Virus record (IMG/VR): IMGVR_UViG_3300030110_002924
Span: 1-29,816 of that record
DNA length: 29,816 nucleotides
Strand: one strand, 5' to 3'
Origin: a virus
How positions within the stretch are numbered: the stretch's first letter is position 1; the number at the start of each line of letters is the position of its first letter. A program made the translations under genes and the position numbers. This document shows positions 1 to 29,816 of the stretch, piece by piece. The notes beneath the pieces are model-generated. The model had not been told where the DNA came from. It searched no databases and saw only the letters and a list, made by a program, of their open reading frames with translations.

Positions 1-1
1 A

Positions 2-202
2 CAATTAAAATCTTTTCTCAAATTTACACCTAAGAATATGACGAATGGTATACACACCCAACCACCTCAAGCAATGCCCGATGATGTAAAGGTCAACGGT
101 AACAGCATTCAAGCATACAGAAACTACTACATACATTACAAAAGAAGTTTTGCAACATGGAAGAAAACTCAAATACCATCATGGTATAAGGAAGCAATAT
201 AA
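2..202 (+). CDS. Conserved phage protein, C-terminal part (often annotated pyrimidine dimer DNA glycosylase)
   Basis: An open frame enters from the left edge and stops with TAA at 200-202, giving the last 66 residues. The tail contains MPDDVKV, then AYRNYYIHYK, then FATWKK and PSWY. From memory, this pattern (MPDD..V, YRNYYI..K..FA.W, P.W) ends a phage protein family whose full members start near MNIF and carry a HVVKM motif, and which are often labelled pyrimidine dimer DNA glycosylase. The catalytic N-terminus lies outside the window, so the enzymatic label is weak. A 39-residue ORF starts two bases after the stop, suggesting one transcript. Confidence 0.7.
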   Translation, partial: QLKSFLKFTPKNMTNGIHTQPPQAMPDDVKVNGNSIQAYRNYYIHYKRSFATWKKTQIPSWYKEAI

Positions 203-204
203 CT

Positions 205-324
205 ATGGAAAAAATAAAAGAATTGATTCTCAATGTAAATAGAATCTTATGGGATAAGAAACTAGAAAATAAAGTTCAAGATTATCTGGATAATTTATTG
301 AAACGTATGCAAGATTATCACTAA
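205..324 (+). CDS. Small hypothetical protein, 39 aa
   Basis: The ATG at 205 follows the previous stop by two bases. AAGGAAG at 188-194 could serve as ribosome binding site at about 10 bases spacing. The product is a short charged helical peptide (MEKIKELILNV... ending KRMQDYH) with no Cys, no signal peptide and no membrane segment. I do not recognise a family. Its position and spacing suggest it is co-transcribed with the upstream gene. It is short enough that it may be chance, though the tight spacing argues for a real gene. Confidence 0.5.
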   Translation: MEKIKELILNVNRILWDKKLENKVQDYLDNLLKRMQDYH

Positions 325-336
325 ATACAAACATAG

Positions 337-418
337 ACTGGTAGATAACGAAAGGAAACTCTGTTAAGATGTATAGAAGAAACCTACCAGTATTTCAAAT
401 AGAATGTACGGAGTTTCT
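337..418 (+). ncRNA. Candidate pseudoknotted leader RNA
   Basis: Two helices interlock. The perfect 8-bp pair ACTGGTAG (337-344) with CTACCAGT (384-391) crosses an 11-bp pair between 354-364 and 408-418 (GGAAACTCTGT with ACGGAGTTTCT, two G-U pairs). The order A-B-A'-B' is that of an H-type pseudoknot, with connectors of 9, 19 and 16 nt. The region lies in the gap between two small ORFs, upstream of the membrane-peptide/HIT gene pair. A 19-codon ORF (369-428) overlaps it, and its possible AGGAA ribosome binding site (353-357) falls inside the second helix. This could be a cis-regulatory leader or attenuator. I do not recognise a known RNA family. Confidence 0.35.
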
Positions 419-429
419 GCAGAAGTAAT

Positions 430-558
430 ATGAAATATTTTCTTTACTCAAGTTTCGAAAAAATAAAAACGAGAAGTAAACACAAATTACTTCGAATAAA
501 ATTTCTACAAGGATTTCTAATTGGGGTTATTACATATTATTTCTTATTTGTTATCTAA
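430..558 (+). CDS. Small single-span membrane protein, 42 aa
   Basis: The ATG at 430 begins 42 codons ending with TAA at 556-558, directly abutting the ATG of the HIT gene at 559, which suggests translational coupling. The first half is basic (KIKTRSKHKLLRIK). The second half is one hydrophobic segment of about 18 residues (GFLIGVITYYFLFVI) running to the C-terminus. This predicts a tail-anchored inner-membrane peptide with a cytoplasmic basic N-terminus. The ribosome binding site is weak (AGAAG at 421-425). Family and function are unknown; expression may depend on the structured RNA just upstream. Confidence 0.55.
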   Translation: MKYFLYSSFEKIKTRSKHKLLRIKFLQGFLIGVITYYFLFVI

Positions 559-1044
559 ATGACTAAACAGAAACCACCCACGCCACCACCTACAGTAATG
601 AGAAAATCAGATGTTCCAGTCGAAGAGAACTCTTGTATCTTTTGTGATTATAAAGAAGAGGATATATTAATGCCTGAACTTACGTTTGGTATAAATTTAA
701 TTTCTGAAATTGCATATTGTATTCTTGATAAGTATCCAGTTACGAAAGGACATACTCTTATAATTCCAAAACGACATGTAGAATTTATATCAGAATTATC
801 TTTTATTGAAATGCAATATATCTTTCTTCTAGCAAAACACAGAATACCAGAAGCAGAAAAAGAATTCGAAGATATTACTGGTTGGAATTTTGGAGTGAAT
901 CAAGGAGAATCAGCAGGACAAACAATATCACATCTGCATTTTCATTTGATTCCACGTAGAAAGAATGATGTAATAAATCCAATCGGTGGAATTCGAAATG
1001 TAATTCCCAACAAAGGCGACTACAGAACGCTTGCCAATTCTTAA
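559..1044 (+). CDS. HIT-family nucleotide hydrolase/transferase
   Basis: This 161-residue protein has the HIT signature near its C-terminus: HLHFHL with His125, His127 and His129, preceded by GESAGQTISH and followed by IPRR. The motif forms the nucleotide-phosphate binding site, and the central His is the usual nucleophile. An N-terminal CIFC (residues 26-29) resembles the first Cys pair of zinc-binding HIT proteins. The first about 20 residues are Pro-rich. HIT enzymes cleave nucleoside phosphoramidates, dinucleoside polyphosphates or adenylylated substrates; the phage substrate is unknown. The ending GGIRNVIPNKGDY resembles phage HIT proteins as I recall them. The gene abuts the upstream small membrane ORF, and its 3' end contains the -35 element of the next promoter. 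Confidence 0.93.
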   Translation: MTKQKPPTPPPTVMRKSDVPVEENSCIFCDYKEEDILMPELTFGINLISEIAYCILDKYPVTKGHTLIIPKRHVEFISELSFIEMQYIFLLAKHRIPEAEKEFEDITGWNFGVNQGESAGQTISHLHFHLIPRRKNDVINPIGGIRNVIPNKGDYRTLANS

Positions 1045-1059
1045 AGATTCAGTTATAAT
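1031..1059 (+). promoter_or_regulatory. Sigma70-type promoter, copy 1
   Basis: TTGCCA (1031-1036), 17-base spacer, TATAAT (1054-1059). The -35 lies inside the last codons of the HIT gene. It would drive the ParB-like gene with an untranslated leader of about 94 bases. The element is the same as at 2179-2207. Confidence 0.75.
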
Positions 1060-1107
1060 ATTAGAATACAATTAAAGGTTTAATACTTTAATAGTAAATT
1101 TAATGAA

Positions 1108-1140
1108 TAGATGAGTTTGCCAATAGGCTGAAACTATCTA
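1108..1140 (+). promoter_or_regulatory. Leader hairpin before the ParB-like gene
   Basis: Stem TAGAT / AGTTT / GCC pairs with GGC / AAACT / ATCTA (13 bp), with a bulged G on one side, a bulged TG on the other, and an AATA loop. It ends six bases before the AAGGAG ribosome binding site (1146-1151) of the ORF at 1160. There is no U-tract, so it looks like a 5'-UTR regulatory or stabilising element rather than a terminator. Confidence 0.45.
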
Positions 1141-1159
1141 CTCAAAAGGAGAAAGACAA

Positions 1160-2134
1160 ATGATTAAAGAGCTAAAAAAGGTTATGTACGAGATTGATTT
1201 AAATCTTGTACCACAACCTAGTTTCGATACATTGCCATCAGTTAAAGTAAATGGTACTATCAAATTAAATTTTGATAACATTTACATTGATGATGATGAA
1301 AATAATCTTATACGAGAGCATGGCATTACGCCAGCTCATGTTGAAGATTTGAAACAATCATTTTCACAAGGCGTTGATTTAAATCAACCCCCACCTTGTG
1401 TTGTAAAACGACAAGCAACACCCAGTATTCCAAAAGACTATGAATTAGTTTTCGGATATGGGCGTTCAATGGCGTTAATTGGTCTAGGTCAAAAAGAATG
1501 GTACTTCACCGACATTAGTGTTGATGAAGATTCTATTGATGATGTTAGAGCGATTGAAAATGAACCTTTACCTAAACTTTGTAACTCAGAACAAGACTTA
1601 AAACACTTTCTGAGTAAAAAGATTAATAAAGGTACATTAAAAAATGATGAAAGTGCAATAAGACGAAAGTTAAATCAAGTTGCACCATATAGGAAACAAC
1701 AATCTAAAGATAAAATCATCCAATGGGTGCTTGAAGATTGTAGTACGCCTATGAAATATGCATTTTATGATTTAGCTAAATGTCAATTATGGTTAGACAA
1801 TAATTCTCAAAGTAACTATTTTATTCATGGTAACTTAGATGTTGAAAAAAACATGTACGGTCACCTAGTAAAAGAAGGTTATCAATACCGATTTGTTGTG
1901 AATGCCATTAGACAGTTTGTTAAAGATGGTAGACATTCATATTGCCTAGCGCATATGGGTGCACCAACTAATGCATCTTCAATAGAAGATAAAAGAATTA
2001 AGTTTACGACTGAACTTAACTCTATATTAAACGCTTTTCAATCGTGTGGTATGAATACAGATTTTATTCATGTCATGGGCGCTTTACCCCAACAAAAAGG
2101 TAAAGAAAATTGGAAACAGTTAATAAAAATTTAA
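1160..2134 (+). CDS. ParB/Srx-like (ParB N-terminal domain) protein
   Basis: This is a 324-residue protein with a good AAGGAG ribosome binding site eight bases before the ATG. Residues about 56-118 resemble a ParB N-terminal domain: a helix that would place the protein relative to a list of sites (GITPAHVEDLKQSF), a PPPCVV strand, then FGYGRSMALIGLGQ at the position of the ParB 'GxRRxxA...G' box, followed by a strand WYFTDI. A canonical double-Arg box is not present. The remaining about 200 residues match nothing I recognise; they hold several Cys and His (CLAHMG, SCGM). Such phage proteins may bind DNA or nucleotides, or act as ParB-like nucleases. The gene has its own promoter, leader hairpin and downstream terminator, so it is a monocistronic unit. 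Function unproven. Confidence 0.65.
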   Translation: MIKELKKVMYEIDLNLVPQPSFDTLPSVKVNGTIKLNFDNIYIDDDENNLIREHGITPAHVEDLKQSFSQGVDLNQPPPCVVKRQATPSIPKDYELVFGYGRSMALIGLGQKEWYFTDISVDEDSIDDVRAIENEPLPKLCNSEQDLKHFLSKKINKGTLKNDESAIRRKLNQVAPYRKQQSKDKIIQWVLEDCSTPMKYAFYDLAKCQLWLDNNSQSNYFIHGNLDVEKNMYGHLVKEGYQYRFVVNAIRQFVKDGRHSYCLAHMGAPTNASSIEDKRIKFTTELNSILNAFQSCGMNTDFIHVMGALPQQKGKENWKQLIKI

Positions 2135-2144
2135 TTTATTAACT

Positions 2145-2178
2145 ATACTGGGAGAGTTATTATTAACTCTCCTAGTGT
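2145..2178 (+). terminator. Strong hairpin terminator after the ParB-like gene
   Basis: GGAGAGTTA (2151-2159) pairs perfectly with TAACTCTCC (2164-2172) around a TTAT loop. ACTG/TAGT extends this to 13 bp with one G-U pair, and two more pairs can form outside. It starts ten bases after the stop codon. The tail is only GTTTGCC, so termination may be incomplete; the hairpin could also act in the opposite direction. Confidence 0.6.
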
Positions 2179-2207
2179 TTGCCATGTAAGGTTAAATCTG
2201 TTATAAT
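2179..2207 (+). promoter_or_regulatory. Sigma70-type promoter, copy 2
   Basis: TTGCCA (2179-2184), 17-base spacer, TATAAT (2202-2207). It begins on the base after the terminator hairpin. The predicted start near 2214 is only about three bases before the ATG at 2217. It would drive the small membrane ORF, the zinc-ribbon ORF and the methyltransferase. Confidence 0.75.
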
Positions 2208-2216
2208 TAAAGAATA

Positions 2217-2312
2217 ATGGAAAATACAATAACAGAACTTGGTATTCTACGTGGAATCTTATTCATAGCATTTATCTTTATTTTTGCAGTTTATAAAATA
2301 TATGAAGATTAG
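2217..2312 (+). CDS. Small single-span membrane protein, 31 aa
   Basis: An ATG at 2217 opens 31 codons to TAG at 2310-2312. The product is a short N-terminus (MENTITELGILR), one hydrophobic segment (GILFIAFIFIFAVY) and a short charged tail (KIYED). It sits immediately downstream of a strong promoter, whose predicted start leaves almost no leader and no ribosome binding site, so initiation would be near-leaderless. The next ORF starts three bases after its stop. Function unknown; such single-span phage peptides often act at the host membrane, but nothing here proves that. Confidence 0.55.
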   Translation: MENTITELGILRGILFIAFIFIFAVYKIYED

Positions 2313-2315
2313 AAA

Positions 2316-2516
2316 ATGAGAATAACTGATTTAAAATTTAGAGAAGGTTTATATCTTTTTGATGAAGAAATACATGTAATAGCATCCAAATGTTCCATGT
2401 GTAATAACAACATAAGATTTAAAACAAATGGAATGTGTGTATGGTGTTTTCATCATGGAAAACATTCTACTCTACCAACAAGTACTGATGAGGATTTTGA
2501 AATATACTGGGCATAA
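2316..2516 (+). CDS. Small zinc-ribbon-like protein, 66 aa
   Basis: This 66-residue protein has two Cys pairs, CSMC (residues 26-29) and CVWC (41-44), 11 residues apart, followed by FHHGKH. That is the layout of a four-Cys zinc knuckle or ribbon, with nearby His as possible alternative ligands. The N-terminal 25 residues would form beta strands. It sits three bases after the small membrane ORF and three bases before the methyltransferase start, so it is probably translated together with them. It may bind DNA or protein; the family is not recognised. Confidence 0.7.
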   Translation: MRITDLKFREGLYLFDEEIHVIASKCSMCNNNIRFKTNGMCVWCFHHGKHSTLPTSTDEDFEIYWA

Positions 2517-2519
2517 ATT

Positions 2520-3809
2520 ATGAAAACAATAATTAACGAAGATTCTTTTATACACTTAAAAACATTAGATGAAAATACTTTTGATAGTTGCGTAACCGAC
2601 CCACCTTACGAATTAGGTTTTATGGGAAAGAGTTGGGATGGAACAGGAATAGCATTCAATGTAGATTTCTGGAAAGAAGTATTACGAACTTTAAAACCAG
2701 GCGGACATCTGATTGCTTTTTCGGCATCAAGAAACTATCATAGAATGGCAGTTGCAATTGAAGATGCTGGTTTTGAAATTCGTGACCAAATCATGTGGAT
2801 ATATGGAACTGGATTTCCAAAGAGTTTAAATCTTGGAAAAGCAATTGATAAGAAAGAAGGTAACGAAAGAGAGTCATTGGGTATGTATGACCCAAGAAGT
2901 TCACAAGATGGTGCAAATAGAACAGAAAGACCAATAGGTAATCAACAAGTAGCAAACTATGAAAGTTCTATGGTTGAGAGAACAAAGGGTAATTCTAAAT
3001 GGGAAGGTTGGGGAACTGCATTGAAACCAGCACATGAACCAATCGTGTTAGCAAGAAAACCTTTATCAGAAAAATCTATTGTAGATAATGTATTGAAATA
3101 TGGAACAGGTGGTATCAACATAGATGAATGTAGAATTGAAGGCGAAGCAAAACACCCAGATACAAATCCAGATTTTCGTGACCAAGGCAAGAAATCAAAA
3201 GAAACAATCGGTGTAGATAAATTAAGTTTTGGTCAAGTCCAAAATGCAAAGAGAAAGAAAACTCAAAGACAACCTAGAAATAAAGATGGAGTTTGGACAG
3301 AAGAAAATTCTGGAATGAAAGCAGAAGGAACAGAGTTCGCTGATGCCGACCCAAGAGGAAGATTTCCAGCAAATGTTCTTCATGATGGAAGTGAAGTTGT
3401 AGAACAACAATTTCCAGAAGTAGCACCATCAAAAGCTTCAGTAAGAAATAATAATAACACAGAAAGTTTATTAAAGAAAGGATTCGAAGGCAAAGAAAAA
3501 CGAGTATGGACTGGACACGAAGATGAAGGCAGAGCATCAAGATTTTTCTATGTTCCTAAAGCACACAAGAAAGAAAGAGATGGAAGTACACACCCAACAA
3601 TCAAACCAGTTGAGTTAATGAAATATCTTGTAAGATTAATTACACCGAAAGATGGAACTGTTCTCGACCCATTTGCTGGAACAGGAACAACAGGAGAAGC
3701 AGCTATTCAAGAATCTGTTTCTTGTTATCTTATTGAAAAAGAAAAGGAATATATTAAGGACATAGAGAAAAGATTAAATAAATATAATCAGTTGTTCATG
3801 GACTTATAA
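2520..3809 (+). CDS. DNA methyltransferase, beta class (N6-adenine or N4-cytosine)
   Basis: This 429-residue protein carries DPPY (motif IV, residues 27-30) near the N-terminus and the SAM-binding motif I, DPFAGTGTTGEAA with FAGTG at 385-389, near the C-terminus. This IV-before-I order defines the beta class. Other family blocks include LKPGGHLIAF (about 60-70), the stretch RGRFPANVLHDGSE, and THPTIKPVELMKYLVRL just before motif I. The long region between (about 110-340) would contain the target-recognition domain. DPPY fits adenine-N6 or cytosine-N4 methylation. No restriction endonuclease is adjacent, so it looks like a solitary phage methyltransferase, perhaps protecting phage DNA from host restriction or marking it. 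It is last in the transcription unit starting at the 2179 promoter. Confidence 0.93.
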   Translation: MKTIINEDSFIHLKTLDENTFDSCVTDPPYELGFMGKSWDGTGIAFNVDFWKEVLRTLKPGGHLIAFSASRNYHRMAVAIEDAGFEIRDQIMWIYGTGFPKSLNLGKAIDKKEGNERESLGMYDPRSSQDGANRTERPIGNQQVANYESSMVERTKGNSKWEGWGTALKPAHEPIVLARKPLSEKSIVDNVLKYGTGGINIDECRIEGEAKHPDTNPDFRDQGKKSKETIGVDKLSFGQVQNAKRKKTQRQPRNKDGVWTEENSGMKAEGTEFADADPRGRFPANVLHDGSEVVEQQFPEVAPSKASVRNNNNTESLLKKGFEGKEKRVWTGHEDEGRASRFFYVPKAHKKERDGSTHPTIKPVELMKYLVRLITPKDGTVLDPFAGTGTTGEAAIQESVSCYLIEKEKEYIKDIEKRLNKYNQLFMDL

Positions 3810-3817
3810 AATAAATA
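3810..3817 (+). promoter_or_regulatory. T4-type late promoter (variant AATAAATA)
   Basis: AATAAATA begins on the base after the methyltransferase stop codon. T4-type initiation about six bases downstream would fall on 3823, the A of an in-frame ATG. It marks the change from the early-like block to the late block. Confidence 0.5.
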
Positions 3818-3858
3818 GAAGTATGTGTACATTAGAATGGTTACGGAGAAAACATAAA

Positions 3859-4128
3859 ATGTCAAAAAAAATAAAACTAGCAAAACATACACCAGCAGAA
3901 ATCTTTGATATGTTAGAAGATTTGCAACTATCACTTGAAATCCTAGAAGAAAAAATGGATAACATTTATGATATAGTAAAATCAAAACCACAAAGAGATT
4001 ATGGTTATTCAAACGATGATGAATATGATGAGAATGGTGAATATGATGACGATGATGATGAAGAAGATGACGAAGAAGATTTTAATACTGATTGGGATGA
4101 TTGGTATGACGACCCTAAAGGAGAATAA
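3859..4128 (+). CDS. Acidic coiled-coil protein, 89 aa (or 101 aa from 3823)
   Basis: The start at 3859 (MSKKIKLAKH...) has GGAG at 3845-3848, ten bases upstream. An in-frame ATG at 3823 would add 12 residues and coincides with the predicted late transcription start, so both starts are possible. The first part is a helix with coiled-coil spacing (EIFDMLEDLQLSLEILEEKM). The second half is extremely acidic: a run of Asp and Glu from about residue 50 to 75, ending with three Trp in WDDWYDD and its surroundings. The acidic tail could mimic DNA or hold a basic partner. It is followed by a similar small ORF four bases downstream. No family recognised. Confidence 0.75.
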   Translation: MSKKIKLAKHTPAEIFDMLEDLQLSLEILEEKMDNIYDIVKSKPQRDYGYSNDDEYDENGEYDDDDDEEDDEEDFNTDWDDWYDDPKGE

Positions 4129-4131
4129 GTT

Positions 4132-4323
4132 TTGAGTGAACAAAATTGCGATTGTACAACATGTACATGTGATGATAAGTTGAACGCATTATATACTAGA
4201 TTAAATATGATGGAAGATGAATTGAATCACATTAAAGAAGTATTTAAATCTGAATTAGATACTAGTGATGCAAATGAACATTGGGAAGCTGATGTTGAAT
4301 ATGCATATCCAGAAGATGAATAA
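4132..4323 (+). CDS. Small acidic protein with N-terminal Cys cluster, 63 aa
   Basis: This ORF starts with the rare codon TTG at 4132, supported by AAAGGAG at 4117-4123, eight bases upstream; no better start exists in frame before the conserved-looking N-terminus. The first 12 residues hold four Cys as CxCxxCxC (CDCTTCTC), a possible metal site or disulphide cluster. A helical, coiled-coil-like middle (LYTRLNMMEDELNHIKEVF) and an acidic C-terminus (ending YPEDE) follow. The architecture resembles its upstream neighbour, helix plus acidic tail, so the two may work together. Family unknown. Confidence 0.7.
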   Translation: MSEQNCDCTTCTCDDKLNALYTRLNMMEDELNHIKEVFKSELDTSDANEHWEADVEYAYPEDE

Positions 4324-4422
4324 CAATCATCTCTTATAGTATTACTTTATGCACCCTCTGCAGGAACTACATCCATATATATAATATTTAATATTTTAAC
4401 ATTGTCTAAAATAATATTTCTT

Positions 4423-4430
4423 TATAAATA
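4423..4430 (+). promoter_or_regulatory. T4-type late promoter TATAAATA
   Basis: An exact TATAAATA lies in the 135-base gap before the ORF at 4459, leaving a leader of about 23 bases with AAGGA at 4439-4443. Nothing else in the gap stands out. Confidence 0.75.
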
Positions 4431-4458
4431 ATAAGAAAAAGGATTAGATTAATAAACA

Positions 4459-4797
4459 ATGGCGACAATATCAAATATCTTTATAGACCAAGGTGCTAAC
4501 TTTTCAACTACTGTTACAATTAAAGACAGCGATGATGCAGCATTAAATCTAACTGGATATACTGCCATAGCACAACTTAGAAAATCACATTTATCTTCTA
4601 GTGCAACTTCTTTTACTGTTACGTTTGCTTCTGATAGAACTAGTGGTCAACTTACTTTAACTTTAACTAGTACACAAACAGCGGCAATGAGTAGAGGAAG
4701 ATATGTTTATGATGTACTAATTACAGCATCTGGTGGAACAAAAACAAGAGTTGTTGAAGGTACAGCGACTGTCAATCCAAGTACATCAAGGAGTTAA
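4459..4797 (+). CDS. Small virion structural protein, beta-rich (BppU-like appearance)
   Basis: This 112-residue protein starts MATISNIFIDQGANFSTTVT and continues with strands alternating with Thr/Ser/Gly turns (LNLTGYTAIAQLRKS, GQLTLTLTSTQTAAM, GRYVYDVLITA, VVEGTATVNPS). This pattern, 'DQGA.F.t.v...d..g..lnLTGy...aq.Rk', is common in small structural proteins of marine T4-like phages and resembles the N-terminal domain of BppU-type baseplate proteins. It heads the first fibre locus, behind an exact late promoter, and is followed after three bases by another small virion protein. Likely a fibre-attachment or baseplate decoration protein. Confidence 0.75.
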   Translation: MATISNIFIDQGANFSTTVTIKDSDDAALNLTGYTAIAQLRKSHLSSSATSFTVTFASDRTSGQLTLTLTSTQTAAMSRGRYVYDVLITASGGTKTRVVEGTATVNPSTSRS

Positions 4798-4800
4798 TTT

Positions 4801-5043
4801 ATGTCACCAATAACAGCAACATTATCATCAACTGATTCACTTGTCGGCTCTGTTTCGCAAGGTACACAATCACAAGTAACAAGAGTTGTTGTACCATCTA
4901 CAAATTCATTATCACAAATGACAGATGTTGACATAACAACTTTAAATAATGGTTCTATTTTACAATATAATACAACCAGTACATCATGGGTAGCAAAAAC
5001 TGAAATTTCTGATGATATGACTTTAAATGGTGGAAATTTCTAG
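4801..5043 (+). CDS. Small virion protein, 80 aa
   Basis: This 80-residue Ser/Thr-rich protein has an AAGGAG ribosome binding site seven bases upstream that overlaps the end of the previous gene. It contains the motif LSQMTDVDITTLNNGSILQYNTTSTSWVA, written here only in outline, which recurs in marine phage structural proteins next to fibre genes. It ends LNGGNF; the downstream 694-residue fibre ends DGGTF, so both share a C-terminal GG[NT]F. Probably a small fibre or appendage component; precise role unknown. Confidence 0.7.
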   Translation: MSPITATLSSTDSLVGSVSQGTQSQVTRVVVPSTNSLSQMTDVDITTLNNGSILQYNTTSTSWVAKTEISDDMTLNGGNF

Positions 5044-5053
5044 GGAGTAAAAA

Positions 5054-7138
5054 ATGTCAGTAACATTACAAATTAAAAGGTCAACTGGAACTGCAGCACC
5101 TAGTTCACTTGCAAACGGCGAATTAGCATATACGCAGGGTACTGGAACACAGGGTAATCTCGGAGATAGATTATTCATCGGAGATGGCTCAAGTGTTAAT
5201 GTAATAGGTGGACAATACTTTACAGATATGTTAGACCATGTTGCTGGTACTTTAACGGCATCTGGTGCTATTATTGTTGATTCTGACAAAAAACTTGATG
5301 AATTAATTGTAGATGATATTAACCTAAATGGTAAAGTCATAACCATGACTGGCTCAAGTAGTGATACCGCTACATTTACTGTTGGAACAAATGGTACTTT
5401 AGATATCGTTACAACTGATGATAACGCTGCCGCTGCTAATATTCAAATTACTGCTGATGGTACTGCTGAACTCGCAGGTACAACTGTTACACTAGATTCA
5501 TCTGGCGGAATTACTTTAGATGCTGATGGTGGAACAATTACATTCGCAGATGCTGGCTCCTCATTAGGTACAATAACTTCTGATGGGTATACTGGTAATG
5601 TTGTAGGTAATCTTACAGGTAATGTTACAGGTAATGCTTCTGGAACTGCCGCTACTGTAACTGGTGCCGCTCAAACGAATATAACTTCTTTAGGAACTTT
5701 AACTGCATTAACTGTAGATGATGTCGCTGTAAATGGTAAAGTTATAACCATGACTGGTTCGAGTGGAGATACCGCTACACTTACTGCTGGAACAAATGGA
5801 ACTTTAGATATCACTACAACTGATACTGCCGCTGCTGCCGCTAATATTCAAATTACTGCAGATGGTACTGCTGAACTTGCTGGAACAACTGTTACTTTGG
5901 ATTCATCTGGTGGAATTACTTTGGACGCTGATGGTGGAACAATTACATTTGCTGATGCTGGTTCTTCATTAGGTACTATAACTTCAAGTGGATATACTGG
6001 TAATGTTGTAGGCGATGTAACTGGTGATGTAACTGGTACTGCTGATGTAGCTACTGTTGCAACAACTGTTACAATAACTGACAACGAATCTACAGACGAA
6101 GATAATGCTATTATATTTACTGCTGGGGGCGATGTTGATGGTGGTAATATTGGTCTTGAATCTGATGGAACATTAACATATAATCCAAGTACAGGTAAAG
6201 TAACTGCTACAGGATTTGTTGGAACATTAACAGGTAATGTTACAGGTAATGCTTCTGGAACTGCTGCTACTGTAACTGGTGCCGCTCAAACTGCGATAAC
6301 AAGTGTAGGTACATTAAATGGTCTTGCAATTGCTGGTAGTCAAACTATTACTATGGGAAGTAACAGAGTAACAAATGTTACCGACCCAACTTCTGCTCAA
6401 GATGCGGCTACTAAGGCATATGTTGATGCCGTAAAAACAGGACTTGATGTTAAAGATTCTGTTGTCGCTGCTTCTACACAAAATGGTACATTAAGTTCTG
6501 CATATACAAATGGCGATACACTTGATGGAGTTACACTTGCAACTAATGATAGGATTTTACTTAAAGACCAATCAACAGGCTCAGAAAATGGTATCTATAC
6601 TGTTAATTCATCTGGCGCTCCAACAAGAGCAACTGATTTTGATGCAAACGCAGAAGTTACTTCTGGTGCATTTACATTTGTTACTGAAGGTACTGTAAAT
6701 GGAGATTCTGGTTTTGTTCTAACAACAAATGATGACATTACAGTTGGTACGACTGCAATGACATGGGCGCAGTTTTCTGGTGCAGGTCAAATTACTGCTG
6801 GAGCTGGATTAGCAAAAAGTGGTAACACTTTATCTGTTGGAGTTGATGATAGTTCTATAGAAATCAATTCAGACGCATTACGAGTAAAAGCAAGTGGTGT
6901 TACAAATGCAATGTTAGCAGGTAGTATTGATTTGACTGCAAAAGTAACTGGTACATTACCTATTGGAAATGGTGGTACTGGTTTAACTGCTGCTGCTAAA
7001 GGAACTGTTATCGTTGCAAACTCTGCCAATACACTTAGTGCTTTAGATGGTGGTGGAAGTAATGATAGTATATTAGCATATACAGCATCTTCAGATACTA
7101 TCGCATGGGCAACTACTGTAGATGGCGGAACATTCTAA
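5054..7138 (+). CDS. Repetitive tail fibre protein, 694 aa
   Basis: The N-terminus (MSVTLQIKRSTGTAAPSSLANGE, then GDRLFIGDG) resembles the N-terminal domain of the major tropism determinant (Mtd) seen on many phage fibres. Residues about 86-340 hold two copies of a 135-residue beta-rich module (NGKVITMTG..., ITADGTAELAGTTVTLD, YTGNVVGN, then TSLGTLTALTVDD). From about residue 452, TKAYVDAV and KDSVVAAST begin a common fibre module with ENGIYTV and TRATDFD. GNGGTGLTAAAKGT follows near 634 and the protein ends DGGTF. It lacks the sugar-binding-like C-terminal domain of the next fibre, so it may be a proximal or trimer-forming fibre part. Ribosome binding site GGGAG, six bases upstream. Confidence 0.85.
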   Translation: MSVTLQIKRSTGTAAPSSLANGELAYTQGTGTQGNLGDRLFIGDGSSVNVIGGQYFTDMLDHVAGTLTASGAIIVDSDKKLDELIVDDINLNGKVITMTGSSSDTATFTVGTNGTLDIVTTDDNAAAANIQITADGTAELAGTTVTLDSSGGITLDADGGTITFADAGSSLGTITSDGYTGNVVGNLTGNVTGNASGTAATVTGAAQTNITSLGTLTALTVDDVAVNGKVITMTGSSGDTATLTAGTNGTLDITTTDTAAAAANIQITADGTAELAGTTVTLDSSGGITLDADGGTITFADAGSSLGTITSSGYTGNVVGDVTGDVTGTADVATVATTVTITDNESTDEDNAIIFTAGGDVDGGNIGLESDGTLTYNPSTGKVTATGFVGTLTGNVTGNASGTAATVTGAAQTAITSVGTLNGLAIAGSQTITMGSNRVTNVTDPTSAQDAATKAYVDAVKTGLDVKDSVVAASTQNGTLSSAYTNGDTLDGVTLATNDRILLKDQSTGSENGIYTVNSSGAPTRATDFDANAEVTSGAFTFVTEGTVNGDSGFVLTTNDDITVGTTAMTWAQFSGAGQITAGAGLAKSGNTLSVGVDDSSIEINSDALRVKASGVTNAMLAGSIDLTAKVTGTLPIGNGGTGLTAAAKGTVIVANSANTLSALDGGGSNDSILAYTASSDTIAWATTVDGGTF
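5309..6060 (+). repeat. Two tandem copies of a 405-bp fibre module
   Basis: Copy 1 runs 5309-5713 and copy 2 from 5714 to about 6060. Proteins are almost identical (ITADGTAELAGTTVTLDSSG, then YTGNVVG), while the DNA differs at many third positions. The same module appears three times in the next fibre gene. Confidence 0.8.
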
Positions 7139-7147
7139 TACAAGTTT

Positions 7148-7155
7148 AATAAATA
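7148..7155 (+). promoter_or_regulatory. T4-type late promoter (variant AATAAATA)
   Basis: AATAAATA occurs ten bases after the stop of the 694-residue fibre gene. It leaves a leader of about 31 bases with AAGGAGAG before the ATG at 7192. Confidence 0.5.
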
Positions 7156-7191
7156 ATGTTATAATATGAGAATAAAGGAGAGTTGACTTAA

Positions 7192-10100
7192 ATGGCAATT
7201 GTAATAAAACCTAAAAGGTCTGAAACTGCTGATAGTGCTCCAGGCACTTCCGATATAGTTGATGGCGAAATTGCAGTTAATATTGCCGATAAAAAAATAT
7301 ACATTAGACATTCAGATGATACTATTGTTACTTTATCTGATGGTGCTAATTTAACTTCTGGTTCTACCTCTACTATAGATGCAACTACTGATATTATACT
7401 TGATGCTGATGGTGGTGACATATTCTTTAAAGATGGTGGAACTACTTTTGGTAGTGCAACAAATACATCTGGAAATTTAATCGTTAAATCTGGGACTACT
7501 ACTGCACTTACTTTTAGTGGTGCAAACGTAACTGCTGCTGGAACAATTGATTCTGGTGCAATTACTTCTACTGGTGTTGTAACTGGAACAGGATTTACAA
7601 TTGGTAGTGCCGCTATTAATGAAACAGAATTAGAAATAATAGATGGCGCAACAGTAACTACAACTGAATTGAATTTATTAGATGGTGGAACTTCTGTCGG
7701 CGATTCTATAACTATTGCTGATGCAGATGGATTCATAGTAAATGATAATGGAACTATGAAAAGTATTCCTGCTTCAGATATAAAAACTTACGCTGGTGGT
7801 AGCGCCCCTGCTGCTGATGATATCGGTACAGGTGATGCTGCTGTTAATATAACTACTTCAAGTGGAAATATTACAATTGATGCCGCTGCTAACAATTCAG
7901 ATATAATATTTAAAGGAACTGATGCTAGTTCAGATATTACCATGTTAACTCTTGATGGTAGTGAAGCAGGTGCTGCTACGTTTAATAGTGCAATTACTGG
8001 TGGTGGATTACTTACAACTGGTGGTAACATAGTTATACCTAATGCAGGTAATATAGGAAGTGCTGGTGATACAGATGCGATTGCGATTGCATCTGATGGT
8101 GTTGTAACATTTAGTCAAAATCCTGTTGGTACATTAGCAACTGCCGCTCAAACAAATATAACTTCTTTAGGAACTCTTACTGCCTTAACAGTAGATGATG
8201 TTAATATAAATGGTAAGGTTATAACCATGACTGGTTCGAGTAGTGATACTGCTGTATTCACCGCTGGAACAAATGGAACTTTATCAATTGTAACAACTGA
8301 TGATGCCGCTGCTGCCGCTAATATTCAAATTACTGCAGATGGTACTGCTGAACTTGCTGGTACAACTGTTACATTAGACTCTAGTGGTGGAATTACTTTA
8401 GACGCTGATAATGGAACAATTACATTCGCAGATGCTGGTTCTTCATTGGGTACTATAACTTCAGATGGATATACTGGTAATGTTGTGGGCAATGTAACAG
8501 GTAATGTTACAGGTAATACTTCTGGAACTGCTGCAACTGTAACTGGTGCTGCCCAAACAAACATAACTTCTTTGGGAACTTTAACTGCACTAACTGTTGA
8601 TGATGTTAATATAAATGGTAAGGTTATAACCATGACTGGCTCAAGTAGTGATACTGCTGTATTTACTGCTGGAACAAATGGAACTTTATCAATTGTTACA
8701 ACTGATGATTCAGCGGCCGCTGCTAACATTCAAATTACTGCAGATGGTACAGCAGAACTTGCAGGAACAACTGTTACTTTAGATTCATCTGGTGGTATAA
8801 CATTAGATGCTGATAATGGAACAATTACATTTGCTGATGCTGGCTCTTCATTGGGTACTATAACCTCAGATGGATATACTGGTAATGTCGTAGGTAATGT
8901 TACAGGTAATACTTCTGGAACTGCTGCAACTGTAACTGGTGCTGCTCAAACAAATATTACTTCTCTAGGAACTCTTACTGCATTAACTGTAGATGATGTT
9001 GCGATAAATGGTAAAGTTATGACCATGACTGGCTCAAGCAGTGATACTGCTGTATTTACTGTTGGGACAAATGGAACTTTATCAATTGTTACAACTGATG
9101 ATGCCGCTGCTGCCGCTAATATTACAATTACTGCTGATGGAACTTTCGAAGCAGATGGTACAACTGTTACTTTAGATTCTGGTGGAGATATCGTATTAGA
9201 TGCTGATGGTGGAGATGTATTCTTCAAAGATGGTGGAACTACTTTTGGTAGTGCAACGAACACATCTGGTAACTTAATAGTTAAATCAGGCACAACAACT
9301 GCACTTACTTTTAGTGGTGCAAATGTAACTGCCGCAGGAACAATTGATTCTGGTGCGATAACTTCTACTGGTGTTGTAACTGGTACAGGATTCACAATTG
9401 GTAGCGCTGCTATTAACGAAACAGAATTAGAAATAATTGATGGTGCAACAGTAACTACAACAGAATTAAACTTGTTAGATGGTGGAACTGCTGTTGGTGA
9501 TTCAATCACTATTGCTGACGCAGATGGATTTATAGTAAACGATAATGGGACTATGAAAAGTATTCCTGCTTCAGATGTAAAAACTTATGCTGGTGGTAAT
9601 CCAGCTGCTGATGATATTGCAACTGGTGATGCCGCTGTTACTATAACTACTTCATCTGGAAATATTACAATAGATGCTGCCGCTAATAATTCAGATATAA
9701 TCTTTAAAGGAACTGATGCTTCAAGTGATATCACTATGTTAACTCTTGATGGTAGTGAAGCAGGTGCTGCAACTTTTAATAGTGCAATCACAGGTGGTGG
9801 ATTATTAACAACTGGTGGTAATATAGTTATTCCAGATGCTGGTACTATAGGTAGTGCATCAGATACAGACGCAATCGCAATAGGCTCAGATGGTGATGTT
9901 ACACTAACACAAGATTTAGAATTACAACACGATGGTGCTATATTATCTTTTGGTGCAAATGATGAAGTTACATTAACTCATGTACATGATACAGGAATAT
10001 TACTTAACTCAACAAATGTAATTCAATTTAATGACGCTTCACAAAATATAGGTGCACCAAGTAATGCAATTTTAGATATTAACGCAACAGATGAAATAGA

Positions 10101-11490
10101 ATTAAATGCTACACTTGTAGATGTAAATGCCAACTTAGATGTATCTGGAACTTATACTGGTGGTGGTACAATGACTACTGGTGGAAATATAGTTATTCCA
10201 GATGCAGGTAATATAGGTAGTGCTAGTGATACTGACGCAATCGCAATTGCATCTGATGGTGTTGTAACATTTAGTCAAGTTCCAGTTCTTCCAGATAATA
10301 CAGTTTCAACTGGTGACATACAAGGTGATGCTATTACCGAAGCAAAGATTGCAGATGATGCCGTTGAAAGCGAACACCTAAACAATAATGTTATATCTGG
10401 TCAAACAGAAATTAGTTCTGGACTTGCTGATGCAGATGAGTTACTTTATTCAGATGCTGGTACATTAAAGAAAGTAGGACTAGATACATTAACAACCCAT
10501 GTAGCAAGTGGAGTTACTAAACCCGCTACTTACAATGGATTAATAAATGGAGCTTTCACATGTTGGCAAAGAGGAACAGCATTTAGGTCTGGAGATAATA
10601 ATGATGACACTTGTACAGCAAGTAGATGGGTACTTCTATCAGATGGAAATGATATTGTTGATGTTGTTCGTTCTGATGGGGATGTAGATACTTCTCGTTA
10701 TGCTCTCGGATTAGATGTAGAAACAGTAGATAAAAAATTTGGTGTAGTACAAATAATAGAAAATATAAACTGTGGGCAACTTGGAGCTAGGGGAACTACT
10801 CCTGTAAGTCTTTCCTTTAAAGCAAAGGTTGCTGGTAGTGGAAAACTGGATAACGTAAAAGCTGCAGTAATATCATGGACTGGAACAGCAGATAGTGTAA
10901 CAAGTGATTGTGTAAATGCTTGGAACGCAGAAGGCACCGACCCAGGCTTAGCAACTAACTGGACTTATGAAAACACACCTGCTAATTTAAATGTAACAAC
11001 TTCATGGGTTAGATATAAAATAGAAAATATATCAATGGATACTTCTAGTATTAATAATGTTGCAGTATTTATTTGGTCGGATGTAACAGATACAAATGCA
11101 GGTGATTTCTTATATATTACAGATGTACAGTTAGAACCTGGCGAAACAGCAAATCCTTTCACACGAGAAACTGCAGGTGACACATTAGCACAATGTCAAA
11201 GATATTATCATAGAGGTATGTATGCTTTTATGTCATCAAGTGCTACAACACTTATATATAATATCAACTTCCCAGTAGAGATGAGAACAACTCCAACAGT
11301 ATCACATGAGTATGCTGAGGGTGGAACAGCTAATGATATATATAATATAGCTACTGCTGCTACGCCAACTTTTGTTCCTAATGGTAGATTTGCAAACCCA
11401 TATGGATTGAGGTTTGCTTATGATTTTGATGCAGGTCTTACAGCGGATGATGGATACCAAGCTTATTTTTACTTTGAGGCGGAGTTATAA
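7192..11490 (+). CDS. Large repetitive tail fibre with C-terminal receptor-binding-like domain, 1432 aa
   Basis: The N-terminus (MAIVIKPKRSETADSAPGTS, then DGEIAVNIADKKIYIR) is Mtd-like, as in the previous fibre. The shaft is built from duplicated modules. A block of about 237 residues (LDADGGDIFFKDGG through GGNIVIPNAGNIGSA) occurs at about residues 67-303 and 665-901, and a 131-135-residue module is repeated three times between them (334-665). A further domain (LSFGANDEVTLTH, LDINATDEIELNATLVD) follows. From about residue 1115 a non-repetitive domain begins with NGLINGAFTCWQRGTAF and includes DKKFGVVQIIENINC, TYENTPANLN and DVQLEPGETANPF, then QCQRYYHRGM. This resembles carbohydrate-binding-like tips of phage fibres. 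Its nearest relative here is the fibre at 24113. Likely a host-recognition fibre. Confidence 0.88.
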   Translation: MAIVIKPKRSETADSAPGTSDIVDGEIAVNIADKKIYIRHSDDTIVTLSDGANLTSGSTSTIDATTDIILDADGGDIFFKDGGTTFGSATNTSGNLIVKSGTTTALTFSGANVTAAGTIDSGAITSTGVVTGTGFTIGSAAINETELEIIDGATVTTTELNLLDGGTSVGDSITIADADGFIVNDNGTMKSIPASDIKTYAGGSAPAADDIGTGDAAVNITTSSGNITIDAAANNSDIIFKGTDASSDITMLTLDGSEAGAATFNSAITGGGLLTTGGNIVIPNAGNIGSAGDTDAIAIASDGVVTFSQNPVGTLATAAQTNITSLGTLTALTVDDVNINGKVITMTGSSSDTAVFTAGTNGTLSIVTTDDAAAAANIQITADGTAELAGTTVTLDSSGGITLDADNGTITFADAGSSLGTITSDGYTGNVVGNVTGNVTGNTSGTAATVTGAAQTNITSLGTLTALTVDDVNINGKVITMTGSSSDTAVFTAGTNGTLSIVTTDDSAAAANIQITADGTAELAGTTVTLDSSGGITLDADNGTITFADAGSSLGTITSDGYTGNVVGNVTGNTSGTAATVTGAAQTNITSLGTLTALTVDDVAINGKVMTMTGSSSDTAVFTVGTNGTLSIVTTDDAAAAANITITADGTFEADGTTVTLDSGGDIVLDADGGDVFFKDGGTTFGSATNTSGNLIVKSGTTTALTFSGANVTAAGTIDSGAITSTGVVTGTGFTIGSAAINETELEIIDGATVTTTELNLLDGGTAVGDSITIADADGFIVNDNGTMKSIPASDVKTYAGGNPAADDIATGDAAVTITTSSGNITIDAAANNSDIIFKGTDASSDITMLTLDGSEAGAATFNSAITGGGLLTTGGNIVIPDAGTIGSASDTDAIAIGSDGDVTLTQDLELQHDGAILSFGANDEVTLTHVHDTGILLNSTNVIQFNDASQNIGAPSNAILDINATDEIELNATLVDVNANLDVSGTYTGGGTMTTGGNIVIPDAGNIGSASDTDAIAIASDGVVTFSQVPVLPDNTVSTGDIQGDAITEAKIADDAVESEHLNNNVISGQTEISSGLADADELLYSDAGTLKKVGLDTLTTHVASGVTKPATYNGLINGAFTCWQRGTAFRSGDNNDDTCTASRWVLLSDGNDIVDVVRSDGDVDTSRYALGLDVETVDKKFGVVQIIENINCGQLGARGTTPVSLSFKAKVAGSGKLDNVKAAVISWTGTADSVTSDCVNAWNAEGTDPGLATNWTYENTPANLNVTTSWVRYKIENISMDTSSINNVAVFIWSDVTDTNAGDFLYITDVQLEPGETANPFTRETAGDTLAQCQRYYHRGMYAFMSSSATTLIYNINFPVEMRTTPTVSHEYAEGGTANDIYNIATAATPTFVPNGRFANPYGLRFAYDFDAGLTADDGYQAYFYFEAEL
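7390..8100 (+). repeat. Fibre block, copy 1 (about 710 bp)
   Basis: This stretch encodes the block from DIILDADGG to IPNAGNIGSAGDTDAIAIA. It is repeated at 9184-9894 with almost the same protein (one residue indel at GGSAPAADD versus GGNPAADD) but scattered synonymous DNA changes. Part of it recurs in the fibre gene at 24313-24590. Confidence 0.8.
8191..9180 (+). repeat. Three tandem copies of the fibre module
   Basis: Units begin at 8191, 8596 and 8989, giving periods of 405 and 393 bp; the 12-bp difference is one GNVT element. The third unit is partial and passes into the next block near 9180. The module is the same as in the fibre gene at 5054. Confidence 0.8.
9184..9894 (+). repeat. Fibre block, copy 2
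   Basis: This is the second copy of the block at 7390-8100, offset by about 1794 bases. The three-unit tandem module lies between the two copies, so recombination between the copies would delete it in frame. Confidence 0.8.
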
Positions 11491-11493
11491 ATA
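11486..11493 (+). promoter_or_regulatory. T4-type late promoter TATAAATA embedded in a stop codon
   Basis: The exact TATAAATA contains the TAA stop (11488-11490) of the large fibre gene. Five bases later comes the ATG at 11499, the expected transcription start. Confidence 0.65.
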
Positions 11494-11498
11494 TTAAT

Positions 11499-11657
11499 AT
11501 GATTGAAACAGTAGTAAACATGAAAGATGCAAATGGTACTTTAACAGGTTATTTACTAAATGGTGTTAAAACAGTACCACTAGACCCAACAAACAGAGAT
11601 TACCAAAGAATACAAGAGTGGGCTGCAATTGATGGAAATAACATTACAGACTCCTAA
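11499..11657 (+). CDS. Small fibre-companion protein, 52 aa
   Basis: This ORF (MIETVVNMKDANGTLTGY... ending GNNITDS) starts nine bases after the fibre stop. Its C-terminal half, VPLDPTNRDYQRIQEWAAIDGN, outlined here, matches the 60-residue ORF at 26113 (VPLNTSNKDYRQILAWVDAGN), which follows the paralogous fibre. The pairing in both loci indicates a functional partner of the fibre, such as an assembly factor or a small tip or collar subunit. Proteins ending with 'N..Y..I..W...GN.I' occur next to many phage fibres. No Shine-Dalgarno is properly spaced (GGAG at 11481-11484 is 14 bases away), and the late promoter places transcription start on its ATG, so leaderless translation is possible. Confidence 0.8.
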   Translation: MIETVVNMKDANGTLTGYLLNGVKTVPLDPTNRDYQRIQEWAAIDGNNITDS

Positions 11658-11662
11658 AAAGA

Positions 11663-11670
11663 GATAAATA
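11663..11670 (+). promoter_or_regulatory. T4-type late promoter (variant GATAAATA)
   Basis: GATAAATA is seven bases before the ATG at 11678, so the predicted leader is only about two bases. There is no ribosome binding site in between. Confidence 0.45.
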
Positions 11671-11677
11671 CAGTATA

Positions 11678-12619
11678 ATGTATTTTGCACTTCTTACTCT
11701 TATAGTTGCAATTTCTATATCTGGAGTAGCTGCATATTATTCCATTATAGGACTTACATCAATTTTTCCTGCCGCTTTTATTCCTATTATCGTAATGGGA
11801 ATAGTTCTGGAAATAGGAAAACTTATAACTGCTAGTTGGCTTTATCGAAACTGGAAACAAACAAGTCTTTTTTTAAAAACTTATCTATCAATCGCATTAG
11901 TGGTTTTAATGTTAATCACTTCAATGGGTATCTTTGGATTCTTATCTAAATCACATATTGAACAAGGTTCTGGATTATCTAATACAGTTCTATCTATTGA
12001 AAAATTAGATACAAAGAAACAACAAGAAGAAAGAAAGATTGCTCGTGCAGAAGATTCAGTAGATAGAATTAATCGTGGAATAGATAGAAGCATTGATAGA
12101 GGTAATATTACTCGAGCATTTTCATTTGAAAAAAAGCAAAGAGAAAAATTAGATTATTATAATGATATCATTACAACAGCACAAACCAAAATAGATGGAT
12201 ATGAAGATGCTCAAGCAGAGTTGAGATATAAGGTAAAAAACTTTGAAAGAGAAATCGGGCCGATAAAATATATTGCAGAACTTGTCTATGGACAAGACGC
12301 AAAATTATATTTGGAGAAATCAGTACGAGGAGTTATTCTACTTATAATTTTTGTGTTCGACCCATTAGCAATTGCTTTGCTTATTGCTGCGAATCAAACA
12401 ATACTTAATAATAGAAAACGAAAAATTCCTGTGGATAAAAAGAAAGAATATAAACCTAAGAAAACTGAAATAATTACAAAAGATGAATATGAAGAAGTAG
12501 TGGTAGAAGATGAACATGGAAATCAATTTAAAAGATACAGAGAAAAAGTAAAAAAATACTTCGATGATAATTGGTACAAAGTGGAAGATAGTGCTGATAA
12601 ACCCGAAAAATTTGACTAA
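11678..12619 (+). CDS. Conserved phage membrane protein with coiled coil, 313 aa
   Basis: There are three N-terminal membrane segments (about residues 2-24, 30-50 and 68-92: AISISGVAAYYSIIGLTSIF, IPIIVMGIVLEIGKLI, LSIALVVLMLITSMGIFGFL). A long charged coiled-coil region follows (about 100-190), then a fourth hydrophobic segment after the EIGPIKYIAELVYG motif (about 216-240, VILLIIFVFDPLAIALLIA). The C-terminal about 65 residues are highly charged. The combination of 'ASWLYRNWK', 'SMGIFGFLSK.HI', 'E.GPIKYIA.L.YG' and 'FDPLA' is conserved in marine T4-like phage proteins I recall, whose role is not established. Its late position suggests a function in virion assembly or at the host membrane late in infection. 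Confidence 0.8.
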   Translation: MYFALLTLIVAISISGVAAYYSIIGLTSIFPAAFIPIIVMGIVLEIGKLITASWLYRNWKQTSLFLKTYLSIALVVLMLITSMGIFGFLSKSHIEQGSGLSNTVLSIEKLDTKKQQEERKIARAEDSVDRINRGIDRSIDRGNITRAFSFEKKQREKLDYYNDIITTAQTKIDGYEDAQAELRYKVKNFEREIGPIKYIAELVYGQDAKLYLEKSVRGVILLIIFVFDPLAIALLIAANQTILNNRKRKIPVDKKKEYKPKKTEIITKDEYEEVVVEDEHGNQFKRYREKVKKYFDDNWYKVEDSADKPEKFD

Positions 12620-12625
12620 TAAATA
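12618..12625 (+). promoter_or_regulatory. T4-type late promoter (variant AATAAATA) overlapping a stop codon
   Basis: AATAAATA overlaps the TAA (12617-12619) of the membrane protein gene. The ATG of the next small gene is five bases downstream, at the expected start of transcription. Confidence 0.45.
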
Positions 12626-12630
12626 ATCAC

Positions 12631-12783
12631 ATGGCACGAGCAAAATATAAAGCACAAAATTCACATGTAAAACTTAATAAGAAAACTAGTCAAACATCTA
12701 GGAAAGGTAGAGTTAAAACGGCGTCAATGAATAAAAATAAGAAAAGAGACTTTAAACCTTATAATAGACAAGGACATAGATAA
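12631..12783 (+). CDS. Small basic protein, 50 aa
   Basis: This ORF encodes a strongly basic peptide (MARAKYKAQNSHVKLNKKTS... ending KPYNRQGHR) rich in Lys and Arg with hardly any acidic residues. Short proteins with 'HV.LNKK', 'SMNKNK+' and a C-terminal 'Y+.QG+' recur in T4-like marine phages, as I recall. Such composition fits nucleic-acid binding, but the function is unknown. No Shine-Dalgarno precedes it; the late promoter five bases upstream suggests a leaderless message. Its stop codon runs directly into the A-tract of the convergent terminator. Confidence 0.7.
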   Translation: MARAKYKAQNSHVKLNKKTSQTSRKGRVKTASMNKNKKRDFKPYNRQGHR

Positions 12784-12819
12784 AAAAAAAGGACTGACAG
12801 TTATTAACTATCAATCCTT
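12782..12819 (-). terminator. Rho-independent terminator of the zincin-VWA gene
   Basis: On the minus strand a 14-bp stem (12819-12806 with 12802-12789, two G-U pairs, three-base loop) is followed by a run of nine T, seen as A at 12782-12790 on +. On the + strand the two G-U pairs become C-A mismatches, so the element is built for the minus-strand transcript. Confidence 0.88.
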
Positions 12820-12859
12820 AAATCAGTTTTAAAATATTTAAATATTGTTTGGAAAAACT

Positions 12860-15361
12860 TTAACAAATAGTATCCATGAATTTACTACACAATACTCTTT
12901 TTTTAACTTTATCGTTTCTGCTTTTACCAAACGCTTTTGTTAATTGTCTTTTATTAGCACCAACTAAATCTTTAGAAAGTTCAGTATCATCTACTAACTC
13001 AATACCTCTACCGCCAGGGATTAGAAAATAATCATCCATACCTAAAGCATTTGGTATATTAAAGACACCATCTTTATTAATTGTTTTACTGACATAATCT
13101 TCTTTGTTACCAGCAATCGTATTGTTACTTCTCCATTTCCCAGAAGCAACTCCATCATTGTAATCTTTATCTTTTTCCAATTGCTTTGAAATTAATGTAT
13201 GATGATGATGAATAGCATACGCAACATCGTGGGGTTTTACTTTTCCACTTTTTAGAGTTGGTATCAAATGAAAACCAAGAATGTTACAATCTGTATTTTG
13301 TTTTGCAATTTTTGAAAGTTGTTCAAATTGATAGGAAAACAAATCTCCATATGAACTTTTGCCTCTAGTAGGCTCTAAGGAAACGCCTTTTAATTTCCAC
13401 ATGTTTTCATCTCTAGCTGGTGGAATATCAAAATGATTATGTTTGCCAACTTTAACATGAGTATTACTTCCATAATATCTACCTTTTCTTTCTTCTACCG
13501 ATAAATCAGAATCATAACTAGGATAATCATCCTTAGTAGGAATAGTTTTTGTGATAACTGTTTGATTATCGTTTTCATGCGAGCCAACATATTGAGTTAA
13601 CGGCCCACCTAAACCATCTGTCAAGTAACAAACATTAAGTTTATCAACACCATAAGTTTTTACAAATCTTTTAGTCATTTCAACATTAACATAAGCAGTC
13701 TGTAACAAAGGAGTTCCACCTAATCTTAATGCACTTGGAACTTCCATCATGTGATAAGCGTATTGCTCTTCAGCATTCTCTATCCTCCACCAACACATTC
13801 TTTTACATAAAGTCCAAAATCTTTTAAGTGCTTCGTTTAATTTTGAATTATTCATTTTTGAATTACATAATTCTAACAACTTAAACTGTCTATCACCAAA
13901 TCTCAAATCTCCGATTTCAGTAGAAAACGCACTATTACCTCTCGCTCTACTAGTTCTTAGTTTATCATCTGTACAGTATGAATCGGAAAACGCATAAACT
14001 TCAAATGGAATATTTGTTTTCTTTGCAAACCATACAAGATTTAATAATTGTTTCATAGTTGGAATGAGATTGTCATCCATACTTGCTGACCAGTCAACAT
14101 AAAAAATGAATCCATGATTTTTACCATCTGGAATATTCGTAACTTTTTTGAATAAATCATCTTCAAATTTATATTTGTGAAGAACTTTAAGATTTAAAGA
14201 GCCTGATTTACTAACAGTTGCTCTTGAATAATTGTCAGCAGATTTTTTCATTTCAAATTCTTTAACAAAAAGATTTACAGTTTTAATTGAACTCTTTTTA
14301 AATGCTTTCCAATCAGCCTCAATAAGTGAATCAGCTTCTTTACTTCTTCTCTCACCATAATATTTGCTCTTCGTAGATGTACTGTCATCAAATTTTGCAT
14401 ATTCTTCATAACTAACAATTATATCTTTTAAATCATAATCAGGCATTTTAACATTCACATATGTACCTGTTGTATCAGCAGATTGTTTTAATTTCTTTTG
14501 AAGATTTTTATCAGTTATACTTTCTGAATTGTAATCAGTTTCCCAATCATCTTCATCATCATCTGTTTTTCCAGAATCTTCATCATCTTCAGAATCAGAA
14601 TCTTTAGAATCAGAATCTCCAGAATCAGAATTTCCAGAATCAGAATCAGAATCAAAATCAGAATCTCCAGAATCTCCAGAATCTCCAGAATCAGAATCTT
14701 CAGAATCTACAGAATCTTCAGAATCCATAAGTTCATCACTCGCTTTAACAGATTCGCCTTGACTTTCTAGGTTGTCTTCCATATACTTTGCAAGTTTTTC
14801 TGCAAGGTTAATAGCATCTTCCCAAGTAGTCATTTTTTCTATATCATCAAAAATCCATTTTTCATCATCTAAAAAGATAATGTTTTCATCTTTAGTTTTT
14901 GCATAGATGTTTAGTCTATCAACAAGACCTAGTTCTAATAATGGTTTACTTTTCTTTGCAATACCAAAGAAATCTCTTTTTAGTAATTCTTTATAACCTT
15001 TTCTAAAATTGGATATCAAGCCAGGATATTTGTTTTGAATCATTTTTTCGATTCTAATATCTTCGATAACATTTATAAATGATTTAGGGATTTTTCTTTC
15101 TCTAGCTTTTTCTAATACTTCTATTGGAGTATAAAGAGCATGACCAACTTCGTGGCCAACCATTAAATCATAAACATCTTGGGATACATCTTCCCATACT
15201 GGAATTCCAATCTTTCTACTTTTTAAATCGAAATATGCTGTTGGTATCTTTTCAGATACAACATCAATATTTTCAGTTGCAAGTAATTTCGCAACTAATT
15301 TCTTTGGTAACCCAACAGGTTTCATAATCTTGGTTTTTGTCATATTTGGTTTATCTCTCAT
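12860..15361 (-). CDS. Zincin metalloprotease-VWA protein ('CobT-like' of T4-like phages)
   Basis: I chose the ATG at 15361 because AAGG lies nine bases upstream; a TTG at 15370 would add three residues. The 833-residue protein has HEVGH at 70-74 and a downstream NVIEDIRIE whose Glu (100-105) can be the third zinc ligand, as in metalloproteases. Residues about 213-275 are an Asp/Ser/Glu-rich low-complexity linker. A VWA domain follows with a complete-looking MIDAS: DWSAS (423-427), GGTPL and LTDG. Phage proteins of this layout are often annotated as cobaltochelatase CobT because of the acidic linker and VWA domain, but the HExxH motif argues for a peptidase. VWA proteins of this type usually pair with a MoxR/CobS-like AAA+ ATPase, which is not in this window. 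It is the only minus-strand gene, with its own promoter and terminator. Confidence 0.9.
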   Translation of the reverse strand: MRDKPNMTKTKIMKPVGLPKKLVAKLLATENIDVVSEKIPTAYFDLKSRKIGIPVWEDVSQDVYDLMVGHEVGHALYTPIEVLEKARERKIPKSFINVIEDIRIEKMIQNKYPGLISNFRKGYKELLKRDFFGIAKKSKPLLELGLVDRLNIYAKTKDENIIFLDDEKWIFDDIEKMTTWEDAINLAEKLAKYMEDNLESQGESVKASDELMDSEDSVDSEDSDSGDSGDSGDSDFDSDSDSGNSDSGDSDSKDSDSEDDEDSGKTDDDEDDWETDYNSESITDKNLQKKLKQSADTTGTYVNVKMPDYDLKDIIVSYEEYAKFDDSTSTKSKYYGERRSKEADSLIEADWKAFKKSSIKTVNLFVKEFEMKKSADNYSRATVSKSGSLNLKVLHKYKFEDDLFKKVTNIPDGKNHGFIFYVDWSASMDDNLIPTMKQLLNLVWFAKKTNIPFEVYAFSDSYCTDDKLRTSRARGNSAFSTEIGDLRFGDRQFKLLELCNSKMNNSKLNEALKRFWTLCKRMCWWRIENAEEQYAYHMMEVPSALRLGGTPLLQTAYVNVEMTKRFVKTYGVDKLNVCYLTDGLGGPLTQYVGSHENDNQTVITKTIPTKDDYPSYDSDLSVEERKGRYYGSNTHVKVGKHNHFDIPPARDENMWKLKGVSLEPTRGKSSYGDLFSYQFEQLSKIAKQNTDCNILGFHLIPTLKSGKVKPHDVAYAIHHHHTLISKQLEKDKDYNDGVASGKWRSNNTIAGNKEDYVSKTINKDGVFNIPNALGMDDYFLIPGGRGIELVDDTELSKDLVGANKRQLTKAFGKSRNDKVKKRVLCSKFMDTIC
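14540..14727 (-). repeat. Low-complexity Ser-Asp linker repeat
   Basis: The + strand shows a hexamer-based repeat (agaatc variants such as ccagaatct and tcagaatca) encoding SD, GDS and EDS units on the minus strand. It is prone to slippage and in-frame length change, and should tether the protease and VWA domains flexibly. Confidence 0.8.
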
Positions 15362-15382
15362 ATCTCTCAACCTTACATATAA

Positions 15383-15410
15383 AGTATAACATAACTGGCG
15401 GCCATGTCAA
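15383..15410 (-). promoter_or_regulatory. Sigma70 promoter of the zincin-VWA gene
   Basis: Reading the minus strand: TTGACA (15410-15405), a 16-base spacer, TATACT (15388-15383). The -35 is perfect and the -10 matches five of six. Transcription would start about 15 bases upstream of the ATG at 15361. No TATAAATA late element accompanies this gene. Confidence 0.78.
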
Positions 15411-15485
15411 ACGTATTGTTGTAAAACCCCGAAATTATTAACTTTTTTTAAAAAAGGGAAAACAAAATTAAATTGAAATATTCCT

Positions 15486-15493
15486 TATAAATA
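15486..15493 (+). promoter_or_regulatory. T4-type late promoter TATAAATA
   Basis: An exact motif in the divergent gap between the zincin-VWA gene and the spike operon. It leaves a leader of about 17 bases with AGGAG six bases before the ATG at 15516. The rest of the gap (15411-15485) is AT-rich and shows nothing else clear. Confidence 0.78.
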
Positions 15494-15515
15494 TTCAATG
15501 AAATAGGAGAATATT

Positions 15516-15686
15516 ATGACATATTATACTGAACAAAATGGTTATCATGTGATATCAAATATCAGTTATGTTACGGAAACAAATACTTCATCTGAAACGG
15601 AATGTTCATGTGAAACTGAATGTTCATGTGATAATTCCTGTGAAGAGAAAGTTGACTTGCCTGAAACTGGTAATTTTGTGGATTAA
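15516..15686 (+). CDS. Small acidic Cys-rich protein, 56 aa
   Basis: The ATG at 15516 has an excellent AGGAG (15505-15509), six bases away. The 56-residue product has a plain N-terminal half (MTYYTEQNGYHVISNISYVT) and a Cys-rich half in which ETECSC occurs twice, followed by DNSCEE. This gives five Cys spaced CxC-x3-CxC-x3-C. The two ETECSC units come from an 18-bp tandem repeat with one base change. The Cys could bind metal or form disulphides. It is first in the spike/baseplate operon, three bases before the gp5-like gene. It may be a spike-associated small protein, possibly metal-related, but no family is recognised. Confidence 0.75.
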   Translation: MTYYTEQNGYHVISNISYVTETNTSSETECSCETECSCDNSCEEKVDLPETGNFVD

Positions 15687-15689
15687 CAT

Positions 15690-17165
15690 ATGAATGAAAA
15701 TTATTTTATGGGGCAAGATGGATTTGCTTGGTTTGTTGGTGTCGTAGAAGATAGAGATGACCCTGATAAACTTGGTAGAGTTCGTGTTCGTTGCTTAGGA
15801 TACCATACAGAAGATTTAAATAAAATACCAACTGAAACTTTGCCATGGGCTGAAGTTATGCACCCGATTACGAATCCATCAATGAATGGTATGGGAAATA
15901 CTCCACCATTCATGGTTGAGGGAACATGGGTAATTGGATTTTTTAAAGATGCTATTCAGAAACAAGAACCTATTATTATGGGTACATTGCCTGGATATAA
16001 TAAAAATAATGTAGATACAACAAAAGGATTTTCTGACCCAAAAGGAATTTATCCTAAAGTCATAGGAGATAATGATACCAATTCATTAGCAAGGGGTGCT
16101 ATTGGAGAAACACACCAATCTCTTTATAATAGAAGAATTACTAGACTTACTAGTCTTCCAATTGCTACAAAACCTTTTCTTGAAACAATAGAAGATTATG
16201 CTGAAGCAGAAACACGTAGTACATTTGACGAACCTAATCCAAAATCCAATAGTGCTACAATATATCCATATAATCATGTGCATGAAAGTGAAAGTGGACA
16301 TGTCCATGAAATAGATGATAGTCCAGGCGGTGAGAGATTACTTAAATATCATAGAGTAGGAACATTTGAAGAAATACACCCAGATGGAACTGTCGTAACC
16401 AAGATTGTAAAAGATAATTATCAGATAACAGCAGGCGATGATTATTGTTACATTAAAGGTAATGTTAATCTCACAGTCGAAGGCGATGTTAGAAAGTTAA
16501 TCAAAGGCGATTATGTATTAGAAGTAGAAGGAGATTATACTGAGAAACTTCATAAAAACAAATATGTAAAAATTGGTACTGGAGAATCTGGTGGAAATCT
16601 TGGACAAGAAATAAGAGGAAATGTATCAGAAAATATTAGTGAAGATTACATAACTAGAATTGGTGAGAATTATATACAAACAATAGAAAAAGATTTAACT
16701 AGCAATATTAACGGAGCATGTGATATATCAATCATGGGAGATTCTAGTTCATTTGTTATGGGCGATATGACTTCAACATCATTTGGAAGTTATCTTCAAA
16801 CATCTATCGGTGCAATAAGTATAAAATCTGGAGATTTAATGAATATAAAATCTGCTGATAATTTAACTATTGAAACTGAAGCAAATGAAACACATACGAT
16901 AGCAGGAACTTTAACTGAAGCAATTACTGGTGCAGTTTCCGAAACTTATAGTTCATCATTAACAACAGCAATTACTGGTGCAGTTTCCGAAACTTATAGT
17001 TCATCATTAACAACAGCTGTTACGGGAACATTGACTGAAACTGCCGCTACTGGTAACTTAACATTTACTGGTGGTGCTATTACTTCAAATGGAATTGAAT
17101 TCCATACTCACGTACATACTGGTGTTACTGCTGGCGGAGCTAATACGGGAGCTCCAGCATCATAG
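15690..17165 (+). CDS. gp5: gp5-like baseplate hub/central spike protein, no lysozyme domain
   Basis: Residues about 10-110 form the OB-fold of T4 gp5/VgrG (FVGVVEDRDDPDKLGRVRVR... LPWAEVMHP... GTWVIGFFKD... PIIMGTLPG). The block SGHVHEIDDSPGGERLLKYH, HRVGTFEEIHPDG leads into a beta-helical shaft (VNLTVEGDVRKLIKGDY, YVLEVEGDY, LTSNINGACDISIMG and so on). The C-terminus GIEFHTHVHTGVTAGGANTGAP is the spike tip; its HTHVH offers the HxH iron-binding ligands of other phage spikes. T4 gp5 has a lysozyme domain between the OB-fold and the helix. Here the corresponding 110-190 stretch is short and has no visible lysozyme motif, so any peptidoglycan hydrolase must be elsewhere. The 491-residue length compares with 575 in T4. 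Confidence 0.93.
   Translation: MNENYFMGQDGFAWFVGVVEDRDDPDKLGRVRVRCLGYHTEDLNKIPTETLPWAEVMHPITNPSMNGMGNTPPFMVEGTWVIGFFKDAIQKQEPIIMGTLPGYNKNNVDTTKGFSDPKGIYPKVIGDNDTNSLARGAIGETHQSLYNRRITRLTSLPIATKPFLETIEDYAEAETRSTFDEPNPKSNSATIYPYNHVHESESGHVHEIDDSPGGERLLKYHRVGTFEEIHPDGTVVTKIVKDNYQITAGDDYCYIKGNVNLTVEGDVRKLIKGDYVLEVEGDYTEKLHKNKYVKIGTGESGGNLGQEIRGNVSENISEDYITRIGENYIQTIEKDLTSNINGACDISIMGDSSSFVMGDMTSTSFGSYLQTSIGAISIKSGDLMNIKSADNLTIETEANETHTIAGTLTEAITGAVSETYSSSLTTAITGAVSETYSSSLTTAVTGTLTETAATGNLTFTGGAITSNGIEFHTHVHTGVTAGGANTGAPAS
16920..17015 (+). repeat. Perfect 48-bp tandem duplication in the spike beta-helix
   Basis: Two 48-bp units (16920-16967 and 16968-17015) are identical at DNA level, encoding the 16-residue unit AITGAVSETYSSSLTT twice. 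A degenerate third unit (AVTGTLTETAATGN) follows. Identity at silent positions indicates a recent duplication. Confidence 0.92.
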
Positions 17166-17177
17166 GAGAAAATATAA

Positions 17178-18371
17178 ATGGCATTTCCTACATTTAAACA
17201 AAAACTTCCAAAACCACAATTTGGTGGTATTAATGAGTCTGCAAAAAGTGTAACAGAAAAACGAGAAGATGTAAAAAAACTAGTATTAGAAAATGCAGAA
17301 TCTTCTGCATCAACTGTTAAAAGTCTTGCTAGTACAAGTATGACAACTTTAAAAAATACTACATCGGATTTAATGCCAGCAGTTCCAGATACACCTACAA
17401 CATCTTTACAAGGTGAACTGTCATCTTTAATCAGTTTGAATTTATCTAATCCAACTGCAGGTGCAAGTAAATTATCTTCTCTTGAAAGTAGTTTTGGTAC
17501 TGCATTATCTGGAAAGGGAAAAAATTTAACATCTATTATCTCAGATGTAGAATCAAGTGTAGATGTATCAAGTCTTTCTTCTTTCGACCAAGCTGGATTA
17601 ACAAAAAATCTTGTACAGAATGTTCCTAATTTTGAAATATCTGGTGGAAGTTCAACTGTAATTGAAAAAGCTGTAAAACCAAAGACAGCACAAGAAAGTG
17701 CCGAAAAAGAAGATAAATCTATAATCACAACTGATACTATAAACCAAAATTCAAATACAATTACTATAACTGATGATGCAACTGCAAGATTAGATAAAGC
17801 AAAAGCTGAATTTGAAAAACAAGTATCTAAAATAACTATTAAAAGAAGTGCAGATGGTACGACATTTACTGATAATATAAAATCAGAATTAGGAGTTATA
17901 GATAAAGATACATTTAATACTTTATTAGAAGATGATAGTTTTGATACTCACCCAGCAATAGTAAAATTTAAATTTGAAAATTTAAGACAGAAAACAACAT
18001 CTACCGATACTTTTATTTCTAACATAAAAAAAGAACAGAACATTGATATTAGTAAAGAACAGATAGATTTTCAAGTTAGATTTAATGAGCCATTTTATGA
18101 GTTTCTTGGTTATATTGATAATGCAGATACTATTATTAAAAAAAATCGACCAATTGGTATAGAAGATACAGAAGTAACTGGTGATAAAAAAGGACTTTCA
18201 AATAGAATAAGAAATGTTAAAGCAAAAAAACAAGCATTAGAACAATTATATAATGATGGGGGCGAATGGACTGAAAAGATATTAGCTGATTGGGAAAGTT
18301 TTATAACGATTGAAACATCAAGTGCAAAAACAGAATTAGGTACGGTAAAAACAAAATATACGGGGAATTAA
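17178..18371 (+). CDS. Probable virion/baseplate protein of unknown family, 397 aa
   Basis: The ATG at 17178 has AGGAG nine bases upstream. The first half (about 1-160) is Ser/Thr-rich with helical, low-complexity character (MAFPTFKQKLPKPQF..., NAESSASTVKSLASTSM, GASKLSSLESSFG). The second half is charged and helical (LDKAKAEFEKQVSKI, QALEQLYNDGGEWTEKIL). There is no signal peptide and no Cys. It lies between the gp5-like spike and gp25, where T4-like marine phages carry poorly characterised structural genes, so a baseplate hub or tail-tube-linked role is likely. I do not see similarity to T4 gp53, gp48 or gp54 that I could defend. Confidence 0.75.
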   Translation: MAFPTFKQKLPKPQFGGINESAKSVTEKREDVKKLVLENAESSASTVKSLASTSMTTLKNTTSDLMPAVPDTPTTSLQGELSSLISLNLSNPTAGASKLSSLESSFGTALSGKGKNLTSIISDVESSVDVSSLSSFDQAGLTKNLVQNVPNFEISGGSSTVIEKAVKPKTAQESAEKEDKSIITTDTINQNSNTITITDDATARLDKAKAEFEKQVSKITIKRSADGTTFTDNIKSELGVIDKDTFNTLLEDDSFDTHPAIVKFKFENLRQKTTSTDTFISNIKKEQNIDISKEQIDFQVRFNEPFYEFLGYIDNADTIIKKNRPIGIEDTEVTGDKKGLSNRIRNVKAKKQALEQLYNDGGEWTEKILADWESFITIETSSAKTELGTVKTKYTGN

Positions 18372-18393
18372 TCTCATGTGTAGGGATATATCA

Positions 18394-18732
18394 ATGTCAG
18401 AATTTTATAAACCTTTAAGTGAAGGATTAACAATAAAAGAAAGTGGAATACACGGAATTGGGATATTTGCTACCAATGATATACCAAAAGGAACTAGATT
18501 GGGATTATCTCATATGCTTATTGATACAGAAATATTCAGAACACCATTAGGTGGTTTTTATAATCATTCCATGTCACCAAATACAAAAAAGACACAAGAA
18601 GGACATAAATGGTTTCTTGATGTTATTGAAGATATCAAAAGCGGTGATGAAATACTTGTTACCTATACTTTATATAAAGTCGAAGATATTAATAAACTTT
18701 CTATTATAAGTCAATTTATGCAAGAGGATTAA
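18394..18732 (+). CDS. SET-domain protein (putative protein lysine methyltransferase)
   Basis: I prefer the start at 18394 (MSEFYKPLSEG) because AGGGA precedes it by seven bases; an in-frame ATG at 18376 would add six residues. The 112-residue protein is a minimal SET domain: ESGIHGIGIFATNDIPKGT (first strand and SAM-site Gly), GGFYNHSMSPNT (the NHxxxPN box), FLDVIEDIKSGDEILVTYT (the 'I..GeEl...Y' end with the catalytic-type Tyr). SET enzymes transfer methyl from SAM to lysine; the target is unknown. There is no pre- or post-SET domain. It is embedded in the baseplate operon, four bases (or 22) after an unknown structural protein. Confidence 0.88.
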   Translation: MSEFYKPLSEGLTIKESGIHGIGIFATNDIPKGTRLGLSHMLIDTEIFRTPLGGFYNHSMSPNTKKTQEGHKWFLDVIEDIKSGDEILVTYTLYKVEDINKLSIISQFMQED

Positions 18733-18748
18733 ATTTAGACATTATTGT

Positions 18749-18756
18749 TATAAATA
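18749..18756 (+). promoter_or_regulatory. T4-type late promoter TATAAATA
   Basis: An exact motif between the SET gene and gp25, leaving a leader of about 17 bases. AGGAG at 18762-18766 is 12 bases from the ATG, somewhat long. Confidence 0.75.
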
Positions 18757-18778
18757 GACATAGGAGTTCTTCAACAAC

Positions 18779-19234
18779 ATGGCAAACTATACAACATTTA
18801 TAAAGGGTGGACATACTGATTCACAAGCAACTAATGAATCAACTCGTAGTGCAAAGATTTATAAAGATTTAAATCTGTTTTTTCAAAAAAATAGTTCCGA
18901 TAAAGATATCAATAAAGTTACAGATGTCCAAGCAGTTAAAAGGTCAATTCGCAATCTTGTATTAACTAATCATTATGAAAGACCTTTTCACCCAGAAATT
19001 GGTTCTAACATATTAGGAACATTATTTGAGCCAATGACACCATCAAGTGCAATATTATTAACCAAACAAATAGAAGAAGTAATACAAAACTTTGAGCCCA
19101 GAGCAAGATTAACTAGTGTTAGAGCATTAGAAGATTTAGATAGAAACGCATATAATTGTACTGTAGAATTTTATGTTGTTAATGCACCAACCGAATTAGA
19201 AACTTTAGATTTAATGTTAGAGAGAATAAGATAA
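18779..19234 (+). CDS. gp25: Baseplate wedge subunit gp25
   Basis: This 151-residue protein has the gp25 / gpW family core: DVQAVKRSIRNLVLTNHYERPFHPEIGSNI, outlined here, then LFEPMTPSSAILLTKQIEEVI, then NFEPRARLTSV. RPFHP.iGs and the EPR motif are diagnostic (EPR is the conserved patch of T4 gp25, TssE and related sheath initiators). T4 gp25 is 132 residues; the extra residues are N-terminal (MANYTTFIKGGHTDSQA...). In the baseplate it joins the wedge to the tail sheath and starts sheath polymerisation. gp6 begins one base after its stop, as expected for two proteins that bind each other. Confidence 0.95.
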   Translation: MANYTTFIKGGHTDSQATNESTRSAKIYKDLNLFFQKNSSDKDINKVTDVQAVKRSIRNLVLTNHYERPFHPEIGSNILGTLFEPMTPSSAILLTKQIEEVIQNFEPRARLTSVRALEDLDRNAYNCTVEFYVVNAPTELETLDLMLERIR

Positions 19235-19235
19235 A

Positions 19236-21113
19236 ATGGCTATAAACAATAAAAGATTAACGGTAACAGAATTTGATTTTGATGAGGTCAAAGCAAATTT
19301 AAAAACCTTTTTAAAAGCACAAAACGAATTTACTGATTATGATTTTGAGGGTTCTGGTATGTCAGTCCTGTTAGATTTGTTGGCATACAATACTCACTAT
19401 CTAGGATTTAATATGAATATGTTAGCAAATGAAATGTTTCTTGATAGTGCTGCTCTTCGTTCAAGTATAGTTTCTCATGCAAAAATGTTGGGATATACAC
19501 CATCATCTGTTTCAGCACCTGTTGCAACAATAGATGTTACTTTAAATAATAGTGGACTTTCAAGTGCGACAATAAGTGCTGGCACAAAATTTTCTACAAG
19601 TGTAAATAATACAACATATAATTTTGTAACTGTATCTGATATAACTTCGTTAGTAAGTGATGGAATACTAAGATTTAATGATTTAAAAATTTATGAAGGT
19701 ACTTATGTAAATACAAAATATATTGTTGAGACATCTAATGTTGACCAAAGATTTGTTATAACAAGTAATTTAGCAGATACAGATACTCTGACAGTTAAAG
19801 TTCAAACTTCTGCAACAGATACAACTACATCTACATATACACGAGCAACAGATATCACATCAGTAAGTGATACTGCAACTAATTATTTTTTAAAAGAAGT
19901 AGAAGATGGAAAATTTGAAGTTTACTTTGGCGATGGTGTAATTGGTAAAGCATTATCAAATGGAAATGTTGTTATACTTTCATATGTTGTAACAAACACA
20001 AGTGAAGCAAATGGTGCTTCATCATTTAGTAATACTGGTGCTATTAGTGGAGTAACTGATGTAACAGTTACAACTGTATCAAATGCAAATGGTGGTGGAG
20101 ATGCAGAAAGTCTTGCATCAATAAAATATAATGCACCACTTGATTATTCTTCACAAGGTCGTGCTGTAACGGCAGAAGATTACAAACTTCATGTAAAGAC
20201 ACTATTCCCTAATGCACAAGCAATTCAATGTTGGGGTGGAGAAGAAGGAAGTGATGTTGATTCAACTGCTGTATATGGTAAGATTTATATTACAATTAAA
20301 CAGATAAGTGGAGATAACTTAACTACTACACAAAAGACCGATATAGAAAATGGATTAAAAACTTATAAAGTTGCATCTACAACTCCAGTAGTTATCGACC
20401 CAGTTATAACAAATATTTTTCTTACAACGAATTTTAAATATGATTCTACTGCAACAACAAAATCATTAGACACATTAAAATCAGATATAACTACTACACT
20501 TACTAATTATAATACAAATACATTAACAAAATTTAATGGTGTCTTTAGACATTCAGAAGTTACAGGAATTATAGATGATACACATCCATCTGTTTTATCA
20601 AATATAACAACAGTTAAAATTGCACAAAAATTTACACCAACATTATCTACTCCAACAAATTATATAGTTTATTTTAATAACAAATTATATAATCCACATA
20701 ATGAACACAATAAAAGTGGTGGTGGTATTTTAAGTTCTACTGGATTTAAAATTTCTGGAGATACAACAAATGAATATTTCTTTGATGATGATGGTGCTGG
20801 AAATGTAAGAAGATATTATTTTGTAGGAACAACTAGAACTTATAGTGATAATGAAGCAGGAACAATAGATTACGATACTGGTAAAGTTAGTATTAATTCT
20901 ATTAATATTACAACTGTAAGTAATGTTGATAATGCAACAAGTACACAAATAAGATTAGTTGTACTTCCAAATTCATATGATATTGTTTCAGTAAGAAATA
21001 ATTTACTTGAAATTGATTTTGCAAATTCAACAATTAATGGTGAGATTGATGGTATTGCATCTGGTAGTTCTGCTGCTGGAAGTACATATTCAACTACATC
21101 TTCATATAGTTAA
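19236..21113 (+). CDS. gp6: Baseplate wedge subunit gp6 (J-like)
   Basis: This 625-residue protein (T4 gp6: 660) begins with the typical gp6 / baseplate J-like N-terminus: FDFDEVKANLKTFLKAQNEF, SGMSVLLDLLAYNTHYLGFN, LDSAALRSSIVSHAKMLGYTP. The middle is beta-rich and includes FEVYFGDGVIGKALSNGNVV, QGRAVTAEDYKLHVKTLFP and CWGGEE..., features of J-like wedge proteins. The C-terminal third is Thr/Asn-rich. gp6 dimers form the inner ring that links the wedges around the hub. It follows gp25 by one base without a strong ribosome binding site, so translation is probably coupled. Confidence 0.95.
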   Translation: MAINNKRLTVTEFDFDEVKANLKTFLKAQNEFTDYDFEGSGMSVLLDLLAYNTHYLGFNMNMLANEMFLDSAALRSSIVSHAKMLGYTPSSVSAPVATIDVTLNNSGLSSATISAGTKFSTSVNNTTYNFVTVSDITSLVSDGILRFNDLKIYEGTYVNTKYIVETSNVDQRFVITSNLADTDTLTVKVQTSATDTTTSTYTRATDITSVSDTATNYFLKEVEDGKFEVYFGDGVIGKALSNGNVVILSYVVTNTSEANGASSFSNTGAISGVTDVTVTTVSNANGGGDAESLASIKYNAPLDYSSQGRAVTAEDYKLHVKTLFPNAQAIQCWGGEEGSDVDSTAVYGKIYITIKQISGDNLTTTQKTDIENGLKTYKVASTTPVVIDPVITNIFLTTNFKYDSTATTKSLDTLKSDITTTLTNYNTNTLTKFNGVFRHSEVTGIIDDTHPSVLSNITTVKIAQKFTPTLSTPTNYIVYFNNKLYNPHNEHNKSGGGILSSTGFKISGDTTNEYFFDDDGAGNVRRYYFVGTTRTYSDNEAGTIDYDTGKVSINSINITTVSNVDNATSTQIRLVVLPNSYDIVSVRNNLLEIDFANSTINGEIDGIASGSSAAGSTYSTTSSYS

Positions 21114-21121
21114 TAAATGAA

Positions 21122-24082
21122 ATGGGAAAAAATGAATCTACTTTAAAAACAAAAGTTTCTCCTCTTATAGAAGGACAGTCGCCTGATTTCGTTCAAGCAG
21201 ACCATGCTGTATTCATAAAATTTGTAAGAGATTATTATAAATTTTTAGAAGCAGGTGAATTAATTTTAAGTGGAACTATTAATAATCTTGCTCAAGAAAC
21301 AGATAGTAGTAATTATATTTTAGCTGAAACTGGTGAAAGAATAGTAGATGAATCTTCAACTATTGTTTTTACATCAGGAGAAACAATTGTAGGCTCAACT
21401 AGTAAAGCAACTGCAACTGTTTTAGTAAGTGATGTAAGTGATGGAACAAAAAGATTATTTATTTCTGCACAACAAAAATTTAAAACTGGTGAAACGATTG
21501 TAGGTAGAACATCTGGTTCTCAAGGAACGGTTGTTCAGTATCGTGGAAATCCAGTACAAAACATTCAACAACTTTTAGAATACGCAGATTCAGATAATAC
21601 GATATATGATTTTCTTGATAACATGAGAGATTCTTTCATGCAATCTATTCCTTATAATCTTGCTGATGATGTTGATAAAAGAAAATTAATTCAAAACATA
21701 AAACAATTATATAAAGCAAAAGGTACAACAAGAGGACATCAACTCTTAATGCGTTTATTGTTTGATGAAGATTCAGAAGTAAATTATCCTAGTGAAAAAA
21801 TGTTAAGACCATCTGATAGTGGATGGTTGGTAAAAGATATTTTACGTGTAACTATTGCTAGTACAGTTGATGCAAATGAATTTGAAGGACAAAAAATAAG
21901 TGGTGTTGAATCAGAAGCAACATCAATTGTAGAAACTACACAAACTCTCGTTGAGGGTGGTGTTACATTTTCAGAATTTGATTTGGATAATAGCCAAACT
22001 GTTGGAACATTTACAATTGGAGAACAAATTACTGCGATTTCAAATTCAACTGATTTAACAATTAGAGCAACAATAAAATCAATTGTAACTGGTGGTACAA
22101 TATCTGATGGTGGAAGTTATTATACAGATGACCAAACTGTTCATATACCAACAGGAAATTCTGCTGGAAACGGTGAAGCAACTGCCGCTGTTGATGCAAT
22201 ATCTTTAGGAGAAGTTGACGGATTTATAGTTGATGATGCTGGAACTGGATATGTAGTTGGGGACGCACTTGTTTTTAATAATACAGGAGCAGGTGGTTCT
22301 AATGTTGCTGCTGAGGTTGGTGTAGTTGGTGGTGGATTTACACCAGAAGATGGCACAGTCGCACAATTAAAAATGAAAGCAGATGACCATATTGTTCTTG
22401 AGCCTTATACAACTGTTACAGATTCTAAGAGTGGAGATAAGATTGTTATTGAAACAGGAACATTTGCAAATTTAAGTGTATCATCTCAATCTGGTGAGAT
22501 TACAGATATTCGTATTACCAATCCAGGCAACAGTTATTCATTACTTCCAAAAGTTTCATCTATTACTTCATCTGGTGGGTCTAGTGGTAAAGTAAGACCT
22601 TTTTCAAATAGTATTGGACAAGCACAAGATGTAAAAATAAAAAATTTTGGATTAGACTATGGTTCTGATTTTCAATTAGTTACAGAAAGTGGAACTGGAA
22701 GTTTTGATATTGTAACAGAAGATGATAACAATATTAAAATTGCTAATGTGAATCCTACACCAGAATTATTATTTTATAGAAATGCAATTTTAAAAGATGT
22801 TTCTGGAACATGGGTTGCAGATTCAGCACTTACTTCTCATAATGGAACAGTTGTTGCATATGATAGTGATAGACAATTACTTACAGTTCAAATAAATTCT
22901 TTACTGAATGTTGTTAATGAAGATAATAGTGGAGATAATATTTTATTTGAAGATGAAGATACAATGATTTATGAAGATGAAGTTCAATGGGGAACTGGTA
23001 CTTCAGCAACAATGTCTGGTGTAACAAGTACGATAGCACATGCTTCATACGCAACTGGTACTGCAACAGTTGGTGGTATTGCAACTTCTATTGGAACTTC
23101 TTTTAATGATAAAAGTAAAGTAAGTGAAGATGCAGCTAGAATTCAAGATAGTTATTATTATCAAGATTACTCTTATGAAATTGCAGTTGGACAATCTCTT
23201 AATGAATATAGAGATGCATTAAAAAAATCAACACACCCAGCTGGGTGGCAAGAATTTGGTAAAGTATCTTTAGCAACTTTAGTTTCTGCAAGAATAAAAA
23301 CACCTGCTGGTACTGATGTAAGTGGATTCGAAGGAGATGATACATTTACTCCAGAACTTGCATCAACATTTGAAACTATTTTCAAAACAGTATTTGGTAG
23401 AAGACTTGGAACAAGTACAGATGGTAGTTCAGCAAATTCAAGTCCAGCAGTTGGTGTTGACTCTGCATTAACAGCAGGACAAAGAGATGTAACTTTAACA
23501 TCTTCTCATACTATTAAATTACCATTAATTCGTACAACAACTAAAGCAAGTTTTGGATACGGAAAACCAACTTTATCAGAAATACCATTATCATTATTTA
23601 CACACCCACCATCAATGTTTACGATACAACTAGAAGATGGTGAAGCATTGTTAAATGAAGATGGAGATGAAGTAATATTTGAAAACGGAACATCAATAGG
23701 ATTAAATTGGGCAGGTCGACAAATAATGGCAGTATCAGATAATACAGATGGTCATAGTAGGTTTATGCCATTTCAACAATTTGGCTCTGTTACTATTAAA
23801 TCTATATCAACACAATGCGAATTTCTTTTAGAAGATTCATATGGTGATGATATAAATTTCATAGAATTAGAAGCAGGAACAGGAACATCGCCACCTTATT
23901 TACAGTTGGAAGATAATACAGCAGGTACACCAAAAATACCAAGAGAAGCATTTTATACAGAGTTTGTAAATGCAAAAATACCTGGACATGTAACAGGTGG
24001 TAAATTTTTAAATGAAAGATATTCAAATACGAATTTTACATTTGATTCATCATCATTAAAATTTGATGATAACTCGGCATAA
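21122..24082 (+). CDS. Large baseplate structural protein in gp7 position, 986 aa
   Basis: The N-terminus SPDFVQADHAVFIKFVRDYYKFLEAGEL, outlined here, followed by DNTIYDFLDNMRDSFMQSIP and KRKLIQNIKQLYKAKGTTRGHQLLMRLLF, is shared by large structural proteins of T4-like marine phages. The middle has repeated beta units with GxGY-type turns (DGGSYYTDDQ, DDAGTGYVVGDAL, TNPGNSYSLLP) and paired '.LLEDE..' strands such as ILFEDEDTMIYEDE and LLNEDGDEVIFENG. Its size and location directly after gp6 correspond to T4 gp7 (1032 residues), which clamps the wedge; I infer the role from synteny, since the sequence match is not evident by eye. It ends four bases before a late promoter. Confidence 0.78.
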   Translation: MGKNESTLKTKVSPLIEGQSPDFVQADHAVFIKFVRDYYKFLEAGELILSGTINNLAQETDSSNYILAETGERIVDESSTIVFTSGETIVGSTSKATATVLVSDVSDGTKRLFISAQQKFKTGETIVGRTSGSQGTVVQYRGNPVQNIQQLLEYADSDNTIYDFLDNMRDSFMQSIPYNLADDVDKRKLIQNIKQLYKAKGTTRGHQLLMRLLFDEDSEVNYPSEKMLRPSDSGWLVKDILRVTIASTVDANEFEGQKISGVESEATSIVETTQTLVEGGVTFSEFDLDNSQTVGTFTIGEQITAISNSTDLTIRATIKSIVTGGTISDGGSYYTDDQTVHIPTGNSAGNGEATAAVDAISLGEVDGFIVDDAGTGYVVGDALVFNNTGAGGSNVAAEVGVVGGGFTPEDGTVAQLKMKADDHIVLEPYTTVTDSKSGDKIVIETGTFANLSVSSQSGEITDIRITNPGNSYSLLPKVSSITSSGGSSGKVRPFSNSIGQAQDVKIKNFGLDYGSDFQLVTESGTGSFDIVTEDDNNIKIANVNPTPELLFYRNAILKDVSGTWVADSALTSHNGTVVAYDSDRQLLTVQINSLLNVVNEDNSGDNILFEDEDTMIYEDEVQWGTGTSATMSGVTSTIAHASYATGTATVGGIATSIGTSFNDKSKVSEDAARIQDSYYYQDYSYEIAVGQSLNEYRDALKKSTHPAGWQEFGKVSLATLVSARIKTPAGTDVSGFEGDDTFTPELASTFETIFKTVFGRRLGTSTDGSSANSSPAVGVDSALTAGQRDVTLTSSHTIKLPLIRTTTKASFGYGKPTLSEIPLSLFTHPPSMFTIQLEDGEALLNEDGDEVIFENGTSIGLNWAGRQIMAVSDNTDGHSRFMPFQQFGSVTIKSISTQCEFLLEDSYGDDINFIELEAGTGTSPPYLQLEDNTAGTPKIPREAFYTEFVNAKIPGHVTGGKFLNERYSNTNFTFDSSSLKFDDNSA

Positions 24083-24085
24083 CAT

Positions 24086-24093
24086 TATAAATA
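24086..24093 (+). promoter_or_regulatory. T4-type late promoter TATAAATA
   Basis: An exact motif four bases after the previous stop codon, with a leader of about 14 bases. AAGGA at 24101-24105 is seven bases before the ATG at 24113. Confidence 0.78.
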
Positions 24094-24112
24094 TAAGGAA
24101 AAGGAATTAGTA

Positions 24113-26113
24113 ATGGCAACAAGAAATACACCCACAACATCTACACTAGAAGAATGGAGAGTTGAGTTTAATGAACTTGCAACTGACGTAGGTAATGTTA
24201 CTGGAAGTTCACAAGGTGACCAACTTACAACTTCAGCAACAGATATAGTTGGTGCGATTAATGAATTAGAAACAAATTTTAATGCTTTAGTCGCTAGTTC
24301 ACAGACAGCTGCTGATAATATAACTACTGGTGATGCTGCTGTTAACATAACTACTTCATCTGGAAATATTACAATAGATGCCGCTGCTAACAATACAGAT
24401 ATAATATTTAAAGGAACAGATGCTTCTGCCGATATCACTATGTTAACTCTTGATGGAAGTGAAGCAGGAGCCGCTACATTTAATAGTGCAATTACTGGTG
24501 GCGGATTATTAACAACTGGTGGAAATATAGTTATACCAGATGCAGGTAACATAGGTAGTGCATCAGATACAAATGCAATTACAATTAGTTCTGGTGGTGT
24601 TGTTGCAGTTACAGCAACTACTGCTTCAACTAACTCAACAACTGGTGCATTAACAGTTGGAGGCGGTGCAGGTGTCGCTGCTGATTTATCGGTTGGAGAT
24701 GATTTACGATTAATCTCTGATTCTGCTGTATTAAGTTTTGGTGCAGATAGTGATACAACACTAACACATACAGATGGTAGTGGACTAACACTTAACTCAA
24801 CAAACAAATTGATGTTCAATGATGCTAGTCAATTTATACAAGGTGCTAGTGCAACAGTATTAGATATTAACGCAACAGATGAAATAGAATTAAACGCAAC
24901 TTTGGTTGATGCTAATGCCAACTTAGATGTATCTGGAACTTATACTGGTGGTGGTTTAATGACTACTGGTGGTAACATAGTTATACCAGATGCAGGTAAC
25001 ATAGGTAGTGCAAGTGATACCGATGCAATCGCAATTGCATCTACTGGTATTGTAACTTTTAGTCAAAACCCAGTTCGTACTGGTGCAGTAAACAACATGA
25101 TTATAAATGGTGACATGGTTGTGGCACAAAGAGGTGCTACAATAACAGATGCTCAAGTCGATAGTGTATCTACAACAACTAACGCAGATGACAGTTACAC
25201 ACTAGATAGATGGATACTATTGTCAGATGGAAATAACATTGTAGATGTAAAACAATCAGATACTTCACCTATCGATGGCTCTGCTAAGACTATACAACTT
25301 GAAGTAGAAACAGCAGATAAAAAATTTGGAATAGTACAGATAATAGAAAATATTAATTGTCATGATGCAATTGGGACTAGTGGCAGAGTAAGTCTTTCGT
25401 TTAAAATGAAAGCATCTGATGCTAGTATAGACGATGTAAGAGCAGCGGTAGTATCATGGAGTGGTACAGCAGATTCAGTAACAAGTGATATAGTAAGTAA
25501 CTGGCAGGCAGAAGGAACTAATCCAACATTAATTACTAATGCTACATATGAAAATACACCTGCTAATTTAAATCCTACAACATCATTTGCAGAATACAAA
25601 ATAGAAAACATATTAGTAGATACTAGTTCTACAGGAAACCTATTAGTCTTTATCTGGTCAGGAGTTACTGACGTAGAAGTAGATGATAGTTTGTTTATTA
25701 CAGATGTGCAACTAGAAACTGGTGTAGCTGCAAATCCATTTGTAAGAAAACCTATACAACAAACTATGCTTGATTGTGAAAGATATTATGAAACAAGTAT
25801 GGCATGGGGAGAAGATTCACAATTTCAAGGTCAACAAGTAAAGTTTGGATGTGGTAGTGCAACTTATAATGCATCAACAGATGCAGCTCAAGGTAATAGA
25901 TTTAATACTCGTAAACGTACAACGCCTACTGTAACATTGTATCATCAAGACGGCACGTCAGGCGCTGTGTACACTATACACGATGCAGCTAAAATAACTG
26001 GAGTTGTAGCACAACACATAACCGATATGGGTTATTTGTTTGCAAATAAATCAAGTGGATTTAATTCTGGTATAGGATATTACTACGGACATATTGTGGA
26101 GGCAGAATTATAA
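24113..26113 (+). CDS. Tail fibre with C-terminal receptor-binding-like domain, 666 aa
   Basis: The N-terminus (TSTLEEWRVEFNELATDVGN, TDIVGAINELETNFNAL) is helical and differs from the Mtd-like starts of the first fibre locus, so it probably attaches elsewhere. Residues about 68-160 (ITTSSGNITIDAAANN, LLTTGGNIVIPDAG) and about 200-320 (VLSFGADSDTTLTH, VLDINATDEIELNATLVDA) are near copies of modules in the 1432-residue fibre. From about 327 (NNMIINGDMVVAQRG, then YTLDRWILLSDGNNIVDV, DKKFGIVQIIENINC, TYENTPANLN, DVQLETGVAANPFVR) it is paralogous to that fibre's tip domain, but the last about 100 residues (ERYYETSMAWGEDSQFQG...) diverge. It is likely a second host-recognition fibre. It shares the TAATG stop/start overlap with its companion gene. 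Confidence 0.88.
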   Translation: MATRNTPTTSTLEEWRVEFNELATDVGNVTGSSQGDQLTTSATDIVGAINELETNFNALVASSQTAADNITTGDAAVNITTSSGNITIDAAANNTDIIFKGTDASADITMLTLDGSEAGAATFNSAITGGGLLTTGGNIVIPDAGNIGSASDTNAITISSGGVVAVTATTASTNSTTGALTVGGGAGVAADLSVGDDLRLISDSAVLSFGADSDTTLTHTDGSGLTLNSTNKLMFNDASQFIQGASATVLDINATDEIELNATLVDANANLDVSGTYTGGGLMTTGGNIVIPDAGNIGSASDTDAIAIASTGIVTFSQNPVRTGAVNNMIINGDMVVAQRGATITDAQVDSVSTTTNADDSYTLDRWILLSDGNNIVDVKQSDTSPIDGSAKTIQLEVETADKKFGIVQIIENINCHDAIGTSGRVSLSFKMKASDASIDDVRAAVVSWSGTADSVTSDIVSNWQAEGTNPTLITNATYENTPANLNPTTSFAEYKIENILVDTSSTGNLLVFIWSGVTDVEVDDSLFITDVQLETGVAANPFVRKPIQQTMLDCERYYETSMAWGEDSQFQGQQVKFGCGSATYNASTDAAQGNRFNTRKRTTPTVTLYHQDGTSGAVYTIHDAAKITGVVAQHITDMGYLFANKSSGFNSGIGYYYGHIVEAEL

Positions 26114-26295
26114 TGGCAAGGACAATTAATACTGTTAAAAAAATAAATGATAGTGCAGGTAATTTTGCTAACGAATATGTAGTTGTTTATACTGATGGCA
26201 CATTATCAGCAGTTCCATTAAATACAAGTAATAAAGATTATAGACAAATACTAGCATGGGTAGACGCAGGTAATACTATTGCTGAAGCAGATTAA
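26113..26295 (+). CDS. Small fibre-companion protein, 60 aa
   Basis: Its ATG overlaps the fibre stop codon (TAATG), so translation should be coupled. The 60-residue protein (MARTINTVKKINDSAGNFAN...) has a C-terminal half VPLNTSNKDYRQILAWVDAGN, outlined here, matching the 52-residue ORF at 11499. Both follow paralogous fibres, so it is probably a fibre chaperone or small fibre-associated subunit. It has no Cys, no signal sequence and no membrane segment. Confidence 0.82.
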   Translation: MARTINTVKKINDSAGNFANEYVVVYTDGTLSAVPLNTSNKDYRQILAWVDAGNTIAEAD

Positions 26296-26308
26296 ATGAG
26301 TAAGGTTT

Positions 26309-26316
26309 AATAAATA
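26309..26316 (+). promoter_or_regulatory. T4-type late promoter (variant AATAAATA)
   Basis: The motif lies between the companion gene and the short fibre gene. The predicted leader is about 15 bases, with AGAGGA ten bases before the ATG at 26337. Confidence 0.5.
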
Positions 26317-26336
26317 AAAAAGAGGAAATATTATAA

Positions 26337-27020
26337 ATGGCAAGACAACTAGTAGGAATTGGCTCAAGTGCAAATGATGGAACGGGTGATACACTTCGTG
26401 ATGGCATAGATAAAGTTAATGATAACTTTATTGAAATCTATGGCAAGATAGGTGACGGAACTACTATAGGAACATTTACTACAGCTAAGATTGAAGCACC
26501 TGCTGATTTTACGCTTGATGTTGTTGGTGATTTAATTTTAGATTCTGATGGTGCAACGATAGGATTAAAAGATGGCGGAACTCTCTTTGGGGCTTTCATA
26601 AATTCTAGTGGACAATTACAATTAAGGACTGGCTCAGGATTAACAACTGCACTTACTTTTAGTGGTGCTGATGCAACTCTTGCTGGTGTATTAACTACAA
26701 CTGGTGGTATAGTCGCAACAAAGACTGCATCTTCATCTGATGTTGCATCAAGTTCTGGTGCAGTAACAAGTAATGTGAATTCAATTTCTCATACATTAAC
26801 ATTGGGTGGAACTTTAGCTGATGATGCTCGACATGCAGATGTTACAGTAACTTCATCTAAAGTTTTAGCAACATCTACTATTGTAGGTGCTGCTAGTATT
26901 AATGCAGATGTTCATGTTCACACGATAGCTTCTGGCTCATTCAAATTTGCATTTACAAATAGAAGTGGAGGCACACTTGCAAACGATTCAACTGCAATAT
27001 TTAATTTTGTTATTCTATAA
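26337..27020 (+). CDS. Short fibre/appendage protein, 227 aa
   Basis: The N-terminus LVGIGSSANDGTGDTLRDG, then KVNDNFIEIYGKIGDG, is a well-known start of marine phage structural or fibre proteins. Residues about 60-120 (LILDSDGATIGLKDGGTLFG, TTALTFSGADATLAG) are a diverged copy of the LDADGGDIFFKDGGTTFG module of the large fibre. The C-terminal part (LTLGGTLADDARHADVTVTS, VHVHTIASGSFKFAFTNRSGG) is beta-rich and unrelated to the other fibre tips. It probably makes a short fibre or a connector near gp8. Transcribed from its own late promoter. Confidence 0.8.
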   Translation: MARQLVGIGSSANDGTGDTLRDGIDKVNDNFIEIYGKIGDGTTIGTFTTAKIEAPADFTLDVVGDLILDSDGATIGLKDGGTLFGAFINSSGQLQLRTGSGLTTALTFSGADATLAGVLTTTGGIVATKTASSSDVASSSGAVTSNVNSISHTLTLGGTLADDARHADVTVTSSKVLATSTIVGAASINADVHVHTIASGSFKFAFTNRSGGTLANDSTAIFNFVIL

Positions 27021-27026
27021 AAAATG

Positions 27027-27034
27027 TATAAATA
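27027..27034 (+). promoter_or_regulatory. T4-type late promoter TATAAATA
   Basis: An exact motif seven bases after the previous stop, with a leader of about 14 bases. AAGGA at 27041-27045 is eight bases before the gp8 ATG. The local arrangement closely matches that at 24086. Confidence 0.78.
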
Positions 27035-27053
27035 TAAGGAAAGGAAATAAAAA

Positions 27054-28547
27054 ATGGCTGCAATAATTACAGAAAAGTTTAGACTACACAACGCAGAACA
27101 ATTCTTAGAATCGTTAAGCGAATCTTCAGCGGATACCTATTACATAGGAATAGGAAAACCTATTTCATTTACTAGTGATACAAGTGGTGGAACAGATTTA
27201 TCTCCACCTACACCAGTAGATGATGTAAGTTCAGAATTTTATCTTTGGGATAGTATGATTGCAGCTAAAAAATTAACATCTAGTGATGTTAGTTATGTAA
27301 TACCTAGAAGAAATTGGGCAAACAGTACAACTTATGATATGTACGAACATAATATCAGTTCTTCAAATACCACAACATCTGGTGCAAGTAATCTTTATGA
27401 TTCAACTTTTTATTTTATGACAAGTGATTATAAAGTTTATAAAGTTTTAGATAATAATGGTGGAACTAACTACTCTGGTGCTGAGCCATCTTCAACTTCT
27501 ACTGCTCCTCACGCAATAGGTGGATATGTTCTTCAATATATGTACACACTTACAAGTTCAGAAGTTGCAAACTTTTTAACAACTGATTACATACCAGTAT
27601 CAACTGATAGTACAGTTTCAGCAGCTGCAACTGATGGTGCAATAGATTCAGTTATAGTAACTGCTGGAAGTGGTTATACAAATGGAACTTACTATGCACC
27701 TGTTCATGGTGATGGTACAAGTTCTGGAACATCATCTGGTGCAATTATAAGAATTACAATCGCTAGTAATGCAATCGCAAGTTTTGGATTAACTGCTGGA
27801 ACTGATACAACTATTCATGCCGCTGGAGCTGGATATACTCACGGTACTGTATCGTTAGCTTCTAATGAAATTTATAGTGATGCTTCTTTAAGTACCGCTA
27901 CAAATGTTGGTGGTGGTAGTGGTGGTGCTGTATCAGTAGTTATCGGGCCGAAAGAAGGACATGGTGACAATGCAGTAAAAGAATTAGGTGGACATTATGT
28001 AATGTTGCACACAACTCTTACACAAGCAGAAGGAGATGACTTCCTTACAGGAAATGATTTTAGACAAGTATCATTAATACAAGACCCATACAATTATGGA
28101 ACAACAACTGTTTCAACAGCATCCACACTTCGTTCTGTTAAAGCTATAAAATTAGCAAGTGGTGCTGGAAGTTTTCAAGCAGATGAAAAAATATCACAAG
28201 CAACTACTGGTGCAGTTGGAAAAGTTGTAGAATATGATTCAACTCTCCGAATCCTTTATTATCAGCAAGAACGATTTGCTGATTTTGGAACTCCAAGTGA
28301 TGGAAATAAAGATGCATTTAGTGGAACTCATACAATTACTGGTGCAACTTCTAGTGCAACTGGAGCACCAGATGCAGATGCAGATAGTTCTGTAGATACT
28401 GGTGATTCAACTATTACTTTTACTAATGGATTTGCAAATGAAGAAATTGAACACGATAGTGGCGATATCTTATATACAGAAAGTAGAAGACCAATATCGA
28501 GAGCGAGTGACCAAACAGAAGATATTAAATTAATTATTGAATTTTAA
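27054..28547 (+). CDS. gp8: Baseplate wedge subunit gp8
   Basis: Three blocks match T4 gp8 from memory: VIPRRNWANSTTYDMY (residues 82-97; T4 VIPRRDWGD...), FRQVSLIQDPYNYG (T4 FRQISIITNP), and the C-terminus GDILYTESRRPISRASDQTE followed by DIKLIIEF (T4 GEMIYMENRPPI...DQTEEINI). The order and ends agree. At 497 residues it is much longer than T4 gp8 (334). The extra sequence includes a Gly-rich stretch at about 190-310 (TAGSGYTNGTYY, HAAGAGYTHGTVS) and an insertion before the C-terminal block (TFTNGFANEEIEHDSG and before). gp8 forms dimers that hold the outer wedge together with gp7 and gp10. Confidence 0.94.
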   Translation: MAAIITEKFRLHNAEQFLESLSESSADTYYIGIGKPISFTSDTSGGTDLSPPTPVDDVSSEFYLWDSMIAAKKLTSSDVSYVIPRRNWANSTTYDMYEHNISSSNTTTSGASNLYDSTFYFMTSDYKVYKVLDNNGGTNYSGAEPSSTSTAPHAIGGYVLQYMYTLTSSEVANFLTTDYIPVSTDSTVSAAATDGAIDSVIVTAGSGYTNGTYYAPVHGDGTSSGTSSGAIIRITIASNAIASFGLTAGTDTTIHAAGAGYTHGTVSLASNEIYSDASLSTATNVGGGSGGAVSVVIGPKEGHGDNAVKELGGHYVMLHTTLTQAEGDDFLTGNDFRQVSLIQDPYNYGTTTVSTASTLRSVKAIKLASGAGSFQADEKISQATTGAVGKVVEYDSTLRILYYQQERFADFGTPSDGNKDAFSGTHTITGATSSATGAPDADADSSVDTGDSTITFTNGFANEEIEHDSGDILYTESRRPISRASDQTEDIKLIIEF

Positions 28548-28562
28548 GAGTAAGGTTGAACT

Positions 28563-29816
28563 ATGGAAAAAACAAATTTAAATGTAAGTCCTTACTATGA
28601 TGACTTTGATGAATCGGATAATTTTCACCGAGTTTTATTTAGACCATCATATGCAGTACAAGCAAGAGAATTAACAACACTTCAAACTATTTTACAAAAT
28701 CAAATTGATAAATTTGGTAGACACACTTTCAAAGAAGGTGCAATGGTAATTCCTGGTAATGTAGGTTATACTACTGACTATTATGCAGTAAAATTACAAG
28801 ACACATTTAGTAGTGCTTCTATCGCAGGTAATATTTCTGATTATGTCGGAACTAGAATTACTGGTGCAACATCTGGTGTTGTTGCAGAAGTTATCGAAGC
28901 AGTTGCTGCTACTTCAACTGACGAAATTACTCTTTATGTAAAATATACAAAAACTGGAACTAATAATATATTAACTACTTTTAGTGATGGAGAAAATATT
29001 TCTTCAGATGGTGCAATCGGAAGTTACTCTGCAGATGCGGCTTCAGCAACAACTAAAGCAACAGACGCAACTGCAACTGGTTCTTCTTGTAACATACAAG
29101 CGGGTGTTTATTTTATTCGTGGACACTTTGTACAAGTTGCTGCCGAAAGAATTATTTTAGACAAATATACTAATACACCATCATATAGAGTTGGATTAAC
29201 AATTACAGAAACACTTGTAACACCAGAAGCAGATACTTCACTTCAAGATAATGCAACTGGCGCTACTAATTATGCAGCTAAAGGTGCTCATAGATTAAAA
29301 ATTTCTTGTGCATTATCAAAACTTGCAATAGGTTCATCTGAAGATACAAACTTTGTAGAATTATTAAGAGTTAAAAATGGAATATTACAAGATAAAGTTA
29401 GACCTAATGGGGATTATTCTATCTTAGGTGATAACCTTGCAAAAAGAACATTTGAAGAATCAGGAAATTATAATGTAAGACCATATAGTATCCAATTAAG
29501 AGAAAATTTAGATAATGCGCTAAACGATGGTTTATATTCTTCTGGTGCAACAACTGATAGTGGTAATACTGCTGATGAAAAATTTCTTACTGTACAGATA
29601 TCAGGTGGTAAATCATATGTAGGTGGTTATAGGTATGAACAATACGCTCCATCTTTTATTGATATAGAAAAACCAAGAACATTTGATTATGTAAATGCAG
29701 CTGTTGCTGTACAAGAATTAGGTAACTTTGTTACTACTACTAATGTTTATAGTATTCCAGAATTATCGCCGGCAGATGCAGGAGATATAGTACCATTTAA
29801 ACCAGTTTTACTTTAT
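28563..29816 (+). CDS. Large DUF4815-type virion structural protein, N-terminal part
   Basis: The ATG at 28563 has AAGG (28552-28555) seven bases upstream, and the frame stays open to the window edge (418 codons). The N-terminus NLNVSPYYDDFDESDNFHRV, then LFRPSYAVQARELTTLQTIL, QNQIDKFGRHTFKEGAMVIPG, is a conserved start of the DUF4815 family of large structural proteins in T4-like marine phages. Later blocks include GVYFIRGHFVQV, LLRVKNGILQD, FEESGNYNVRPYSIQL and SGGKSYVGGYRYE. Its place right after gp8 suggests an outer baseplate or fibre-base protein, comparable in location to T4 gp9/gp10. The C-terminus is missing. Confidence 0.88.
   Translation, partial: MEKTNLNVSPYYDDFDESDNFHRVLFRPSYAVQARELTTLQTILQNQIDKFGRHTFKEGAMVIPGNVGYTTDYYAVKLQDTFSSASIAGNISDYVGTRITGATSGVVAEVIEAVAATSTDEITLYVKYTKTGTNNILTTFSDGENISSDGAIGSYSADAASATTKATDATATGSSCNIQAGVYFIRGHFVQVAAERIILDKYTNTPSYRVGLTITETLVTPEADTSLQDNATGATNYAAKGAHRLKISCALSKLAIGSSEDTNFVELLRVKNGILQDKVRPNGDYSILGDNLAKRTFEESGNYNVRPYSIQLRENLDNALNDGLYSSGATTDSGNTADEKFLTVQISGGKSYVGGYRYEQYAPSFIDIEKPRTFDYVNAAVAVQELGNFVTTTNVYSIPELSPADAGDIVPFKPVLLY

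Follow-up and report, generated by a model that had tools for sequence, protein, structure and literature searches.

A candidate pseudoknot in the p42/HIT leader of a small clade of uncultivated T4-like phages

Background

In the parts of the literature cited here, the gene 32 translational operator of phages T4, T2 and RB69 is an H-type pseudoknot located in the mRNA leader, 5' of the Shine-Dalgarno sequence (PMC535899, PMC3014915). The T4 knot, as given in the same parts, is ~28 nt long and lies ~67 nt upstream of the AUG, is followed by UUAAA/UAAA repeats, overlaps the neighbouring reading frame segG with its 5' arm and controls the SSB gene (PMC535899, PMC3014915). A further feature of this operator is that it is bound by the phage SSB, with cooperative repression. 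Other structured leaders are known, at least from the cited part of their description: the Downstream-peptide RNA (RF01704) is a marine structured RNA found in the 5' UTR of short ORFs of 17-100 aa, and the manA and wcaG RNAs (RF01745, RF01761) are leader RNAs of T4-like marine phages (PMC2864571).

The element analysed here was found in an IMG/VR virus record of 29,816 bases, the whole of which is referred to below as the window. Like the gene 32 operator, as far as the cited accounts describe it, the element is a predicted pseudoknot 5' of a Shine-Dalgarno sequence in a leader of a T4-type phage. Unlike that operator, it is 82 nt long and ends 11 nt before the AUG, the intervening sequence (419-429, GCAGAAGTAAT) contains no UUAAA/UAAA repeats, and the genes that follow are p42, which codes for a small hydrophobic peptide of no family, and a HIT gene instead of an SSB gene. 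Two defining features, the UUAAA repeats and the SSB gene, are absent and the element is therefore not a member of the gene 32 operator class, which is nonetheless its closest working parallel on the features published in those accounts. The element resembles the Downstream-peptide RNA in being a predicted structured leader before a short ORF but differs from it in having no Rfam match; the manA and wcaG RNAs, as portrayed in the cited source, differ in the same way and in the genes that they precede. The element is best read as a clade-restricted leader pseudoknot with a predicted effect on p42 initiation, and it should be regarded as a modest candidate.

Genomic context of the element

Relatives of baseplate hub, wedge and head-closure genes of T4-like phages are present in the window, and the gene fragment at 2-202 (searched with the L013 copy as query) has relatives in Pelagibacter phage Mosig, Methylophilales phage Melnitz, cyanophages such as S-TIM5 and Caulobacter phage Cr30. 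The element sits in a 105-base gap (325-429) between p39 and p42 (Table 1). Non-coding gaps are few, with a total of 1401 nt in the window for the gene set used here. Neither p39 nor p42 matched a PHROG or Pfam family at E<=0.001. The stop codon of p42 directly adjoins the start codon of the HIT gene (TAAATG), and p39 is likely on the same transcript as the element. The unit formed by p39, the element, p42 and HIT stays intact among the contigs that carry it, while its upstream neighbours vary. No promoter-like site was found on the + strand of 325-429, and no terminator-like hairpin or site was found at the element in the window or in the diverged contig L016.

Table 1. Coordinates of the features of the element and its surroundings in the window
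Feature	Coordinates	Strand	Sequence	Remarks
p39	205..324	+	MEKIKEL...QDYH	39-aa ORF upstream of the element; function not assigned
P1 5' arm	337..344	+	ACUGGUAG	Sequence and helix search; six outer P1 pairs identical in 3/3 versions
P2 5' arm	354..364	+	GGAAACUCUGU	Sequence and helix search; 10/11 pairs kept in L016
Mini-ORF	369..428	+	MYRRNLPVFQIECTEFLQK	Probably incidental; frame kept in L009, not in L016
P1 3' arm	384..391	+	CUACCAGU	Sequence, helix search and comparison of versions
P2 3' arm	408..418	+	ACGGAGUUUCU	Sequence; G-U to A-U at 362-410 in L016
AGAAG	421..425	+		Likely Shine-Dalgarno of p42 (from sequence); L016 has AGGA there
p42	430..558	+		42-aa peptide; N-terminal half basic, C-terminal half hydrophobic
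HIT-domain protein	559..1044	+		Pfam PF01230, E 1.7e-17

Crossing helices and chance expectation

Two crossing helices of 8 and 11 bp had been proposed in an earlier sequence-only reading, and both of them, here named P1 and P2, were recovered from the sequence and by a helix search. The arms follow each other in the order 5'P1-5'P2-3'P1-3'P2 with loops of 9, 19 and 16 nt, P2 includes two G-U pairs (354-418 and 362-410), and its 3' arm ends 2 nt before the AGAAG motif of the window. The nested fold of the element was not unusual (z -0.39), which is to be expected of a fold that cannot hold P2 along with P1.

Crossing pairs of contiguous helices with a span of at most 100 nt were scored by stacking energy. 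With a score of -32.7, P1/P2 ranked first among the contiguous crossing pairs on either strand of the window, and the next-best pairs (-31.8 and -31.2) both lie inside coding sequence. Dinucleotide shuffles of one strand served as null: the score was reached in 1/3000 local shuffles (151 nt), in 7/1500 shuffles of the first 2500 nt, or ~0.005 per 2.5 kb, and in 58/300 shuffles of the whole window. The significance of P1/P2 thus depends on the choice of null, and by these counts the feature is notable for a non-coding gap, not for an after-the-fact search of 30 kb. This bears on the likeliest of the alternative explanations, namely that the crossing complementarity arose by chance in sequence kept for other reasons, such as recent common ancestry or its nature as leader or ribosome-binding sequence, and that there is no functional RNA. 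We consider this somewhat improbable, with a weight that is far from negligible. The frequency in whole-window shuffles and the similar scores of pairs within coding sequence favour it, whereas the location of the element in a non-coding gap, at the low frequency per 2.5 kb given above, argues against it.

Conservation among related contigs

The element is present in four other IMG/VR contigs. One copy (L002/L013) is identical to the window over 116 nt, another (L003/L009) shows 97.4% identity, a third (L005/L016) is the most divergent version, and the fourth contig (L004/L115) starts inside the element. There are thus three distinct full versions, which effectively amount to one informative comparison, that with L016. 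This version keeps 17 of the 19 pairs. In P2, the G-U pair 362-410 has become A-U and the end pair 354-418 is lost. In P1, the alignment retains 7 of the 8 pairs and places 5 extra nt between the sixth and the seventh, at the inner end, so that only 6 contiguous bp remain, and rival pairings of similar strength (GUUGGG/CCUAAC and GGUUG/CAACC) are available. A further insertion, of 29 nt, falls in the loop between the 5' arm of P2 and the 3' arm of P1. P2 ends no more than 2 nt before the likely Shine-Dalgarno of p42 in both the window and L016, though that sequence itself differs (AGAAG versus AGGA).

Substitutions between the window and L016 affect 3 of the 38 stem columns and 11 of the 44 loop columns (one-sided Fisher p 0.037). 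Uncompensated change at paired bases had been named as what would speak against the fold, and the outcome is mixed, as one of the three stem substitutions in L016 preserves its pair, turning G-U into A-U, and the other two disrupt end pairs. Several points from these comparisons speak against a functional RNA: no pair has changed on both sides among the three full versions, so that there is no true covariation; random substitution leaves 17 or more pairs standing in 7.7% of simulated cases, for what is a single diverged comparison; and the unpaired flanks are also conserved (11/12 and 10/12). Against the chance explanation, most arm columns hold although the element (68/82 identical, window versus L016) is less well conserved than the aligned segments, where identity is 0.90-0.93. 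Eight crossing pairs score -24 or better in the parts of the window (two segments) that align with L016, and P1/P2 is the best of these in either sequence.

Predicted role in p42 initiation

The reading that we favour, and to which we give an even chance, is that the element acts in cis as an H-type pseudoknot in the p42/HIT intercistronic leader of a small clade of uncultivated T4-like phages, where it would lower the initiation of p42 and thereby of HIT, the mini-ORF being incidental. A translational switch or attenuator had been suggested earlier. A translational role is plausible, since the knot is largely kept in L016 and lies just upstream of the likely p42 ribosome-binding site; the involvement of the mini-ORF did not hold up (see below). 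As the element ends ~2 nt before the likely Shine-Dalgarno of p42, it probably restrains initiation at this site, working along the lines of the T4 gene 32 operator without belonging to that class. The footprint of a bound 30S subunit extends some 20 nt upstream of the AUG and would overlap the 3' arm of P2, so that the folded knot should lower p42 initiation, and the effect would pass to HIT via the abutting TAAATG. The strength of repression might be set by a bound protein, by upstream ribosomes or by antisense pairing. If real, the element would give T4-like phages one more translation-initiation pseudoknot and could serve as a small, testable model.

A more specific form of this proposal, a new phage riboregulator in which a protein- or ligand-gated pseudoknot would govern both the small membrane peptide and the HIT nucleotide hydrolase, appears unlikely. 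If it held, T4-type phages would have two classes of leader pseudoknot, the gene 32 operator and this one.

The structure might instead serve mRNA processing or stability, either by shielding the p39 message at its 3' end or as an endonuclease site. Its position after one gene's stop codon and ahead of the following gene, likely in a polycistronic message, and a gap free of promoter-like (+ strand) and terminator-like sites are in keeping with such a function, which we nevertheless hold to be decidedly unlikely, the retained placement of P2 relative to the Shine-Dalgarno in L016 being a better fit to translation.

The mini-ORF

The sequence-only reading had further proposed that P2 switches or attenuates the translation of a 19-codon mini-ORF coupled to p42. 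This frame is present as described, with its end one base before the ATG at 430, and both the window and L009 (MYERNLPVFQIECTEFLQK) have it uninterrupted. The AGGAA motif assigned to it lies at 353-357, so that four of its five bases, not all, are inside P2, and its distance of 11 nt from the mini-ORF ATG is long for a Shine-Dalgarno sequence. In L016, this ATG starts another frame, of 20 codons (MDMTLTKNLTAMRATYQYCK), which runs into a UAG within the element; the frame that corresponds to the mini-ORF by homology lacks an ATG, and the AAGGAA of the window reads AACGAA. As frame, peptide and AGGAA motif are all gone from L016, the peptide is unlikely to be the point, the mini-ORF is probably incidental, and a switch acting on it is very improbable.

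Searches for known RNA families and further homologues

That no known riboswitch is recognisable in the element was borne out, as no Rfam family, riboswitches included, covers it: the covariance models, run on the whole window, gave nothing over 325-429 at gathering score, and at E<=10 none overlapped the element in window 1-1200 or in L016 1640-2120. The best Rfam hit was discarded: it is a PutA thermometer match within a coding region (115-186), with an E of 0.014 and a score far short of gathering. A tmRNA is annotated in the cultured relatives Mosig and Melnitz, and the element has no tmRNA match with ARAGORN or Rfam. The order of its helices resembles that of an HDV-like ribozyme, for which there was no Rfam match either. 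A stop-codon readthrough pseudoknot was also rejected, the TAA of p39 (322-324) being followed by an in-frame TAG (334-336) before P1.

No relative outside the clade was detected in INPHARED, GTDB, viral contigs or model searches. In INPHARED, window 1-1200 searched as DNA gave no match, p42 and p39 searched as proteins gave none at E<=1, and the element searched as DNA gave weak partial matches in 35 records (best E 0.3 among the best 20 of the 35), which were taken as chance. The p42 query was found in 0 of 134 GTDB stretches, and homologues of p39 in viral contigs belong to the same clade only. The 17-mer GAAACTCTGTTAAGATG occurs in 12 stretches of viral contigs, of which 3 are the element and 9 are unrelated by context; no new context with both arms appeared among the 137 matches listed in the viral-contig scan, in which the same contig is counted more than once. 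Relatives of the upstream phrog_624 gene in viral contigs were taken in for 80 of 102. A sequence model, and likewise a covariance model of P2, run on 84 sources returned the known clade only, other hits of the P2 model having E>=1.2; the three clade loci in the phrog_624 set (L145-L147) were omitted from these sources, as their contigs were already included as L013, L009 and L016.

Variation in the flanking regions

In the window (194-207) and in L002, p39 adjoins the upstream phrog_624 gene directly. In L016, these genes are separated by two additional ORFs (190 and 271 aa; 295-1666), which resemble, by eye from their sequence, a restriction endonuclease and a Dam-type methylase. The same contig carries perfect TTGACA-17-TATAAT promoter-like sites before p39 (1675-1703) and at the end of HIT (2578-2606), the former of which is missing from the window and L002.

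Compared with L013, the window has ~1.1 kb of extra sequence (1025-2135) with a 324-aa ORF (1160-2134) that matched no PHROG or Pfam family. This stretch is placed in the promoter region after HIT, with a TATAAT-type promoter-like sequence flanking both sides; the C-terminus of HIT is altered at it, and an inverted repeat (GGAGAGTTA/TAACTCTCC) lies 3' of the ORF. Its make-up suggests a cassette of promoter and gene that was inserted at a promoter, and mobile promoter/stem-loop cassettes of similar type occur in T4-type phages. Elsewhere in the window, long tail-fibre-like ORFs occupy 5054-11490 and 24113-26113, with repeated blocks such as TAAQTNITSLGTLTALTVDD shared within and between these genes.
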